NCBI RefSeq assembly: GCF_019857205.1
Contig: NZ_JAHWXO010000002.1
Span: 186,001-250,000, forward strand
DNA length: 64,000 nt
DNA from: Qipengyuania pacifica
Lineage (GTDB): Bacteria; Pseudomonadota; Alphaproteobacteria; Sphingomonadales; Sphingomonadaceae
Reading direction: 5' to 3'
Part shown: piece after piece, positions 1 to 64,000 of the stretch
How the letters are laid out: the number at the start of each line of letters is the position of its first letter
Numbering within the stretch: the stretch's first letter is position 1
Translations under genes and position numbers: made by a program
Notes under the pieces: model-generated
Database searches by the model: none
The model's input: the letters and a program-made list of their open reading frames with translations, nothing else
Told to the model about the DNA's origin: nothing

Positions 1-136
1 CCCGGCACCGGCGAAATATGCGCTCAGCCGGGTACACGACTGGTTTTCGCCCGATGTCCGCCTGCCGCTGTGCAATGCCAGCGAGGCGAGCCGCAAGGCA
101 GTGGACGAGGCGCTCGAGATTGCAGGCCTGATCTAG
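1..136 (+). CDS. dapA: 4-hydroxy-tetrahydrodipicolinate synthase, C-terminal end only
   Basis: This is the last 44 codons of a gene that begins before the window. The readable tail contains KYALSRVHDWFSPDVRLPL followed by a short helical end and the stop TAG at 134-136. It resembles the C-terminus of alphaproteobacterial DapA, which condenses pyruvate with aspartate semialdehyde in cytoplasmic lysine and diaminopimelate synthesis. The catalytic lysine and tyrosine lie outside the window, so the call rests on the tail alone. The stop overlaps the stop of the convergent gene at 133-1206, and no terminator separates them. Confidence 0.75.
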   Translation, partial: PAPAKYALSRVHDWFSPDVRLPLCNASEASRKAVDEALEIAGLI

Positions 137-1206
137 AGCACTTCGTCTTCGTCGAGCAATGGCGCGGCGGGGAAGGGCGGATCGCTGACCGCCAGCGCTT
201 CGACGATACTGTCGGAATGCTCGCCCGCGTGATTGAGCGCATCGACTTCGGCGATATGGAATAGCGCATCGCCCTGATTGACGATCGGGAGCGTGGCATG
301 TCCGATGATCACGCCGTCCGATGGGCTGACAAGCTTCATCGGGTCCTCTCCGAAGAGGCCGCCGACGAATGCCAGCGGTTCGCCCTTGCGCACGGCGTCG
401 CCCGATTTGTGGATGCGGCGACTGACCCCGCCGCGCGGGGCGCGGACCCAGCTTGAACGGTTGGACCGCAGCGGCACATGGACATCTTCCAGGCCGTCTT
501 CCGCATCGATCATTCCGATATGGGCAAGCACCCGGAGAACGCCCGCCACGCCGACATTGAGCGCGAAACGGTCGAAGCGAAGGGCTTCGCCTGCCTCCAG
601 CAGGAGCATGGGCGTCTCGCGTTCGTGGGCAAGGGCGCGCATCGAACCGGGCCGCAGGGGGCTTTCTATGATGATGGGCGCACCGAATGCCATGGCGAGT
701 TCCGACAGATAGGGGCTGCCAGAGGCAATGCGTATCTGCGGCAAATTGTAGCGATGGACCGCCGCCGAATGGATATCGATGCCCAGCGAACAGCGATCGA
801 TGACGTGGGTGAGGAAGCAGTGCGCCAGTTGAGCGGCCAGACTGCCATGCTCCGCGCCGGGGAAGCTTCGATTGAGATCGCGCCGGTCGGGCAGATAACG
901 GCTGTGCGCGGCAAAACCGTAAATGTTGACGGCAGGCGCAAAAATGATCGTCCCTGCCAGCATTTCGGGCGACAGGCGTTCAAGCAATCGCTGGATCACG
1001 GCGGTGCCGATGATCTCGTCACCGTGAATGGCAGCGCTGACGAAAACGCAGGGCCCTCGCCGCGCGCCATGCATCACGCGAAGGGAAAGCGCAGAGTTCA
1101 GGCCCGTCACCTGCTGACTGACGGGAATGGCAATGGTCGCCTGCGTCCCCGGCGCGATCCGGCTTTCGTGAATGATGAAAGGTTCTGCGGAAGTTTCGGC
1201 GTTCAT
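133..1206 (-). CDS. Succinylglutamate desuccinylase/aspartoacylase family hydrolase
   Basis: A 357-residue zinc-dependent hydrolase of the AstE/AspA (M14-like) family. The signature runs in order: HGDE with probable zinc ligands H61 and E64, DLNRSFPG at 110-117, and DIHS with the third ligand H146. A C-terminal region after about residue 260 has the beta-rich lipoyl-like fold often seen in this family. The ATG at 1206 is preferred over an upstream in-frame TTG because AGGCAG precedes it closely. Members of the family remove acyl groups from amino acids or act on related amides. The substrate cannot be read from the sequence, and no arginine-succinyltransferase (ast) genes lie nearby. It converges on dapA with overlapping stops (CTAG). 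Confidence 0.85.
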   Translation of the reverse strand: MNAETSAEPFIIHESRIAPGTQATIAIPVSQQVTGLNSALSLRVMHGARRGPCVFVSAAIHGDEIIGTAVIQRLLERLSPEMLAGTIIFAPAVNIYGFAAHSRYLPDRRDLNRSFPGAEHGSLAAQLAHCFLTHVIDRCSLGIDIHSAAVHRYNLPQIRIASGSPYLSELAMAFGAPIIIESPLRPGSMRALAHERETPMLLLEAGEALRFDRFALNVGVAGVLRVLAHIGMIDAEDGLEDVHVPLRSNRSSWVRAPRGGVSRRIHKSGDAVRKGEPLAFVGGLFGEDPMKLVSPSDGVIIGHATLPIVNQGDALFHIAEVDALNHAGEHSDSIVEALAVSDPPFPAAPLLDEDEVL

Positions 1207-1320
1207 CTGCCTAATCGTCACAACGGCCAGCACCTTGGCAAGCGAAAAGCGTGGTGTGGCTGTTCCAGATGAGGGCGCATGCCACCTTGCCCGCGCGAGC
1301 CAGCCATCATCAGGATATCT

Positions 1321-3267
1321 TTAATCAGCCGGGTTATGCTTCTCCACAAATCCGACTGCCGCTTCGAGCATTTGCAGACGTGTCGATGACAGTGAAAGCC
1401 AGTGGTCTTCGCCCTGCAACGTTACCAATTCGAACGGTTTGCCGGCATCCTTCAGGGCATCTGCCATCTTGTGGGAATGCGAGTAGGGTACGACTGTGTC
1501 ATCCAGTCCGTGAATTAGCAGAACAGGTGCATCGGCGCGTTGGGCCAGGCGACGAGGTGAGACTTCGTCCCAGCGGTCCTTCGATCCAAGTTGGTCCAGG
1601 AGGGACGATTTCGTAATACGTAAGCCGCCCGAAGCGCGATAATCTTCGTTATACATCGCCCGAATGTCGCTAACGGGGGCGACAGCTACCGCGCACCGAT
1701 ACAGATCCTGTTGAACAGTGACGCCGGCGAGAGCAGCATATCCGCCGTAGCTAGCCCCCACAATACAGGCGCGCTTGGGATCGACCAGGCCCTGTTTTGC
1801 CAATTCAGCCAAGCCGTCCGAAATATCGGTCTGCATTTTACGACCCCATTCACCGTAACCGGCGAGCTTGAAGGCCTGGCTTCGATTGGTGGACCCACGG
1901 AAATTGGGCTGGAATACTGCATATCCTCGAGATGCAAACGCCTGTGCCCACCAGTCGAACTGCAGGCGATCACTGCTGTGCGGGCCGCCGTGGGGCAATA
2001 AAACAACTGGGAGGTTCTTGGCTTCGCGACCTGGCGGCAACGTGAGAATGCCATCCATCTCAAGCCCGTCCGAAGCTGCGAAGGGGAAGGTGGAAATCGT
2101 CCCGACCTGCTTTGGTCCAAGGGTCTGCCGTTCGTAGGCAATCGCATCGGCTTTACCTGTGGCGAGGTTGACCACGAACCACGAACCGCTGTCGAGATTG
2201 CCACTTGTTCGAACCAGAACTTTTTTGAAGTCAGGTGTCCAGTCGACCATTCGCATATCGAAACCGGCAAAGGCCTTCTTGATTTTTTCTGCAGATTTCT
2301 GGAGCTCTTCGACGGCGAAAACCGGTTCGTCGTCGCTGTTTAGATAACCGGCGATCTGACCGTTCGTTTTGTCGAAGTATAAGCGCTTTATGTCCGTATC
2401 TTCGAGGAAGGGCTTTGGCTGCCCACCTGACATTGGAATTTCATACCAATGCGCAATGTTTTCGCTGTCTCGTGCCGCATAGACTATGTTCTGACCGCCA
2501 TGCGACAAGCCGACGAGACCAACTCTGCCATTACGTTCGTTGCCGGTAGCGATGGTCGACCCCTCCGGCCCCGAGAGATGCCAATCTCCGTTGGTCATGC
2601 TGACGTCCAAGGTCGCAGCAACCTTTCCATTCCCATCGACGAGCCAATCGCGGTCCATACCTTCGCGAGGAGCACTCGCTATCCGTTTGGCGCGGTTTTC
2701 CTTGGTATCGACTTGATAGAGAAAAGGTCTGCCATGATCCCAGGTGAAATCATTTCCAAAACTCGAACCTTTTTTCAGTTCGATTGCGCCGAAAAATGCG
2801 GTCCAGCGGTTATCGGCAAACCGCACTCCGTAATCGCCATTAAAGGCGTCCATCAATTCACGATTCCGCCCGAATACTGTTTCTACTTCCCCGTCATAGG
2901 TTACGGGGATGAGCCGAGCGACGCTGAACTCCGCCTTGTTCGTAGTAAAACCCCAAAGCTTCTCGGTCTGACTGGTGACCAGAATAAGCTGGTCGTCACC
3001 AACCCACCGGAAATAGCGGATTTTCGTATCGCCTACCTGAAAACGGCGGATCGCCTTCATTTGTTCGTCAAGAAAGAGGAGTTGCCGCTCGCCTTTCAGC
3101 GTAATCAGCAGGGCTATGTTCGATCCGTTGGGCGATATCGCTGCATCTTCGACCTCGGGCAGTGCGCCATAAGCAGAAAGCGGAGGAGCGGATTGGGCGA
3201 TTGCTATCGACGTAACTAATAATGTGATTGCCGCAAGCAGCGACGCAACGAATCTCGATAACTGCAT
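1321..3267 (-). CDS. Secreted S9 family prolyl oligopeptidase-type peptidase
   Basis: A 648-residue peptidase of the S9 (acylaminoacyl-peptidase/DPP-like) family. It opens with a signal peptide (basic start, hydrophobic core, cut near AIAQSA), then a beta-propeller-like middle, then an alpha/beta-hydrolase domain. The catalytic triad is visible: Ser506 in GASYGGYA, Asp590 in HGLDDTVV and His622 in GEDHW. It probably cleaves peptides in the periplasm. Two starts compete: ATG at 3267, very close behind a seven-G run, and TTG at 3279 with AGGA upstream. Base composition looks lower in GC than its neighbours (58 of 120 G+C at 2221-2340), which may hint at acquisition. The neighbours suggest no pathway. 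Confidence 0.88.
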   Translation of the reverse strand: MQLSRFVASLLAAITLLVTSIAIAQSAPPLSAYGALPEVEDAAISPNGSNIALLITLKGERQLLFLDEQMKAIRRFQVGDTKIRYFRWVGDDQLILVTSQTEKLWGFTTNKAEFSVARLIPVTYDGEVETVFGRNRELMDAFNGDYGVRFADNRWTAFFGAIELKKGSSFGNDFTWDHGRPFLYQVDTKENRAKRIASAPREGMDRDWLVDGNGKVAATLDVSMTNGDWHLSGPEGSTIATGNERNGRVGLVGLSHGGQNIVYAARDSENIAHWYEIPMSGGQPKPFLEDTDIKRLYFDKTNGQIAGYLNSDDEPVFAVEELQKSAEKIKKAFAGFDMRMVDWTPDFKKVLVRTSGNLDSGSWFVVNLATGKADAIAYERQTLGPKQVGTISTFPFAASDGLEMDGILTLPPGREAKNLPVVLLPHGGPHSSDRLQFDWWAQAFASRGYAVFQPNFRGSTNRSQAFKLAGYGEWGRKMQTDISDGLAELAKQGLVDPKRACIVGASYGGYAALAGVTVQQDLYRCAVAVAPVSDIRAMYNEDYRASGGLRITKSSLLDQLGSKDRWDEVSPRRLAQRADAPVLLIHGLDDTVVPYSHSHKMADALKDAGKPFELVTLQGEDHWLSLSSTRLQMLEAAVGFVEKHNPAD

Positions 3268-3379
3268 ATACCCCCCCAAGTAATCCTGTGTGATTACCCA
3301 AATGCCTTACTGGCGCAAGCGAGATTGATGCTGAAGGGGCTTGGCCTTTCCCACGCCATCTCCTACATGCGCCCGCCTT

Positions 3380-3862
3380 ATGGCTCGTCCCAAAACCGCC
3401 ACTTTCGATAAGCAGAAGACCGTCGCCGATAATCGGCGTGTGCGGTTCGACTATCATGTCGAAGATACCTTCGAGGCGGGACTCGCGTTGCAGGGCACCG
3501 AGGTGAAGGCGCTGCGGGCGGGCGAGGCCAGCATCAAGGAAAGCTATGCCGAAGTGCGCGACGGGCAGGTCTGGCTGGTCAATGCCAATATTCCCGAATA
3601 TTCGCATGGCAACCGGCTGAACCACGAACCGCGCCGCCCACGCAAACTGCTGCTGCACGAGCGCGAGATACAGAAGCTTTTCGGTGCGGTCGAGCGCAAG
3701 GGCATGACGCTTGTTCCGCTATCGATCTATTTCAACGCGACCGGTCGGGCCAAGGTCGAGCTTGCGCTGGCGAAGGGCAAGCAGGCGCATGACAAGCGCG
3801 CCACGATCAAGGATCGCGACTGGCAGCGCGACAAGGCCCGCCTCATGCGCGAGCGGGGCTGA
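3380..3862 (+). CDS. smpB: SsrA-binding protein SmpB
   Basis: A 160-residue protein that binds tmRNA and delivers it to stalled ribosomes for trans-translation. The whole length matches the family: the N-terminal [14 protein letters not shown], the beta-barrel core with [37 protein letters not shown], and the basic C-terminal tail [15 protein letters not shown] that contacts the decoding centre. The ATG at 3380 gives the usual length; upstream in-frame codons are not conserved. In many alphaproteobacteria smpB lies just after dapA. Here two other genes on the opposite strand separate them. Confidence 0.97.
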
Positions 3863-3991
3863 CCGAGCCATTCGGCCCTTAAAAAAAGCGCCTGCGGTAA
3901 CCACATCGCCAGCCATGCCGCATTCGTCGCAATCCGCTTCGCGCACCCCCTTGAACTCGCCTTCGAGGCAGCGCATGGCGGCGCTGTGTCA

Positions 3992-4600
3992 ATGAGCAAG
4001 CGCAGATCGAAGACCTTTCTGACGGACTGGATCCGCCGGCATATGCCGACGCGCGAACAGATGGCTGAAAACAAGTATTTGCAGCCCATTGCTCACCGCT
4101 TTCTGACGCCGGAACTCTGGCGGTTCACGCGCCGCAGCGTCCCGCGCGGCGTGGCGCTCGGCATTTTTGCCGGCTTCATCATTCCGGTGGGGCAGATATT
4201 CCTTGCCGCTTTCATGTCCTTGCCCGCGCGTGCGAACGTGCCGTTGTCGGCGCTGGTCACCTTCATCACCAATCCGCTGACCTTTCCCTTCTGGGCCGTG
4301 GTGGCAAACAAGCTGGGTGTGTTCATACTCAAGGTGGACCTGGCGGCGACGGGCGGCGCAGCTCAGGACGAGATGACCAGCGGTCGCTGGTCGTGGTTCG
4401 TCAATCTGTTCGAAGGGGTGGGCGTGACGGTTCTGGTGACCATTTTCGGCTTCGTCGTCCTCGCCATCGTTGGCGCGTCGATCGGCTATGTGCTGGCGAG
4501 CATCGGGTGGCGCATCATCGTGGCTCGCAAGCGCAAACGCCGTCTGCGCGCAATGGAGCGTCGCCTTGAAGACCGCCTGAGCAAAGATGGCGAGGCATGA
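3992..4600 (+). CDS. DUF2062 domain membrane protein
   Basis: A 202-residue protein with the DUF2062 layout: a basic N-terminus, then LTPELWRFTRRSVPRGVALG, a glycine-rich membrane hairpin (about residues 60-80), the NPLTFPFWAV motif, a second hydrophobic region (about 135-170), and a very basic C-terminus rich in K and R. Its molecular function is not known. ATG at 3992 is chosen over GTG at 3986. Its TGA overlaps the start of cckA (ATGA at 4597-4600), so the two are probably translationally coupled. The pairing with CckA is reported as a separate finding. Confidence 0.85.
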   Translation: MSKRRSKTFLTDWIRRHMPTREQMAENKYLQPIAHRFLTPELWRFTRRSVPRGVALGIFAGFIIPVGQIFLAAFMSLPARANVPLSALVTFITNPLTFPFWAVVANKLGVFILKVDLAATGGAAQDEMTSGRWSWFVNLFEGVGVTVLVTIFGFVVLAIVGASIGYVLASIGWRIIVARKRKRRLRAMERRLEDRLSKDGEA

Positions 4601-7071
4601 AAGTGCAGGACGATAATCCGATAATCCGCCTTCCACCTGCTCCATTGATGTTGGGAGTGGTGGCGGCTTGCATCATTTCCATCGGATTGGTGTGGCTGGT
4701 CGGCCAGCAATCGGTGGTGGCGCTGGCGTATGGCGGCGCGCTGATTGCGATCTTGCTGATGCTGCTGCTCGTCGCTCGTCTCAAGGCCGACCCTGCCGAG
4801 GCGCAGATGCTGCAACCCGACTGGTCCGTCACCAGTGCAGCGATCGAAACCAAGCACCGCGCCATAGCGATTGTCGATCGCGCCAACCGGATGGTGTGCG
4901 CCAATTCCACATATGAAGGATGGTTCGACGGAATTTCCGCTCCGTACGAACTGGCAATGGACGCGGCGTCGCGCGAAGCTGCATCGGAGGCGGCGCGGAG
5001 TGCGTGGCGAGATGGACGGGCCGAGGTTCCTGTTGTCCGGCTGTCCAGCGGCGACATGGAATATCGCCTGCGTATCGAGCGCAGTGGGCGGGGCGAGGCC
5101 TATCTGGTTTGGCGCTTCGACGAAATTCGTACGCAACGCAGTTACGATGGCCTGTCCGAACGGCTGGCCGGTCCATTGGGCGAAGTATTGTCGCGCGCAG
5201 GCGTGGAGGTTGCGCTGGTGGCACCCGACGGCATTGTGCAGACGACCACGCCGGGTCTGGCAGAACGGGCCACCGGCAGTCGCGAAAATGCAGTCGGCGG
5301 GCTGGAGTTCGTGCAATTGCTCCGATCCGACGACCGCGACCGGATTTTCTTCGCCAGGGAAGGGCAGCAGGGTTCGCCACAGACGCTGATCCATGTGCCG
5401 CTCGATATCCCGAACGCTTCGAAAATGAGCGATGCGGATGAAACGCCGTCCATCATGCTGTTGCTGGACAGCACCGTGGGTATAGGCGGCGGCTGGGAAA
5501 GCACGGGCAAGGCGGCGATACCGCAACTGGAAGCCCTGCTGTCGGCGCTGCCTCTGGGCCTTGCGCTTACCGACCGCGACGGACGCTTTCTGTTTGCCAA
5601 CAAGGCCTTCTTGCGTGCGGTCGAACGCGAGACGTCCGGCCTGCCGCAGTTTCCATCCGATCTGGTCGTGCGCGAGGACAAGGCTGCGATGGCTGACACC
5701 GTCCGCCGCTTTGCAAAAGGGGCGACGGCCAGCGGCGACATGGCCGTGCGGCTTGGCAACAACAAGGACGAACCGGTCTCGATCGGTCTGGCCGGGGTGC
5801 GCGGGCTGGGCGATGCGGCGGTGCTTCTATCCATTTCGGACTCTTCGGAAGAAAAGCGGTTGCGGCGTCAGGTGGCCCAGGCGACCAAGATGCAGGCGGT
5901 CGGCCAGCTTGCAGGCGGCGTTGCACACGATTTCAACAATGTGCTGACGGCCATTATCGGTTACTGCGATCTCATGCTGCTGCGTCATACGCCGGGCGAC
6001 AGCGATTATGACGACATCCAGCAGATCAAGGCCAATTCGAACCGGGCGGCCAGCCTCACCCGGCAGTTGCTCGCCTTCAGCCGCCAGCAGACGCTGCGCC
6101 CCGTAGTTCTGCAATTGCCCGACGTGGTCAGTGAAGTGAGCCAGCTTCTGAAGCGGCTCATGGGCGAGAAGATCGAGTTCTCGGTTCGTCACGATCGGGA
6201 GCTCGGTTCGGTTCGCGCCGATCCCCAGCAGCTCGAACAGGTTATCATCAACCTGGCTGTAAATGCCCGCGATGCGATGCAAGCCTATGCGTCGAAGCGG
6301 GGCAAGCAGGACTGGAAGGGCCGCCTGACCCTGGCCACGCGCCGGGTTTCCGCTCGCGACGTGCGCAAGATGGGCATCGATATCATGCTGGCCGACGACT
6401 ACACGGTCATGATCGTCCAGGACACCGGCGGCGGGATCCCGGACGAGCATCTCAACAAGATATTCGAGCCTTTCTTCACGACCAAGGAGCAGGGGAAGGG
6501 GACCGGGCTCGGGCTTTCCACTGTGTATGGTATCGTCAAGCAGTCGAACGGCTTCATTTTTGCCGATAATGTGCAGGGCCCGGATGGCACCCCGATCGGT
6601 GCCCGCTTCACCGTTTACCTCCCGGTCCACAAGGGCGAACTGCCCGCCATCATGCGCGCCGACGAACCGGAAGAGCAGAAGGCATCCGAGTGGTCTGCAG
6701 GCGGCAAGCTGCTGCTGGTCGAGGATGAGGACATGGTGCGCGCCGTCGCCGAACGGGCGCTGGTGCGTGCAGGCTATACGGTGACCACCGCTTCCGATGG
6801 CGAAGAGGGACTCGGCATCGTGGCCAATGGCGATACGCAATTCGACCTGATCGTTTCGGATGTCGTCATGCCGGCAATGGATGGCCCTGCCATGGCGCGT
6901 GCGATCCGCAACGTTCGCGCTCACGTGCCCATCCTGTTCATGTCGGGCTATGCGGAAGAACAGCTGCGCAATGAAATCGACATCGAGAACATGTACTTCA
7001 TACCCAAACCTTTCAGCGTGCAGCAGATCAACGCGAAAGTGGCAGAAGTGCTGAGCGCCCAGCGCAAGTAG
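4597..7071 (+). CDS. cckA: Cell cycle hybrid histidine kinase CckA
   Basis: An 824-residue membrane kinase that in alphaproteobacteria feeds phosphate through ChpT to the master regulator CtrA. Two transmembrane helices lie near residues 16-36 and 43-61. PAS-type sensor regions follow (about 80-420). The HisKA domain carries GGVAHDFNN with phospho-acceptor His444. The ATPase has its N box near 549 (NLAVNARDAM) and DTGGG at 609. A receiver domain (about 703-820) has the acidic pocket EDED at 709-712, phospho-acceptor Asp755 in SDVVMPAMDG, and a KPF motif. Order and wording match CckA rather than other hybrid kinases. It overlaps the DUF2062 gene by 4 bp. Confidence 0.95.
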   Translation: MKVQDDNPIIRLPPAPLMLGVVAACIISIGLVWLVGQQSVVALAYGGALIAILLMLLLVARLKADPAEAQMLQPDWSVTSAAIETKHRAIAIVDRANRMVCANSTYEGWFDGISAPYELAMDAASREAASEAARSAWRDGRAEVPVVRLSSGDMEYRLRIERSGRGEAYLVWRFDEIRTQRSYDGLSERLAGPLGEVLSRAGVEVALVAPDGIVQTTTPGLAERATGSRENAVGGLEFVQLLRSDDRDRIFFAREGQQGSPQTLIHVPLDIPNASKMSDADETPSIMLLLDSTVGIGGGWESTGKAAIPQLEALLSALPLGLALTDRDGRFLFANKAFLRAVERETSGLPQFPSDLVVREDKAAMADTVRRFAKGATASGDMAVRLGNNKDEPVSIGLAGVRGLGDAAVLLSISDSSEEKRLRRQVAQATKMQAVGQLAGGVAHDFNNVLTAIIGYCDLMLLRHTPGDSDYDDIQQIKANSNRAASLTRQLLAFSRQQTLRPVVLQLPDVVSEVSQLLKRLMGEKIEFSVRHDRELGSVRADPQQLEQVIINLAVNARDAMQAYASKRGKQDWKGRLTLATRRVSARDVRKMGIDIMLADDYTVMIVQDTGGGIPDEHLNKIFEPFFTTKEQGKGTGLGLSTVYGIVKQSNGFIFADNVQGPDGTPIGARFTVYLPVHKGELPAIMRADEPEEQKASEWSAGGKLLLVEDEDMVRAVAERALVRAGYTVTTASDGEEGLGIVANGDTQFDLIVSDVVMPAMDGPAMARAIRNVRAHVPILFMSGYAEEQLRNEIDIENMYFIPKPFSVQQINAKVAEVLSAQRK

Positions 7072-7120
7072 CCTAGATAGCGTTACGCTGCCGATTGAAA
7101 GACAACGGGAAAAAACTTTC

Positions 7121-7135
7121 GTTCTCCACTTGTTC
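7121..7135 (+). promoter_or_regulatory. SOS (LexA) box upstream of recA
   Basis: The sequence reads GTTC-N7-GTTC exactly (GTTC at 7121-7124 and 7132-7135), the direct-repeat LexA site known from alphaproteobacteria. It lies 77 bases before the recA ATG. The second half also forms one arm of an inverted repeat, TTGTTC-N5-GAACAA at 7130-7146. TTGTTC at 7130 could be a -35 with a weak ATACAT-like -10 sixteen bases on; that promoter is an inference. LexA sitting here would block the -35. Confidence 0.88.
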
Positions 7136-7212
7136 TTTTGGAACAAAGCCGATACATCACGCGTCAGTTGAAGAGTCGATACCGGCTCTGGCCAAGCGCA
7201 GGAGGTAATGTC

Positions 7213-8277
7213 ATGGCGGCAAGTCTGAAGCTCGTAGAGGACAAGAAAGTGGACGCAGACCGTCAGAAGGCATTGGATGCCGCGCTTGCGCAGATCGACC
7301 GCGCATTCGGCAAGGGTTCGGCGATGAAGCTGGGCCAGAAGGAAGCGATGAATGTGGAGGCCATCTCCACCGGGTCGCTCGGTCTCGATATCGCCCTTGG
7401 CGTGGGCGGTCTGCCCAAGGGTCGCGTAATCGAGGTGTATGGCCCGGAAAGTTCGGGCAAGACCACGCTGGCTCTTCACGTAATTGCAGAAGCCCAGAAG
7501 GCGGGCGGCACCGCTGCCTTCGTCGATGCGGAACATGCACTCGATCCGGTCTATGCCAAGAAGCTTGGCGTGGACATTGACGAATTGATCGTGTCGCAGC
7601 CGGATACGGGCGAACAGGCGCTGGAGATCACCGATACGCTGGTTCGGTCCAACGCGATCGATGTGCTGGTCGTCGACTCCGTCGCAGCGCTCGTTCCGCG
7701 CGCCGAAATCGAAGGCGAGATGGGCGATAGCCACGTCGGCCTTCAGGCCCGTCTGATGAGCCAGTCGCTGCGGAAACTGACCGGTTCGATCAACCGCTCC
7801 AAGTGCATGGTGATCTTCATCAACCAGCTGCGCATGAAGATCGGCGTTATGTACGGCAATCCGGAAACCACCACTGGCGGCAATGCGCTCAAATTCTATG
7901 CGTCGGTTCGTCTGGACATCCGGCGCACCGGCCAGATCAAGGATCGCGACGATATCATCGGCAATGCGACCCGCGTGAAAGTGGTCAAGAACAAGGTGGC
8001 GCCGCCGTTCAAGCAGGTCGAATTCGACATCATGTATGGCGAAGGCATTTCCAAGATCGGCGAAATTCTCGATCTCGGCGTGAAGGCAGGCGTGGTCGAA
8101 AAGTCGGGCAGCTGGTTCAGCTACGACAGTGTCCGGATCGGTCAGGGGCGTGAGAACGCCAAGACCTTCCTGAAGGAAAATCCAGAGATGTGTACCAAGT
8201 TGGAAGCCGCAATTCGTGGCCGAACCGACGAGGTCGCCGAAGAGATGATGACCGGCCCGGACGCGGACGAGGACTGA
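7213..8277 (+). CDS. recA: Recombinase RecA
   Basis: A 354-residue DNA-dependent ATPase for homologous recombination and LexA cleavage. It has the N-terminal helix, Walker [12 protein letters not shown] starting at Gly77, the VVDSVAAL Walker B region, the [14 protein letters not shown] loop, and the acidic C-terminus ending in DADED. The start is fixed by AGGAGG at 7200-7205, seven bases before ATG 7213. An in-frame upstream extension lacks RecA character. Regulation is through the SOS box at 7121-7135. Unlike many relatives, alaS does not follow directly: a hairpin cluster, a GST and an epimerase-like gene lie between. Confidence 0.98.
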
Positions 8278-8289
8278 ATTCTCTTCAAG

Positions 8290-8355
8290 CGGGAACACGC
8301 TGATCCAGCATCCCCCGGATCAGCGCACTAGCCGGACTGTCCCCCGGCGTTCCCG
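8290..8355. other. Nested hairpins with three-way-junction shape after recA
   Basis: An outer stem CGGGAAC/GTTCCCG (8290-8296 with 8349-8355) encloses a perfect 9-bp hairpin, CGCTGATCC/GGATCAGCG (8298-8306 with 8317-8325), and a second hairpin, GCCGG/CCGGC, just before the closing arm. On the plus strand it is followed by AAAAAA. It matches no structured RNA family I recognise. It could be part of the recA 3' untranslated region, a terminator complex, or a small RNA. Confidence 0.5.
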
Positions 8356-8361
8356 AAAAAA

Positions 8362-8406
8362 CGGAAAGCCGGTGTGCGCCGCTTCATGGCCACACCGGCT
8401 TTTCCG
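8362..8406. terminator. Long GC-rich hairpin, possible recA terminator
   Basis: CGGAAAGCCGGTGTG (8362-8376) pairs with CACACCGGCTTTTCCG (8391-8406), 15 bp with one bulged T, around a 14-base loop. No strong T-run follows the full stem, although the right arm ends in TTTTCCG. It sits 84 bases after the recA stop and 66 bases before the GST start. Confidence 0.55.
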
Positions 8407-8472
8407 TATGGGATTGGTATCCGCTTCGATCCGGACCTAGTGTAGGTGCGAATCGCACGACAGGAGAGCCGC

Positions 8473-9099
8473 GTGACAGTCACCGTCCACCATCTCAACA
8501 ACAGCCGTTCGCAGCGCATCTTGTGGTTGTTGGAGGAGCTGAACACTGATTACGACATCGTGCCGTATCAGCGCGATGCCGAAACCAACCTCGCCCCGCC
8601 CGAACTCAAGCAGGTCCACCCCTTGGGCAAGTCGCCGCTGATCGAAGACAATGGTCTGCAAGTGGCGGAAAGTGGTGCGATCATCCAGTATCTTTGCGAG
8701 CGTCACGGTGGAGGCAGTTGGCTGCCGGAAGCTGATACGGAAGACCATGTCCGCCATCTCGAATGGATGCAGTTTGGCGAAAGCAGCTTCTTCGTGCCCG
8801 TCATGCTCAAATTGTACACCGGGCGGCTCGGCGAGGCGGCGGCTGCCCTGGCCCCCCGCATCGACGAGCAGCTTGCCGCGCATATCCAGTTTGCGGAGGA
8901 TAATATTTCCGACGATCTCCATTTCGTCGGCGATGACTGGACGGCGGCCGATGTAATGATGAGCTTTCCTGCCGAAATCGCGGTCATGCAGGGATATGGT
9001 GACAAAGCGCCCAAGCTGGCCCGCTTCGTCCAGGCGATCCATGCCCGTCCCGCGTGGCAGCGCGCCCGGGAACGCGGCGGTGCGTATTTCATGTGGTGA
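8473..9099 (+). CDS. Glutathione S-transferase family protein
   Basis: A 208-residue GST-fold protein. The N-terminal thioredoxin-like domain carries NNSRSQRILWLLEEL, with a serine-rich active-site region, and the glutathione-contact turn ESGAIIQYL near residues 65-73. The C-terminal helical domain has FVGDDWTAADVMMSFP. The start is GTG at 8473, with CAGGAG at 8461-8466 upstream. The family conjugates glutathione to electrophiles or reduces disulfides in the cytoplasm, and the substrate cannot be inferred. It is one of three GST-fold genes in the window (others at 34262 and 45667). Confidence 0.87.
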   Translation: MTVTVHHLNNSRSQRILWLLEELNTDYDIVPYQRDAETNLAPPELKQVHPLGKSPLIEDNGLQVAESGAIIQYLCERHGGGSWLPEADTEDHVRHLEWMQFGESSFFVPVMLKLYTGRLGEAAAALAPRIDEQLAAHIQFAEDNISDDLHFVGDDWTAADVMMSFPAEIAVMQGYGDKAPKLARFVQAIHARPAWQRARERGGAYFMW

Positions 9100-9282
9100 G
9101 CGTTACGGCACGGTCCGTCTTGCCTTCCAGCGAACGCGTTTGCTCTGCCAGTGTCACGAAAGGTGACGCATTCGCCATGACGGTAATCCGAATGAGCCCG
9201 GACAGAGAGTTTGAGCAGGTTCTTCAGCAACACTTTAGCCCTATAAGGCAGCCGGATAATCAGATTGCTGCGGGAATGATCG

Positions 9283-10305
9283 ATGACTGAGACACGTACG
9301 GCAATGGTCACGGGGGCTGCCGGGTTCATCGGTTATTTCACCTGTCTCCGCCTCCTCAAGGATGGCTTCCATGTCGTCGGTATAGACTCGCTTTCCGATT
9401 ACTATGATCCCGAACTGAAGCGACGCCGCCAGCAAGCTTTGCTTCAGCACCAGAGCTTTTCCGAGGTGAATGAGCCGATCGAGACGCCGGGATTGCTCGC
9501 CGATCTCTTCGCGAAACACACGCCGGATATCGTGGTTCATCTCGCGGCGCAGGCTGGGGTTCGCTATTCCATCGACAACCCGCGCAGCTATCTTGAAAGC
9601 AATCTCGTGGGGACGTTCGAACTGCTCGAAGCCGCGCGCTGGAACCCGCCACAGCACATGCTGCTCGCGTCAACGTCTTCTGCCTATGGCGCCAATACGG
9701 AAATGCCGTATCGCGAAAGGATGAAGGCGGACCATCAGATGTCCTTCTACGCCGCGACCAAGAAAGCGACCGAGGCGATGGCGCACAGCTATGCGCATCT
9801 CTACGGCTTGCCGGTGACGATGTTTCGCTTTTTCACGGTTTATGGTCCGTGGGGCCGGCCCGACATGGCCTTGTTCAAATTCACCAAGGCAATGCTGAAT
9901 GGTGAGGCGATCGACGTCTACAATAATGGCGAGATGATGCGCGACTTCACCTATGTCGATGATCTGGTCGAGGCTGTTCGTCGCCTTATCGATGCACCCC
10001 CAATCCGGGTCGACCGCCCGGAGGACGTCGAGGCAAACGACAGTCTTTCCCCTGTGGCGCCATGGCGGATAGTCAACATCGGCAATTCGCAACCGGTGCA
10101 ACTCGGCGATATGATCGCGGCTATTGAGGAGGCACTGGGGATAAAGGCGGAGCGTAATCTCATGCCGATGCAGCCCGGCGACGTTCCTGCCACCTGGGCG
10201 GATGCAGAATTATTGCATTCGCTTACCGGGTATGTCCCCCGCACCGATATTCGCGAAGGCGTGTCACGCTTTGTTACCTGGTATCGTGACTATTACCGGA
10301 CGTGA
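9283..10305 (+). CDS. NAD-dependent epimerase, UDP-glucuronate 4-epimerase type
   Basis: A 340-residue extended short-chain dehydrogenase/reductase. The NAD-binding motif GAAGFIG is at 11-17, the STSSAYG serine region is near 128, and the catalytic pair YxxxK is Y156/K160 (YAATKKA). The segments DSLSDYYDPELKRRR, HLAAQAGVRYSI and RFFTVYGPWGRPDMA are typical of enzymes that interconvert UDP-glucuronate and UDP-galacturonate for capsule or lipopolysaccharide. The likely donor of the substrate, Ugd, is encoded at 27245-28555, not beside it. ATG 9283 is the only sensible start. No other polysaccharide gene is adjacent, so its target polymer is unknown. Confidence 0.88.
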   Translation: MTETRTAMVTGAAGFIGYFTCLRLLKDGFHVVGIDSLSDYYDPELKRRRQQALLQHQSFSEVNEPIETPGLLADLFAKHTPDIVVHLAAQAGVRYSIDNPRSYLESNLVGTFELLEAARWNPPQHMLLASTSSAYGANTEMPYRERMKADHQMSFYAATKKATEAMAHSYAHLYGLPVTMFRFFTVYGPWGRPDMALFKFTKAMLNGEAIDVYNNGEMMRDFTYVDDLVEAVRRLIDAPPIRVDRPEDVEANDSLSPVAPWRIVNIGNSQPVQLGDMIAAIEEALGIKAERNLMPMQPGDVPATWADAELLHSLTGYVPRTDIREGVSRFVTWYRDYYRT

Positions 10306-10542
10306 ATTCACCGCCATGGGCATATGCCGCCCCGCAAAGTCGCACGCTTCGCGATGAACGGTGCCATCCTACTTCGTAGCTATACACCCCGAACATAGCG
10401 ACTTTCGAGCGTCCGGCCCCGGTCCATCCGGCACCGTCCGCCGGTGCGCACCCGCCTCATCCACTGCTGATCGCCTGTAACGCACAGTCTGGCTGGGCTT
10501 TCACGCTTGTCGCATGCCACGCGATTGCTTACTTGCCTCGCC

Positions 10543-13206
10543 ATGACTTCGACCAACGACATCCGCCGCAGCTTTCTCGACTATTTCGCCTCCCACGAAC
10601 ATGCGGAAGTCGCCAGCGCCCCGCTTGTCCCGTTCAGCGATCCAACGCTCATGTTCGTCAATGCGGGCATGGTCCCGTTCAAGAATGCCTTCACGGGTCT
10701 GGAAACGCCACCGGCGCAACGCGCAACCAGTGCTCAGAAATGCGTGAGAGCAGGCGGCAAGCACAACGATCTCGATAATGTCGGCTACACGGCGCGCCAT
10801 CATACCTTCTTCGAGATGCTCGGAAACTTCAGTTTCGGGGACTATTTCAAGGAACAGGCGATCGATCACGCCTGGACCCTTCTCACCAAGGAATGGGGCC
10901 TCGACCCCGAACGCCTTCTGGTCACCGTCTATCATACAGACGACGAAGCATTCGATCTGTGGAAGAAACGGACCGGATTTGCGGACGAAAAGATCATTCG
11001 TATTCCGACCAAGGATAATTTCTGGGCCATGGGTTCCGATGGACCATGCGGTCCGTGCTCGGAGATATTCTATGATCATGGCGATCACATCTGGGGCGGC
11101 CCTCCGGGATCGCCCGAGGAAGACGGCGACCGGTTCGTGGAAATCTGGAACCTCGTTTTCATGCAGTACACACAGGAAAACGACGAGATCGTCGCCGACC
11201 TGCCAAAGCCCAGCATCGACACCGGCATGGGGATCGAACGTGTCGCAGCCGTGATGCAGGGCGTGCATGATAATTACGATACGGACACCTTCAAGAACCT
11301 GATCGCTGCGAGCGAAAGCCTGACAGGCGTAAAGGCCGAAGGGGACCGGACAGCCAGCCACCGCGTCATCGCCGATCACTTGCGTTCGACAAGCTTCCTT
11401 ATGGCCGACGGCGTGCTGCCATCCAACGAAGGGCGCGGTTATGTTCTTCGCCGAATAATGCGCCGCGCCATGCGTCACGCCCACCTTCTCGGGGCGAGCG
11501 AACCGTTGATGCACCGACTGGTGCCTGCATTGGTGACGGAAATGGGCCAGGCCTATCCCGAACTCGTCCGCGGCCAGCCGCTGATTCAGGAGGTCCTCGA
11601 GCGCGAAGAAACGCAATTCCGCCGTACGCTCGACAAGGGTCTCAAGTTGCTGGATGAAGCAACGGAAGACATGGGTGAAGGCGGCACTCTCGACGGTGAA
11701 ACCGCGTTCAAGCTCTACGACACCTACGGGTTTCCCTACGATCTTACCGAAGATGCGCTGCGCAGCCGCGGCATAGGCGTCAATAAGGACGGTTTCGACG
11801 CCGCGATGGCGCAGCAGAAAGCTGCTGCGCGCGCAGCATGGAAAGGATCGGGTCAGGCCGCGAACGAAGAGGTCTGGTTCGATATTGCCGAACGTGAGGG
11901 CTCGACAGAGTTCACCGGTTACAGCTCTACGACCGGGGAAGCCGCCGTCGTCGCCATCGTCAAGGATGGCGCCGAGGTGCAATCGGCTGAGGAAGGCGAC
12001 GAAGTCGTCATCCTGACCAATCAGACTCCGTTCTATGGCGAAAGCGGCGGTCAGACCGGCGATGCCGGGCGCATCTGGACACCCGAGGGCCTGGAATTTT
12101 CGGTCGAGACGACGAACAAACCTCTCGGTCGTCTGCACTCGCACGCCGGCACCATCACCAAGGGAACGGTCAAAATCGGCGAAGCCGTCCATCTCGAGGT
12201 GGATGGCGATCGTCGCGATCGTATCCGCGCGAACCATTCGGCGACCCACCTGTTGCACGCTGCGCTGCGTAACCGGCTTGGCGGACATGTGACACAGAAG
12301 GGCTCGCTGGTATCCGACGATCGGTTCCGGTTTGATTTTTCCCATCCTAAACCACTGAGCGAGGAAGACATCGCTGCGGTGGAAGCCGAGGTGAATGAGG
12401 AAATTCGCGCTAACGAACAGGTCGGTACACGTCTGATGACGCCTGACGATGCGGTTGCGGCCGGGGCGCTTGCGCTGTTCGGCGAAAAGTATGGCGACGA
12501 GGTGCGCGTACTTTCCATGGGCCGCAAGGGCGGGGAAGGGCGCAATTACTCCGTGGAGCTATGCGGCGGTACGCATGTGAAGGCGACCGGCGACATCGGG
12601 ATCTTCAAGGTGGTATCGGAAAGTGCGGTCAGCTCTGGCGTGCGTCGCATAGAAGCGCTGACCGGCGAGGCTGCACGCCAATGGCTGGTAGCGCGCGACG
12701 AAGCGGTTCGCGCGATCGCAAGCGCGTTGAAAACGTCGCCAGACGACGCCCGCACACGCGTCATGGCACTTATCGAAGAACGTAAAAGGCTGGAAAAGGA
12801 TCTGGCCGAGGCGAAACGCGCGCTGGCGCTTGGCGGTGGCGGTACTGCAGACGTCGCAGCAGCCGATGAGGACATTGGCGGTGTAACCTTCTCCGGTCAG
12901 GTCATTGCAGGACTTGATCCGAAGGAGCTTCGCCCATTGCTCGACCAGGCAAAGAACCGAATGGGTTCGGGTGTGGCGGCGATTTGCGCGGTCAACGATG
13001 GCAAGGGTGCCTTCGCAGTGGCGGTCACGGACGATCTCACCGACCGCCTCAGCGCTGTCGATCTGGTGCGCGCTGGTGTCGAGGCTCTGGGAGGCAAGGG
13101 CGGCGGTGGCCGCGCCGACATGGCCCAAGGTGGCGGTCCGGACGGCTCGAAAGCCGATGCAGCACTCGACGCCGTGCGCCAGGCACTGGCCCAAGTCTCA
13201 GCCTAA
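10543..13206 (+). CDS. alaS: Alanyl-tRNA synthetase
   Basis: An 887-residue class II aminoacyl-tRNA synthetase that charges tRNA-Ala. It shows the N-terminal catalytic domain ([45 protein letters not shown]), the tRNA-recognition region, and the editing domain with [12 protein letters not shown] and [13 protein letters not shown] (zinc-binding His and Cys). The C-Ala oligomerisation domain at the end contains [16 protein letters not shown]. Length and order are normal for the family. ATG 10543 matches the family start [11 protein letters not shown]. Its stop overlaps that of the convergent gene at 13203-13706. Confidence 0.98.
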
Positions 13207-13706
13207 CGGTCGAAATGCTCGTATAGAGCGCGTAGTTCGCGCTCGATCGCCGCTACTTCGGCCGTATCATTGAGGCTCGATCGAGACTGGGCAACATTTT
13301 CCAGACGCTCCGCCAAGACAGTCGCTTTGTCGCGCAGTTCGGCCTTGTCTGTCATCTCATGCGCCCGCTGTGCAAGGAAGTTCAGGTCTGCGACCGGCCG
13401 CATGGCGAGAAAGGCATCGACCATGGGGCCGAGCAGCGCTTGATCATTACGCCAGTCGTTACCGGCAAACAGGTTCTGGACGACGTGCTGGCCCGCACCG
13501 AAGCATTCGAACCGGATACAGCCGGCAAAACCTTCCTCGGCCCGATGCTCGTAAATGGTGCAGAGACCGTTCCCGCCAAGCTTGGGGCACGGTTCGCCAG
13601 CAGATTTGATGGCGGAGAATCCCGGCATGTCTTCGGAAGGGTAGGCGATGCAGCATAGCGCTGCACAGCGATCGCAGTCCGAGCGCGTTTCTAGCACTGC
13701 GGGCAT
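13203..13706 (-). CDS. YkgJ-like cysteine-cluster protein
   Basis: A 167-residue cytoplasmic protein. Its N-terminal half has C11-x2-C14-x3-CC at 18-19, then [16 protein letters not shown] and GCIRFECFG, the spacing of the YkgJ/CxxCxxCC zinc- or iron-chelating family. The C-terminal half is helical and charged, without a recognisable domain. Function is unknown; the cysteines suggest metal binding. Its ATG at 13706 lies three bases after the antiporter stop, so the two probably form one transcription unit. Its stop shares bases with the alaS stop (CTAA at 13203-13206). Confidence 0.78.
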
Positions 13707-13709
13707 GGG

Positions 13710-15470
13710 TCAGCGTTCCGATGTACTGGTGCGTAGCTTGGGCTTGTAGGTCAGCGCCCCTTCAAGCTCGATCTGTTCGCGGAATTCGTCGCGCTTTTCG
13801 TGAATGGACGCAATCACCGGCCCCATCGCAACCCCGATATCGATGAGCACGGCCTCGGAAAGCTGGAGCGAACTCTCCAGCGTTTCCGGTACGGCATGAC
13901 TGGCTCCTGCGCGATAGAGTTCGGCAGCGTGCGAACTGTCGCGAGCGCGGGCCACGATCAGCAGGTCAGGGTATGTCTTGCGCAGTTTAGCCACCAAGCG
14001 CTGTGCCAGAACCGGCTCGTCCATGGTGAGCACCAGAGCGAGGGCATTCTCGATCCCGAGCTTGTCGAGCGCGTCGGCGCGAGACGCATCTCCGAATGCT
14101 GCACGGATGCCCTCGCGCTTGGCGTTGGCAATGAGGTCGGCGTTCGAGTCGATTGCGATATAGGGCTTGTCATGCGCTTCCAGCATCCGCGCGATCAGCT
14201 GGCCGACACGGCCCGCGCCGACGATGATGACGCGCGGCTTGTCCATGTCTTCTGCAGGCAGTTCGGGTATCGGCTCGATACGCCGCCCGATGATCCTGCC
14301 GATATGCGCAAGCAAGGGCGTCACTGTCAGGCCGATCGCCGTGACGATCTGCCAGAACTGGGCCGTACCGGGCTGGATCAACAAAGCCGCCGATGCAGCG
14401 GAAATGATGATCAGCGTGTCTTCGGACGGGCTGGCCATGAGAATGCCCGTCTCGACTGCCGTACTCCGGCGCGCGCCCATCAAATACAGCAGCGTCGTGG
14501 TAATAAGTGCCTTGAGCGTAAGCAGGCAGACGACTGCGATGGCGATTGCGCCGATGTTCTCGAAGATACTGTAGACATTGATCGTCATGCCCACGGTCAG
14601 CAGGAATATCCCTAGTGCAAACCCGCGAAACGGTTCGAGGATATTGGCTACTTCCGGGGAATAATCCGTTTCCGCGATCATCAGCCCCGCCAGGAGCGCG
14701 CCCACGATCATCGAGAGGCCTACCATCGAGGTCGCGAGGCTTGCCCCGATCACTACCAGAAGGCTTGCGGCGAGAAATATCTCGGGACTCTTGGTACGGG
14801 CTGCCTGAGCGAAGAGGCGCGGCAGAACGAAGGGGCCTGCGGCGAGCATCAGCACGATGACGACCGCGCCCTTCCACAGCGTGTCGACCATCCCCTCGAA
14901 CCCGTCCGCCGCGGCATGGGGGGCGAGGGTGCCAAGAAGAAAGATGATCGGAACCAGCGCGATGCCTTCGAACAGCAACATCGACAGCGCCGCTCTGCCA
15001 ACCGGTGTTCGAGTACCTGAAATCGGCAGAACGACTGCGGTCGAGGACATGGCCAGAGCCAGGCCGAGCGCCAGGGCCCCGGTCCAGTACTGCCCCAGAA
15101 TGGAAAGGAAAATCGCGATCAGCGATCCGCCGACCAGCAATTCGAGCGACCCGAGGCCGAAGACCAGTCGCCGCAATTGCCACAGGCGTTTGTACGAAAG
15201 CTCCAGCCCTATCGCGAACAGCAGTAGCACGATGCCCAGCTCGGCAAACGGCTCGAGCCGTTCCGGATCGGTAATCGTGAACCAGGTGAGCCATTCATAT
15301 TCGGATGTCGCCCGGCCAAGACCGAATGGCCCCACCACGACGCCGACCAGAATGAAGCCGATGATGGGCGTGATCTTGAACCGGGCAAACAGCGGGATCA
15401 CGATTCCCACGGCACCCAAAATCACCAGTGCATCCGACATCATCGGAGGGATCGCGGTCTCGGCATTCAT
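13710..15470 (-). CDS. CPA2-family cation:proton antiporter with TrkA-N domain (KefB/YbaL type)
   Basis: A 586-residue inner-membrane antiporter. The first 380 or so residues form about twelve transmembrane helices, beginning ALVILGAVGIVIPLFARFK and including FAIGLELSYKRLW. A cytosolic NAD-binding TrkA-N domain follows, with VIIVGAGRVGQLIARML and the conserved AFGDASRADAL. Such proteins exchange K+ or Na+ for protons, sometimes gated by NAD(H) or glutathione. ATG 15470 is preferred, although the ribosome site is weak; a second possible start lies nine codons on. It is followed after three bases by the cysteine-cluster protein. Confidence 0.88.
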   Translation of the reverse strand: MNAETAIPPMMSDALVILGAVGIVIPLFARFKITPIIGFILVGVVVGPFGLGRATSEYEWLTWFTITDPERLEPFAELGIVLLLFAIGLELSYKRLWQLRRLVFGLGSLELLVGGSLIAIFLSILGQYWTGALALGLALAMSSTAVVLPISGTRTPVGRAALSMLLFEGIALVPIIFLLGTLAPHAAADGFEGMVDTLWKGAVVIVLMLAAGPFVLPRLFAQAARTKSPEIFLAASLLVVIGASLATSMVGLSMIVGALLAGLMIAETDYSPEVANILEPFRGFALGIFLLTVGMTINVYSIFENIGAIAIAVVCLLTLKALITTTLLYLMGARRSTAVETGILMASPSEDTLIIISAASAALLIQPGTAQFWQIVTAIGLTVTPLLAHIGRIIGRRIEPIPELPAEDMDKPRVIIVGAGRVGQLIARMLEAHDKPYIAIDSNADLIANAKREGIRAAFGDASRADALDKLGIENALALVLTMDEPVLAQRLVAKLRKTYPDLLIVARARDSSHAAELYRAGASHAVPETLESSLQLSEAVLIDIGVAMGPVIASIHEKRDEFREQIELEGALTYKPKLRTSTSER

Positions 15471-15619
15471 AAGGCGCGAATGTTTCCTTCGTGTTGAACG
15501 CAATGCACTAGCGAGATTGTGCTGGCATCACATAGAGATGGCGCCTGCCGGGTCAGGCGACGTCCGTAACCGGCTTAGCTATGCGCAAGCCACCTGTCAG
15601 CCCCGCAATGGCGCGCGGG

Positions 15620-17275
15620 CTAACCTCCGCCGATGGTGGATGGACCCAGAGGTTCGCGGCGCGGACGCGGTTTGCCCGGGTGCTTGCCATCCTCGTCCCA
15701 TTCGATGCGGTAGAGGTCGAAACGCCGGTCGGCCAGATTGCGGACCGTCCCTTCGGCGCGCGCCCATTGCAGATCGGCAAGGTTGATGTCGCTGATGGTC
15801 AGCGTCTCGACATTCTCGGTCGCTTCGGCTGCGATACCATCGCGTGCGAAGGGAAAATCGCAGGGGGTCAGGATACAGCTTTGTGCATACTGAATGTCCA
15901 TGTTGCCCACGTTCGGAAGATTTCCGACATTCCCGCTGAGCACCACGAAGCACTGGTTTTCGATCGCGCGCGCCTGGCCGCAATAGCGTACCCGCAGATA
16001 TCCCTGCCGGCTATCCGTGCAGAAAGGCACGAATATGATGCGCGCACCTTCGTCGGCGAGGCGGCGGCTGAGTTCGGGAAACTCGCTATCGTAACAGATC
16101 TGCACGCCGATCGGACCGCAATCGGTCTGGATCACCTCAACCTTGTCGCCGCCCTTGATGTTCCACCAGTACCGTTCGTTGGGTGTCGGATGGATCTTCT
16201 CCTGAGCATGCACCGCACCATCGCGCAGGCAGACGTAGGCGACGTTATGAATATCGCCATCGTCCATGCGCGTGGGATGCGATCCGGCGATGATATTGAT
16301 GTTGTAGCGCATGGCCATTTCCGAAATGTCCGTACGCAGCCGAGGCGTATATTCCGACAGGCGCTCGATCGCTTCGACCGGTGACAGTTCCTTCTCCTCG
16401 AAACTCAGCAGCATCAGCGTGAAGAGTTCGGGAAAGACGATGAAGTCGGCTTCGTAATCGCTTGCCACATCGACGAAATATCGGACGTGGCGCATGAATT
16501 CGTCATAGTCGGCGACCTGCCGCGCCTGGAGCTGGCAGGTGGCCACGCGCACGGCTTCCACGCCGCGGGGCAGGCGCTTCTTCACCGGCTGATCCCGTTC
16601 GACGTAAGGGTTTCGCCAGACCATCATCACGGCATTGCTCTGCGAGGCCTTGTCCTCGGGCAGATATCCTTCGAGAATGCGTTCGGGCTCGAAGCCGTTT
16701 GCCATCTGAAAGCGCAGGACGGGATCGTGCAGCTTCTTCTCGACCACCTTGTCGAGATAGTCCTGCGGGCCTTCTACGCGGCGGCGGAAGCGGCGATAAT
16801 TGGGCATGCGTCCGGCAAAGACGATGCCTGTCAGGTCCTTATCTTCGGCCAGCGCCCGGCGCTCTTCATAAAGGCGCCGCCCGATACGCACGCCGCGCAC
16901 CTTTGGATCGACGCACATTTCATAGCCGTAGAGCCAGTCGCCGGTCGGATCGTGGCGGCTGCCGTAACCGTTGCCGGTGATCTCGTCCCAGTCGTGGTCC
17001 TGAAAGGCGAGTGCCTCGGCCAGTTGCATTGTCGCGCAATAGCCGACGACCTCATCGTCGAGCAGGGCGACGAAGCACCCTTCGCGGAAATTGTTGATCT
17101 GCCCGCGGATCTCGCCGTGCGTATAGGCAGGCATGTCCTCGTAAACGCGGCGCACCAGATTGGCGATGCCGGGAATGTCCTTGATCTTGGCGTTGCGGAT
17201 ATCGAGCCGCTTCTGTCCGAATTTCTCCGGACCCTTGCGTTTTACACTGCGCTTTTTGGTCGGCTGCTTGGCCAT
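15620..17275 (-). CDS. GNAT acetyltransferase fused to carbon-nitrogen hydrolase
   Basis: A 551-residue two-domain protein. After a lysine-rich start, residues about 25-190 form a GNAT acetyltransferase (NAKIKDIPGIANLVRRVYED, then VRGVRIGRRLYEER as the acetyl-CoA loop). Residues about 225-525 form a nitrilase-superfamily domain with the full Glu-Lys-Cys triad: E283 in VFPELFT, K360 in QEKIHP and C394 in QICYDSEFPE. The combination is known as a conserved bifunctional protein in proteobacteria. The nitrilase half should hydrolyse an amide, but the substrate is unknown. No partner genes adjoin; the FAD monooxygenase diverges from it. Confidence 0.9.
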   Translation of the reverse strand: MAKQPTKKRSVKRKGPEKFGQKRLDIRNAKIKDIPGIANLVRRVYEDMPAYTHGEIRGQINNFREGCFVALLDDEVVGYCATMQLAEALAFQDHDWDEITGNGYGSRHDPTGDWLYGYEMCVDPKVRGVRIGRRLYEERRALAEDKDLTGIVFAGRMPNYRRFRRRVEGPQDYLDKVVEKKLHDPVLRFQMANGFEPERILEGYLPEDKASQSNAVMMVWRNPYVERDQPVKKRLPRGVEAVRVATCQLQARQVADYDEFMRHVRYFVDVASDYEADFIVFPELFTLMLLSFEEKELSPVEAIERLSEYTPRLRTDISEMAMRYNINIIAGSHPTRMDDGDIHNVAYVCLRDGAVHAQEKIHPTPNERYWWNIKGGDKVEVIQTDCGPIGVQICYDSEFPELSRRLADEGARIIFVPFCTDSRQGYLRVRYCGQARAIENQCFVVLSGNVGNLPNVGNMDIQYAQSCILTPCDFPFARDGIAAEATENVETLTISDINLADLQWARAEGTVRNLADRRFDLYRIEWDEDGKHPGKPRPRREPLGPSTIGGG

Positions 17276-17472
17276 TGTGTCCCCGTGTCAGATTTCTGGC
17301 ATCAACGTTCAGTGTGAACGCGTTTCGCGAAGCGCGGTTTCGTGCCGATTTCGTGGTTGGCGATACGGCGCGCAGCGCGCTACGGCAACAGTCCTCGCTC
17401 GAGGGTCGCTGGCCGCCCTAGGGTCCGGGAAGGATGCGGATCGTGGGCGATTGTAAAAGAGAGACAGACGGA

Positions 17473-18693
17473 ATGGTGAAACATGACGTGGTCGTTGTCG
17501 GGGGAGGGCCGGCGGGGATGATGGCGGGCCTGCTGCTGGCCCGGGCCGGTGTCGACGTTCTGGTGCTGGAGAAGCATGCCGATTTCTTCCGCGATTTCAG
17601 GGGCGACACGGTACATCCTACGACGATGGAGATCCTCGATCAGCTCGGCTGGCTGGATGAATTCTTGCGTCTCCCGCACAACCGGGTCGATAGTGCTGAA
17701 TTCACTTGGGAAGACCGGACGTACAGTCTGGCCGATTTCTCCCATCTACGCACGCCGGCTCCTTTCATCGCCATGATGCCGCAATGGGACCTGCTCGACT
17801 TCCTGCGCGATAAGGCACGAGCTTTTTCCGGCTTTCATCTCGCGATGTGCGAGGAGGTTACCCAGCTTGTGCAGGAAGGGCGGCGTTTCACGGGTGTCGT
17901 TACCGCGGCTGGCGAGGAATTTCATGCTCGAAGGCTTGTCGTGATGGCAGACGGCCGATCCTCGCTGGTTCGTCGCAAGGGTCTCCTGTCCCTGCATGAT
18001 CTGGGCGCGCCGATCGATGTCCTGTGGTTCAAGGTGCCCAAGAGCGGTTCCGGCAGCCGGCTGCGCGGACAGATAAAGGGCGGCCACATGCTCGTTCTGT
18101 TCGAACGCGGCGATTACTGGCAATGCGCCTTCGTCATCGCCAAGGGGCAAGCGGCGCGCATGATGGCACAGCCAATTGCGGACTTGCGCGCGCTGGTCGC
18201 CGCCGCGGCGCCGGATCTGCCCGATCTGGAACGCGCATTGTCGGATTGGGACCAGGTCAAATTGCTCAGCGTGTCGCTTGATCGGCTGGAAAAGTGGTAT
18301 CTGCCGGGGTTGCTGGCAATTGGCGATGCGGCGCACACAATGAGCCCGGTCGGCGGCGTGGGCATCAATCTGGCCATTCAAGACGCGGTCTGCGCGGCCA
18401 ATGTTCTGGCCGCACCGCTAGCCGCGGATCGCGATATCGATCACCTTCTGAGCAAGGTCCAGGCGAGGCGCGAACTGCCAGTACGCGTCGTTCAGGGCGT
18501 GCAGAAACTGGCGCACGAGGTGGTAATCGAACCAATCCTGAAAAGTCAGGACGGCAAGCCCCGCGAAGCGCCCTTGCCGCTAAGGATTGCCGATCGGTTC
18601 AGCCGCTTGCGACGCCTGCCTGCGCGTCTCATCGGTTACGGTTTCCGGCGTGAACGCCTGACAGCGCCATGCGCGGCGGAAAATGCGAGCTGA
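17473..18693 (+). CDS. FAD-dependent monooxygenase (UbiH/PHBH fold)
   Basis: A 406-residue flavoprotein of the class A monooxygenase type. It has the N-terminal Rossmann motif VVVGGGPAGMMAGLLLARAG, a middle DG motif (VMADGRSSLVRR), and the FAD-ribityl motif AIGDAAHTMSPVGGVGINLA. Such enzymes hydroxylate aromatic or quinone substrates using NAD(P)H and oxygen. The context gives no substrate. ATG 17473 places the Rossmann strand directly at the N-terminus as usual; an upstream in-frame ATG would add 13 unconserved residues. A bidirectional terminator follows at 18703-18724. Confidence 0.87.
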   Translation: MVKHDVVVVGGGPAGMMAGLLLARAGVDVLVLEKHADFFRDFRGDTVHPTTMEILDQLGWLDEFLRLPHNRVDSAEFTWEDRTYSLADFSHLRTPAPFIAMMPQWDLLDFLRDKARAFSGFHLAMCEEVTQLVQEGRRFTGVVTAAGEEFHARRLVVMADGRSSLVRRKGLLSLHDLGAPIDVLWFKVPKSGSGSRLRGQIKGGHMLVLFERGDYWQCAFVIAKGQAARMMAQPIADLRALVAAAAPDLPDLERALSDWDQVKLLSVSLDRLEKWYLPGLLAIGDAAHTMSPVGGVGINLAIQDAVCAANVLAAPLAADRDIDHLLSKVQARRELPVRVVQGVQKLAHEVVIEPILKSQDGKPREAPLPLRIADRFSRLRRLPARLIGYGFRRERLTAPCAAENAS

Positions 18694-18702
18694 TACGAAA
18701 AA

Positions 18703-18724
18703 CCCCCGTCCCGAAGGACGAGGG
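18703..18724. terminator. Bidirectional terminator between monooxygenase and icd
   Basis: CCCCCGTCC and GGACGAGGG pair (one mismatch) around a CGAA tetraloop, with GAAAAA on the left and CTCTTC on the right. It lies between convergent genes and can end both transcripts. Confidence 0.75.
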
Positions 18725-18753
18725 CTCTTCAAATACTCAGTTGCGGTGGGGAC

Positions 18754-19974
18754 CTAGCCCCAATTCGCCATTTCCTTCTCGAGGTTCTCGACAATCGCTT
18801 CGAAGAACTGTTCGGTGGTCATCCAGCTCTGGTCCGGACCGATAAGAAGCGCAAGATCCTTGGTCATCTTGCCGCTTTCGACAGTCTTGATGCAGACACG
18901 TTCCAGCGTTTCCGCGAACTTCACGACGTCCGGCGTATTGTCGAAACGACCGCGATAGATAAGGCCGCGCGTCCAGGCGAAGATGCTGGCGATCGGGTTG
19001 GTTGATGTCGCCTTGCCCTGCTCGTGCTGGCGATAGTGACGGGTAACGGTGCCGTGGGCAGCTTCCGCTTCCACCGTCTTGCCATCGGGCGTCATCAGGA
19101 CCGACGTCATCAGGCCGAGCGAGCCGAAGCCCTGCGCGACCACGTCCGACTGTACGTCGCCGTCGTAGTTCTTGCAGGCCCAGACGAACTTGCCGCTCCA
19201 CTTGAGTGCCGATGCGACCATGTCGTCGATCAGGCGGTGCTCGTACGTGATCTTCGCTTCAGCGAACTTGTCCTTGAATTCATTGTCGAACACTTCCTGG
19301 AACAGGTCCTTGAAGCGGCCGTCGTATTTCTTGAGGATCGTGTTCTTGGTCGACAGGTACACCGGCCATTTGCGATCAAGGCCATAGTTCATGCAGGCAC
19401 GCGCGAAGTCGCGGATGCTGTCGTCGAGGTTGTACATCGCCATGGCGACGCCCGAACTCTGGAATTCATAAACGTCGAGGTCGATGTTCTCGCCATTCTC
19501 GCCTTCGAAAACCAGGCGCAGTTTGCCGGCGCCGGGGATCAGCGTGTCCTTGGCGCGATACTGGTCGCCGAATGCGTGACGACCGACAACGATCGGGTCG
19601 GTCCAGCCCGGCACCAGGCGCGGGACATTGTCGATCACGATGGGTTCGCGGAAGACCACGCCGCCCAGAATGTTGCGGATCGTGCCGTTCGGGCTGACCC
19701 ACATCTTCTTGAGGCTGAATTCTTCGACGCGTGCCTCGTCCGGTGTGATGGTGGCGCATTTCACGCCCACGCCGTGTTCCTTGATGGCGTTGGCGGCGTC
19801 GACCGTGATCTGGTCTTCCGTCTCGTCACGCTTTTCGATGGAGAGATCGTAATATTTCAGATCGACGTCGAGGTAAGGCAGGATCAGCCGTTCGCGGATC
19901 CACTGCCAGATGATTTTCGTCATTTCGTCGCCGTCGAGCTCGACGATCGGGTTCGCAACCTTGATCTTGGCCAT
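18754..19974 (-). CDS. icd: NADP-dependent isocitrate dehydrogenase
   Basis: A 406-residue enzyme of the homodimeric, eukaryote-like isocitrate dehydrogenase class. It oxidises isocitrate to 2-oxoglutarate in the TCA cycle. Recognisable stretches are [18 protein letters not shown] at the N-terminus, [27 protein letters not shown] with the substrate serine, [19 protein letters not shown], and [11 protein letters not shown] near the end. ATG 19974 gives the standard family start MAKIKV. An upstream in-frame extension to 20232 is low-complexity and unconserved. It is divergent from manC across 287 bases in which I see no further gene. Confidence 0.97.
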
Positions 19975-20261
19975 GGGTATCCTGTTCGTTCGAATTGAGG
20001 TTGCGCGCGCCATAGCAGAGCGCGGGGCGAGGGCAAGGGAGGGGGCAGGATAGACTTTGGCCGCTGGCGCGGAGAAGGCCGGGCTTGCTCCATGTGCAAC
20101 CGATCTGGCGTGGGACCAGGCGATAAAAATGCTTTGGCTGGACATTGTCTGCATGCTCAGAGCCTTGCCCTGACGGTTTCTAAACTCGATAGTAACCATC
20201 GCAGCATAGGGTTTGCGGGCACTTCCAATCACCTGAATGATCAGATCTAACTAGGCGACGC

Positions 20262-21290
20262 ATGACTATTGTTCCGGTAATTCTATGTGGCGGAAGCGGC
20301 ACTCGGCTCTGGCCGCGAAGCCGGAAGGCGATGCCGAAGCCCTTCCTGCCGCTTGTCGGCGAGAGAACGCTTTTCGAAGCGACACTTCATCGCTGTGCCG
20401 ATCCCGAGGTGTTTGCCCGCCCGATCGTGGTTACGGGGGCAGAACACGTCGAGCATGTAGAAGCGCAGTCCGGCCCCGGCACTTCGATCATCGTCGAACC
20501 GGAAGCGAAGAATACTGCAGCAGCGATCGCGCTGGCGGCATATCGGCTGCCGAAAGACGCCATAATGCTCGTTTGCCCGAGCGATCATCACATTGCCGAT
20601 TTACAGGCGTTTACCGATGCGGCCACGAGCGCAGCGTCGCTGGCGAGCGATGGCTGGCTCGTCGCTTTCGGTATCGAGGCGAGGAAGCCGGAAACCGGAT
20701 TTGGATATATCAAATGCGGCGCACGGCTTGGTGATCGTTCCTACCGTGTAGAACGGTTCGTGGAAAAGCCGGACCTCGCGACAGCCAGGTCTTTTCTCGC
20801 GCAAGGCGATTACCGCTGGAATGGGGGTTTGTTCGCGTTCGTCGCAGGGAAATTTATCGAAGAACTGGCGTCGCATCGACCGCAAATTTCCGCCTTGGTC
20901 GAGCAGGCGGTTCTCAGTGGCCGCGACGAAGGCGGTCACTTTCATCCGGATGCGGAGGCGTTTTCCAAGGTCAGCGGCGAAAGCATCGACTATGCAGTGA
21001 TGGAGAATACCGACAGGGCCGCGGTGGTGCCGGTTGATATGGGGTGGTCGGACATCGGCAACTGGGTGGCGCTGCGTGAAGCCTGCGCAACCGACGGCAA
21101 TGGGAATGTCGCGCCGAGCTCGGCGGAATTGATTGATTGCCGCAATGTGATGGTGGAGAGCGACGGCCCGCGCGTATCGGTCGTTGGGCTGGAGAATGTC
21201 ACTATTGTCGTTTCGAACGGCGAAATACTGGTGACGAGCGATGCTGGGGCGCAAAAAGTGGGCAATCTGGCCGGGGCGAAAAATCAGTAA
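20262..21290 (+). CDS. manC: Mannose-1-phosphate guanylyltransferase
   Basis: A 342-residue nucleotidyltransferase that makes GDP-mannose from GTP and mannose 1-phosphate for surface polysaccharides. The N-terminal signature is VILCGGSGTRLWPRSRKAM with PKPFLPL after it. Further marks are CPSDHHI, KPETGFGYI, RFVEKPD, WNGGLF and DYAVMENT. The length fits the single-domain form; the phosphomannose isomerase domain found in longer ManC/AlgA proteins is absent, so isomerase activity must come from elsewhere. A short beta-helix-like end (residues about 280-342) is normal. It stands alone. Confidence 0.9.
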   Translation: MTIVPVILCGGSGTRLWPRSRKAMPKPFLPLVGERTLFEATLHRCADPEVFARPIVVTGAEHVEHVEAQSGPGTSIIVEPEAKNTAAAIALAAYRLPKDAIMLVCPSDHHIADLQAFTDAATSAASLASDGWLVAFGIEARKPETGFGYIKCGARLGDRSYRVERFVEKPDLATARSFLAQGDYRWNGGLFAFVAGKFIEELASHRPQISALVEQAVLSGRDEGGHFHPDAEAFSKVSGESIDYAVMENTDRAAVVPVDMGWSDIGNWVALREACATDGNGNVAPSSAELIDCRNVMVESDGPRVSVVGLENVTIVVSNGEILVTSDAGAQKVGNLAGAKNQ

Positions 21291-21536
21291 TGCACGCTCG
21301 CGATTGAGCGGATTTCTACCGTGAATCTTTTCGAAACCTGCCTACTATCCCGCTGATAAAACGCGTGTAATGGGGTGAGGCACCTGGGTCCGTCTTTTTC
21401 GCAACGGTCCATGCCTTATGATCGATAAATCCCTGTTTATGAGCTCTGTGGCTGGCGTCTTGTTCGGGATGTCGGGCCAAGGCAATCGACAGCTCACATC
21501 TGGAATATCGCTCTTGATCGAATGATGGATCGGTGA

Positions 21537-21551
21537 GAACATAAGTGGAAC
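21537..21551 (+). promoter_or_regulatory. SOS (LexA) box upstream of imuA-imuB-dnaE2
   Basis: GAAC-N7-GAAC (21537-21540 and 21548-21551) is the exact reverse complement of the GTTC-N7-GTTC site seen before recA. It ends 28 bases before the imuA ATG. A candidate -35 TTGATC at 21514-21519 would place the -10 on the first GAAC, so LexA binding would cover the -10; that promoter is an inference. Confidence 0.88.
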
Positions 21552-21579
21552 ATTGGTTAGGCCGATTCGTATCCACTTG

Positions 21580-22347
21580 ATGTCACATGCTCAGAATATC
21601 TCACCGCCTCAAAACACTCCTCTGGCTGGGAGAGTGGACGCTCTGCGTGCTTCGGAACTTCCCGTTGCCCTGGGGAATGGCGCAGACGAATGGTCCCCTG
21701 ATCTGCAGCTTCCGCATTCCATGTGGGAAATCTTCGGCAGCATGGACGATGTCGCCGGTGACGCGCTGGCACTTGCTTTCGCTCAGAAACATTGTGCTGC
21801 TGGCGGCGAAGGCTGGCGGTGGCTGTGGGTTCAGGATGCGCGCAGCACCCGATCTTCGGGGCGCCCGTTTCTTCATGGCCTGCCGCCACCGTTGCGCAGC
21901 GGCTTCATTCATGTCGAGGCAGGCAGTGCGGCCGATGCCTTATGGGCAATGGAAGAAGGCGTAAGATGCGGCGAGCTGTCCTTCGTCATCGGCGAGATCG
22001 TGGGCGATCCCAAGGTGCTCGATTTCACGGCCATCCGTCGGCTCGTGCTGGCGGCGGAACGCAATGGCGTGATGCTTTACCTGTTGCGCCGGGAAGGCTT
22101 TGCGAATCTTTCCGCTGCCCGGTTGCGCTGGCGGGTTACCGCTGCGCCTTCGGCATTGCACCGCTGGAACAGTATGGCACCCGGTGTGCCGCGCGTGCGC
22201 GCCGAATTGTTTCGCGGACGCGGCCTGAGGCCTGGGCAGTTTTGGCTCGAACATGGCGTGGGCTCGCATGAACCGGATCATAGTCTCCTTGTGGTTCCCG
22301 ACCTTCGCGATCGACCGGTGGAGCCGGATTACCGCGCAACAGGGTGA
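21580..22347 (+). CDS. imuA: ImuA, SOS mutagenesis cassette protein
   Basis: A 255-residue RecA-like protein, first gene of the imuA-imuB-dnaE2 cassette that drives damage-induced mutagenesis. The body resembles ImuA, with WLWVQDARSTRSSGRPFLHGL, GDPKVLDFTAIRRLVLAAER and the C-terminal RAELFRGRGLRPGQFW. A classic Walker A is not obvious, as is common in ImuA. It is called mainly by position and overall resemblance. ATG 21580 is chosen because a TTG further upstream would fall within the LexA-controlled promoter region. Its end overlaps imuB by 80 bases in another frame. Confidence 0.85.
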   Translation: MSHAQNISPPQNTPLAGRVDALRASELPVALGNGADEWSPDLQLPHSMWEIFGSMDDVAGDALALAFAQKHCAAGGEGWRWLWVQDARSTRSSGRPFLHGLPPPLRSGFIHVEAGSAADALWAMEEGVRCGELSFVIGEIVGDPKVLDFTAIRRLVLAAERNGVMLYLLRREGFANLSAARLRWRVTAAPSALHRWNSMAPGVPRVRAELFRGRGLRPGQFWLEHGVGSHEPDHSLLVVPDLRDRPVEPDYRATG

Positions 22348-23815
22348 GGAAGACGATCTGCGACAGCCCATCGTGCTGGTGAGCGACACGGCACATGGTC
22401 CCGTCATCGATGCCGTCAGCCGGATGGCCATGGCTGCTGGTGCGCAGTCCGGCATGCGCTTGGCCGATGCGCGAATGCTGGCCCCCGAACTGGTGGCCAT
22501 TCCATTCGATCACGAAGGCAACCAGCGCACGTTGGGAAAGCTGGCGCTTGCAACGCAGCGCTGGGGGCCCTGGAGCATGGTGGACGGTTACGATGGCATA
22601 TTGCTTGATAGTTCGGGCAGTGCACATCTGTTTGGTGGCGACGGTCCGATGCTGACGAGGATCGAAACGTTTTTTCTGAGGCAAGGTTATCAATGCCGTA
22701 TCGCCTGTGCGCCCAATAGCGGAGCCGCCTGGGCGCTTTCCCACTATGCCGAGAATCGTTCGGCCATCACCATGCCGGACGATCTGCCTGAAGCGCTTGC
22801 GCCTCTGCCTGTTGCTGCCCTGCGGCTCAATTCGGAAACCAGACTGTTGCTGGCCCGGCTCGGGCTGAAAACCGTTGGCGACTTGATGGAAGTTCCGCGT
22901 GAAAGTCTCGTCCGGCGCTTCCGCAATCGTCGTTCCGCCGAAGCCAATCCCCTGGTCAGGCTCGATCAGGTGCTGGGGCGTAAGCACGAGCCGCTCGTCC
23001 CGCTTATCGAGCACCCACCATTCGGGGCAGAGCGCCGACTTGCCGAGCCGATCCTTCACCTCGAGCCGCTGCAGCATATCGTGGGCGATATTACGCATGA
23101 CCTCATGCGTATCCTGGAACAGGCCAAACATGGCGTGCGCAGACTGTCGCTGCGTCTGTGGCGGGTGGATGGCGAAGATATGTACCGAACGCTCGAACTG
23201 GCTTCGCCGTCACGCGATCCCGATCATATCATTCGTCTGTTCGTACAACGGCTGGACGACGTTGAAGCCGGGTTCGGCATCGATCAGATCAGGTTGACTG
23301 CAATATGGACCGAGCCGCTGGATGGCGCACAGGATACGCTCGACAAGCTCGACACCAGCGGCACGGCGCTACCGGTTCTGATCGACAGGCTGGTTACGCG
23401 CTTGGGCAGGGACAGGGTGGCACAATTTGTTCCGCGTAGCAGCCATTGGCCCGAACGCTCACAGCGAGTGGCAGCGCCCGGCAAAACGAGCGCCGCAGTG
23501 CAATATGATCTCGGTTTCAACCAGCGCCCGCTCAAGCTGCTGGCCCGTGCCGAGCCGATCAGTGTCATCTATGCCACTCCCGAAGGTCTGCCTCGGCGCT
23601 TTCGCTGGCGCGGCGGGCTGCACGTTATTGTAAAGGCGGAAGGGCCGGAGCGGATAGCACCCGAGTGGTGGAGACAGCGGGCGAATGCGCGATTGCGTGA
23701 TTATTACCGGATCGAGGACGAGGCCGGGCGCCGTTACTGGATCTATCGCAATGGCCTGATCGGTGACGGGCGAGGCGGGCCGCCCGACTGGTATCTGCAT
23801 GGATTTTTCGCCTGA
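22268..23815 (+). CDS. imuB: ImuB, inactive Y-family polymerase-like protein
   Basis: A 515-residue member of the Y-family polymerase group that acts as the beta-clamp-binding hub of the ImuA-ImuB-DnaE2 mutasome. It starts NRIIVSLWFPTFAIDRW. The palm carries DGYDGILLDSSGSAHLFGG, where the acidic catalytic set of true Pol IV/V is not intact as far as I can see. A helix-hairpin-helix region follows (LLLARLGLKTVGDLMEVPR), and the C-terminus holds RYWIYRNGLIGDG. The ATG at 22268 overlaps imuA, and its TGA overlaps the dnaE2 ATG by one base (TGATG), which favours coupled translation. Confidence 0.92.
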   Translation: MNRIIVSLWFPTFAIDRWSRITAQQGEEDDLRQPIVLVSDTAHGPVIDAVSRMAMAAGAQSGMRLADARMLAPELVAIPFDHEGNQRTLGKLALATQRWGPWSMVDGYDGILLDSSGSAHLFGGDGPMLTRIETFFLRQGYQCRIACAPNSGAAWALSHYAENRSAITMPDDLPEALAPLPVAALRLNSETRLLLARLGLKTVGDLMEVPRESLVRRFRNRRSAEANPLVRLDQVLGRKHEPLVPLIEHPPFGAERRLAEPILHLEPLQHIVGDITHDLMRILEQAKHGVRRLSLRLWRVDGEDMYRTLELASPSRDPDHIIRLFVQRLDDVEAGFGIDQIRLTAIWTEPLDGAQDTLDKLDTSGTALPVLIDRLVTRLGRDRVAQFVPRSSHWPERSQRVAAPGKTSAAVQYDLGFNQRPLKLLARAEPISVIYATPEGLPRRFRWRGGLHVIVKAEGPERIAPEWWRQRANARLRDYYRIEDEAGRRYWIYRNGLIGDGRGGPPDWYLHGFFA

Positions 23816-26800
23816 TGCCCGATCAGCCGCTCACCCCTGATCGCCGAACGCTTGCCCGATTTTCCGACAAGGAATTCGTCGGCAACCCCCGCGCGCAATT
23901 CGTCGAGCTGGGGATCACCAGCTGCTTCTCGTTTCTGCGCGGCGCGTCCGATGCGGTGGATCTGGTCCTGACCGCATTCGCGCAAGGGTACGATGCCATT
24001 GGCATCGCCGATCGCAATACGCTGGCGGGGGTGGTGCGCATTCATACCGAAGCCAAGACGGCCCGGATGCGTCCGGTAATCGGATGCCGGATCGTGACTG
24101 TCGAGGGCTGGCATTTTCTCGCCTATCCGACCGACCGCGCCGCCTACGGACGGCTTACCTCACTGCTGTCCAGGGGCAAGATGCGGACTCTGGAAGGGAA
24201 ATGGCAGGACAAGGGCGAGACGCACATCGATCTCGCAATGCTGGCCGACCACGCAGAAGGCATACAGCTGATCCTCATCCCCCCGGACGTTCTCGACGAG
24301 CGGTTTATGGCTGAATTGCGCAAGCTTGCCGTACAGCTGCCGACACTCCGGCATCTTGCCGCCGCCTATCTCTACTCCGGCGACGACATTGCGCGTATCA
24401 ACCAGCTCGATACGCTGGCGCGAAGCACCGGCCTCACCATCCTTGCCACCAATGACGTGCACTATCACGCCCGCGACCGGCGGCCCTTGCAGGATGTGAT
24501 GACCTGCATCCGCGAAAAGACGACGATCGATGGTGCGGGCCTTTTGCTTGAGGCAAATGCGGAACGTCACCTCAAACCGCCGGAAGAAATGGTCCACCTG
24601 TTTGCCGAATGGCCCCATGCCATTGCCGCGGCGCGTGACGTGGCCGATGCGAGCACGTTCGACCTTGAGGAACTATGTTATGAATACCCGGACGAGCCGA
24701 TCCCCAAGGGCCGTTCGCCGGATGCGTATCTTGCCGAACTGGCCCGGCAGGGTGCACAGGCCCGTTACCCTCGTGGTGTTCCGGTCAAGGTAACACGCCT
24801 GATCGATTATGAGCTCGATTTGATCCGTAGGCTCGGCATCGCACGCTACTTCCTGACCATCAGGGACATCGTCGATTTTGCGCGGACCCGGGATCCGCCG
24901 ATCCTGTGTCAGGGACGCGGCAGCGCGGCAAACTCCGCCGTCTGCTACTGTCTTGGCATTACGGCTGTCGACCCGGACGAGCACGAATTGCTGTTCGACC
25001 GCTTCATCTCCGAAGAGCGCAAGGAGCCACCGGACATAGACGTCGATTTCGAACACGAACGGCGCGAAGAGGTCATCCAGCATATTTATGATCGCTACGG
25101 TCGTCACCGCGCCGGGCTGTGCGCAACAGTAATTCATTACCGTCCGCGTATGGCCATTCGCGAAGTCGGTAAGGTTATGGGACTGTCCGAAGATACCACG
25201 AGCGTGCTCGCGCGGACCGTCTGGGGCAGCTATGGGCGAGAAATTGCAGAAAAGCATGCGCAAGAAGCCGGGCTCGATATGCGTGATCCGCACTTACGCC
25301 GTGTGCTGAAACTGACTGAGCAGATGATTGGCATGCCGCGCCATCTCTCGCAGCACGTAGGCGGTTTCATCCTCACTCAGGGCCCGCTGGTCGAAACCGT
25401 GCCAATCGGCAATGGTGCCATGCCGGATCGCAGTTTTATCGAATGGGACAAGGACGACATAGAAGCCTTGGGCATTCTGAAGATCGACGTTCTGGCGCTG
25501 GGGATGCTGACCTGTCTGCAAAAGGGTTTCGACCTGCTGCGCGATCACCATGATCGTGATCTGACGCTGGCGACCGTCCCGCGCGAAGATGCCCGTGTTT
25601 ACGACATGCTGGTGAAGGGGGACAGCCTAGGCGTCTTCCAGGTGGAAAGCCGGGCGCAGATGAACATGTTGCCGCGGTTGAAGCCGCGCCAGTTCTATGA
25701 TCTCGTCATTCAGGTGGCGATCGTACGTCCCGGCCCGATCCAAGGGGATATGGTACATCCCTATCTCAAACGGCGGCGGAAGGACGAAGCCGTGGTCATT
25801 CCAAGGCCATCCCCCCTTCATGGCCCGCCGAATGAACTCTCATCGATCCTCGATCGCACTTTGGGTGTGCCGATTTTCCAAGAGCAAGCGATGAAAATTG
25901 CACTTGATGCCGCAAAATTTTCCAGCACCGAGGCAAATCAGCTTCGCAAGGCGATGGCGACCTTCCGCAGCCGCGGCATGGTTGATGAATTGCAGGACAA
26001 GATGGTCGGTCGGATGATCGCGCGGGGCTATGACCCGGACTTTTCAGAACGCTGCTTCAACCAGATACGCGGTTTTGGAGAATATGGGTTTCCGGAAAGC
26101 CATGCGGCCAGTTTTGCCCATCTCGTCTACATTTCAAGCTGGATGAAATGCCATTATCCGGCCGCGTTTGCCTGTGCATTGCTCAATTCACAGCCGATGG
26201 GTTTTTATGCCCCCGCGCAAATCGTACGCGATGCGCAAGAGCATGGCGTGGAAGTACACGCAGTCGATGTCAATGAAAGCCACTGGGACAACACGCTCGA
26301 GCAGTGGGAAGGTAAATCTCAGCCACCCATGCGGCTGGGGTTTCGCCAGATCGACGGACTGACGGAGGTATCGGCCGCGCGGCTGGTTGCTGCACGCGAT
26401 GCAGGAGGTCCGTACGATAGTGTTGTCGAACTGCGGGAGCGTACGAAGCTTTCGCCCAGTGTTATCGAAAGGCTTGCTGCCGCGGACGCGTTTCGCTCCA
26501 TGGGGCTCGACCGGCGACAGGCGTTGTGGGATGCGCGCGCACTCAAATCGGTAGACGATCTGCCTTTGTTCACTGCGACCGCTGTTCGGGACGAAGGGGC
26601 AGAAATCACGCATCATATGTTGCCGCTGATGCCATTATCCGAACATGTCGTGGCCGATTATCAGACCGCCAGACTGAGCCTGAAAGCGCATCCCATGCAA
26701 TTTTTACGCAACGGGATGCATGATCGCGGGGTTACCGCAAATGCGGACCTGCGTCGGAAAAATTTCCGTAGCCGGGTGAAGGTGGCCGGTGTCGTGCTGA

Positions 26801-27237
26801 TCCGCCAACGCCCCGGCAGCGCCAAAGGGGTGTGTTTCATCACCTTGGAGGATGAGACGGGGGTTGTGAACCTCGTGGTGTGGCCGGATGTGATGGAGCG
26901 ATATCGCAAGGTCATAATGAGTGCGCGACTGATGGAGGTTACCGGCAGGGTCGAGATGGACGACGAGGTGCTCCACGTCATTGTATCGCATATAGACGAT
27001 GCGACCTGGCGATTAACCGAATTGAGTGATGACCTGATCGCACCCCAGATGTCGCGAGCCGACGAAGTCAATCGGCCCTTGCGAACCATGAGTGCGGCAA
27101 AGCGCAAGGTCGAGATATCACCCGGTCCGGGGAATACCGATAGTGCATCTCACCAAGCAAGACGAGCGTTGCGTGCGCCGCGGCCTTCGCATCCCCGCAA
27201 CGTCCGCATCCTGCCCAACAGCCGCGATTTTCATTAG
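23815..27237 (+). CDS. dnaE2: Error-prone DNA polymerase DnaE2
   Basis: A 1140-residue C-family polymerase alpha subunit, the catalytic part of the SOS mutasome. It has an N-terminal PHP domain (ELGITSCFSFLRGASDA, AIGIADRNTLAG), the polymerase core with CQGRGSAANSAVCYCLGIT and the catalytic aspartates in DIDVDFEHERREE, FPESHAASFAHLVYISSW, and a C-terminal OB fold (VKVAGVVLIRQRPGSAKG) that includes the DnaE2-typical ITLEDETG. Length fits DnaE2. The final 60 residues are basic and disordered-looking. It ends seven bases before the stop of the convergent ugd. Confidence 0.96.
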   Translation: MPDQPLTPDRRTLARFSDKEFVGNPRAQFVELGITSCFSFLRGASDAVDLVLTAFAQGYDAIGIADRNTLAGVVRIHTEAKTARMRPVIGCRIVTVEGWHFLAYPTDRAAYGRLTSLLSRGKMRTLEGKWQDKGETHIDLAMLADHAEGIQLILIPPDVLDERFMAELRKLAVQLPTLRHLAAAYLYSGDDIARINQLDTLARSTGLTILATNDVHYHARDRRPLQDVMTCIREKTTIDGAGLLLEANAERHLKPPEEMVHLFAEWPHAIAAARDVADASTFDLEELCYEYPDEPIPKGRSPDAYLAELARQGAQARYPRGVPVKVTRLIDYELDLIRRLGIARYFLTIRDIVDFARTRDPPILCQGRGSAANSAVCYCLGITAVDPDEHELLFDRFISEERKEPPDIDVDFEHERREEVIQHIYDRYGRHRAGLCATVIHYRPRMAIREVGKVMGLSEDTTSVLARTVWGSYGREIAEKHAQEAGLDMRDPHLRRVLKLTEQMIGMPRHLSQHVGGFILTQGPLVETVPIGNGAMPDRSFIEWDKDDIEALGILKIDVLALGMLTCLQKGFDLLRDHHDRDLTLATVPREDARVYDMLVKGDSLGVFQVESRAQMNMLPRLKPRQFYDLVIQVAIVRPGPIQGDMVHPYLKRRRKDEAVVIPRPSPLHGPPNELSSILDRTLGVPIFQEQAMKIALDAAKFSSTEANQLRKAMATFRSRGMVDELQDKMVGRMIARGYDPDFSERCFNQIRGFGEYGFPESHAASFAHLVYISSWMKCHYPAAFACALLNSQPMGFYAPAQIVRDAQEHGVEVHAVDVNESHWDNTLEQWEGKSQPPMRLGFRQIDGLTEVSAARLVAARDAGGPYDSVVELRERTKLSPSVIERLAAADAFRSMGLDRRQALWDARALKSVDDLPLFTATAVRDEGAEITHHMLPLMPLSEHVVADYQTARLSLKAHPMQFLRNGMHDRGVTANADLRRKNFRSRVKVAGVVLIRQRPGSAKGVCFITLEDETGVVNLVVWPDVMERYRKVIMSARLMEVTGRVEMDDEVLHVIVSHIDDATWRLTELSDDLIAPQMSRADEVNRPLRTMSAAKRKVEISPGPGNTDSASHQARRALRAPRPSHPRNVRILPNSRDFH

Positions 27238-27244
27238 CCGGTGA

Positions 27245-28555
27245 TCAACCGCGGCCGATGCTGGTGTAGGCAAATCCCCTGTCGCGCATATCTGCCGGCC
27301 TGTAGATGTTGCGTAAGTCGACCATCACCGGCGATTTCGCCAAATCCATGACGCGCTTCAGATCGAGCGCGCGGAATGCATCCCATTCGGTAACTATTGC
27401 GATGGCATCGGCGTCTGCAATGGCGGCATACGGGTCTGCGACCATTTCCACCTCTGGCATCAGCGGTTTGGCCTGTTCCATGCCTTCCGGGTCATATGCT
27501 GCCACATGCACGCCCGCGTCGGTGAGGGTCTGCGCAACCGCGATCGCTGGCGAATCCCGCATGTCATCGGTGTTCGGTTTGAAGGTCAGCCCCAGGAGAG
27601 CGACCTTTTTCCCACGCGCATCGTTCAACCCGCCAATCGCGTCGAGCACCTTGCGGCCCATCGCGCGCTTGCGGCTCTCGTTTGCCTTCACCACCGACTC
27701 AACGATCCGGGTGGGGCTGTCGTAATCCTCCGCCGTCTTGAGCAGGGCGAGCGTATCTTTCGGGAAACATGATCCTCCATAGCCGGGGCCAGCGTGGAGG
27801 AATTTCGAACCGATGCGATTATCCATTCCGATGCCACGGCTCACGTCTTGCACATTCGCGCCAACTTTCTCGCACAAATCTGCCATTTCGTTGATGAAAG
27901 TGATCTTGGTGGCAAGGAATGCATTCGCAGCATATTTGATGAGTTCGCTCGTGCGGCGCCCCGTGAAAAGGATCGGCGATTCATTAAGGAACAAGGGGCG
28001 GTAGACTTCACTCATGATTTCGCGCCCGAAATCGTCTTCAGCACCAATCACGATACGGTCGGGGCGTTTGAAATCGCCAATTGCGGCGCCCTCGCGCAGG
28101 AACTCAGGGTTGGAAACTACCGCGATGCGATGCGGTGTCCCGCTGTTCTTGAGAATCCGCTCAACCTCGTCCCCGGTGCCGACGGGTACGGTGGATTTGG
28201 TCACGACCACGGCGTCGCCAGCCAGATGCTCGCCAATCTCCTCGGCCACAGCGTAGACGAAGGAAAGGTCCGCATGACCATCGCCGCGCCGACTAGGAGT
28301 ACCGACAGCGATGAAGATGGCGTTGGCGCCCTTGATCCCTTCGGCCAGACTCGCAGTGAATGTCAGTCGGCCAGCCCTTGCGTTCGATGTCACTAGATCG
28401 GCGAGACCCGGCTCATAAATCGGCATGATACCGTCATTCAGACGATCGATCTTCGACTGGTCCTTATCGATGCAAACCACGTCGTGACCGAAATCGGCAA
28501 AACATGCTCCTGAAACTAGGCCCACATAACCCGAGCCCACCATTGCAATCTTCAT
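27245..28555 (-). CDS. ugd: UDP-glucose 6-dehydrogenase
   Basis: A 436-residue NAD-dependent enzyme that oxidises UDP-glucose twice to UDP-glucuronate. Its layout is an N-terminal Rossmann motif (MVGSGYVGLVSGACFADFG), the YEPGL substrate region, TKSTVPVGTGDE, ECVGE-equivalent SNPEFLREGAAI, the catalytic cysteine in GPGYGGSCFPKDT, and a C-terminal domain with LLGLTFKPNTDDMRDSPA. ATG 28555 is supported by AGGTGAG a few bases upstream and by the family start MKIAMVG. Its product is the expected substrate of the epimerase at 9283-10305. It diverges from the metal-uptake cluster. Confidence 0.95.
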   Translation of the reverse strand: MKIAMVGSGYVGLVSGACFADFGHDVVCIDKDQSKIDRLNDGIMPIYEPGLADLVTSNARAGRLTFTASLAEGIKGANAIFIAVGTPSRRGDGHADLSFVYAVAEEIGEHLAGDAVVVTKSTVPVGTGDEVERILKNSGTPHRIAVVSNPEFLREGAAIGDFKRPDRIVIGAEDDFGREIMSEVYRPLFLNESPILFTGRRTSELIKYAANAFLATKITFINEMADLCEKVGANVQDVSRGIGMDNRIGSKFLHAGPGYGGSCFPKDTLALLKTAEDYDSPTRIVESVVKANESRKRAMGRKVLDAIGGLNDARGKKVALLGLTFKPNTDDMRDSPAIAVAQTLTDAGVHVAAYDPEGMEQAKPLMPEVEMVADPYAAIADADAIAIVTEWDAFRALDLKRVMDLAKSPVMVDLRNIYRPADMRDRGFAYTSIGRG

Positions 28556-28720
28556 ATTCTCACCTTGCTCGAAGCTGTAACCTGCCGGCCCTTCAAGATC
28601 CTGACCAATTTCCCGCGCAATGCCCTGCTTACATATACAGCACAACAGCCTTATCGCAGGCCGGGACTCCTTTGCTCACAAGCCCTTTGCATAAGCAATC
28701 GGATCAGCTAAGGGCGCGGC

Positions 28721-29113
28721 ATGATATATTGTCACGCTAAAAGTCGAGGCTTAGCGCGCGGTGGACGCCGCTCGCTATCTCACCTTTGGTGTGCGTTGCT
28801 CGCGCTTTTCGTATTAGCGCAGAGTTTCATTGTCCAAACCCATTTCCATGAAACCGTCCAAGTCACCGCGCACACGCAAGGTACAATTGTCGCGCCGATA
28901 CAAAAAGAACGGGACGACGACAGCCGATACGCCGGCCAGGATAGCTGTGCGATTTGCCGGGAGACAGGACAGTCGGGCCTCTATCTACTGCCCCCTGCAA
29001 TACTGTTCTCTGCAGTGGAAACGAAAGAGCATTGGTCGCGCTGGCTGCCGATTGGCGAGTTTCGTTTGCCTACTCCGCCTGTCGGGTGGTTGGGGCGTGC
29101 CCCTCCTCAGTAA
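28721..29113 (+). CDS. Small membrane or exported protein with QTHFH and CAIC motifs (DUF2946-like)
   Basis: A 130-residue protein with a basic start, one hydrophobic segment (about residues 22-40, WCALLALFVLAQSFIVQ), then QTHFHE, a spacer, and the cysteine pair CAIC, followed by a proline- and tryptophan-containing end. The pattern of a signal or anchor segment, a histidine motif and CxxC resembles the DUF2946 group, often found next to metal-linked TonB receptors. The family match is tentative. AAGGG lies upstream of ATG 28721. It precedes the ZnuD-like receptor by 94 bases in the same direction, so a metal-binding accessory role is inferred. Confidence 0.6.
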   Translation: MIYCHAKSRGLARGGRRSLSHLWCALLALFVLAQSFIVQTHFHETVQVTAHTQGTIVAPIQKERDDDSRYAGQDSCAICRETGQSGLYLLPPAILFSAVETKEHWSRWLPIGEFRLPTPPVGWLGRAPPQ

Positions 29114-29207
29114 CTCCATGTAAAATAACCGGCTATTCGCGCTGCGCGCCCGCTTTTGGCTGCAGCCGCGTCGTTTGTCGGTCCTTATCTTTATCGGAGT
29201 TATTTGA

Positions 29208-31397
29208 ATGCGTTTTACTTTACTGACCTGCGCCGCGGCCGCCGCTCTCATCCCCTATGCGGCCATAGCCCAAGAAGCCTCATCTTCCGATCAGCAAGAG
29301 CCGGAAGCTCCGACGAGGACGTCCACCGAAAGGGGTGGAGACGATTTTCATAACGTGATCGTAGTTACAGCACCGGGTCTTGATCGCTTAGATGTTCTGG
29401 CAGGCACCTCCGTCGTCGATGGAATGGAGCTTCAGCGCAACCAGAACGGGCAATTAGGTGAGGTTCTGGCCAAGCTTCCAGGTGTGTCGGCGAGCGGTTT
29501 TGCGCCTGGTGTTTCGCGTCCCGTACTCAGAGGTTTCGGCGGTGAGCGCGTCCGAGTTCTGACAGACGGCATCGGTGCCATCGACGCTTCGAGTACATCC
29601 GATGACCACGCCGTTACCGTGGAGCCCCTGATCGCCGAACGCATCGAGGTACTTCGCGGGCCTGCAGTGCTGCTTTATGGAAGCCAGGCGATCGGCGGCG
29701 CTGTGAACGTCATCACAAAGCGAATTCCGCCACGCGTCCCGGATGAGCCCGTACATGTCGACGCAATGGCCGGCTTCGATACTGTCAGCAACCGGCGCGA
29801 AGGCGGCCTTTCGGTCGACGTGCCTGTTGGTGACAATCTCGCATTCCATGTGGATGGATCGTATCGCAACACCGATAATCTCGAGATTCCCGGATATGTA
29901 GCAACCGATCGCCTTCGCGCCCAACTCCTGGAATCTGCTGCGGAAGAGGAGGCCGAAGGTCATCTGGATGAGGCGGAGGAACTACGGGAGGGGGCGAACG
30001 CACGCGGAACTTTGCCGAATAGCTGGACGGAAACCTACACTCTGGGAACAGGGCTTGCCTATTTCTCGGGCAACAGCAGCCTTGGCGTATCTTTCGATTA
30101 CTATGACACGAATTACGGCATACCGGGCCTGCCAGGCGTAGGACACGTGCATGAAGGTGATCATGATCACGATCACGAAGAAGAGGATGATGATCACGCG
30201 CACGGCGAGGAAGGGCCCGTTTCAATCGGCATGAAGCGGTACCGCGCCGATCTGAAAGGCGTGCTGGATCTTGGCGACGGCTTCTTCAACGAGCTGCGGA
30301 CTCGGTGGGGATACAGCGATTATACCCACACCGAGTTTGAAGGAGACGACGTAGGAACCGTGTTCGATGTCGAGGGCGTCGAAGGCCGCGTGGAGCTTGT
30401 TCAATCGCGCCGTGGAAACCTTCAGGGTTCGCTCGGCGGTCAATACTCGCATACCAATTTCTCCGCTATCGGCGAAGAAGCTTTCGTGCCCAGCAACACG
30501 ACCGATAGTTTTGCTTTGTTCACTGTGCAGGAACTCGATTTCGACAGGTTCGAAGTGGAACTCGGTGCTCGCTATGAGCACACCGGTGTCGACGCTTCGG
30601 ATTCGATCGGCGTATCCCGCGATTTCGATACGTTTTCCGGAGCCATCGGCGCATCCTATACTCTTACGGATGGCGCGGCGGGCGATCTGCGAGCAGGGGT
30701 CAATCTCTCGCGAGCAGAACGTGCGCCTTCCGCGCAAGAACTATTCGCCGATGGTCCACACGTCGCAACGCAACAGTTTGAAATCGGCAGTCCTACTCTA
30801 GGAACTGAACGCTCGTGGGGCGTGGAAGGCTACGTCCGCGGTAACCTTGGCCCGGCTCTTCTGAGTGCGAGCGTCTACAGGAACTGGTTCAACGACTTCA
30901 TTTTTCTTTCCGATACGGGTGCGGAAGAAGACGGGCTGGAGGTGTTTCAGTTTCTGCAGCAGAATGCGGATCAGTTCGGCATAGAAGCCGAGGCGAGCAT
31001 GCCCGTTTTCGAAACCAATGACTTCAAGCTGCTTGCGGATGTTCGCGGCGACTATGTCAGGGCCACTCTGGCAGATGGTTCTCCGGTACCCCGTATTCCG
31101 CCCCTGAGCCTTTCCGGTGCACTCGAAGGGCAGTTCGAACACGTCGATGTCCGCGCAGAGGTGGAATGGTTCGATAAACAGGACCGCGTGTCGGAACACG
31201 AAGCGCCAACGGATGGGTATACCTTCGTAAATGCTTCTGTCGCGTGGCATCCATTCGAGGGGGCGGACAACCTGACCATCCTCGCGCAAGTGGACAATAT
31301 CTTCGATGTCGAAGGTCGGCGCCATACGAGTTTCACGAAGGAATTCGTGCCTCTGCCCGGCCGGAATTTCAAACTGACCGCTCGTTTGAGCCTGTAA
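29208..31397 (+). CDS. TonB-dependent receptor, ZnuD-like metal transporter
   Basis: A 729-residue outer-membrane receptor. It has a signal peptide ending near AIAQEA, a plug domain (about 45-165) with VVTAPGLDRLDVLAGTSVVD, RPVLRGFGGERVRVLTDG and RGPAVLLYGSQAIGGAVNV, then a 22-strand-type barrel ending in LTARLSL. A loop near residues 308-338 is packed with histidine and acid (for example DHDHDHEEEDDDHAHGEE), as in zinc receptor ZnuD. Zinc is therefore the likeliest cargo, but copper or nickel is not excluded. GGAG precedes ATG 29208. I found no convincing Zur site upstream. Confidence 0.88.
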   Translation: MRFTLLTCAAAAALIPYAAIAQEASSSDQQEPEAPTRTSTERGGDDFHNVIVVTAPGLDRLDVLAGTSVVDGMELQRNQNGQLGEVLAKLPGVSASGFAPGVSRPVLRGFGGERVRVLTDGIGAIDASSTSDDHAVTVEPLIAERIEVLRGPAVLLYGSQAIGGAVNVITKRIPPRVPDEPVHVDAMAGFDTVSNRREGGLSVDVPVGDNLAFHVDGSYRNTDNLEIPGYVATDRLRAQLLESAAEEEAEGHLDEAEELREGANARGTLPNSWTETYTLGTGLAYFSGNSSLGVSFDYYDTNYGIPGLPGVGHVHEGDHDHDHEEEDDDHAHGEEGPVSIGMKRYRADLKGVLDLGDGFFNELRTRWGYSDYTHTEFEGDDVGTVFDVEGVEGRVELVQSRRGNLQGSLGGQYSHTNFSAIGEEAFVPSNTTDSFALFTVQELDFDRFEVELGARYEHTGVDASDSIGVSRDFDTFSGAIGASYTLTDGAAGDLRAGVNLSRAERAPSAQELFADGPHVATQQFEIGSPTLGTERSWGVEGYVRGNLGPALLSASVYRNWFNDFIFLSDTGAEEDGLEVFQFLQQNADQFGIEAEASMPVFETNDFKLLADVRGDYVRATLADGSPVPRIPPLSLSGALEGQFEHVDVRAEVEWFDKQDRVSEHEAPTDGYTFVNASVAWHPFEGADNLTILAQVDNIFDVEGRRHTSFTKEFVPLPGRNFKLTARLSL

Positions 31398-31484
31398 GTC
31401 CGCGCGAGACCGCGCATGCCGACGCCTGGATCACGGGCGTCGGCTTTCCTTTCCCTGCAGACATTCCTCAAAGGAAGAGACCGG

Positions 31485-31886
31485 ATGCAATTCAGCAATT
31501 CTCCACATCGCAACCTGCTCGATGGAATGGCGATTGCCGGATCCGCGCTCTGCCTGATTCATTGTCTCGCCTTGCCACTCATCATCGCGTGGCTGCCCGC
31601 GCTTGCGGACTGGTTGTCCTGGCCGGAAAGCGTGCATCTCTGGATACTGCTCGCGGCATTGCCTCTGTCGTTCTTTGCCCTGTGGCGTCATGCACTTTGC
31701 GAAGGTAGAAAAGTGCCGTTTCTTCTCGGGATGGCAGGACTTGCCATTATGGCCAGCGCCCTTCTCATCGAGGCATCTCCCATTGAACCATTCGTGACGA
31801 GTATTGGTGCCGCGCTGCTGGCGGCAGCGCATATCCTCAGTTGGCGTGGAAGGCGTTCGTGCCACGAAGGGGAGTTACGCCAGTAA
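31485..31886 (+). CDS. MerC-domain membrane protein
   Basis: A 133-residue protein with four predicted membrane helices and the CLIHC motif in the first helix (SALCLIHCLALPLI), typical of the MerC family first known from mercury uptake. A late cysteine and histidine pair, RRSCHEGE, is near the C-terminus. The start ATG 31485 follows AAGGAAGAG. No mercuric reductase or MerR lies nearby, and it directly follows the ZnuD-like receptor. It is therefore more likely the inner-membrane or accessory partner in uptake of zinc or a related metal; this is an inference from order. Confidence 0.85.
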   Translation: MQFSNSPHRNLLDGMAIAGSALCLIHCLALPLIIAWLPALADWLSWPESVHLWILLAALPLSFFALWRHALCEGRKVPFLLGMAGLAIMASALLIEASPIEPFVTSIGAALLAAAHILSWRGRRSCHEGELRQ

Positions 31887-31973
31887 GCTCGCAGTCAATG
31901 TCGGCAGGCCTCGACAGGGACGCAATTAGCTGCTGCAAGCCCTCCGATAATTTCACTTACTGAAAGCGAACGA

Positions 31974-32450
31974 ATGGCCGATCTGTCGCATATCGATAAA
32001 CATGGGCGCGCACGAATGGTCGATGTTGGCGACAAGCCGGTTACAGCCCGCAAGGCGTCAGCAACCGGGACTGTGACGTGCCAGTTGCTCACGCTCGATT
32101 TGCTGAAAGAAAGCAAGGTTCCCAAGGGAAACGTCATCGGCACGGCCGAATTGGCAGGTGTCATGGCAGCCAAACGAACGGCCGACCTCATCCCCCTGTG
32201 TCATCAGATACCGCTTTCGCAGGTCGATGTTACGATTACTGCAGACGACACATTGCCGGGTTTCGCAGTCGCGGCAACGGTGCGAACAGAGGGACGGACC
32301 GGTGCCGAAATGGAAGCGCTAACGGCGGTATCCGTCGCGTGCCTCACATTGTTCGACATGCTGAAAGCGGTCGACAAGGATATGACCATCGGTGAAATCC
32401 GCGTAACTGCGAAGGAAGGCGGCAGGTCCGGCGATTGGCGACGCGCCTGA
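31974..32450 (+). CDS. moaC: Cyclic pyranopterin monophosphate synthase MoaC
   Basis: A 158-residue enzyme of molybdenum cofactor synthesis that converts the MoaA product to cyclic pyranopterin monophosphate. The full family pattern is present: [25 protein letters not shown] is split across the start, then [20 protein letters not shown] with the active-site His and Cys region, and [21 protein letters not shown] plus KAVDKDMTI near the end. No other moa or moe gene is in the window. It converges on the thiolase-like gene; the two stops abut to form TGATCA at 32448-32453. Confidence 0.97.
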
Positions 32451-33956
32451 TCAGCTGCGCTGCCAGATTGCAAGACCATCGCAAGCGCGTTGGATTTTCC
32501 CGCCGGTTCCTACAGGCTCGCATCGGCCATCGGTGAGAAACGCGATGGTTTCGCCGTCATCGGCAGGAACCTTGGCCAAGGTGCGTGATCCATTCGGCGT
32601 GAGTGCCACGATCACGCCGGATTTTGGAGAGCCGGCGCGGTCATAGTGCACCGTGTAAGTCTCTATGACGGCGGGCCCCGCATAATCTTCATCGATGGGC
32701 GGAACTTCACCGCGTCTGTCGTCGGCTTCGGTCTGATAATCGAAATCTTGCGGGAAAAGCGCGCCCGTTGGCTCGCCCGACAGCATGATGGTGTGATTGT
32801 GGGTGGCATATCCACCATTGGCGAACAGTAAACCTCGACCGTCGGTCCCGCGCAGTTTTTCGGCCATGGCGACCACAGCATGGCTCATATAGTTCCCAAT
32901 CGGTCCTCCACCGAACGTCAGGCCGCCAAAAACCGTAACGGGTTTTTCGATCGGCCAATCCAGCACTCTGCGTGCCATCTTCGGAACACAGGGGAAGCAA
33001 CTGTAAAGTTCTACATGAGCAAGGTCATTCGTGCCGATCTCGTTCAACGCCATCGCCCGTTCGATCGAGGTCGCCAGGCTGGGTGATTGGTCATAGCGGT
33101 CGCGAGCAAGGAAGTTGCCGCTTTCGTGTGCAGCCGCACCATAGCCGATATGGACGAGCCGCTCATCCGGAATGCCGCGCCTTCGCGCTTCCGCTAGAGA
33201 CGTTACGATAAAAGCTGCGCCCTGATTGACCGAGGAATTGGCCACCTGGAGCTTCGTATAGGGAAAGGCGATGGGCCGATTATTCTCGCTGGGCTCAACG
33301 ACAGCCTCAGCCTTTACCGGCTTGCGTATCCATGCCCCATCACTCGCCGCAGCCACCTCGCTCATAATGGCCCAAATCGCACCGGTTTCTGCCTGCCCTT
33401 CTGCCAGGCTCTGGCAATAGGACGCCCGCCCGGCGTTTTCGTAAAGCGGATAGACATCCGTGGGTACGACAAGGCCGTAGCTCTGCGGATAACCATGCCG
33501 GACCCGATGGCTCGCATCGCGAAGCGCGTTGGGTTTTTCGCCCCCCTCCGGCTTCTTCAAAGCGGCGAGATGGCCGGCTGTTCGCAACGCTTCTCCGCCA
33601 GCAATCGCACAGATTTTCGCTTCTCCGCGACCAATACGATTTGCGGCCTCGTGCAGGAGCAGTATGGGGCTGTCGCCATTGGGCAGTGCGGTCTGCATCC
33701 GGTGAGCCGGGTCGATCCCGAGGTCCTTCGCAACCTTCGCGTCGACCGGATTGAGCTGAGGCCAAGCGAGTTGGGCAACCACGGAAAGGGAATCGCAATC
33801 GACCAAAACGCCGCCGCCCGCATCTGCATCTGCGCGGCGCAGGGCGCGCGTCATTAGACCCACTGGATCGAGACCATCGGCCGGCGTCTCGGGCCAATCA
33901 TTGATCTGGCCAACACCGATAATCACGGGGGTAGTTTCGGGGTCCTGTCCGGTCAT
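32451..33956 (-). CDS. Thiolase-like protein lacking the usual catalytic cysteine
   Basis: A 501-residue thiolase-superfamily protein, usually annotated acetyl-CoA acetyltransferase. The N-terminal fold begins TTPVIIGVGQINDW. Where true thiolases carry the nucleophilic Cys, this one has ALPNGDSPILLLHEAANR, as in the mycobacterial-type thiolase-like proteins (TLP). Later pieces are VELYSCFPCVPKMA, GGLTFGGGPIGNYMSHA and FANGGYATHNH. It probably binds acyl-CoA, but thiolytic activity is doubtful. ATG 33956 is used. Context gives no pathway, and its tail abuts moaC. Confidence 0.78.
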   Translation of the reverse strand: MTGQDPETTPVIIGVGQINDWPETPADGLDPVGLMTRALRRADADAGGGVLVDCDSLSVVAQLAWPQLNPVDAKVAKDLGIDPAHRMQTALPNGDSPILLLHEAANRIGRGEAKICAIAGGEALRTAGHLAALKKPEGGEKPNALRDASHRVRHGYPQSYGLVVPTDVYPLYENAGRASYCQSLAEGQAETGAIWAIMSEVAAASDGAWIRKPVKAEAVVEPSENNRPIAFPYTKLQVANSSVNQGAAFIVTSLAEARRRGIPDERLVHIGYGAAAHESGNFLARDRYDQSPSLATSIERAMALNEIGTNDLAHVELYSCFPCVPKMARRVLDWPIEKPVTVFGGLTFGGGPIGNYMSHAVVAMAEKLRGTDGRGLLFANGGYATHNHTIMLSGEPTGALFPQDFDYQTEADDRRGEVPPIDEDYAGPAVIETYTVHYDRAGSPKSGVIVALTPNGSRTLAKVPADDGETIAFLTDGRCEPVGTGGKIQRACDGLAIWQRS

Positions 33957-34023
33957 AAAAGCGCTCCACCTGCCGCGATGCCTAGCAAGCAATCTGGTGC
34001 CTGCAACTGGAAGGTGAGAGAGC

Positions 34024-34098
34024 TGGCTGGGGTGGCAGGGATCGAACCTGCGAATGTCGGTACCAAAAACCGATGCCTTACCACTTGGCTACACCCCA
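34024..34098 (-). tRNA. tRNA-Gln (anticodon TTG)
   Basis: Read on the minus strand, a complete cloverleaf runs TGGGGTG acceptor, D arm with AGCCAAGTGGTAAGGC, anticodon stem TCGGT/ACCGA with loop TTTTGGT (anticodon TTG), T arm with GGTTCGATCC, acceptor CACCCCA, discriminator G and an encoded CCA (34024-34026). Confidence 0.97.
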
Positions 34099-34196
34099 GC
34101 AGGTGCGCGCCCCTATAGCGTGTCGTGCGCGGAAGGGAAGGGGTGGGATGTGGAAATGATGAGGGTGCCAGACCCGCGACTGGATATCGGGCAAAC

Positions 34197-34227
34197 GTCC
34201 TCTCCTCGATTACTTGGAGGAGAGGAC
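34197..34227. terminator. Perfect 11-bp hairpin downstream of yghU
   Basis: GTCCTCTCCTC (34197-34207) pairs exactly with GAGGAGAGGAC (34217-34227) around a nine-base loop. It lies 34 bases after the yghU stop on the minus strand and before tRNA-Gln. A T-run is weak on the minus side; ATTTT follows on the plus side. It is called a terminator with reserve. Confidence 0.5.
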
Positions 34228-34261
34228 ATTTTCGCCCTCAGGCGGCGGCGCTTGCCGCGGC

Positions 34262-35113
34262 CTAGATATTCTTGCCTTCGAAATCGCTGGACGAATGCCG
34301 TTCGCTCAGCTGTTCGTCTTCTTCACCCCAGGTCTTGTTGACGATACGCCCACGGCGCACGGCTGGCCTCTCGGCGATCTGCTTTACCCACCGCTCGACA
34401 TGGGTGTACTCATGGATCGAAAGGAATTTGCGCGCTTCGCCGTAAATGCCGCCAGTGACGAAGGGGGACAACCACGGCCAGCTTGCAATGTCGGCGATCG
34501 TGTAGTCCTTGCCACCAAGATATTCGCTTTGGGACAGCCGCTTGTCGGCAACATCGAACAGGCGCTTCGTTTCCATGGCGTAGCGGTTGATCGGATATTC
34601 GAACTTTTCGGGTGCGTAGGCGTAGAAGTGGCCGAAACCGCCACCGATGAACGGGGCGCTGCCGACCTGCCAGAACAGCCAGCTCAGCACTTCTGCACGG
34701 GTGGTGTCAGCCGGAAGGAAGGCGCCGAATTTCTCAGCGAGATGAAGCAGGATTGCGCCGCTCTCAAAAACTCGGATCGGTTCCGGTCCGCTGCGATCGA
34801 GCAACGTGGGGATCTTGGAGTTGGGGTTGAGGTCGACAAAACCTGATCCGAACTGATCACCATCCGAAATGCTTATCGTCCAGGCGTCGTATTCCGCACC
34901 GGAATGACCCGCTTCCAACAGTTCCTCGAGCATTATGCCAGCCTTCACGCCGTTGGGCGTCGCCAGCGAGTAAAGTTGGAAATCATGTTCGCCGACGGGA
35001 AGTTCCTTGTCTTCCCGGGCACCCGCCGTCGGTCGATTGATGCTGGCGAAGCGCCCGCCATTCTCGGTGTCGGGTGCCCAGACTTCGGGCGGGGTATAGG
35101 TGGGATCAGCCAT
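34262..35113 (-). CDS. yghU: Glutathione-dependent disulfide-bond oxidoreductase YghU
   Basis: A 283-residue GST-fold enzyme of the nu class. It reduces disulfides using two bound glutathiones. The marker sequences are YTPPEVWAPDTENGGRFASI at the start, the active-site threonine/asparagine region ATPNGVKAGIMLEEL, NPNSKIPTLLD, FESGAILLHLAEKFG, and YTIADIASWPWLS in the C-terminal helical domain. Length equals E. coli YghU closely. It diverges from the topoisomerase gene with 92 bases between starts. A perfect hairpin follows its stop. Confidence 0.93.
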   Translation of the reverse strand: MADPTYTPPEVWAPDTENGGRFASINRPTAGAREDKELPVGEHDFQLYSLATPNGVKAGIMLEELLEAGHSGAEYDAWTISISDGDQFGSGFVDLNPNSKIPTLLDRSGPEPIRVFESGAILLHLAEKFGAFLPADTTRAEVLSWLFWQVGSAPFIGGGFGHFYAYAPEKFEYPINRYAMETKRLFDVADKRLSQSEYLGGKDYTIADIASWPWLSPFVTGGIYGEARKFLSIHEYTHVERWVKQIAERPAVRRGRIVNKTWGEEDEQLSERHSSSDFEGKNI

Positions 35114-35205
35114 TGTGTTCTCCTGTGATGCGATGGCTAAGCCAGCCTTCGGTTCACCGCAAGGTGGGGAACCGGACTGCCCGTCCCACTGTTCTTCCCT
35201 TCACC

Positions 35206-36207
35206 ATGACGAAGCTCATCTATGTCGACGACGACCTGCCTGGAATCACCCGCAAGGGTGCGGGGAAGGGATGGGCCTATTACGATCCCAAAGGTAAGCT
35301 TATCGGCGATGCAGAAGAAAAGCGTAGGCTCAATGCAATTGCCCTTCCGCCGGCTTATGTCGACGCCTGGTTCTGCCCCGCGCCGAATGGTCATATTCTC
35401 GCGACCGGCATCGATGCCAAAGGCCGCAAACAATATCGGTATCACCCTGATTTCCGCGCCGCGCGAGAAGGCGAAAAATTCGATAGCTGCGTTACCTTCG
35501 GCAGCCTGCTTCCTCTCGTCCGAAAGCGTGTAGAAAGCGATCTGCGCGGGCATAACCTCACCAGAGAGCGCGCCATCGCGAGCGTCGTGAGGCTGCTCGA
35601 CCTTGGTGCGATCAGGGTTGGGAACGAAGGGTATGCAAAGGCCAACAAGAGTTTCGGTGCCACCACCCTGCGTAATCGCCACGCCGAACTGACCGGGAAG
35701 ACCTTGCGGCTTCGCTACAAGGGGAAGGGCGGCAAGCTGCAGGAGGTTACCCTGTCCGATGGCAGCCTGGCACGAATGGTGCGCAAAATGCAGGATCTGC
35801 CAGGCCAACATCTGTTCAAATATGTCGATGACGATGGCGACCAGCACACGGTCGGATCGAGTGACGTCAACGACTATCTGCGCGAAACCATGGGGCAGGA
35901 TTTCACGGCCAAGAACTTTCGCACCTGGCACGCAAGCGTCAGGGCGCTGACCTGCGTTTATGAGGGCGATGGCAAGCTGCCGATGAAGCAACTGCTCGAA
36001 TGCGTCGCCGACCATCTGGGCAATACACCCGCGGTCACAAGAAAAAGTTATATTCACCCGGCGGTGTTCGAAGTTCTCGAAAATCAGATCGAATGGCGCG
36101 ACGAGCTTCGCCTGCCACGCGCGACACGATGGTTAACGCGCGAAGAACGCGGCCTGATCGACCTTCTGCAGAACAGTCCCAGCGCGAGCACCCTGCTCGC
36201 CGCCTAG
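35206..36207 (+). CDS. DNA topoisomerase IB (eukaryote/poxvirus-like)
   Basis: A 333-residue tyrosine topoisomerase that relaxes supercoils by a 3'-phosphotyrosyl nick. It begins IYVDDDLPGITRKGAGKGW, carries the catalytic arginine region RLLDLGAIRVGNEGYAKAN, the KGKGGK lysine loop, FRTWHASVRAL, and the nucleophile Tyr282 in TRKSYIHP. Length matches bacterial TopIB. ATG 35206 is the family start MTKLIY. It is monocistronic in appearance, divergent from yghU, and needs no other subunit. Confidence 0.92.
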   Translation: MTKLIYVDDDLPGITRKGAGKGWAYYDPKGKLIGDAEEKRRLNAIALPPAYVDAWFCPAPNGHILATGIDAKGRKQYRYHPDFRAAREGEKFDSCVTFGSLLPLVRKRVESDLRGHNLTRERAIASVVRLLDLGAIRVGNEGYAKANKSFGATTLRNRHAELTGKTLRLRYKGKGGKLQEVTLSDGSLARMVRKMQDLPGQHLFKYVDDDGDQHTVGSSDVNDYLRETMGQDFTAKNFRTWHASVRALTCVYEGDGKLPMKQLLECVADHLGNTPAVTRKSYIHPAVFEVLENQIEWRDELRLPRATRWLTREERGLIDLLQNSPSASTLLAA

Positions 36208-36345
36208 GGCCGAAAATCTCAAAATCATTTCGCAATTTCGGTAGGTTGGGCTAGCACTCTGCCATCGATGGTGTGGAACTGTCGACGGTTCGCATATACG
36301 CAGGGGTGTATTGCGGACAGCCATGCCTGCCGGAAGCTTATCACC

Positions 36346-37362
36346 ATGCATCGCCTCGCAAATTTCGATGTCAGCCGGCAGTTTCTTACCCGTAAGGGCA
36401 AGATTACGGCGCAGATCGTATTCGGTACCCTGTGCGGTGCAGCGATTATCGGGCTTCGGACACTGTTCGATATGTGGGCGCCATCTTCAGGGCCCTTCGC
36501 TCTGATATATCCGACAGTGCTGTTATCGACGCTCTATGGCCACTGGCGCGCCGGACTGGCTGCTTTTTGCGTAACATTTGCGTGGGCCTGGTTCTTCGTC
36601 CTCCCGGTGCAATCCTCGTTCTTTTTCTCGGACCCCACCGATCCCGCTCGTGTCTTCCTGAACGCAGCAAGTGCGCTGGTCGTTCTGATTTTTGCCGAAG
36701 CGTTCCGCAGGGCAGCGCACGCCACGCTGACTGAAATTCGCCTGCGGGCTGATCGCCGCTTGACCCTGCTTGCAGACCTCGAGCACCGAACAAAGAACAA
36801 TTTTGCGTTGGTCGCCAGCATGCTGGAATTGCAGAAACGGCGCATTCCCCATCAGGAATTGCATGCGCCGCTCGATGACGCAGTGGGCCGTGTACGAACC
36901 TTTGCGGACGCCTATTCCGCTCTCGCGCTCGAGCAATCGGACGATCCCAGCGTCGATATGAAGCCATATCTCGACTATCTCCTCAACCGGATCGAAGCGT
37001 CCAGTCTGCCACCTGCGGTCAAGCTGTTCCGCGAGATCGACGCAGCCACTTTGTTACGGGAGGAGGCGGTCGCCATAGGTCTCTATTTGAACGAAGCCGT
37101 CTCGAATGCCTGCAAATATGCCTTTCCGAACGACCGAAGCGGTACGATAGCCGTGTTCTTCCATGTGCGGGACAGGGGGTGGCGGTTCACGATCGAAGAC
37201 GATGGTGTCGGTGACGCCGCGATACCCCACCCAGGTGGGGGCTTGGGAAGCCAGCTACTGACAGCATTCGCCGCTCAAGCGAGCGCAACCCACCATGGCG
37301 GGCCGGTTCTCAATGGCTATCGCAGTGAAATGCGAAAGGTTCTTGAAACCGAGGTTGCGTAG
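36346..37362 (+). CDS. Orphan membrane histidine kinase with HisKA_2 domain
   Basis: A 338-residue kinase. Three or four membrane helices (about residues 18-120) resemble the DUF4118 module (FALIYPTVLLSTLYGHWRAG). The dimerisation/phospho-acceptor segment is DLEHRTKNNFALVASMLELQ with His147, the HisKA_2/HWE style. The ATPase domain has NEAVSNACKYAFP and IEDDGVG. Kinases of this type often feed the alphaproteobacterial general stress response through PhyR, but no phyR, nepR or ecfG gene is here, so the target is unknown. ATG 36346 with GGAAG upstream is preferred; an ATG at 36268 is also in frame. Confidence 0.82.
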   Translation: MHRLANFDVSRQFLTRKGKITAQIVFGTLCGAAIIGLRTLFDMWAPSSGPFALIYPTVLLSTLYGHWRAGLAAFCVTFAWAWFFVLPVQSSFFFSDPTDPARVFLNAASALVVLIFAEAFRRAAHATLTEIRLRADRRLTLLADLEHRTKNNFALVASMLELQKRRIPHQELHAPLDDAVGRVRTFADAYSALALEQSDDPSVDMKPYLDYLLNRIEASSLPPAVKLFREIDAATLLREEAVAIGLYLNEAVSNACKYAFPNDRSGTIAVFFHVRDRGWRFTIEDDGVGDAAIPHPGGGLGSQLLTAFAAQASATHHGGPVLNGYRSEMRKVLETEVA

Positions 37363-37390
37363 GGTAGCCTAAAAGGATACCGCGCCAGCC

Positions 37391-39709
37391 ATGCATCTGG
37401 CCGGTAGCAAAATTCGGCAGTGGCGCGAGGCGCATCACCCCCCGCTTAGTGCGGACGAATTCGGTATGCGTTACGGCCAACCAGCGCCTTGGCCCAGTCG
37501 AACCGTCTACGGTTGGGAGGCGAAGGGTAAGATCGCGCGTGCGTCGGTCCAGAAACGCCTCGCTGAACTGGGTATTTGCAAGCCCGCCGACTGGCTTGAG
37601 CCGGCTTACGATAATCCCGACGAGAAAGGCCCCGCGTCAATGAGCGGTACCGAAACGCCCCCCTTCTTCGACCTGCATACGCATGGGTTTGTCAGAATTG
37701 CGACGAGCACGCCCAAGGTGCGCACGGCGGATGTCGAGTATAATGCTCAGGGTATCGTGGAGCAGGCGCGCATGGCGGATGTGCAGAACGTCGATCTGCT
37801 CCTCTATCCCGAACTTTCGCTATCGTCTTACGCTCTCGATGACCTTCATTTGCAGTCGGCGCTTCTCGACGCGGTCGAAGCGCAGGTTGAAGCGATCATA
37901 GATGCGTCGCGAACCTTGTCGCCCGTGCTCGTGTTCGGCGCTCCGCTGCGCCGCAATGGGCGTATCTACAACTGTGCGCTTGTGGTTGGGCATGGGGAAC
38001 TGCTGGGCGTGGTGCCGAAGAGCTACCTGCCGAATTATCGCGAATATTATGAAAAACGATGGTTCGCCCATGGTCGCGAATGCATCGGTCTAACCATCGG
38101 TTGCGGTGATCATGAGGTGCCGTTCGGCACCGACCTTACATTTGGCGCGAGCGATCTGCCGGGTTTTGTCTTTGGTATCGAAATCTGCGAGGATTTCTGG
38201 GCGCCCAACCCGCCTGGGATCATGGCAGCACTCGCCGGCGCGACTATTCTGCTCAATCCGAGCGCATCGAACATAACCATAGGCAAGTCGGACGAGCGCC
38301 ATCTGCTGAGCCGTGCCAGTTCGAGCCGTCAGGTGTGCGCTTACGCCTATTCGGCCAGCGGACACGGAGAAAGCACGACCGATCTCGCGTGGGACGGGCA
38401 GGGGATGATCTACGAACTCGGCGACCTGCTCGTCGAAAGTGTGCGTTTCGATCTCGATCCCGAACTCTGCATCACGGATGTGGATACTCAGCGCATCCTG
38501 TCCGAGCGCATGCGTATGCAGACGTTCAACGATGCCGCGGAGGCCGCAGGTCGGCCCGAGGACTGGTATCGACGTATTGTCTTCAAGCATCGTCCGCGGG
38601 GAGGGGATAAAGGGCTTCAGCGCCCCATCCGGCGCTTTCCGTTCGTCCCCAATCGTGCGGACAAGCTGGACGAAGATTGTTACGAGGCATTCAACATACA
38701 GGTCGATGCGCTGATGCGCCGCATCGATGCCACGGATCCCAAATGCCTCGTGATCGGGATTTCGGGGGGGCTTGATAGCACGCATGCCCTGATCGTGGCT
38801 GCCAAGGCGATGGACCGACTTGGCCGTCCACGGACAGACATTCGCGGATATACACTACCAGGCTTTGCTACCTCGGATGGCACGAAGGCCAACGCCTGGC
38901 GGCTCATGGAAGCGTTCGGCATCGCGGCCGAAGAAATCGACATCCGTCCTACCGCCACGACCATGCTTGAGAACATCGGCCATGCGTTTGCAGACGGGCA
39001 CCCGGTCTACGACACGACTTTCGAGAACGTGCAAGCGGGGTTGCGGACGGATTACCTCTTCCGCCTGGCCGGTCAGCATGGCGGCTGGGTGATCGGGACC
39101 GGCGATTTGAGTGAACTTGCACTGGGATGGTGCACCTATGGCGTCGGCGATCACATGAGCCATTACGGTGTTAACTCGGGCGTACCCAAAACCCTTATTC
39201 AGTACCTGATCGGCTGGACGACCCGGACGAAGCAGTTCGACGACGGGGTTGAACAGGTGCTCGGCGATATCCTCGATACCGAAATCAGTCCGGAGCTCGT
39301 TCCTGCGGGAGAAGACGGCGAAATCCAGAGCACGCAATCGATCATCGGGCCTTACGAGCTTAACGACTTCTTCCTTCATCACATTATTCGCTGGGGCCAG
39401 AAACCCAGCCACGTCGCCTTTCTCGCTTGGCATGCCTGGAAAGACGCGGAGCAAGGTCTCTGGCCCATAGGTTTTCCCGAAGATGCGAAGAACGAATATG
39501 AACTGGCCATCATTGCAAAATGGCTGCGAAATTTTCTGAAGCGCTTTTTCGGTTTCAGTCAGTTCAAGCGAAGCGCCTTGCCGAACGGGCCAAAGGTTTC
39601 CGCGGGCGGTTCGCTGAGCCCACGAGGTGATTGGCGGGCACCCAGCGATGCCGTTGCCGACATTTGGCTGGCTGAATTGGATGCTGCACTTCCACGGGAC
39701 GACGGCTGA
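37391..39709 (+). CDS. nadE: Glutamine-dependent NAD+ synthetase with N-terminal HTH-like extension
   Basis: From codon 84 (ATG 37640) the protein is a standard 689-residue two-domain NadE. A glutaminase of nitrilase fold has Glu in YPELSLSSY, Lys in VVPKSYLPNYREYY and Cys in GIEICEDFW. An ATP-dependent synthetase has the P-loop GISGGLDSTHAL and ELALGWCTYGVGDHMSHY. It makes NAD+ from deamido-NAD+ in the cytoplasm. Upstream and in frame, without a stop, codons 1-83 read like a small XRE-type HTH (GSKIRQWREAHHPPLS, SRTVYGWEAKGKI, QKRLAELGI). Both starts have only modest ribosome sites, so either a fusion or two products is possible. The DMT gene follows after two bases. Confidence 0.93.
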   Translation: MHLAGSKIRQWREAHHPPLSADEFGMRYGQPAPWPSRTVYGWEAKGKIARASVQKRLAELGICKPADWLEPAYDNPDEKGPASMSGTETPPFFDLHTHGFVRIATSTPKVRTADVEYNAQGIVEQARMADVQNVDLLLYPELSLSSYALDDLHLQSALLDAVEAQVEAIIDASRTLSPVLVFGAPLRRNGRIYNCALVVGHGELLGVVPKSYLPNYREYYEKRWFAHGRECIGLTIGCGDHEVPFGTDLTFGASDLPGFVFGIEICEDFWAPNPPGIMAALAGATILLNPSASNITIGKSDERHLLSRASSSRQVCAYAYSASGHGESTTDLAWDGQGMIYELGDLLVESVRFDLDPELCITDVDTQRILSERMRMQTFNDAAEAAGRPEDWYRRIVFKHRPRGGDKGLQRPIRRFPFVPNRADKLDEDCYEAFNIQVDALMRRIDATDPKCLVIGISGGLDSTHALIVAAKAMDRLGRPRTDIRGYTLPGFATSDGTKANAWRLMEAFGIAAEEIDIRPTATTMLENIGHAFADGHPVYDTTFENVQAGLRTDYLFRLAGQHGGWVIGTGDLSELALGWCTYGVGDHMSHYGVNSGVPKTLIQYLIGWTTRTKQFDDGVEQVLGDILDTEISPELVPAGEDGEIQSTQSIIGPYELNDFFLHHIIRWGQKPSHVAFLAWHAWKDAEQGLWPIGFPEDAKNEYELAIIAKWLRNFLKRFFGFSQFKRSALPNGPKVSAGGSLSPRGDWRAPSDAVADIWLAELDAALPRDDG

Positions 39710-39711
39710 TC

Positions 39712-40599
39712 ATGCCGGTACGAGCCTTGGTCATAATGATGCTGTGCAATGTGGTCTGGGCGCTCAACGTCGTCGTCAGCAAGGTCGCGATCGCAGACCT
39801 CGGCACGCCGCCACTATTCTATGCCTTGCTACGATCGATCATTATTGCAGTCGTGCTCATCCCGTTGCTGCGGCCGCTGCCCGACAAACTGTGGCGCGTC
39901 TTGCTGGTCGGTCTGGCGATCAGTGGCGGGTCCTTTGCGCTGTTGTTCATGGGTCTTGCCACTGCCAGCCCGTCTGCAGCGGGTGTGGTAAGCTTGACCG
40001 GTGCGCCGATGACGGTCCTGTTTGCCATCATATTTCTTGGCGAACGTATTCGGTGGCGCCGTGGGCTCGGTATCGGGCTGGCGTTCGGCGGCGTCCTGTT
40101 TGCAATGGCGGGGGACAATCAGATGGAAACGAGCACTGGCCTGCTGCTGGTGTTCATTTCCGCAGTCATCGGTGCATTGGGGTCTGTCTTCGTGAAGCGG
40201 CTCGATCTGCCTTCAATCCGGCTGCAGGCGTGGGCCGCTGTCGCATCGGTGGCAGTGTTGATTCCGTTCACAGTGGCGATGGAAAGCAATCAGTTCGCGG
40301 CGCTTTCCCAAGCTCCTTGGAAACTTGCTGCCTGTCTGTTCTTCGCTGCCATCATCGTATCAGTATGTGGGCACACCGCCTATTATCGCCTGCTGCAGGA
40401 ACACGACGCCAATCTCGTCGTGCCTTTGACACTGTTCACGCCGATCCTGACGATACTTTTCGGCGCCTGGCTAACGGGCGATGCCATTGGCGGGCGTTTG
40501 ATCACAGGCGGAGCGATAGCACTCGCAGGTGTGGCCATCATTGTATTGCGGCCGAGCGAAACATTCACCCGGCGCTTTCTGGTCAGACCAAGGTTCTGA
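39712..40599 (+). CDS. EamA/DMT family transporter
   Basis: A 295-residue inner-membrane protein with ten predicted helices in two EamA repeats (about 5-135 and 145-285). The first begins ALVIMMLCNVVWALNVVVSK and includes SLTGAPMTVLFAIIFLGERI; the second repeats the pattern at HDANLVVPLTLFTPILTILF. The family exports amino acids or other metabolites; the cargo is unknown. ATG 39712 lies two bases after the nadE stop, so the genes are likely cotranscribed. Its stop abuts that of ilvE as TGATCA (40597-40602). Confidence 0.88.
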   Translation: MPVRALVIMMLCNVVWALNVVVSKVAIADLGTPPLFYALLRSIIIAVVLIPLLRPLPDKLWRVLLVGLAISGGSFALLFMGLATASPSAAGVVSLTGAPMTVLFAIIFLGERIRWRRGLGIGLAFGGVLFAMAGDNQMETSTGLLLVFISAVIGALGSVFVKRLDLPSIRLQAWAAVASVAVLIPFTVAMESNQFAALSQAPWKLAACLFFAAIIVSVCGHTAYYRLLQEHDANLVVPLTLFTPILTILFGAWLTGDAIGGRLITGGAIALAGVAIIVLRPSETFTRRFLVRPRF

Positions 40600-41682
40600 T
40601 CAATCGAGCTTGTGCGTCCAGCCGTACGTGTCCGGCACGGTCCCTTTCTGAATACCGACTAGTTTTTCACGGATCTTGTGGGTCATCTGACCCGTACCGC
40701 CGCTACCTATCGTGAATTCGCCATCCGGACTCAGAACAGTGCCGACCGGGGTTACGACTGCGGCAGTACCGCAGGCCATGGTTTCCAGTAGGCGCCCCTC
40801 AGTGGCATCTGCGCGCCATTGGTCGATGCTGTATGGTTCTTCGCGAACCTGAAGCCCCTCATCGCGCAGGAGCTGTATCAGGCTGTCGCGCGTGATGCCG
40901 GGCAGAATGGTGCCAGTTAGCGGCGGCGTAATGACACTTCCGTCGTTGAAGACGAAGAACAGGTTCATGCCACCCAGTTCCTCGATCCATTTCTTCTCGA
41001 CGGCGTCGAGGAACACCACCTGATCGCAGCCATTTTCGATACCTTCGGCTTGCGGGACCAAGGACGCGGCATAGTTTCCGCCGGTCTTCGCAGCGCCCGT
41101 GCCGCCCGGCGCCGCACGGCTGTAATTGCGGCTGACCCAGATTTTGACCGGCTTGGCGCCGCCTTTGAAGTAGGGTCCGACCGGTGAGGCGATGAGGACA
41201 TATTTATACTGTCGCGCCGGTCGCACGCCGAGAAATGCCTCGGATGCGAACATGAACGGACGAAGGTAAAGCGAACCATCGGGATCACCGGGCACCCAGT
41301 CACGATCTTTGGCGACAAGCTGGCTGATCGATTCGAGAAACAGTTCTTCCGGCAATTCCGGCATCGCCATCCGCCGGGCACTTTCATTGAACCGGCGCGC
41401 ATTTTGCTCCGGTCGGAAAAGGGCGAGCGAGCCATCCTCTCGCTTGTAAGCCTTCATTCCTTCGAAGATCTCCTGCGCATAATGCAGGACCGCCGCTGCA
41501 GGATCGAGGCTGATCGGTTCGCGCGGGCCGAGCGTCGCCGTGTGCCATCCACCTTTGTCAGCATCGAAATCAATCACGACCATATGATCAGTGAACAGTT
41601 TACCGAAGCCGGGATCCTGCAATGCCTGCTGACGTGTTTCGCCGGGCACTGGGGCGGAGTGGGGAAGATGCTTGAAATCCAT
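40600..41682 (-). CDS. ilvE: Branched-chain amino acid aminotransferase
   Basis: A 360-residue fold-type IV PLP enzyme that carries out the last step of leucine, isoleucine and valine synthesis and the first of their breakdown. Visible are HYAQEIFEGMKAYKREDGS, FRPEQNARRFNESARRM, YLRPFMFASEAFLGVRPA, the PLP-lysine segment AAKTGGNYAASLVPQAE, and TIGSGGTGQMTHKIREKL at the end. The length is that of the longer BCAT type. ATG 41682 is used. A terminator-like hairpin and a tiny ORF lie just upstream on the same strand, an arrangement that looks like attenuation. Confidence 0.95.
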   Translation of the reverse strand: MDFKHLPHSAPVPGETRQQALQDPGFGKLFTDHMVVIDFDADKGGWHTATLGPREPISLDPAAAVLHYAQEIFEGMKAYKREDGSLALFRPEQNARRFNESARRMAMPELPEELFLESISQLVAKDRDWVPGDPDGSLYLRPFMFASEAFLGVRPARQYKYVLIASPVGPYFKGGAKPVKIWVSRNYSRAAPGGTGAAKTGGNYAASLVPQAEGIENGCDQVVFLDAVEKKWIEELGGMNLFFVFNDGSVITPPLTGTILPGITRDSLIQLLRDEGLQVREEPYSIDQWRADATEGRLLETMACGTAAVVTPVGTVLSPDGEFTIGSGGTGQMTHKIREKLVGIQKGTVPDTYGWTHKLD

Positions 41683-41746
41683 GGCCCGCGGGTAATGTGC
41701 GCTGCGAAATTTCGCAAGCGATCGGGTTGCGAGATCAAAATGAGAA

Positions 41747-41778
41747 GGGCAGCTCCACGCCCGTAGGTGGAACTGCCC
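41747..41778 (-). terminator. Terminator-like hairpin between tiny ORF and ilvE
   Basis: On the minus strand GGGCAGTTCCAC pairs with GTGGAGCTGCCC (one mismatch) around an eight-base loop, then TTCTCATTTT follows. It lies after the 18-codon ORF and 65 bases before the ilvE start, so it would end the short transcript or attenuate ilvE. Confidence 0.75.
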
Positions 41779-41789
41779 TTCGCATGGTC

Positions 41790-41808
41790 AGCGGCGGGAA
41801 GTGCCGCT
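41790..41808 (-). other. Small hairpin between tiny ORF and terminator
   Basis: AGCGGC pairs with GCCGCT around a seven-base loop (minus strand), 24 bases beyond the tiny ORF's stop. It could compete with, or stack beside, the terminator hairpin. Confidence 0.45.
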
Positions 41809-41832
41809 CACGTAGCCTCTAAAGGTATCTGC

Positions 41833-41889
41833 TTACCGATAGTGCTCCGTGCGGAAACTTGCCGACCTCTCTGCTGAACCATGAGACAT
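41833..41889 (-). CDS. Eighteen-codon ORF with an extreme Shine-Dalgarno
   Basis: The ORF encodes MSHGSAERSASFRTEHYR and ends in TAA. The start is set by GAAAGGAGGTGATCC directly upstream, with seven bases between the GGAGG core and ATG. The peptide has no Leu, Ile or Val, so it is not a classical branched-chain attenuator leader, though it precedes ilvE. It holds four Ser in four different codons (TCT, TCA, TCG, AGT) and three Arg (AGG, CGC, CGG). I do not recognise a family. The frame stays open upstream to an ATG at 42057, but the ribosome site argues for this start. It may be a small protein, a leader peptide or the coding part of a dual-function RNA. Confidence 0.65.
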   Translation of the reverse strand: MSHGSAERSASFRTEHYR

Positions 41890-42121
41890 CGGATCACCTC
41901 CTTTCGCGCTGTTTAGAGCCAAAGTACCCCGTTTCCGGGGAACAAGACCGCGTTTCGCCGCTGATCTTGAGGACATATTTGAGTCTTTCGCGGGCCTAAA
42001 ACAACCCTTGAAAAAAAGTTTTCCCACGTCAGAATTGTCGTTTCTGGCTCCGAACATTCATCGAGCCGTCCTTCAGTTCCTCTTCTGGTTCACTGACGTC
42101 GGCGATCGCGAAGCGAATCCC
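41890..42121 (-). other. Leader region between lipoprotein gene and tiny ORF
   Basis: Besides the Shine-Dalgarno, this stretch holds CCCCG-GAAA-CGGGG (41927-41940), which on the minus strand is a five-pair stem with a GNRA-type tetraloop, and a run of seven T on the minus strand near 42010-42017. AT-rich DNA around 41980-42030 is a plausible place for a promoter, but I cannot name a clear -35/-10 pair. I see no other gene in it. Confidence 0.45.
41891..41905 (-). promoter_or_regulatory. Fifteen-base Shine-Dalgarno of the tiny ORF
   Basis: GAAAGGAGGTGATCC is complementary to fifteen consecutive bases of the usual bacterial 16S rRNA 3' tail (GGATCACCTCCTTTC). Normal genes in this window show four to six bases. 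Spacing from GGAGG to ATG 41889 is ideal at seven. Confidence 0.85.
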
Positions 42122-42670
42122 TCAGCGGCATTCCTCGACCACGTGCGATACTTCCGCCCATGGCGGCAGGTAGATTGTGGATAAGCCGGGGACTTCCACA
42201 GCGAATCGCCCCCTGGTGATCGCCATTGCGTCGAGCAACGGATCGCGCGCGGAGACGGTGGCCACGGTGGTCGGCTGGCCGCCATCGCCCGGCCGGACTG
42301 CCAGTGTCCGATCCGCGGTTTCGGTACGGATGGTCATCCCCGACTGGCCCTGCACCTGACCAGCGCGGGTCAGAATGATCTGATTTGCCGACCGATCGCA
42401 GCGAATGGAAAACCGAGTTTCGGACGCATTTTCGCCGTATAAGGCTATTCCGCCATTCGTATCGCCGCGATAACTCCAGTCCCCTGGAGTACGGGGCTGG
42501 TCGATCCAGTTCTCGACCGGCGGCGCCTGAGGCGGAGGTGCGGGGGGCGTAGTTTGCACTGGCGTGGGCGCAGGCGCAGGTGCCGGGGTTGAATCGGGCG
42601 CCGGAACGCAGGCGGCGATGGTAAAAGTGAGCGCCAGCGCGCCACCTAGATGGGCATAGATCGGTTTCAT
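42122..42670 (-). CDS. Proline-rich putative lipoprotein
   Basis: A 182-residue exported protein. The signal peptide ends in a lipobox (LTFTIAAC, with the modified Cys near residue 21), so it should be anchored to a membrane. Residues about 22-50 are almost all Pro, Ala and Thr, a flexible linker. The globular rest contains NWIDQPRTPGDWSYRGD and ends PPWAEVSHVVEECR. I do not recognise the domain; similar proteins occur as hypothetical proteins in sphingomonads. ATG 42670 is picked so that the signal peptide starts KPIYAHLGG. It is divergent from tlyA with 34 bases between starts. Confidence 0.72.
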   Translation of the reverse strand: MKPIYAHLGGALALTFTIAACVPAPDSTPAPAPAPTPVQTTPPAPPPQAPPVENWIDQPRTPGDWSYRGDTNGGIALYGENASETRFSIRCDRSANQIILTRAGQVQGQSGMTIRTETADRTLAVRPGDGGQPTTVATVSARDPLLDAMAITRGRFAVEVPGLSTIYLPPWAEVSHVVEECR

Positions 42671-42704
42671 GCAGCAACAATGCTCGCTAAGCGCCATGTT
42701 TCCA

Positions 42705-43442
42705 ATGCCGAAAAAGAAGCGCCTTGATCAGATGCTGGTAGACCGCGGGCTCGTGGAGAGCCGTACGCGGGCCCAAGCCTTGGTAATGGCCGGTCTGGTT
42801 TTCTCCGGAGAACAGAAACTGGCAAAGCCGGGTCAGCAACTTTCCGAAGATGCACCCTTGGATGTGCGCGGACGAGATCATCCATGGGTCAGCAGAGGGG
42901 GGATCAAGCTCGCCCATGCGATCGACCATTTCGGCCTGGATCCTGCAGGGGTCACAGCGATGGATATCGGCAGTTCAACGGGCGGGTTTACCGATGTGCT
43001 GTTACAGGGCGGCGCAGATCATGTGTTCGCTATCGATAGCGGCACAAACCAACTCGCCTGGAAACTGCGGCAGGATGCCCGCGTAACGGTGCTGGAACAG
43101 ACGAGCGCGCGCGTTCTGACGCCGGCGATGATCGATCGCCCGGCTACCTGGGTAGTATGCGACGCCAGTTTCATAGGGCTTTCAAAGGTGCTCGAACGGC
43201 CGCTGGAACTCGCCGAACGGGCTTGCCGTTTGGTAGCGCTGATCAAACCGCAATTCGAAGTCGGGCGTGAGGAAGTCGGCAAGAAGGGCGTGGTCAGCGA
43301 TCCTGCGCTTCATCTGCGCGTTTGCGAGGAGGTGCGCGAATGGGTTGAAGGGCTTGATTTCAATGTGCAGGGAATCGTGGAAAGCCCCATCACTGGCCCG
43401 GAAGGCAATGTGGAGTTCCTGATTAGCGCCTCTCGCAATTGA
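42705..43442 (+). CDS. tlyA: TlyA family rRNA 2'-O-methyltransferase
   Basis: A 245-residue RNA methyltransferase. An N-terminal S4 RNA-binding domain ([20 protein letters not shown], up to about residue 60) precedes a FtsJ-like Rossmann domain with the SAM motif [36 protein letters not shown] and [19 protein letters not shown], carrying the K-D-K-type catalytic residues. Homologues methylate ribose in 16S and 23S rRNA and affect capreomycin sensitivity. Start ATG 42705 or 42696 is possible; neither has a strong ribosome site. It is followed by the propionate operon after 55 bases. Confidence 0.9.
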
Positions 43443-43497
43443 CCTTGAGGTATGCTTCGCCCTAGGCGCTCGTGCAATCGTATTTCACGGAGAGAGC

Positions 43498-45030
43498 ATG
43501 TCCGCCAATATTGCCGAAATGGAACGCCGCCGCGATGCCGCACATATGGGCGGGGGGCAAAAGCGTATCGATGCGCAACATGCCAAAGGCAAACTGACCG
43601 CGCGCGAGCGGCTCGAAATCCTGCTCGATGAGGGAAGCTTCGAAGAGCTCGATACTTATGTAGAGCATGACTGTGTCGATTTCGGCATGCAGGACCAAAA
43701 GATCCCGGGCGACGGTGTGGTTACCGGGGCAGGCACGATCAATGGCCGGCTCGTCTATGTTTTTTCCCAGGATTTCACAGTCTTTGGTGGCTCTCTTTCC
43801 AAGCGCCATGCGGAAAAGATCTGCAAGGTCATGGACACCGCGATGAAGGTGGGCGCCCCTGTTATCGGTCTCAACGATTCTGGTGGTGCGCGCATTCAGG
43901 AAGGCGTCGCTTCGCTCGGCGGTTACGCCGAGGTGTTCCAGCGCAACGTCTTGGCAAGCGGCGTGGTACCACAAATCAGCCTCATCATGGGGCCGTGCGC
44001 GGGTGGTGCGGTTTACAGCCCCGCCATGACTGACTTCATCTTCATGGTCGAAGACAGCAGCTATATGTTCGTCACTGGACCAGATGTGGTAAAGACGGTG
44101 ACAAACGAAGTGGTCACGCAGGAGGAGCTTGGCGGTGCGAAAACGCATACGACCAAGACCTCTGTCGCCGATAACGCCTTCGAAAACGACATCGAGACCC
44201 TGCTCGCAACGCGTAATTTCGTCGATTACCTCCCGCTATCCAACCGGGAGGACGTGCCCGAGCGGCCTACCAGCGATGCCTGGGATCGCGAAGAGCCAAG
44301 CCTCGATACGCTGATCCCCGATAACGCTAACCAGCCGTATGACATGCACGAAGTCATCAGGAAGACGCTAGACGAAGGCGACTTCTTCGAGATCCAGCCC
44401 GCCCATGCAGGCAATATCATCTGCGGTTTCGGCCGGGTGGAAGGGCGCACGGTGGGCGTGGTGGCGAACCAGCCAATGGTACTGGCGGGCGTGCTCGACA
44501 TAAACTCGTCCAAAAAGGCTGCGCGTTTCGTTCGTTTTTGCGACGCTTTCGAAATCCCCATACTGACTTTCGTCGATGTGCCCGGTTTTCTTCCCGGGAC
44601 CAGCCAGGAGCACAACGGCATCATCAAGCATGGGGCGAAGCTGCTGTTCGCCTATGCCGAAGCGACAGTTCCCAAGATAACCGTGATCACGCGCAAGGCT
44701 TATGGCGGCGCATACGACGTGATGGCATCGAAGCACCTGCGCGGCGATTTGAACTACGCATGGCCGACGGCGGAAATCGCGGTGATGGGCGCAAAGGGTG
44801 CGGTGGAAATCATTTTCCGACAGGACCGTGACGATCCGCAAAAGATCGCCGACAAGACCCAGGAATACGAAGCCCGCTTCGCCAATCCTTTCGTGGCTGC
44901 GAGCCGCGGTTACATCGACGAAGTCATCTACCCGCACTCCACAAGGCGGCGCATCGCACTCGGTCTGCGCAAGTTACGGACAAAGCAACTCGAGAACCCG
45001 TGGAAGAAGCACGATAACATCCCGCTCTGA
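43498..45030 (+). CDS. pccB: Propionyl-CoA carboxylase beta subunit
   Basis: A 510-residue carboxyltransferase subunit that moves CO2 from biotin to propionyl-CoA, giving methylmalonyl-CoA. It has two crotonase-like halves: the acyl-CoA half with [20 protein letters not shown] and [13 protein letters not shown], and the biotin half with [15 protein letters not shown] and [12 protein letters not shown]. The opening ([28 protein letters not shown]) is standard. GGAGAGAG lies just before ATG 43498. It heads the methylmalonyl operon; its alpha partner is at 51131-53197. Acetyl-CoA carboxylase proper is separate (accA at 59813). Confidence 0.93.
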
Positions 45031-45037
45031 GGGCCCC

Positions 45038-45196
45038 ATGAGCGATATCTGGACTCAGCTGTCTTCGCCTTTGGGCCGAATTTTCCTGATACTTCTGATT
45101 GCGGGAGCGTTCGCCTTCTTGGCAAATGTCACCTACGACTTCGGTGCGTTACTTCACGAAATATTCTGCCCCACACATGGAATGGTATTCTCATGA
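45038..45196 (+). CDS. Small single-pass membrane protein in the propionate operon
   Basis: A 52-residue ORF starting MSDIWTQLSSPLGR, then one hydrophobic helix (IFLILLIAGAFAFLAN, about residues 15-30), then a short tail with one cysteine, EIFCPTHGM. It lies seven bases after pccB and its TGA overlaps the mce ATG by 4 bp (ATGA), so it is placed exactly like a translated operon gene. I do not recognise a family. The ribosome site GAGGGC is modest. Function is unknown. Confidence 0.6.
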   Translation: MSDIWTQLSSPLGRIFLILLIAGAFAFLANVTYDFGALLHEIFCPTHGMVFS

Positions 45197-45642
45197 AACT
45201 TGGCCGTCTCAACCACATTGGCGTCGCAACGCCATCGATCGAGGAATCGATCTCCTATTATCGTGATGTCATGGGTGCGGGAAGAATACGCGATCCGTTC
45301 GAGATGGAGGAGCAGGGTGTAAAGGTCTGTTTCGTCGACACACCGGGCGAGAATGGGACTTTCGGAACGCAGATCGAATTGATCGAGCCGCTTGGCGAAG
45401 ACTCGCCCATCCATGGTTTTCTCGCGAAGAACCCGGCAGGCGGGCAGCATCACCTGTGCTACGAAGTCGAGGACATCGACGAAGCGCGCAGCTGGTTCGA
45501 AGGGCTGGGCAAGCGTATTCTCGGGCCTACGCGCATAGGTGCGCATGGCTCGCCAATCTTCTTTCTGCACCCCAAAGACATGATGGGTCAGCTGACCGAA
45601 ATCATGGAGACGCCCAAGGACGACACGCACTGGTCGAACTGA
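45193..45642 (+). CDS. mce: Methylmalonyl-CoA epimerase
   Basis: A 149-residue enzyme of the glyoxalase/vicinal-oxygen-chelate fold that interconverts the 2S and 2R forms of methylmalonyl-CoA, between the carboxylase and the mutase. Metal-binding histidines and glutamates are seen in LGRLNHIGVATPS, GGQHHLCYEVEDID and PKDMMGQLTEIME. It starts with ATG 45193, overlapping the 52-codon ORF. Length is normal. Its place between pccB and mcm matches its biochemical step. Confidence 0.95.
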   Translation: MKLGRLNHIGVATPSIEESISYYRDVMGAGRIRDPFEMEEQGVKVCFVDTPGENGTFGTQIELIEPLGEDSPIHGFLAKNPAGGQHHLCYEVEDIDEARSWFEGLGKRILGPTRIGAHGSPIFFLHPKDMMGQLTEIMETPKDDTHWSN

Positions 45643-45666
45643 CCGGCGTGTAGAGAGAGGATCACG

Positions 45667-46278
45667 ATGCTTTTATACGACAGCCCGAATCCTGCGCCAA
45701 ATCCGCGCCGCGTGCGTATCTTCGCCGCCGAAAAGGGTATTGAACTTTCATCGAAGGAAGTGTCGATCCCCAAGCGCGAACAGAAAGCGCCAGATTATGT
45801 GGCCAAGAACCCCAGAGGCCAAACGCCAATTCTGGAGCTCGACGACGGAACAGTGATCGCCGAAAGCGTAGCGATCATGCGGTATCTGGAAGCAGAACAC
45901 CCCGATCCGCCATTGTTTGGAACCACGGCACGTGAAATTGCCGAAATCGAAATGTGGAATCGCCGGGTCGAGATGATCCTCATGCCAGCCATTGCTGCGG
46001 TTTGGGTTCACACGCACCCATTCACCGCGGCGCTTCTTGGCCGGAACGTCGAATGGGGAGAATCCAACCGACCACGCGTTGTAGAAGGCATGCGCTTTTT
46101 CGATGGATCGCTCGAGGGACGCGAATATCTGGCTGGGGGGGGCTTTTCTGCCGGCGACATCCTCTTGCTGACGACTGTCGATTTTGCAAAATTTATAGGT
46201 CTCGAAATGCCGAGCGAATGTGCAGATCTTCTCCGGTGGCACGAACGCGTTTCCGCCCGGCCAAGCGCTTCAGCCTGA
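45667..46278 (+). CDS. Glutathione S-transferase family protein
   Basis: A 203-residue GST-fold protein with the thioredoxin-like half (LLYDSPNPAPNPRRVRIFAAEKG, PRGQTPILELDDGTVIAESVAI) and the helical half with GGGFSAGDILLLTTVDFAKF. The serine/asparagine-rich active-site loop resembles theta- or zeta-like bacterial GSTs. It lies 24 bases after mce and shortly before the enoyl-CoA hydratase, so it is part of the operon. A role in detoxifying reactive acyl or enoyl intermediates is possible but only an inference. GAGAGGATC precedes ATG 45667. Confidence 0.86.
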   Translation: MLLYDSPNPAPNPRRVRIFAAEKGIELSSKEVSIPKREQKAPDYVAKNPRGQTPILELDDGTVIAESVAIMRYLEAEHPDPPLFGTTAREIAEIEMWNRRVEMILMPAIAAVWVHTHPFTAALLGRNVEWGESNRPRVVEGMRFFDGSLEGREYLAGGGFSAGDILLLTTVDFAKFIGLEMPSECADLLRWHERVSARPSASA

Positions 46279-46363
46279 GTTCCGCACGGCGCGGCAAAGG
46301 GCTTGCGCGCCATATCGTTCGCAGCCAAGCTCGGTTGCTAAACGCAACGTTTGGGAGAGACGC

Positions 46364-47149
46364 GTGAGCTACGAAACCATTATCGTCGAAAAGGACGGGC
46401 CGCTTACCACCATCACGCTAGATCGGCCTGACCGGCTGAATGCGATGGCACCGCAGATGGCGGACGAACTTAGCGAGGCTCTCTACGACTTGGGCGACAG
46501 CCGCGCTGTGCTGATCACCGGGGCAGGCAAGGGTTTTTGCTCTGGTGCCGACCTCGCAGCGCGGGGGGAGCGTAGTGCCTTGAACAGCAAGGGCGGAAGT
46601 CACCGGGCTTTGCAGAACCATTACAACCCGGCAATCAACATGGTCCTGCGCGCGCCGGTTCCGGTTATATGTGCCGTAAATGGTCCTGCGGCCGGCGTAG
46701 GATGCAGCCTCGCGCTGGCCGGCGATTTCGTAATCGCTGGGAAAAGCGCTTACTTCCTTCAGGCCTTCGTCAACATTGGCCTCGTGCCGGATGGCGGATC
46801 GACTTGGCTTCTCGCGCGCGCAATTGGTCGTGCACGTGCCACCCGCATGATGATGCTGGGCGAAAAGATCGGTGCCGGTCAAGCAGAGGATTGGGGCCTG
46901 ATCTACAAGGCATGCGAAGACGATGCTCTGATGGAAGAGGCGAGGGCGCTCGCCTTGAAGCTCGCCAATGGTCCCACGCTTGCCTATGCAACGATGAAGC
47001 GTAATATTGCGACCGCACTCGATGGCAGCATCACGGAAGTCCTTCTGGCCGAAGCCGAAGGCCAACGTCTGGCAGGCGCCAGCAAGGATGCGATGGAGGG
47101 CGGTATGGCTTTCCTTGAAAAGCGCAAACCGGCATTCAAGGGCGAGTAA
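46364..47149 (+). CDS. Enoyl-CoA hydratase/isomerase family protein
   Basis: A 261-residue crotonase-fold enzyme. The N-terminus shows TLDRPDRLNAMAPQMADEL. The CoA-binding loop and first oxyanion glycine are in CSGADLAARG, and the second oxyanion site is NGPAAGVGCSLALAGDF. FVNIGLVPDGGSTWLL carries the acidic position used in hydratases and PaaG-type isomerases. The start is GTG 46364 with GGGAGAGA upstream; an in-frame extension overlaps the GST gene. The exact acyl-CoA substrate is unknown; the operon suggests short or branched chains. Confidence 0.9.
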   Translation: MSYETIIVEKDGPLTTITLDRPDRLNAMAPQMADELSEALYDLGDSRAVLITGAGKGFCSGADLAARGERSALNSKGGSHRALQNHYNPAINMVLRAPVPVICAVNGPAAGVGCSLALAGDFVIAGKSAYFLQAFVNIGLVPDGGSTWLLARAIGRARATRMMMLGEKIGAGQAEDWGLIYKACEDDALMEEARALALKLANGPTLAYATMKRNIATALDGSITEVLLAEAEGQRLAGASKDAMEGGMAFLEKRKPAFKGE

Positions 47150-47200
47150 TTCGCCCGCCGGTCCTTCCCCTGTGCATACGATTGTGTTTAGGGACCCCGC

Positions 47201-49357
47201 ATGACCGACAAGCCGACTTATGAAGACTGGAAGCCCCTCGCCGACAAAGAAGTGAAGGGGCGCGATCTGACCTGGCATACGCCCGAAGGCATCGCCGTTA
47301 AGCCACTTTACACAAGTGAGGACACCGCCGATCTCGAACCTGGCGTCCCCGGTATCGCGCCGTTTACCCGTGGCCCCTATGCCTCGATGTATACCGGACG
47401 TCCTTGGACAATCCGGCAGTATGCGGGCTTCTCCACCGCGGAGGAATCGAACGCCTTCTATCGCCGCAATCTTGCCGCGGGGCAGAAAGGGCTGAGCGTT
47501 GCTTTCGACCTCGCGACGCATCGTGGGTACGACAGCGATCACCCCCGCGTGGTCGGCGATGTCGGCAAGGCTGGCGTCGCGATCGACACCGTTCGTGACA
47601 TGGAAATCCTCTTCGACCAGATCCCGCTCGACACAATGAGCGTGTCGATGACGATGAACGGCGCAGTGATCCCGGTTCTTGCGTTCTACATTGTCGCGGC
47701 AGAGCGTCAGGGTGTCAGCCAGGACAAGCTTTCGGGGACCATCCAGAACGATATCCTCAAGGAGTTCATGGTCCGCAATACTTATATCTACCCGCCCGAA
47801 CCGAGTATGCGGATCGTTTCGGACATCATCGCATACACCTCGGCCAACATGCCGAAATTCAACAGCATTTCGATCTCGGGCTATCACATGCACGAGGCTG
47901 GGGCCACGGCGGTGCAGGAACTGGCCTTCACAATCGCTGACGGCAAGGAATACGCCAAGCGTGCGATGGAAGCGGGGCTGGATATCGACGCCTTCGCACC
48001 GCGCCTGTCCTTCTTCTGGGGCATCGGCATGAACTTTTTCATGGAAGTCGCCAAGATGCGCGCGGGCCGTGCGCTTTGGCATGAAGTTATGGAAGGGTTG
48101 GGGGCGAAGTCCGAAAAGTCGAAAATGCTGCGCACGCACTGCCAGACCAGTGGCGTAAGCTTGCAAGAGCAGGATCCTTACAACAACGTCATCCGCACCA
48201 CGATCGAGGCGATGGCCGCGGTTCTGGGAGGCACGCAGTCGCTGCACACGAACGCTCTCGACGAGGCGATTGCGCTGCCGACTGATTTCAGTGCCCGTAT
48301 CGCGCGTAACACGCAGCTGGTGATCCAAGAAGAAAGCGGCATAACGAATGTCGCGGATCCGCTAGGCGGCAGCTATTATGTCGAAAGCCTCACGGCCGCC
48401 CTGCTCGAGCAGGCGCGTGCGTTGCTGACGGAAGTCGAAGCGGCGGGCGGGATGACCGAATATGTCGCCAGCGGTAAGCCAAAGGCGCAGATTGAGGAAG
48501 CGGCTGCGGCCAAGCAAGCCTCCGTCGACCGGGGCGAGACCGTCATCGTCGGTGTAAACAAATATCGCCGCGACAAGGAAGACGAGATCGACACGCTCGA
48601 TGTCGACAACCATGCGGTGCGTCGCAGCCAGATTGCGCGGCTGGAGAAAGTACGCGCGGATCGGGATGAATTCGCGTGCAAGGCCGCGCTCGATGCGCTC
48701 GCCAGAGGGGCGGCGCAGCGACAGGGCAATCTGCTTGGCCTGGCGGTTGAAGCGGCCCGTCACGATGCGACGCTCGGTGAAATATCCGCTGCGATGGAAG
48801 ACGCGTATGGGCGCTACGACACCATGCCAAAGCCTGTGCGCGGGGTCTATTCCGCGGCTTATGCCGAAGATGATCGTTATGCGCAGGTTGTCGAAGGTGT
48901 GAGGGCGGTCGAACGGCGCCTCGGGCGTGCGCCAAAGCTGATGGTGGCCAAGATGGGCCAAGATGGTCACGACCGCGGCGCTAACGTCATTGCCAGCGCC
49001 TTTGCCGACATGGGCTTCGAAGTGGTATCGGGCCCGCTGTTCCAGACGCCTGCGGAAGCAATGGATCTTGCACTGGAAAACGAAGTCGATGCGATCGGCG
49101 CCAGCAGCCTTGCGGCAGGCCATAAGACACTCATTCCCGAACTGATCGACCTGCTGAAGGAAGCTGGCCGCGCCGACATCAAGGTGATCGCCGGCGGCGT
49201 TATCCCGCAAAAGGATTACGAATTCCTCCGCGATGCTGGAGTGCAGGGTATCTACGGCCCTGGCAGCAACGTGGTCGAATGTGCGGCGGATGTGCTGCGC
49301 CTGCTGGGCCACAACATGCCGCCAGCCGGCGAGGATCTGGACGAGGCGGCGGAGTGA
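47201..49357 (+). CDS. scpA: Methylmalonyl-CoA mutase
   Basis: A 718-residue single-chain adenosylcobalamin enzyme that rearranges R-methylmalonyl-CoA to succinyl-CoA. The TIM-barrel half has [20 protein letters not shown] with the catalytic tyrosine, [19 protein letters not shown] and [16 protein letters not shown]. The C-terminal B12 domain (from about residue 575) carries the lower-ligand motif DGHDRG at 588-593 with His590, and later SSLAAGH and GGVIPQKDY. Both halves are intact, so no small subunit is needed. ATG 47201 is used. It requires vitamin B12, for which no synthesis gene or riboswitch is visible nearby. Confidence 0.97.
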
Positions 49358-49369
49358 TAACCCTCAATT

Positions 49370-49472
49370 CGTCAATGCGAGCAACGCGAAGCAATCTGGG
49401 GCGCTGGTCTATGGATTGTGGGGTGGCCCTCCGGGCCGTCTTCGACTCTGCGGGCGGTTTCTCGCGATGACG
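49370..49472. repeat. Palindromic repeat element with imperfect terminal inverted repeats
   Basis: CGTCAATGCGAG (49370-49381) matches the reverse complement of CTCGCGATGACG (49461-49472) at ten of twelve positions. The following GCAACGCGAAGCAATC is the wording of a dispersed intergenic repeat common in sphingomonads (CGTCATTGCGAG...GAAGCAATC). An internal palindrome GGCCCTCCGGGCC is at its centre. It sits right after the mcm stop. No second copy is seen in this window. Confidence 0.65.
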
Positions 49473-49706
49473 AGGGACGGTGGCAGACTGTGGGCTGGGC
49501 TGAGACTAACGCTCAAGCTCTCGCTCGGCTCTATCGCCGTCATGATCCTCGCGATCATTCATTTCTACGCCATCTTCTTCCTACCTGCAATTAGCTACAG
49601 GACGCTTGGAACAAACTTGGAATGGCCCACAATTGGCGTTGTGTTTGTATCCTTTCTGATTTCGACAACCTTTGCCATTAACGTGATAGTGAAGCTCAAA
49701 GTATGA
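49467..49706 (+). CDS. Small two-helix membrane protein before bioB
   Basis: A 79-residue ORF with two hydrophobic helices ([20 protein letters not shown], and [20 protein letters not shown]). It ends VKLKV and its TGA overlaps the bioB ATG by 4 bp. The ATG lies inside the right end of the repeat element and has no clear ribosome site, so the true start is uncertain. No family is recognised. Lower GC than the neighbours is apparent. It could be a real small protein whose original 5' end was altered by the repeat. Confidence 0.5.
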
Positions 49707-50713
49707 CCCAAATCCGCACCGACTGGACCCGCGAGGAAATCGCTGGCCTGTTCGACCTTCCTTTCACCGAGCTGCTGTTCCGCGCCGCCACGGTCCACCG
49801 CGAATTCCATCCCCCCGAACAAGTTCAACTCTGCACTTTGCTCTCAATCAAGACCGGAGGGTGTCCCGAGGATTGCGGCTATTGCTCGCAGTCGGTGAAG
49901 GCCGATAGCGGGGTCGAGGCGACCAAGTTGATGGACGTGCGCGCCGTGCTGCAATCGGCGGCGCAAGCGAAGGATGCGGGCAGCCAGCGCTTCTGCATGG
50001 GTGCGGCCTGGCGCAATCCCAAGGACCGTGACATGCCCGCCATCGTCGAGATAGTGAAGGGTGTGCGCGATATGGGTCTCGAAACCTGCATGACGCTCGG
50101 CATGCTTACGCCAAAACAGGCGGAGATGCTCAAGGAAGCGGGCCTCGACTACTACAATCATAATGTCGACACGGGCCCGGAATACTACGAGCGTGTGATA
50201 TCCAGCCGCAAGTACGAGGACCGGCTCGACACGCTACAGAATGTGCGCGATGCGGGGATCAACGTGTGCAGCGGCGGGATCGTCGGCATGGGCGAAACGC
50301 GCGAAGATCGCGTCGGCTTCGTCCATACGCTCGCTACGCTGGAACGGCATCCCGAGAGCGTGCCGGTCAATGCGCTGGTGCCGGTCAAGGGCACGGTGCT
50401 GGGCGACATGCTGGCTGACACGCCACTCGCCAAGATCGACGATATCGAATTCGTCCGCACCGTTGCCGTGGCACGCATCTGTATGCCGATGAGCATGGTG
50501 CGTCTCTCTGCCGGGCGCGAGAGCATGAGCGAAGCCACCCAGGCACTCTGCTTCTTGGCCGGGGCGAACTCGATTTTCACCGGCGACAAATTGCTGACCG
50601 CGCCCAATGCCGGCGACGACAGCGACGGCGCCCTCTTCGCCAAGCTTGGTCTGACCCCGCTTTTGCAGGAAGAGCCGATGCGAACGCGCCCCGTCATGGA
50701 ACCGACTGAGTGA
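49703..50713 (+). CDS. bioB: Biotin synthase
   Basis: A 336-residue radical-SAM enzyme that inserts sulfur into dethiobiotin. The [4Fe-4S] motif CPEDCGYC uses Cys54, Cys58 and Cys61. Other family marks are [38 protein letters not shown], and near the end [11 protein letters not shown] and [14 protein letters not shown]. It lies between mcm and pccA, in the same direction with overlapping ends. Its product is the cofactor PccA carries, which gives a reason for the placement. No other bio gene is in the window. Confidence 0.97.
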
Positions 50714-51129
50714 TCTTCGCCGCTCTTTTCTTGCTGGCTCAAGCGCCTGACGCGGTGGCGGAATGTACGGACCCCAATACACAAGGGGAGATGAATGCGT
50801 GCGCCAAGCAGGATTTCGACCGTGCCGACGCTGAACTGAATGCTGTGTGGAAGAAGGTGGGCGGCTGGGCAAAAAACGCCGATGCGAAATTGGACAGAGG
50901 TGATGGGCAATCGGGCTACGCAGAAAGCCTGCTCGCCGCCCAGCGAGCATGGTTGACCTACCGCGATGCCCATTGCCGTTTGGTGAGCTTCGATGCACGC
51001 GGTGGCTCGATGCAACCGCTCCTGATTAATAACTGCCTGGCTGAACTGACAGAGAATCGCACTGCTGAGCTGCGCGAACTTCTCGTCAATCAGGTTTCGG
51101 GCGAGCCCAAGACTTTACCGGAGACTTAG
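50710..51129 (+). CDS. LprI-like DUF1311 periplasmic protein
   Basis: A 139-residue exported protein. A short signal peptide ([15 protein letters not shown]) is followed by the DUF1311/LprI pattern: [44 protein letters not shown] and [17 protein letters not shown]. Members include a lysozyme-inhibitor lipoprotein in mycobacteria, but most have no known role. The start GTG 50710 overlaps the bioB stop (GTGA), and pccA begins two bases after its stop. It is thus tightly embedded between bioB and pccA. A link to biotin or propionate is not evident. Confidence 0.82.
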
Positions 51130-51130
51130 C

Positions 51131-53197
51131 GTGTTCAAGAAAATTCTAATCGCCAATCGCGGTGAAATCGCTTGCCGGGTCATCAAGACCGCGCGCCGGA
51201 TGGGTATCGCAACCGTCGCCGTTTATTCCGATGCAGATGCGCGTGCGCCTTTCGTGAAAATGGCGGATGAAGCGGTGCATATCGGCCCCGCCCAAGCTTC
51301 CGAAAGCTATCTTGTCGCAGACAAGATCATTGCTGCCTGCAAGCAGACTGGCGCCGAGGCCGTACACCCGGGCTATGGCTTCCTGTCGGAACGAGCGAGT
51401 TTCGTGGAAGCCTTGGCGAAAGAAAACATCGCATTCATCGGCCCGCCTGCCGAAGCCATTGCCGCCATGGGCGACAAAATCGAAAGCAAGAAAATCGCTC
51501 AAGAGGCGGGGGTCAACACCGTGCCCGGTTCGGGCGGCGCCATCGCCGATACGGCAGAGGCGCTCGAATGGGCGAACCGGATCGGCTATCCGGTAATGAT
51601 GAAGGCCAGCGCTGGCGGCGGCGGCAAGGGCATGCGCCTGGCGTGGAACGATCAGGATGTGAAGGATGGCTTCGAAGCGACACAGCGCGAAGGACTGAAC
51701 AGCTTCGGCGACGAGCGCGTCTTCATCGAGAAGTTTATCGAAGACCCGCGTCACATCGAAATCCAGATCCTCGGCGACCAGCACGGAAATGTGATCTACC
51801 TCAACGAACGTGAATGTTCGATCCAGCGCCGCCACCAGAAGGTGGTCGAAGAAGCCCCGTCGCCCTTCGTTACGCCGAAGATGCGCAAGGCCATGGGCGA
51901 ACAATGCGTCGCACTGTCCAAGGCCGTCGGTTATTACAGTGCGGGTACGGTAGAACTCATTGTTTCGGGCGCGGACAAGACGGGCGAAAGCTTTTACTTC
52001 CTCGAAATGAACACTCGTCTGCAGGTAGAACATCCGGTGACCGAAGCGATCACGGGCGTCGACTTGGTCGAGCAGATGATCCGTGTTGCAGCCGGCGAAA
52101 AGATCGAACTGACTCAGGACGACGTGAAGATCGACGGTTGGGCGATAGAGAACCGGGTCTATGCAGAAGATCCTTACCGAGGCTTCCTGCCATCCACCGG
52201 CCGCCTCGTGCGCTATCACCCGCCGGTCGAGCCCTGGGCGGACGATGGATCGGAAAACGGGCGCCGCGGCGTCGACGGCATTCGAGTGGACGACGGGGTG
52301 TTCGAAGGCGGTGAGGTCTCGATGTTCTACGACCCCATGATTGCAAAGCTGGTTACCTGGGGCGAGACGCGCGACGACGCTGCCGATCTCCAGATTGCCG
52401 CTCTAGATGCGTTCAGGATCGAAGGCTTGGGTCACAATGTCGATTTCCTCAGCGCGATCATGCAGCATCCGCGTTTCCGCTCGGGCGAACTGACCACCGG
52501 CTTCATCGCGGAAGAATATCCCGAAGGTTTCGAAGGCGCTCCGGCCGATGATCGTCTGACGAGCGTACTCGCAGCCGTGGGCGGGGTCATCGCTACGGCG
52601 GATGCCGACCGGGCACGGCGCATCGAAGGGCAGTTGTCGGACGATCTCTATGCTCCGGGTGACTGGACCATTCGTATCGGCGAGCGCGAAGAGGGTTCGA
52701 CGAGCTACGACGTGCGGCTGGAGGAAAACGCGCTGACGGTCGATGGTGAGCAAGTCACGATCGAGATGCAGTATACGCCAGGCGAGCGAATGGTGGATGT
52801 CGCGCTGTTTGAAAACGGCGCGGGCGAAGATGCCGAGCCGATCCAAAGCTACACATTTCAGTTGAAGCCGACGCGTACCGGTTATGCCGTGACAACGCGC
52901 GGGGCCACGCATCATTTGCGGATCCTGCAAACACGTATCGCCCATCTCGCATCGCATATGATCGAGAAGACCCCGCCGGACCTTTCCAAGATGTTGATCT
53001 GCCCCATGCCGGGCCTGCTGGTGAAGCTGCATGTTGGCGAGGGGGATGAAGTCCAACCCGGCCAGCCGCTTGCGACAGTGGAAGCGATGAAGATGGAAAA
53101 CATTCTGCGGGCCGAAAAGCAGGCTACGATCGGCAAGATCAATGCCGAAGAAGGCGATAGCCTCGCCGTGGACGAAGTCATACTCGAACTGGAATAG
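51131..53197 (+). CDS. pccA: Propionyl-CoA carboxylase alpha subunit (biotin carboxylase plus carrier)
   Basis: A 688-residue biotin-dependent carboxylase subunit. It has the biotin-carboxylase domain (FKKILIANRGEIACRVIKT, then KASAGGGGKGMRLAW as ATP grasp, and EMNTRLQVEHPVTEAITGVD), a BT linker region (about 500-600) and a C-terminal biotinyl domain with the attachment lysine Lys654 in EAMKMEN. It starts with GTG 51131. It pairs with PccB, encoded at the head of the operon. The long separation of the two subunit genes by mce, mcm and bioB is typical of some alphaproteobacteria. Confidence 0.95.
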   Translation: MFKKILIANRGEIACRVIKTARRMGIATVAVYSDADARAPFVKMADEAVHIGPAQASESYLVADKIIAACKQTGAEAVHPGYGFLSERASFVEALAKENIAFIGPPAEAIAAMGDKIESKKIAQEAGVNTVPGSGGAIADTAEALEWANRIGYPVMMKASAGGGGKGMRLAWNDQDVKDGFEATQREGLNSFGDERVFIEKFIEDPRHIEIQILGDQHGNVIYLNERECSIQRRHQKVVEEAPSPFVTPKMRKAMGEQCVALSKAVGYYSAGTVELIVSGADKTGESFYFLEMNTRLQVEHPVTEAITGVDLVEQMIRVAAGEKIELTQDDVKIDGWAIENRVYAEDPYRGFLPSTGRLVRYHPPVEPWADDGSENGRRGVDGIRVDDGVFEGGEVSMFYDPMIAKLVTWGETRDDAADLQIAALDAFRIEGLGHNVDFLSAIMQHPRFRSGELTTGFIAEEYPEGFEGAPADDRLTSVLAAVGGVIATADADRARRIEGQLSDDLYAPGDWTIRIGEREEGSTSYDVRLEENALTVDGEQVTIEMQYTPGERMVDVALFENGAGEDAEPIQSYTFQLKPTRTGYAVTTRGATHHLRILQTRIAHLASHMIEKTPPDLSKMLICPMPGLLVKLHVGEGDEVQPGQPLATVEAMKMENILRAEKQATIGKINAEEGDSLAVDEVILELE

Positions 53198-53204
53198 GTC
53201 TTAG

Positions 53205-53233
53205 CCCGCGAAGGGCTTCAAGCCTTTCGCGGG
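53205..53233 (+). terminator. Hairpin after pccA, probable operon terminator
   Basis: CCCGCGAAGGGCTT faces AAGCCTTTCGCGGG with one mismatch and a very small loop. It begins eight bases after the pccA stop. No T-run follows, so Rho may assist. Confidence 0.55.
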
Positions 53234-53376
53234 TCAGATCGCCCCTATTAGAACATCGATCTTGCTCATTTTACGAGCGGCATGGATTTTTAGGTTAACG
53301 GCCTTCCAGCGATCGCCCAACTAACCGATACTACGCTCCTTCGAGTCGCTTCTGAACGCAATTACAGGAGCATCAA

Positions 53377-53634
53377 ATGGCACAGCGGGGCACAGGGTTT
53401 TTCGATCGCAAAGGGCAGTATTTTAAGACTCCCGAAGAAGCGACGGTGAGCGATCTTGCCGGGATTCTCGGGAAAATAGGCGATGGTGAAAGCCTCGCTC
53501 CGGGGATTGCTCACACCATCCTTCAACGGCGTAGCGAAATCGAACGATTGCTGGCCGAGCACGATTCAATGATGGCAGATTACCAGCCGATCGCTTCGGG
53601 CAGGATGATGCGGCTGGAGCCTCGGGCAGGCTAG
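53377..53634 (+). CDS. Conserved hypothetical protein, 85 residues
   Basis: A small soluble, helical protein that starts AQRGTGFFDRKGQYFKTPEE and has TVSDLAGILGKIGDGESLAPG, IERLLAEHDSMMADY and a basic end. A good ribosome site (AGGAG at 53366-53370) lies six bases before ATG 53377, which supports expression. No domain, signal peptide or membrane helix is visible. It is monocistronic, following the operon terminator and converging on the peptide transporter. Function unknown. Confidence 0.72.
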   Translation: MAQRGTGFFDRKGQYFKTPEEATVSDLAGILGKIGDGESLAPGIAHTILQRRSEIERLLAEHDSMMADYQPIASGRMMRLEPRAG

Positions 53635-53667
53635 CCAAGCGCCTCCTGCGACAGCTCCGCGCTCGCG

Positions 53668-55083
53668 TCACGAGAGCGCGACGTTCTCCGGCTCGGCGTC
53701 GCGCATCAGGCGCGGTGCCAGCAGTAGCTTGAACAGGAGGAAGACAGCGCCCGCTGTCGCGGCAAAGCCCATGTGCATCAGCCAGAACTGCGTGATCGGC
53801 ATCGTCTCGAACCAGCCCCCGACGTAACCGACAATGGAATTTCCGGCGAAGAAGGACAGGTAATACAGGCCGATCACGGTCGCGTTGATCTGCTTTGGTG
53901 CAAGGCGGGCGAACAGCGCAAGGCTCACCGGCAGCATGTGCGCAAAGCCGATGGCGTTCACGATATGGAACATTACTGGCCAGAAAAGCCCGATCTTCTC
54001 GCCCGGCGGTGTGGTGGCGGCGGCAAGATAGAGGCAGGCCATCCCGCCAATGGAGAATAACGATCCGATGATGATCTTCGTCAGTTCGTCTGGCTCCGTC
54101 CACTTGGTCTTCCACCAGCGATAGAACCCGGCGACGATGGCCAGAAAACTGACCGATACGATCGCATCCAGTGACACGAGCCAGCTGGTAGGAAGCTTCT
54201 CGCCGCCCCAGTAAAGCGCAAACTGCTGATCTCCCCATACCAGATAGGCATTGAATATCTGGTTGTTCGGCACAATGGCGAGCGCGAGGACGGGGATGAG
54301 AAGAATAAGAGCTGATGTCGCCAGCCAGTCTTGCCGCGTCATGGGTTCGCGCGGTTTCTTATCCGTTTTTGCCGCAGCCTTGCCGGGAACATCGAAATGC
54401 TCCTTGGGCAGATATTTCTGACCCGCGAGATAGATTGCGAGGCCGATCAGCATGCCAATGCCCGCCGCGCCGAACCCCCAGTGCCAACCCACCTTTTCAC
54501 CCAGCGTTCCAACGATGAAGGGGGAGGCGATCACACCGGCGTTGATGCCGAGATAGAAGATCTGGAATGCATCGGCCCGCCTCAGGTCGCCCGGTGAGTA
54601 GAGGCTGCCGACCTGGCTGGCGATATTGCCCTTGAACAGCCCCGAACCGACGATCAGGCAAAGCAAAGCCAGCAGGAACGTCACGTTGAACGCCATCAGG
54701 AAATGGCCCAGCGCCATGACGATCGCACCAAGCAGCACGGTGCGTCTCTTTCCCAGTATTCTATCGGCGATCCAGCCGCCGAAAATGGGCGTCAGATAGA
54801 CGCTCGCGGCATATGTGCCGAAGATGGCGCTGGCGAAGGGTTGGCCGTCGATTCCGCCATACAACGTTCGAAGCTGCTCGATCCCTGCAACGCTGCCAAC
54901 CTCTTCCGGTTTGAGCAGGAAATTGACCATGTAGAGCACGAGCAGCGTCTGCATGCCGTAATAGGAAAACCGCTCCCACGCTTCCGTGAAGGCGAGGTAG
55001 CCAAGACCTTTGGGATGTCCGAGGAAACTGCGATCCTCGGGGTCGTACAGCCGGAGTTCGGGAGTCGCTTCGGCGACGGTCAT
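53668..55083 (-). CDS. Proton-dependent oligopeptide (POT) transporter
   Basis: A 471-residue inner-membrane symporter for di- and tripeptides. It has the family opening HPKGLGYLAFTEAWERFSYYG (ExxERFxYY type), twelve or more helices, IFGGWIADRILGKRRTVLLG, the PTR2 signature region FQIFYLGINAGVIASPFIVG, and a late IGLYYLSFFAGNSIVGYVGG. ATG 55083 fits the usual cytoplasmic N-tail. It stands alone, converging on the small hypothetical gene. The substrate range cannot be read from the sequence. Confidence 0.92.
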   Translation of the reverse strand: MTVAEATPELRLYDPEDRSFLGHPKGLGYLAFTEAWERFSYYGMQTLLVLYMVNFLLKPEEVGSVAGIEQLRTLYGGIDGQPFASAIFGTYAASVYLTPIFGGWIADRILGKRRTVLLGAIVMALGHFLMAFNVTFLLALLCLIVGSGLFKGNIASQVGSLYSPGDLRRADAFQIFYLGINAGVIASPFIVGTLGEKVGWHWGFGAAGIGMLIGLAIYLAGQKYLPKEHFDVPGKAAAKTDKKPREPMTRQDWLATSALILLIPVLALAIVPNNQIFNAYLVWGDQQFALYWGGEKLPTSWLVSLDAIVSVSFLAIVAGFYRWWKTKWTEPDELTKIIIGSLFSIGGMACLYLAAATTPPGEKIGLFWPVMFHIVNAIGFAHMLPVSLALFARLAPKQINATVIGLYYLSFFAGNSIVGYVGGWFETMPITQFWLMHMGFAATAGAVFLLFKLLLAPRLMRDAEPENVALS

Positions 55084-55202
55084 GCGCGCATCCTCACCTG
55101 CAAGAGGCCGCCGGGATAGCGGCGCACCCCAATTGTGTCCCGCGATTTTGAAAGTCGTTCGTAGAAAATTGCTGCGCGTTCGACACGCAGCATTGCACCT
55201 GC

Positions 55203-56312
55203 TCAGTGAGCTTGAAGTTGCTCGTCGAGAAAGGCTGCCACATCCTCCAGCCGGACCTCGCGATCGAGAAATGCAGACCCGATGCCGCGCAAAAGTATGA
55301 AGGGCAGGATGCCTGCATCCATCTTCTTGTCATGCTGCATATGATCGGCAAGATCGCCGCCGCTGCATGCCAGTTCCAGCGCGGATATTTCCGCTGGCAG
55401 ACCCGCGGCATCGACCGCATGTGTAACGCGTTCGGCGTCTTCGCCGCACATCAGACCGCGTCGCGCAGAATATCGCGCCGCCAGCACCATGCCCATCGCC
55501 ACAGCCTCTCCGTGGAGAAGCTTGTCGGAAAATCCCGTCTCGGCTTCCAGGGCATGGCCGAAGGTGTGGCCCAGATTGAGCAGGGCTCGTGCGCCGCTCG
55601 TCTCCCGCTCATCCTCGGCGACGATCCGCGCCTTGGCCGAAACACTTCTCGCCACGGCGTCCTCCAATGGCGCTTGCTCCATTCCCAAGACCGCATCGCC
55701 ATGCTCCTCCAGCCAATCGAAAAAACCGCGATCGCCAAGGACGCCGTATTTGAGAACTTCGGCATATCCGGCGCGCATCTCGCGCTGGGGGAGGGTAGAG
55801 AGGGTTCCGAGGTCGGCAAGCACAAGGGATGGCTGGTGGAAAGCTCCAACCAGATTTTTTCCTGCAGGTGTATTGATCGCCGTTTTCCCTCCAACCGAAC
55901 TATCGACCTGCGATAACAGTGTGGTCGGAAGCTGGACGAAGCCGCAGCCGCGTTTGAGAATGGCGCACGCAAAGCCAGTCAGGTCACCGACGACCCCGCC
56001 GCCCAATGCAAAGACGTGATCTCCGCGCTCGACATTTTGCGCCAGGAGCCAGTCTGTAAGACAGGCAAGGCTGTCCCAGCTTTTCGAGGCTTCGCCGGGG
56101 GCGACATCAAACCAGCGCGGTTCGATTCCTGCCAACTCTAGCGAGCGCGAGACCGCATCGCCCCAGTTCGCACGAGCATTGATATCAGCCACAATGCAGA
56201 CGTGGCGCTTGCGAAGAAACGGCTCTGCTTCGGTCGCGATGCTTTGAAGCAGGCCATGGCCCACCCGAACCTCATATTCCCGGCCTGCCAGTTCGACGGG
56301 GATTATAGCCAT
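55203..56312 (-). CDS. aroB: 3-dehydroquinate synthase
   Basis: A 369-residue NAD- and zinc-dependent enzyme for the second step of the shikimate pathway. Seen are ALGGGVVGDLTGF (NAD loop), LPTTLLSQVDSSVGGKTAIN, and zinc ligands in RAGYAEVLKYG (Glu), NLGHTFGHALE (His) and LLHGEAVAMGM (His). Length is normal. It overlaps the end of aroK by ten bases, so aroK-aroB is one coupled unit. ATG 56312 starts AIIPVELAGREYEV, as in the family. Confidence 0.96.
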   Translation of the reverse strand: MAIIPVELAGREYEVRVGHGLLQSIATEAEPFLRKRHVCIVADINARANWGDAVSRSLELAGIEPRWFDVAPGEASKSWDSLACLTDWLLAQNVERGDHVFALGGGVVGDLTGFACAILKRGCGFVQLPTTLLSQVDSSVGGKTAINTPAGKNLVGAFHQPSLVLADLGTLSTLPQREMRAGYAEVLKYGVLGDRGFFDWLEEHGDAVLGMEQAPLEDAVARSVSAKARIVAEDERETSGARALLNLGHTFGHALEAETGFSDKLLHGEAVAMGMVLAARYSARRGLMCGEDAERVTHAVDAAGLPAEISALELACSGGDLADHMQHDKKMDAGILPFILLRGIGSAFLDREVRLEDVAAFLDEQLQAH

Positions 56313-56869
56313 GCGTCGATTGCCTCCAGAATGCGCTCCGCCGTTTCGGCGTGGGGTCCGTTATTGGTCAGCACATGGATCGGCGCTTCGGCATAGGCCG
56401 CGCTACGCTGATCCTTCAATTTGGCGAGTATCTCGCGGGGGTCGCCCGTCCGCAGCAGAGGGCGGTCATTGCGCCGCGAGGTTCGCTCGACCAGCGTGTC
56501 GACATCGCAATCCAGCCACACCGCAATAGCCTGACCCAGAATTATTCCCCGCGTTTCGGGATCGACGAATGCGCCGCCACCCGTTGCGATTACGCCGTGG
56601 GCTTCGCCCATGAGCCGTGCGATCACGCGCCGCTCGCCATCGCGGAAATAGGCTTCCCCATGTGTTTCGAAAATCTCGCTGATGGTGCGATTGGCCGCGC
56701 GTTCTATCTCTTCGTCGACATCTATGAAATCTGTGCCGAGAATGGCAGCGAGTCGGCGTCCGACCGTTGATTTGCCCACGCCCATAAGACCCACCAGCAC
56801 GACCGGCCGGTCTATCCGCCGGGCAATGCCACCGATCTCGGCAGGGGTGAGGCTGATCGCATGGGTCAT
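56303..56869 (-). CDS. aroK: Shikimate kinase
   Basis: A 188-residue P-loop kinase that phosphorylates shikimate. It has Walker A GLMGVGKSTVGRRLA, the substrate aspartate in FIDVDEEIERAA, a catalytic arginine in YFRDGERRVIARL, GGGAFVDPETR, and a lid region RNDRPLLRTGDPRE. ATG 56869 gives the usual length; a longer in-frame start adds a proline-rich run with no conservation. The aroB ATG overlaps its end. Both feed aromatic amino acid synthesis. Confidence 0.95.
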   Translation of the reverse strand: MTHAISLTPAEIGGIARRIDRPVVLVGLMGVGKSTVGRRLAAILGTDFIDVDEEIERAANRTISEIFETHGEAYFRDGERRVIARLMGEAHGVIATGGGAFVDPETRGIILGQAIAVWLDCDVDTLVERTSRRNDRPLLRTGDPREILAKLKDQRSAAYAEAPIHVLTNNGPHAETAERILEAIDAWL

Positions 56870-56944
56870 TGCCGCCGTGCCTAGAACTGGGCTAGGGCGC
56901 GGGCAAGGTATCAGCACTTGGAGCGGGACGCGAAAAACTTGGCT

Positions 56945-57079
56945 ATGAGCGGCAGGAAGGTTGGCGGCGTATTGGCTGTGCTGTTCGTGGCGTTGCTGAT
57001 CGCAGCGTTGATCGACGGCGGCGAGGAACCGTTACACCCCATCGAACAGACGATCGATGTGCCGGAGGCGGCACGATGA
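56945..57079 (+). CDS. Tiny single-pass membrane protein (44 residues)
   Basis: The ORF reads a basic start MSGRKVGG, a hydrophobic helix VLAVLFVALLIAALI, and an acidic tail ending DVPEAAR. Its TGA overlaps the ATG of the 615-residue gene by 4 bp (ATGA at 57076-57079), so it sits like a coupled first gene. It is 75 bases from the divergent aroK start. No family is known to me. Confidence 0.6.
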   Translation: MSGRKVGGVLAVLFVALLIAALIDGGEEPLHPIEQTIDVPEAAR

Positions 57080-58923
57080 AATCGGCATGGTTGATAGGCG
57101 GCGCAGCGCTCGCGCTGACGTCGGCAATGGTCTGGGCACAGGAAGCGCCGGTCGATTTGCTGCCGCCTGGTTTCGATGATCCCGCGCCGAGCCCAAGTCC
57201 TGCCCCGGCACCGCAGCCGAGCCGTGCACCGGCACCGACCCAGGGCAGTACCCCGCAACCGACGGCGACCCAATCTGGAGAGATCGTCCAGCCCCTGCCG
57301 GTGGAAGCGGCGCCATCGGGCGCGAATCTGGACTTGTCGGATCTGCCAACGCTGCAGGAACTTGAAGACATGTCGACCGATGAGCTCGACGAATTCCTCG
57401 GCCTCAAGCCCAAGTTCGATATTCCGCCCGCGGCCCGTCGCTCTATGGAGCGTGTAGGCGTTCTGGGTGCGGGCGAGGGCGGTCTTCCTTCGGCCTCGCT
57501 CGAAAAGCAGCCCGCGGGTCTGGTCCGGGCGGTGCTTGCCGGAACCACGCAGCCCATGGTTTCGCGCTGGGGCCATATCCTGCTTCGGCGGGCGCTGGCC
57601 AGCAGGCTTGCTGCGCCCGAGGGGATGGATCCGGTCGAATTCGCGACTCTGCGGGTCAAAGTGCTCAACGCGATGGGCGAATATGTGGTCGCTCGGGCTC
57701 TGGTGCAGGATATCGACACAGGCAATTATTCGCCGGCACTCACCAATGCGGCGGTGGAAGCGTATATAGGAAGTGCCGATGTCGTGGGTGCCTGCCCCGC
57801 GGTTCAACTCGTCCAGACAAATCGTGACGATACCGAATGGCAGATGCTGGCGGGGATCTGCAATGCCTATGCTGGCGAAACAACGCGGGCACAGAACGAT
57901 CTTCGCCGTCTGCTGAACCGCACTCAGGACGATCGCATCGATGTACTTTTTGCGCAGCGCTTCGCAGGGGCGGCTGGGCGCGGTCGCCGCGCCGTTACCA
58001 TCGAATGGGACGACATCAATTCCCTGACGCCGTGGCGGTTCACCATGGCAAATACGCTTGGCGAGACGATCCCGGATAAATTGCTCGACCGGGCCAATCC
58101 CCAGCTTCTGAGCATTGCGGCAATCACCCCGGCACTCACGCCCGCACAGCGCGCAGCCGGTGCCGACGTTGCCGGAACTAGCGGAATTCTATCTTCTGCA
58201 GCGATGGTCGATCTGTACAGCCAGCTTTACGCTCAGGACGGGGTGGCGGGCCCCGCAGCGCAGACCGCGTCTAGCCTGCGCGAAGCCTACGTCGGCACCA
58301 GCCCGGTGCAGCGCATCGGTGCGATCAGGGATATCTGGTCAAGTGGTGGCGATTATTCTTACGGTCGCATGGTTCTTACCGCCTACGCTGCCGCGCGTAT
58401 CCCTCCGAGCAGCGATTTCAGTGAAGACGCCGGCGGGCTCATCGCGTCCATGCTCGCTGCCGGGCTCGACAGAGATGCGGTTCGCTGGTCCGGCGAAGTC
58501 GATGGCGGAAGTCAGGCTTGGGCATTGCTTGCCCTTGCTGCGCCCAACAGTTCCACTGGCATCAGCAGCGGCGATATCGACAGCTTTATCGACGATGATA
58601 GCTCGTCGGGGCAGCGCAAATCGCGCATGCTGGTCGCTGGGCTGGCCGGGTTGGATAAAATCGGCGAGGGCGCGCTGGATCAGTATGATGGGCGCCTCGG
58701 TGTGAATATAACGGCAGAAAGTCGCTGGACCCGCATGATTGATCAGGCTGCCGCAGTGAATAATCGCGCTCTTGTCGCCATGCTTGCGGGCCTCGGAATG
58801 CAGGGTGCAAGCTGGGATCGCATGACGGCCCGCCATCTCTATCACATCGTATCCGCCTTGCGGCGCGTGGGACTGGACGCCGAAGCCAGGATGATCGCCG
58901 CGGAGGCCGTGGCGCGCGCCTGA
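57076..58923 (+). CDS. Conserved exported helical-repeat protein of unknown function
   Basis: A 615-residue protein with a signal peptide (cut near MVWAQE), a proline/alanine/threonine-rich linker (about 30-85), a short acidic helix LSDLPTLQELEDMSTDELDE, and a long alpha-helical body without named motifs, rich in Ala and Leu and reminiscent of TPR- or HEAT-like solenoids (ALRVKVLNAMGEYVVARALV-type helices). Two cysteines (ACPAVQL, GICNAY) may bond in the periplasm. It lies between a 44-residue membrane protein and xerD, both coupled. Similar proteins occur beside xerD in sphingomonads. Function unknown. Confidence 0.7.
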   Translation: MKSAWLIGGAALALTSAMVWAQEAPVDLLPPGFDDPAPSPSPAPAPQPSRAPAPTQGSTPQPTATQSGEIVQPLPVEAAPSGANLDLSDLPTLQELEDMSTDELDEFLGLKPKFDIPPAARRSMERVGVLGAGEGGLPSASLEKQPAGLVRAVLAGTTQPMVSRWGHILLRRALASRLAAPEGMDPVEFATLRVKVLNAMGEYVVARALVQDIDTGNYSPALTNAAVEAYIGSADVVGACPAVQLVQTNRDDTEWQMLAGICNAYAGETTRAQNDLRRLLNRTQDDRIDVLFAQRFAGAAGRGRRAVTIEWDDINSLTPWRFTMANTLGETIPDKLLDRANPQLLSIAAITPALTPAQRAAGADVAGTSGILSSAAMVDLYSQLYAQDGVAGPAAQTASSLREAYVGTSPVQRIGAIRDIWSSGGDYSYGRMVLTAYAAARIPPSSDFSEDAGGLIASMLAAGLDRDAVRWSGEVDGGSQAWALLALAAPNSSTGISSGDIDSFIDDDSSSGQRKSRMLVAGLAGLDKIGEGALDQYDGRLGVNITAESRWTRMIDQAAAVNNRALVAMLAGLGMQGASWDRMTARHLYHIVSALRRVGLDAEARMIAAEAVARA

Positions 58924-58924
58924 T

Positions 58925-59803
58925 GTGAGCGCGATTCCCGATTTCCTCGCCATGCTTGCTGCCGAACGGGGCGCGGCGCGCAATACGATTCTCGCTTATG
59001 GCCGTGACCTGGAGCAGGCCGAGGAACTGATCGGTTCGAACTTGGACACGGCAAGTTCTGCGCAGCTGGCCAAACTCGGCGCAGGCTGGTCCGACCTTGC
59101 CCCCTCGACAATGGCGCGGAAGGTTTCGGCCTTGCGACAGTTTTTCGGCTTTCTGGTGGATGACGGGTTGCGAGATGACGATCCGACCCATGCGTTGCCG
59201 CGACCCGCGACCCGCCGTCCTCTGCCAAAGATACTGTCGCACGAAGAGGTCGAATCGCTTTTCACGGCAGCAGAAGAGGCTGCGCAGACAGATAGTCCCA
59301 CCGCCGTGCGTCTACTGACATTGCTGGAAATGTTGTACGGATCGGGCTTGCGGGCGACCGAGCTCGTGTCGCTACCCGTATCCGCGGTACCGCGCGATTC
59401 CCCTTTTCTTACCGTGATCGGCAAGGGTGGGCAGGCGCGGATGGTGCCCGTCAGCCACCGCGCGGACAAGGCCCTCAAGCGCTGGCTTGCCTTGCGCGAT
59501 CTCAGTTCGAGATGGCTGTTCCCCTCGCGCACCGGCCACCTTTCTCGAGTGCGCCTGTTCCAGATACTGAAGGATTTGGCCGTTCGTGCCGATCTGCCCC
59601 CCGAAAAGCTGAGTCCTCACGTCTTGCGCCATGCCTTTGCAACTCATTTGCTTGAGGGCGGCGCGGACCTTCGCGCACTGCAGACATTGCTGGGCCACTC
59701 CGATATTTCGACCACCCAAATCTATACGCATGTCGATGCTGCGCGGCTCGTCAGGCTCGTCAACGAAAGGCACCCGCTTGCACGCGGGCGTCGTTCGGAC
59801 TAG
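58925..59803 (+). CDS. xerD: Tyrosine recombinase XerD/XerC type
   Basis: A 292-residue site-specific recombinase that resolves chromosome dimers at dif. The N-terminal SAM-like DNA-binding domain (about 1-90) has RNTILAYGRDLEQAEE. The catalytic domain has Arg143 in GSGLRATELVSL, a Lys in GKGGQAR, His232 and Arg235 in HVLRHAFATHL, His258 in LGHSDISTTQIYTH, and nucleophile Tyr267. Length and wording fit the housekeeping XerD group rather than a mobile integrase. It starts with GTG 58925, one base after the preceding stop. Confidence 0.9.
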   Translation: MSAIPDFLAMLAAERGAARNTILAYGRDLEQAEELIGSNLDTASSAQLAKLGAGWSDLAPSTMARKVSALRQFFGFLVDDGLRDDDPTHALPRPATRRPLPKILSHEEVESLFTAAEEAAQTDSPTAVRLLTLLEMLYGSGLRATELVSLPVSAVPRDSPFLTVIGKGGQARMVPVSHRADKALKRWLALRDLSSRWLFPSRTGHLSRVRLFQILKDLAVRADLPPEKLSPHVLRHAFATHLLEGGADLRALQTLLGHSDISTTQIYTHVDAARLVRLVNERHPLARGRRSD

Positions 59804-59812
59804 CGCACGGCC

Positions 59813-60757
59813 ATGATTTCCTACCTCGAATTCGAGAAACCCGTCGCCGAACTGGAACAGCGCATCGCAGAACTGCGCAGCGCAGCCGATGGCGACGATG
59901 TCGATATCTCTACCGAACTCCACCGTCTCGAGCAGAAGAGCGCCGATCTTTTGGCGAGCACGTACGAGTCGCTCAGCCCCTGGCAAAAGACACAAGTCGC
60001 CAGGCATCCCTCACGCCCTCATTTCCGTGACTATGTCGAACAGGCTTTCGAGGATTTCGTGCCGCTCGGGGGCGATCGTAATTATGGTGACGACGAAGCC
60101 ATTCTCGGTGGCTTCGCCAAGCTCAATGGACGCAAGATCATTCTGATCGGCCATGAAAAGGGCAACGATACGGCCAGCCGCATCCGTCACAATTTCGGGA
60201 TGGGCAAACCGGAAGGCTATCGCAAGGCGATACGCCTCATGGAAATGGCCGGTCGTTTCGGACTGCCAGTGGTTACGCTCGTCGATACGTCGGGCGCGTT
60301 TCCTGGGGTCGAGGCGGAAGAGCGCGGGCAGGCGGAAGCTATTGCGCGCTCGACGGAGGCGTGTCTCGCCCTGCCGGTACCCATGGTGGCGGCAATCGTC
60401 GGCGAAGGCGGTTCGGGCGGCGCAGTCGCGCTGGCCAGCGCCGAACGTGTCCTGATGATGGAACATGCCGTATACTCGGTGATCTCACCCGAAGGCTGCG
60501 CATCGATTCTCTGGCGTACCGCAGAAAAGGCGCCCGACGCGGCAGAAGCGATGAAGGTCACCGCTCAGGATCTAAAAGGTCTCGGCGTGATCGACCGCAT
60601 CGTCCCCGAACCGGTGGGCGGTGCGCACCGCGATCCCGTAGTCGCTGCCACATCTCTGGGTGCCGCGATCGCTGAAGAACTGGACATGTTGGGCGGTTAC
60701 GCGCCGCATGAGCTCAAGCGTCAGCGTGAAGACCGTTTCCTGGCAATAGCTGGCTGA
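59813..60757 (+). CDS. accA: Acetyl-CoA carboxylase carboxyltransferase alpha subunit
   Basis: A 314-residue subunit that, with AccD, transfers CO2 to acetyl-CoA, making malonyl-CoA for fatty acids. It shows YLEFEKPVAELEQRIAELR, ARHPSRPHFRDYVE, IGHEKGNDTASRIRHNFGM, TLVDTSGAFPGVEAEERGQ, VGEGGSGGAVALA and SPEGCASILWR. ATG 59813 is nine bases after the xerD stop. The accD partner is not in the window. A hairpin follows the stop. Confidence 0.96.
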   Translation: MISYLEFEKPVAELEQRIAELRSAADGDDVDISTELHRLEQKSADLLASTYESLSPWQKTQVARHPSRPHFRDYVEQAFEDFVPLGGDRNYGDDEAILGGFAKLNGRKIILIGHEKGNDTASRIRHNFGMGKPEGYRKAIRLMEMAGRFGLPVVTLVDTSGAFPGVEAEERGQAEAIARSTEACLALPVPMVAAIVGEGGSGGAVALASAERVLMMEHAVYSVISPEGCASILWRTAEKAPDAAEAMKVTAQDLKGLGVIDRIVPEPVGGAHRDPVVAATSLGAAIAEELDMLGGYAPHELKRQREDRFLAIAG

Positions 60758-60766
60758 TTTGCAGTC

Positions 60767-60793
60767 CGAGCGGCGGGAACAAAATTCCGCTCG
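60767..60793 (+). terminator. Hairpin after accA
   Basis: CGAGCGG (60767-60773) pairs with CCGCTCG (60787-60793) around a 13-base loop, beginning ten bases after the accA stop. No strong T-run follows. Confidence 0.45.
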
Positions 60794-60879
60794 TTCCGGT
60801 TCTCCTACCGTCAACGAACAACAGCGCGCGGGCGGATCATGCCGTCCCGCGCGTTCGTGTAAATCGGGGAGAATTCTTC

Positions 60880-62373
60880 ATGTTACGCAAAAAATTTATC
60901 GCGGCGTCATCCGTCAGCGCTCTCGCACTCGCCTTGTCGGGTTGTGTTGGTGCCGGAAACATTCCCAGTGCATCGACGCCCATCACGCAGAGCGAAGCGC
61001 AAATGGGCGCCGAAGCACATCCGCAACTGCTCGCTGAATTCGGCGGTGCAATGACCGGCAGCCAAGCGCAATATGTCGAACAGGTCGGAAAGAACATCGC
61101 GGTCCATTCCGGCTTGGGGAATGCGCGCGAATCGTTCACGGTGTCTCTACTCAACAGCCCGGTGAACAATGCCTTCGCCATTCCGGGCGGTTATATCTAT
61201 ACCACCCGGCAACTGGTTGCTCTCATGAACAACGAAGCCGAACTTGCCGGTGTTCTCGGGCATGAAGTCGGCCATGTGGCCGCCCGCCACTCGCAGCGCC
61301 GCCAGGCGGCCGCCCAGCAGAACTCTTTACTCGGTGCGGCAGGTGCAATCCTTTCGGGTATCCTCCTCGGCAACAGCGGCGTCGGACAACAGATCTCGCA
61401 GGGGATTCTCCAAGGCTCGCAATTGCTGACCCTGAAGTTCTCCCGCTCGCAGGAACTGGAGGCTGACGGGCTCGGCATTCGTTATCTCAATCAAGCGGGC
61501 TACGATCCACGTGCCATGGCCAGCGTTCTGCAGAGCTTGGCGCTTCAGAACGCGCTCGACGCCAGGGTCCAGGGTCGCGGGAACGCGAGCATTCCTGAAT
61601 GGGCATCGACCCATCCGGACCCGGCAAGCCGTGTGCAGAGTGCCCTTGCGACAGCGCAGGCTTCTGGCGCGACAGGTGGGGTCACCAATCGCGACACCTT
61701 CCTCACGCGCATCGATGGCATCACCTATGGTGACGATCCGTCGCAGGGTGTGGTCGAAGGGCGCCAGTTCATCCATCCCGAACTGCGGCTCGCATTTACT
61801 GCTCCGCAGGGCTTTTTTATGGTGAACGGCACCGACGCCGTCACGATCAATGGTCAGAGTGGGCAGGCGCAATTTACGATGGCACCGTATAGCGGTAACC
61901 TCGACAATTACGTCACAAGCGTTTTTTCTCGCCTAAGCCAGCAGCAACAGATCCGACCGCAGTCGATTCAGAAGACGACCGTCAACGGTCTTCCCGCGGC
62001 TTACGGCAGCGCGCGTGTGAATTCAGGGAATGGACAGGTCGATGTGACGGTGTTCGCCTATCAATTCGCCAATGATCGGGCTTACCATTTCCTCGCCATC
62101 ACCCCGGCTGGCGGGACTTCAAGCTTCAACGAAATGTTCGGATCGATGCGGCGTATCGACGCGCAGGCAGCAGCCAATGTGATCCCGCGTGTGATCGACG
62201 TGGTAACCGTCGGCAGCGGAGATACGATCAATTCGCTGGCTAGCCGGATGGCCTATAGCGACAATCAGGTAGAACGGTTCCGTGTCCTCAACGGGCTGAC
62301 GTCAAACGAGGGAATCAGCGCAGGGCAGAAGGTCAAGCTGGTGGTCCGTGGGCGCGGATTGCCAGTTCCATAG
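60880..62373 (+). CDS. M48 family metalloprotease lipoprotein with LysM-like C-terminus
   Basis: A 497-residue exported zinc protease of the BepA/YfgC and LoiP type. The signal peptide ends in a lipobox (ALALSGC), so it is lipid-anchored. The catalytic motif is HEVGH at 128-132, with the third ligand Glu192 in ELEADGLG. A middle domain (about 250-430) carries FIHPELRLAFTAPQGF. The end (about 445-497) resembles LysM: VVTVGSGDTINSLASRMAYS and GQKVKLVV. It probably helps outer-membrane quality control. ATG 60880 is used, and a terminator follows at 62389. Confidence 0.9.
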   Translation: MLRKKFIAASSVSALALALSGCVGAGNIPSASTPITQSEAQMGAEAHPQLLAEFGGAMTGSQAQYVEQVGKNIAVHSGLGNARESFTVSLLNSPVNNAFAIPGGYIYTTRQLVALMNNEAELAGVLGHEVGHVAARHSQRRQAAAQQNSLLGAAGAILSGILLGNSGVGQQISQGILQGSQLLTLKFSRSQELEADGLGIRYLNQAGYDPRAMASVLQSLALQNALDARVQGRGNASIPEWASTHPDPASRVQSALATAQASGATGGVTNRDTFLTRIDGITYGDDPSQGVVEGRQFIHPELRLAFTAPQGFFMVNGTDAVTINGQSGQAQFTMAPYSGNLDNYVTSVFSRLSQQQQIRPQSIQKTTVNGLPAAYGSARVNSGNGQVDVTVFAYQFANDRAYHFLAITPAGGTSSFNEMFGSMRRIDAQAAANVIPRVIDVVTVGSGDTINSLASRMAYSDNQVERFRVLNGLTSNEGISAGQKVKLVVRGRGLPVP

Positions 62374-62388
62374 TCGAGTGAATAAAAG

Positions 62389-62423
62389 GGGCGACGGACC
62401 GAAGTCCGCCGCCCTTCTTTCTT
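62389..62423. terminator. Terminator between M48 protease and flp1
   Basis: GGGCGACGGAC (62389-62399) pairs with GTCCGCCGCCC (62404-62414), one mismatch, around a CGAA loop, followed by TTCTTTCTT and preceded by AAAA. It can serve both convergent genes. Confidence 0.8.
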
Positions 62424-62611
62424 CATGCTCCGGCAGCTGGAGCCGGCGTGCCAGTCATAGAGCTCGAAACCTTGGTGAACGTCGTGCTGAGGTTCGTGCC
62501 GAGGCTGCTCATGGCAGTGATTGCAGCAACTGCGATAAGTGCAGCGATCAGGCCGTATTCGATTGCGGTTGCGCCTTCTTCATTGCGGCGCAGCTTGCGG
62601 AAAAACTTCAT
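62423..62611 (-). CDS. Flp-family type IVb pilin
   Basis: A 62-residue prepilin. It has a short basic leader (KFFRKLRRNEEG), the prepilin peptidase cleavage site after Gly, then the hydrophobic ATAIEYGLIAALIAVAAIT with the conserved Glu5-Tyr6 pair of mature Flp pilins, and an Ala/Pro-rich end. AGGAGAC precedes ATG 62611. Flp pilins form adhesive fibres through the Tad secretion machinery, none of which is nearby. Its stop lies at the edge of the terminator shared with the M48 gene. Confidence 0.92.
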   Translation of the reverse strand: MKFFRKLRRNEEGATAIEYGLIAALIAVAAITAMSSLGTNLSTTFTKVSSSMTGTPAPAAGA

Positions 62612-62732
62612 GTGTCGTCTCCTGGTTCAGTCTTCGTACCCGGCTCGTTCCGAAATCATGGTGCGAGCAACTTGCTTCTTGCACGGCAGTGGTTGAAAAA
62701 ATCCTAACTGCACGAGCATCTTTTCGCTCTCA

Positions 62733-62912
62733 TCAAACCCCGGTCGAAGCGAGAATGGTGTCACTGATCAAGTTCCACATTCCGATGACTTCTTGCCCGA
62801 AAGTCTGCACTGCCCCGACCATGGCGAGGAAGATAAGAGCGAGGATCAGCCCATATTCGACTGCAGTGGCACCTCGCGTGTCGCGTCCCAGATCTTTAAG
62901 GAATTCGACCAT
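62733..62912 (-). CDS. Second Flp-family type IVb pilin
   Basis: A 59-residue prepilin with leader VEFLKDLGRDTRG, then ATAVEYGLILALIFLAMVGA and an end WNLISDTILASTGV. Leader length and the EY pair match Flp pilins, but it differs clearly from the copy at 62423-62611, so these are diverged paralogues rather than a recent duplication. It lies 121 bases upstream of the other on the same strand. ATG 62912 is supported by GGGGG upstream at a slightly long distance. It is divergent from mutT. Confidence 0.9.
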   Translation of the reverse strand: MVEFLKDLGRDTRGATAVEYGLILALIFLAMVGAVQTFGQEVIGMWNLISDTILASTGV

Positions 62913-62954
62913 TACCAGATGCCCCCATCCGTCACTTGTCCAAGCTGACCGCTC

Positions 62955-63419
62955 GTGATTACTTTTGGTCAGGTTAAAAAAGGGTTGAAGGCAGCACCGA
63001 CTTTGGAAAAAATCCCGACATGGATCTGCGTGGCCGCATTGGCGCTGCGGGACGATAGAGGGCGCTGGCTCATGCATCGTCGGCCTCTCCATAAACATCA
63101 TGGCGGCCTGTGGGAGTTTCCTGGCGGCAAGGTGGAGCCCGGCGAACGCCCGCGTGAGGCTCTCGTCAGGGAAATACAGGAAGAGCTGGGACTGTCGCTT
63201 GTGCCGCACGCCGCTCAGCCTGTCGCATTCGCCGAAGAGGATGACACGGGCAGCGCGAAGCCGATTGTCATAATGCTTTACAGTTCGGCTTGGGACGGCA
63301 GTCCGGTCGCGGCTCTCGAAGGCGGCGAAATTGCCTGGTTCAGGCCGCACGAGATCGATTTGCTGCCAAAACCCCCACTCGATATCGAACTATCTCGAAG
63401 GTTGTTCGAAAAAGGGTGA
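62955..63419 (+). CDS. mutT: MutT-type Nudix hydrolase (8-oxo-dGTP diphosphatase)
   Basis: A 154-residue Nudix protein. The box GGKVEPGERPREALVREIQ continues as EELG and fits Gx5Ex7REUxEEx2G. The substrate-side pieces HRRPLHKHHGGLWEFPGGK and the end PHEIDLLPKPP resemble MutT, which removes oxidised dGTP from the nucleotide pool. The likely start is GTG 62955; the first 20 or so residues are not typical, and a TTG further in is possible. It diverges from the pilin genes and is followed by tRNA-Arg. Confidence 0.88.
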   Translation: MITFGQVKKGLKAAPTLEKIPTWICVAALALRDDRGRWLMHRRPLHKHHGGLWEFPGGKVEPGERPREALVREIQEELGLSLVPHAAQPVAFAEEDDTGSAKPIVIMLYSSAWDGSPVAALEGGEIAWFRPHEIDLLPKPPLDIELSRRLFEKG

Positions 63420-63469
63420 TTTAGGGATTGCCAAGACTCTGGAGCCTGCCTATGTGGCGCCCTCCAAGC

Positions 63470-63546
63470 GCGCCCGTAGCTCAGCTGGATAGAGCACCAG
63501 ACTACGAATCTGGGGGTCAGAGGTTCGAATCCTTTCGGGCGCGCCA
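63470..63546 (+). tRNA. tRNA-Arg (anticodon ACG)
   Basis: A complete cloverleaf: acceptor GCGCCCG/CGGGCGC, D arm GCTCAGCTGGATAGAGC, anticodon stem CCAGA/TCTGG with loop CTACGAA (anticodon ACG), variable loop, T arm GGTTCGAATCC, discriminator G and encoded CCA at 63544-63546. A34 is expected to be edited to inosine. Confidence 0.98.
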
Positions 63547-63552
63547 ATTTCC

Positions 63553-63584
63553 AAAAGCCCGCCTCCTTATCGAGGCGGGCTTTT
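63553..63584. terminator. Perfect 13-bp terminator after tRNA-Arg
   Basis: AAAAGCCCGCCTC (63553-63565) pairs exactly with GAGGCGGGCTTTT (63572-63584) around CTTATC. It ends in TTTT on both strands, so it can terminate the tRNA and the convergent zincin gene. Confidence 0.92.
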
Positions 63585-63594
63585 CGATTCCCGG

Positions 63595-63990
63595 CTAGTC
63601 GGCCTGGTCTTCGAGCCGGTGCATGTCTTCGTCGCTGAAGCCGAAATGGTGGCCCGCCTCGTGCACGACGACATGGCGAACGAGGTCTTCCATCCTCACC
63701 CCCGTCGCACGCCATTCCGCGATCAACGGTTCGCGAAAGAGCCATATGCGCGGCGGCATCCTCCCGCTTTCCCAGATCGATCGGTCGGGCAGGGGCTCAC
63801 CCTGGTACAGTCCGGACAGTTGCCAGTGATCGTCGAGATCCACGGATTCAAGCTGTTCGGGCGTCGCAAAGTCCTCGACCTCGAGAACGACGTCGCTCAG
63901 CTGACTGCGAAACTCTGCGGGAAGTCCGGCAAAGGCCGCCTCCGCCATGATCTGCATCTGCTCTCTGGAAGGGGCCGGTCGGTCATGCAT
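63595..63990 (-). CDS. Small zincin-like metallopeptidase family protein
   Basis: A 131-residue protein of the minimal zincin family (Zincin_1, PF06262 type). The metal motif is HEAGH with His110, Glu111 and His114, followed by HFGFSDEDMHRLE, which supplies further ligands. The N-terminal half has AFAGLPAEFR and VVLEVEDFATPEQL; then GLYQGEPLPDRSIWESG and PRIWLFREPLI. No signal peptide is seen, so it is cytoplasmic. Its substrate is unknown. The start ATG 63990 is only ten bases from the window end, so anything upstream is unseen. Confidence 0.88.
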   Translation of the reverse strand: MHDRPAPSREQMQIMAEAAFAGLPAEFRSQLSDVVLEVEDFATPEQLESVDLDDHWQLSGLYQGEPLPDRSIWESGRMPPRIWLFREPLIAEWRATGVRMEDLVRHVVVHEAGHHFGFSDEDMHRLEDQAD

Positions 63991-64000
63991 GGTGATATGG

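Follow-up and report, generated by a model that had tools for sequence, protein, structure and literature searches.

The closest described relative of the element reported here is the CC2171 small RNA (Rfam RF01867). According to the available part of the Rfam 15 paper, this family gained one covarying pair, and the accessible portion of a Mesorhizobium table lists a family member. A description of function was not found in the full-text literature on CC2171 or RF01867, and neither an open reading frame (ORF) nor a 16S complement was described for the family in the literature found; in both cases most subscription journals lie outside the coverage. Other systems invite comparison, as far as the accessible portions of the papers extend. 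The attenuator leader peptide peTrpL of Sinorhizobium belongs, like our element, to a short translated alphaproteobacterial RNA, but unlike leaders of that type the element is not bound to one operon and its peptide is not conserved (PMC7298713). Extended Shine-Dalgarno starts in Staphylococcus aureus likewise involve small ORFs and an mRNA that pairs with the 16S tail over an extended length. They represent a general rule of initiation (PMC13009471), whereas here a single RNA, conserved across a whole class, is complementary to the 15-base tail. CcnA of Caulobacter (CCNA_R0094) is an alphaproteobacterial small RNA with a proposed link to the cell cycle, but it is proposed to act on the ctrA and gcrA mRNAs; the accessible text mentions no connection between CcnA and CC2171, and CcnA was set aside as the identity of the element because of its location at the replication origin (PMC8959179). 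SEP1 of Sinorhizobium (23 amino acids) was set aside because of its pI of 4.18 (PMC10117765, accessible part). Within the portions available, CC2171 was not matched to any CCNA_R number in PMC5988900, nothing on the family was found among the Hfq-bound RNAs of PMC11005374, and a literature search with GGAGGUGAUCC and sRNA gave a match on YbeY only.

The element was found in a stretch of 64,000 nucleotides from Qipengyuania pacifica, referred to here as the window. A preliminary description of this DNA, made from the sequence alone, had noted a short ORF, an anti-16S stretch and hairpins, and all of them lie on the minus strand where it had placed them (Table 1). The stem of the terminator-like hairpin has 15 pairs, nine of which are G-C, and is followed by TCATTTT. 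The next ORF begins at 41682 and matches Pfam Aminotran_4; the name ilvE for it comes from the preliminary description. Judging from the putative promoter, transcription would start at about 41969 and give an RNA of about 230 nt in the window. The leader around the GNRA hairpin is much shorter or missing in several sphingomonads.

Table 1. Features of the element in the window
Feature	Position	Strand	Basis
Putative -35 TTGTTT, within the conserved CAAGNNTTG motif at 42010-42002	42004-41999	-	Motif in 71/77 sphingomonad-type copies
GACTC, a GANTC (CcrM-type) site 16 nt past TTG	41985-41981	-	Same place in 49/71 copies
Putative -10 CAAATA, 17-nt spacing	41981-41976	-	Inferred, read from sequence
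Hairpin with GNRA loop, CCCCG-GAAA-CGGGG, in the 5' leader	41940-41927	-	Read from sequence; within predicted fold
Region homologous to Rfam RF01867 (CC2171 sRNA), model positions 1-159	41913-41746	-	43.5 bits, E 7.2e-8
Super Shine-Dalgarno GAAAGGAGGTGATCC, complement of the 15-base 16S 3' tail	41905-41891	-	Sequence; nearly invariant in 65 aligned copies
18-codon ORF and stop, MSHGSAERSASFRTEHYR	41889-41833	-	Sequence; frame and stop position kept, peptide not
ORF start ATG	41889-41887	-	
ORF stop TAA	41835-41833	-	
Helix P1, 5' strand, codons 3-6	41883-41873	-	Covariation at the columns of codons 3-5
Helix P1, 3' strand, immediately 5' of the terminator	41792-41783	-	Covariation and strand-pairing test
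Predicted intrinsic terminator: stem 41781-41744 and T-rich tail	41781-41737	-	Predicted; stem covaries in 65 copies

By its sequence, the short ORF region before ilvE is a divergent copy or relative of CC2171, a Caulobacter small RNA that is widespread in the Alphaproteobacteria. When 551 bases were searched against Rfam with permissive settings, RF01867 was matched over all 159 model positions. This full-length match of sequence and structure is significant, but its score of 43.5 bits falls short of the gathering score of 75 bits, and a default Rfam search of the whole window therefore has no such entry; the mean accuracy of the alignment is 0.66, and it is poor in the middle. Besides the full-length alignment, the window copy shares with CC2171 a common core, GAAAGGAGGUGAUCC-N-RUGUCUCAU, the position of a helix that we call P1, and the terminator. 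In contrast to CC2171, the window copy starts with ATG instead of GTG and differs in codons 4-5 and in the middle, and sphingomonad copies have a different promoter-proximal leader.

Matches to RF01867 at an E value of 0.001 or better were obtained in 85 of 385 genomes of the class, and 13 of the 385 passed the cut-off, so the family extends well past the curated Rfam threshold. Fourteen control genomes were searched with the same model, and only Caulobacter vibrioides gave a match. A DNA similarity search detected the element in 172 of 199 genomes of the family, many of them matching in the core only. With up to two mismatches, the core was present in 51/385 class genomes, while the reversed control pattern gave zero in every row listed; among 299 genomes of the phylum it was present in 35 of the 86 from the class and in none of the 213 from outside it. 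Named records with the exact core, among the matches listed (at least 120 stretches), included Sphingomonas, Novosphingobium, Brevundimonas, Bosea, Methylobacterium, Microvirga, Azospirillum and Roseomonas. Copies for further analysis were gathered by the core pattern, RF01867 and DNA similarity. A regular-expression filter, which demanded the core and, after the start codon, A or T then C, kept 208 of the 210 loci, so that part of the conservation seen in the core and at codon 2 is built in. Reduction by identity around the start left 185 copies, 78 sphingomonad-type and 107 others.

The preliminary description was right that GAAAGGAGGTGATCC complements the 16S tail exactly over 15 bases, which was verified in a genome of the same genus (G198) that carries GGATCACCTCCTTTC at the 3' end of a full-length small-subunit rRNA match. 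No 16S tail was found in another genome (G158) or in the organism's own draft genome (3.5 Mb, 54 contigs). The anti-16S 15-mer occurs once exactly in this draft and once more with one mismatch. Within the window, the only exact match to the 10-base core AGGAGGTGAT is the site itself, and four others have one mismatch. The anti-16S stretch is nearly invariant across 65 aligned copies, and the start that follows it is conserved too. A chance Shine-Dalgarno match was ruled out by the recurrence of the element in relatives and by the class-wide core; the element is more than chance because a DNA match (E value of 0.001 or better) exists in the 172 family genomes mentioned above.

The ORF behind this site is short throughout. 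It has 14-36 codons in 203 of the 208 copies and 56-59 codons in four (the Azospirillum type), and the remaining one has six codons and is ended by the edge of the available sequence. With counting begun at codon 8, frame 0 meets its first stop at 7-19 codons in 77/77 sphingomonad-type copies and in 93% of the 107 others. For the remaining two frames the figures are 33% and 47%, and 19% and 18%. The position of the stop is kept despite the use of all three stop codons (TAA 44, TGA 28 and TAG 5 in sphingomonad-type copies; TGA 71, TAA 23 and TAG 13 in the others). Behind a ribosome-binding site that complements all 15 bases of the 16S tail, the CC2171 family carries a mini-ORF that is constrained and looks translated.

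The second conserved property is long-range folding. In helix P1, codons 3-5 pair with a strand past the stop codon, directly 5' of the terminator. P1 had already been noticed by eye, both when RF01867 was aligned and among copies that were read. The alignment used to assess it took 65 of 99 candidates, copies without a called terminator, over the length limit or too similar having already been dropped. Standard pairs filled 92.9% of the P1 cells, and 29 cells were double-changed against 7.5 in shuffles, with the caveat that related sequences are not independent. None of 500 shuffles reached the observed number of paired cells, double-changed cells, pair types or the covariation score, but 58 of 500 reached the observed number of pairs with a double change. 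When the partner strand was slid by 1-3 columns, pairing was 7-56%. A single P1 pair shows all four Watson-Crick types, the 65 copies having UA 41, GC 14, CG 4, AU 1, UG 1 and other combinations in 4. The terminator stem covaries in these copies as well. Strand pairing was also calculated independently from the 180 of 185 copies in which a terminator was called, with 110 distinct 5' segments. Start segments paired with the segment next to the terminator of their own copy at a mean of -17.5 kcal/mol compared to -12.6 (sd 0.31) for permuted partners, but no more than 8 of the 110 had their own partner as the best one.

Judging from ribosome footprints, the first codons lie beneath a bound 30S initiation complex, which would exclude P1. 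In 178/180 copies, 12 nt or more separate the end of the stop codon from the terminator arm. We therefore tentatively favor a reading in which the element is an independent short translated RNA, a divergent relative of CC2171 from its own transcription unit, on whose start region the 30S subunit and P1 compete. A 30S subunit on the super Shine-Dalgarno would cover the 5' strand of P1 and make ribosome loading and P1 mutually exclusive, and the stop codon would free ribosomes short of the 3' strand. Such an RNA would act as a ribosome-loading switch, either ribosome-held and open or closed by P1, and its state would determine how stable the RNA is or how accessible it is to a partner. The peptide would be a by-product of translation. 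The anatomy of anti-16S stretch, short ORF, P1 and terminator is well supported at the level of sequence, while the switch and its signal, output and target are what we infer. If the switch is confirmed, the element would be a candidate direct sensor of 30S availability for alphaproteobacteria, and some annotated small RNAs would be mini-mRNAs in which translation, rather than the peptide, is selected.

Some of the predictions count against a switch. In single-sequence folding the median probability of P1 was 0.90 in 96 other copies but 0.03 in 56 sphingomonad copies, and the RNAalifold consensus lacked P1. The minimum-energy fold of the window element (z -5.5 against shuffles) is predicted to pair the Shine-Dalgarno GGAGGUG with CACUUCC and the leader with the 3' strand of P1. 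The Azospirillum-type copies, with what looks like a real ORF of 56-59 residues, would also be hard to fit to a switch. Sphingomonad copies may have two alternative states. The leader strand AUCAGCGGC (41969-41943) could pair with the P1 3' strand, in what would be a possible alternative state with the Shine-Dalgarno closed. An internal anti-Shine-Dalgarno, YAYTTCC, lies between ORF and terminator in 39 of 75 sphingomonad-type copies, and none was seen by eye among the other copies listed.

A base-pairing small RNA that regulates mRNAs in trans, with the ORF and Shine-Dalgarno minor or present for stability only, would suit an independent unit with its own terminator and agrees with Rfam, which types the CC2171 family as sRNA. 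We consider it unlikely: the best-conserved stretch is the one that pairs with 16S, the stop in frame 0 is under constraint, and the P1 strands covary with each other instead of being fixed as a seed would be. The maximal complementarity and the short ORF of constrained length could also be read as a 30S decoy, in which the 15-bp duplex titrates small subunits and the ORF merely recycles them. That is quite improbable since it demands an RNA abundance close to that of ribosomes and leaves the covariation of P1 unexplained.

The next alternative is a small protein gene whose product is the peptide. The preliminary description had proposed asking whether ORF, ribosome site and terminator recur together in relatives, and whether the peptide or only the RNA is conserved. 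The three are kept together as a unit; frame, length and RNA folding are conserved, but the peptide is not. Among 57 distinct sphingomonad ORFs, codons 6-18 were about as variable at codon positions 1 and 2 as at position 3. The same held for the Trp-containing stretch in the other group (61 distinct ORFs), with mean entropies of 1.49, 1.53 and 1.33 at positions 1, 2 and 3. Neither group thus showed the codon-phase pattern that purifying selection would leave on a peptide, and a conserved peptide was rejected for both. Since ORF length and RNA folding are conserved and the peptide is not, the sequences suggest that ribosome binding matters rather than the peptide. The small protein reading can point to an ORF that is always short and closed by a stop, and to an in-frame Trp codon within codons 10-19 of 63/107 non-sphingomonad copies (TGG occurred in the other frames in 25 and 9). 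It is further helped by the ORF of the Azospirillum type (L102, L131, L144, L183 and L186), which begins at the same Shine-Dalgarno and start, runs to 56-59 residues and has a signal-peptide-like N-terminus. We nevertheless regard it as a poor candidate, given the missing codon-phase signature and a codon 4 that switches amino acid while P1 persists (Cys 40, Gly 13, Arg 5, Glu 3, Tyr 2, Ser 1 and His 1 in 65 aligned rows). The Trp stretch often reads T-W-I-x-A-S, yet it is without a codon-phase signature. No Pfam match was obtained for L102 and L186, the two Azospirillum-type ORFs scanned. A pattern of peptide constraint was seen for some pairs of this type only: L102 and L183 differ at 7, 1 and 11 sites in codon positions 1, 2 and 3, while L183 and L186 differ at 11, 6 and 8, which is no codon-phase pattern, and an indel puts the pairs that involve L131 out of register.

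The preliminary description correctly counted four Ser in four codons (TCT, TCA, TCG and AGT) and noted that the peptide lacks Leu, Ile and Val. The sensing of particular Ser or Arg tRNAs that it derived from the codons is unsupported, as only codon 9, always TCG, is fixed among the otherwise widely varying codons 6-18 of sphingomonads, and the peptides of other alphaproteobacteria are quite different. It had also read the order of features as transcription attenuation before ilvE, which is not borne out because the neighbors are lineage-specific, the element is inverted in one locus and it has its own terminator. Among the 185 non-redundant copies, an ilvE relative was nearby in 39/78 sphingomonad-type copies and 0/107 others; these neighbor tests were limited to the sequence around each locus, often about 1.5 kb per side, and 94 of the 107 others had at least 1000 bases after the start. 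The largest cluster of neighboring ORFs covered no more than 9/107 non-sphingomonad copies, and in sphingomonads the upstream gene was the steadier neighbor (71/78). In locus L008, the element and its promoter-like motif lie on the strand opposite both flanking genes and are hence inverted with respect to ilvE. Both features expected of a biosynthetic attenuator were missing, as the leader ORF lacks regulatory Leu, Ile or Val codons and the position before a regulated gene is not conserved. A transcription attenuator or leader peptide of ilvE is therefore highly improbable, even with a terminator tail that ends 54 bases before the same-strand aminotransferase ORF in the window and an ilvE relative at 39 of the 69 sphingomonad loci that extend 1000 bases or more past the start, and an antiterminator was not seen in the predicted fold of the window element.

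The sphingomonad-type copies have a common upstream region. The CAAGNNTTG motif was present in 71/77 of them, and GANTC lay exactly 16 nt past the -35-like TTG in 49 of the 71 copies with the -35 motif; 27 of the 77 lacked either GANTC at this place or the motif. From -100 to -60, GANTC had a density of 1.83 per 100 bases, compared to 0.21-0.30 beyond -150 upstream, and 57 sites were counted in this stretch versus 13, 4 and 27 for the control palindromes CANTG, GTNAC and AGNCT. Among the other copies, 33/107 had GANTC at -60 to -20. At the conserved motif, a generic promoter scan gave no call. GcrA acts at promoters with GANTC sites, and it is encoded in the organism's own genome. GAnTC is the site of CcrM (PMC5988900, accessible part). 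Transcription of the sphingomonad copies may be tied to the cell cycle through GANTC, but we treat the connection of the promoter to GANTC and CcrM as a lead and not as a result. A wider and rather doubtful proposal is that CC2171-type RNAs are riboregulators throughout the class, with 30S loading as their conserved function. In these, a maximal anti-16S site with a mini-ORF constrained in length and free in sequence would be set against P1, and 30S loading versus the covarying helix would report the capacity for translation initiation, perhaps once in each cell cycle by way of a methylation-dependent promoter.

The exact core was also present in two viral contigs (L211 and L212). One genome of the same family (G091, L050) carries two copies, at C1:2922045 and C1:805112; one is of the sphingomonad type and one is far nearer to the RF01867 consensus, with a score of 68.9 bits.
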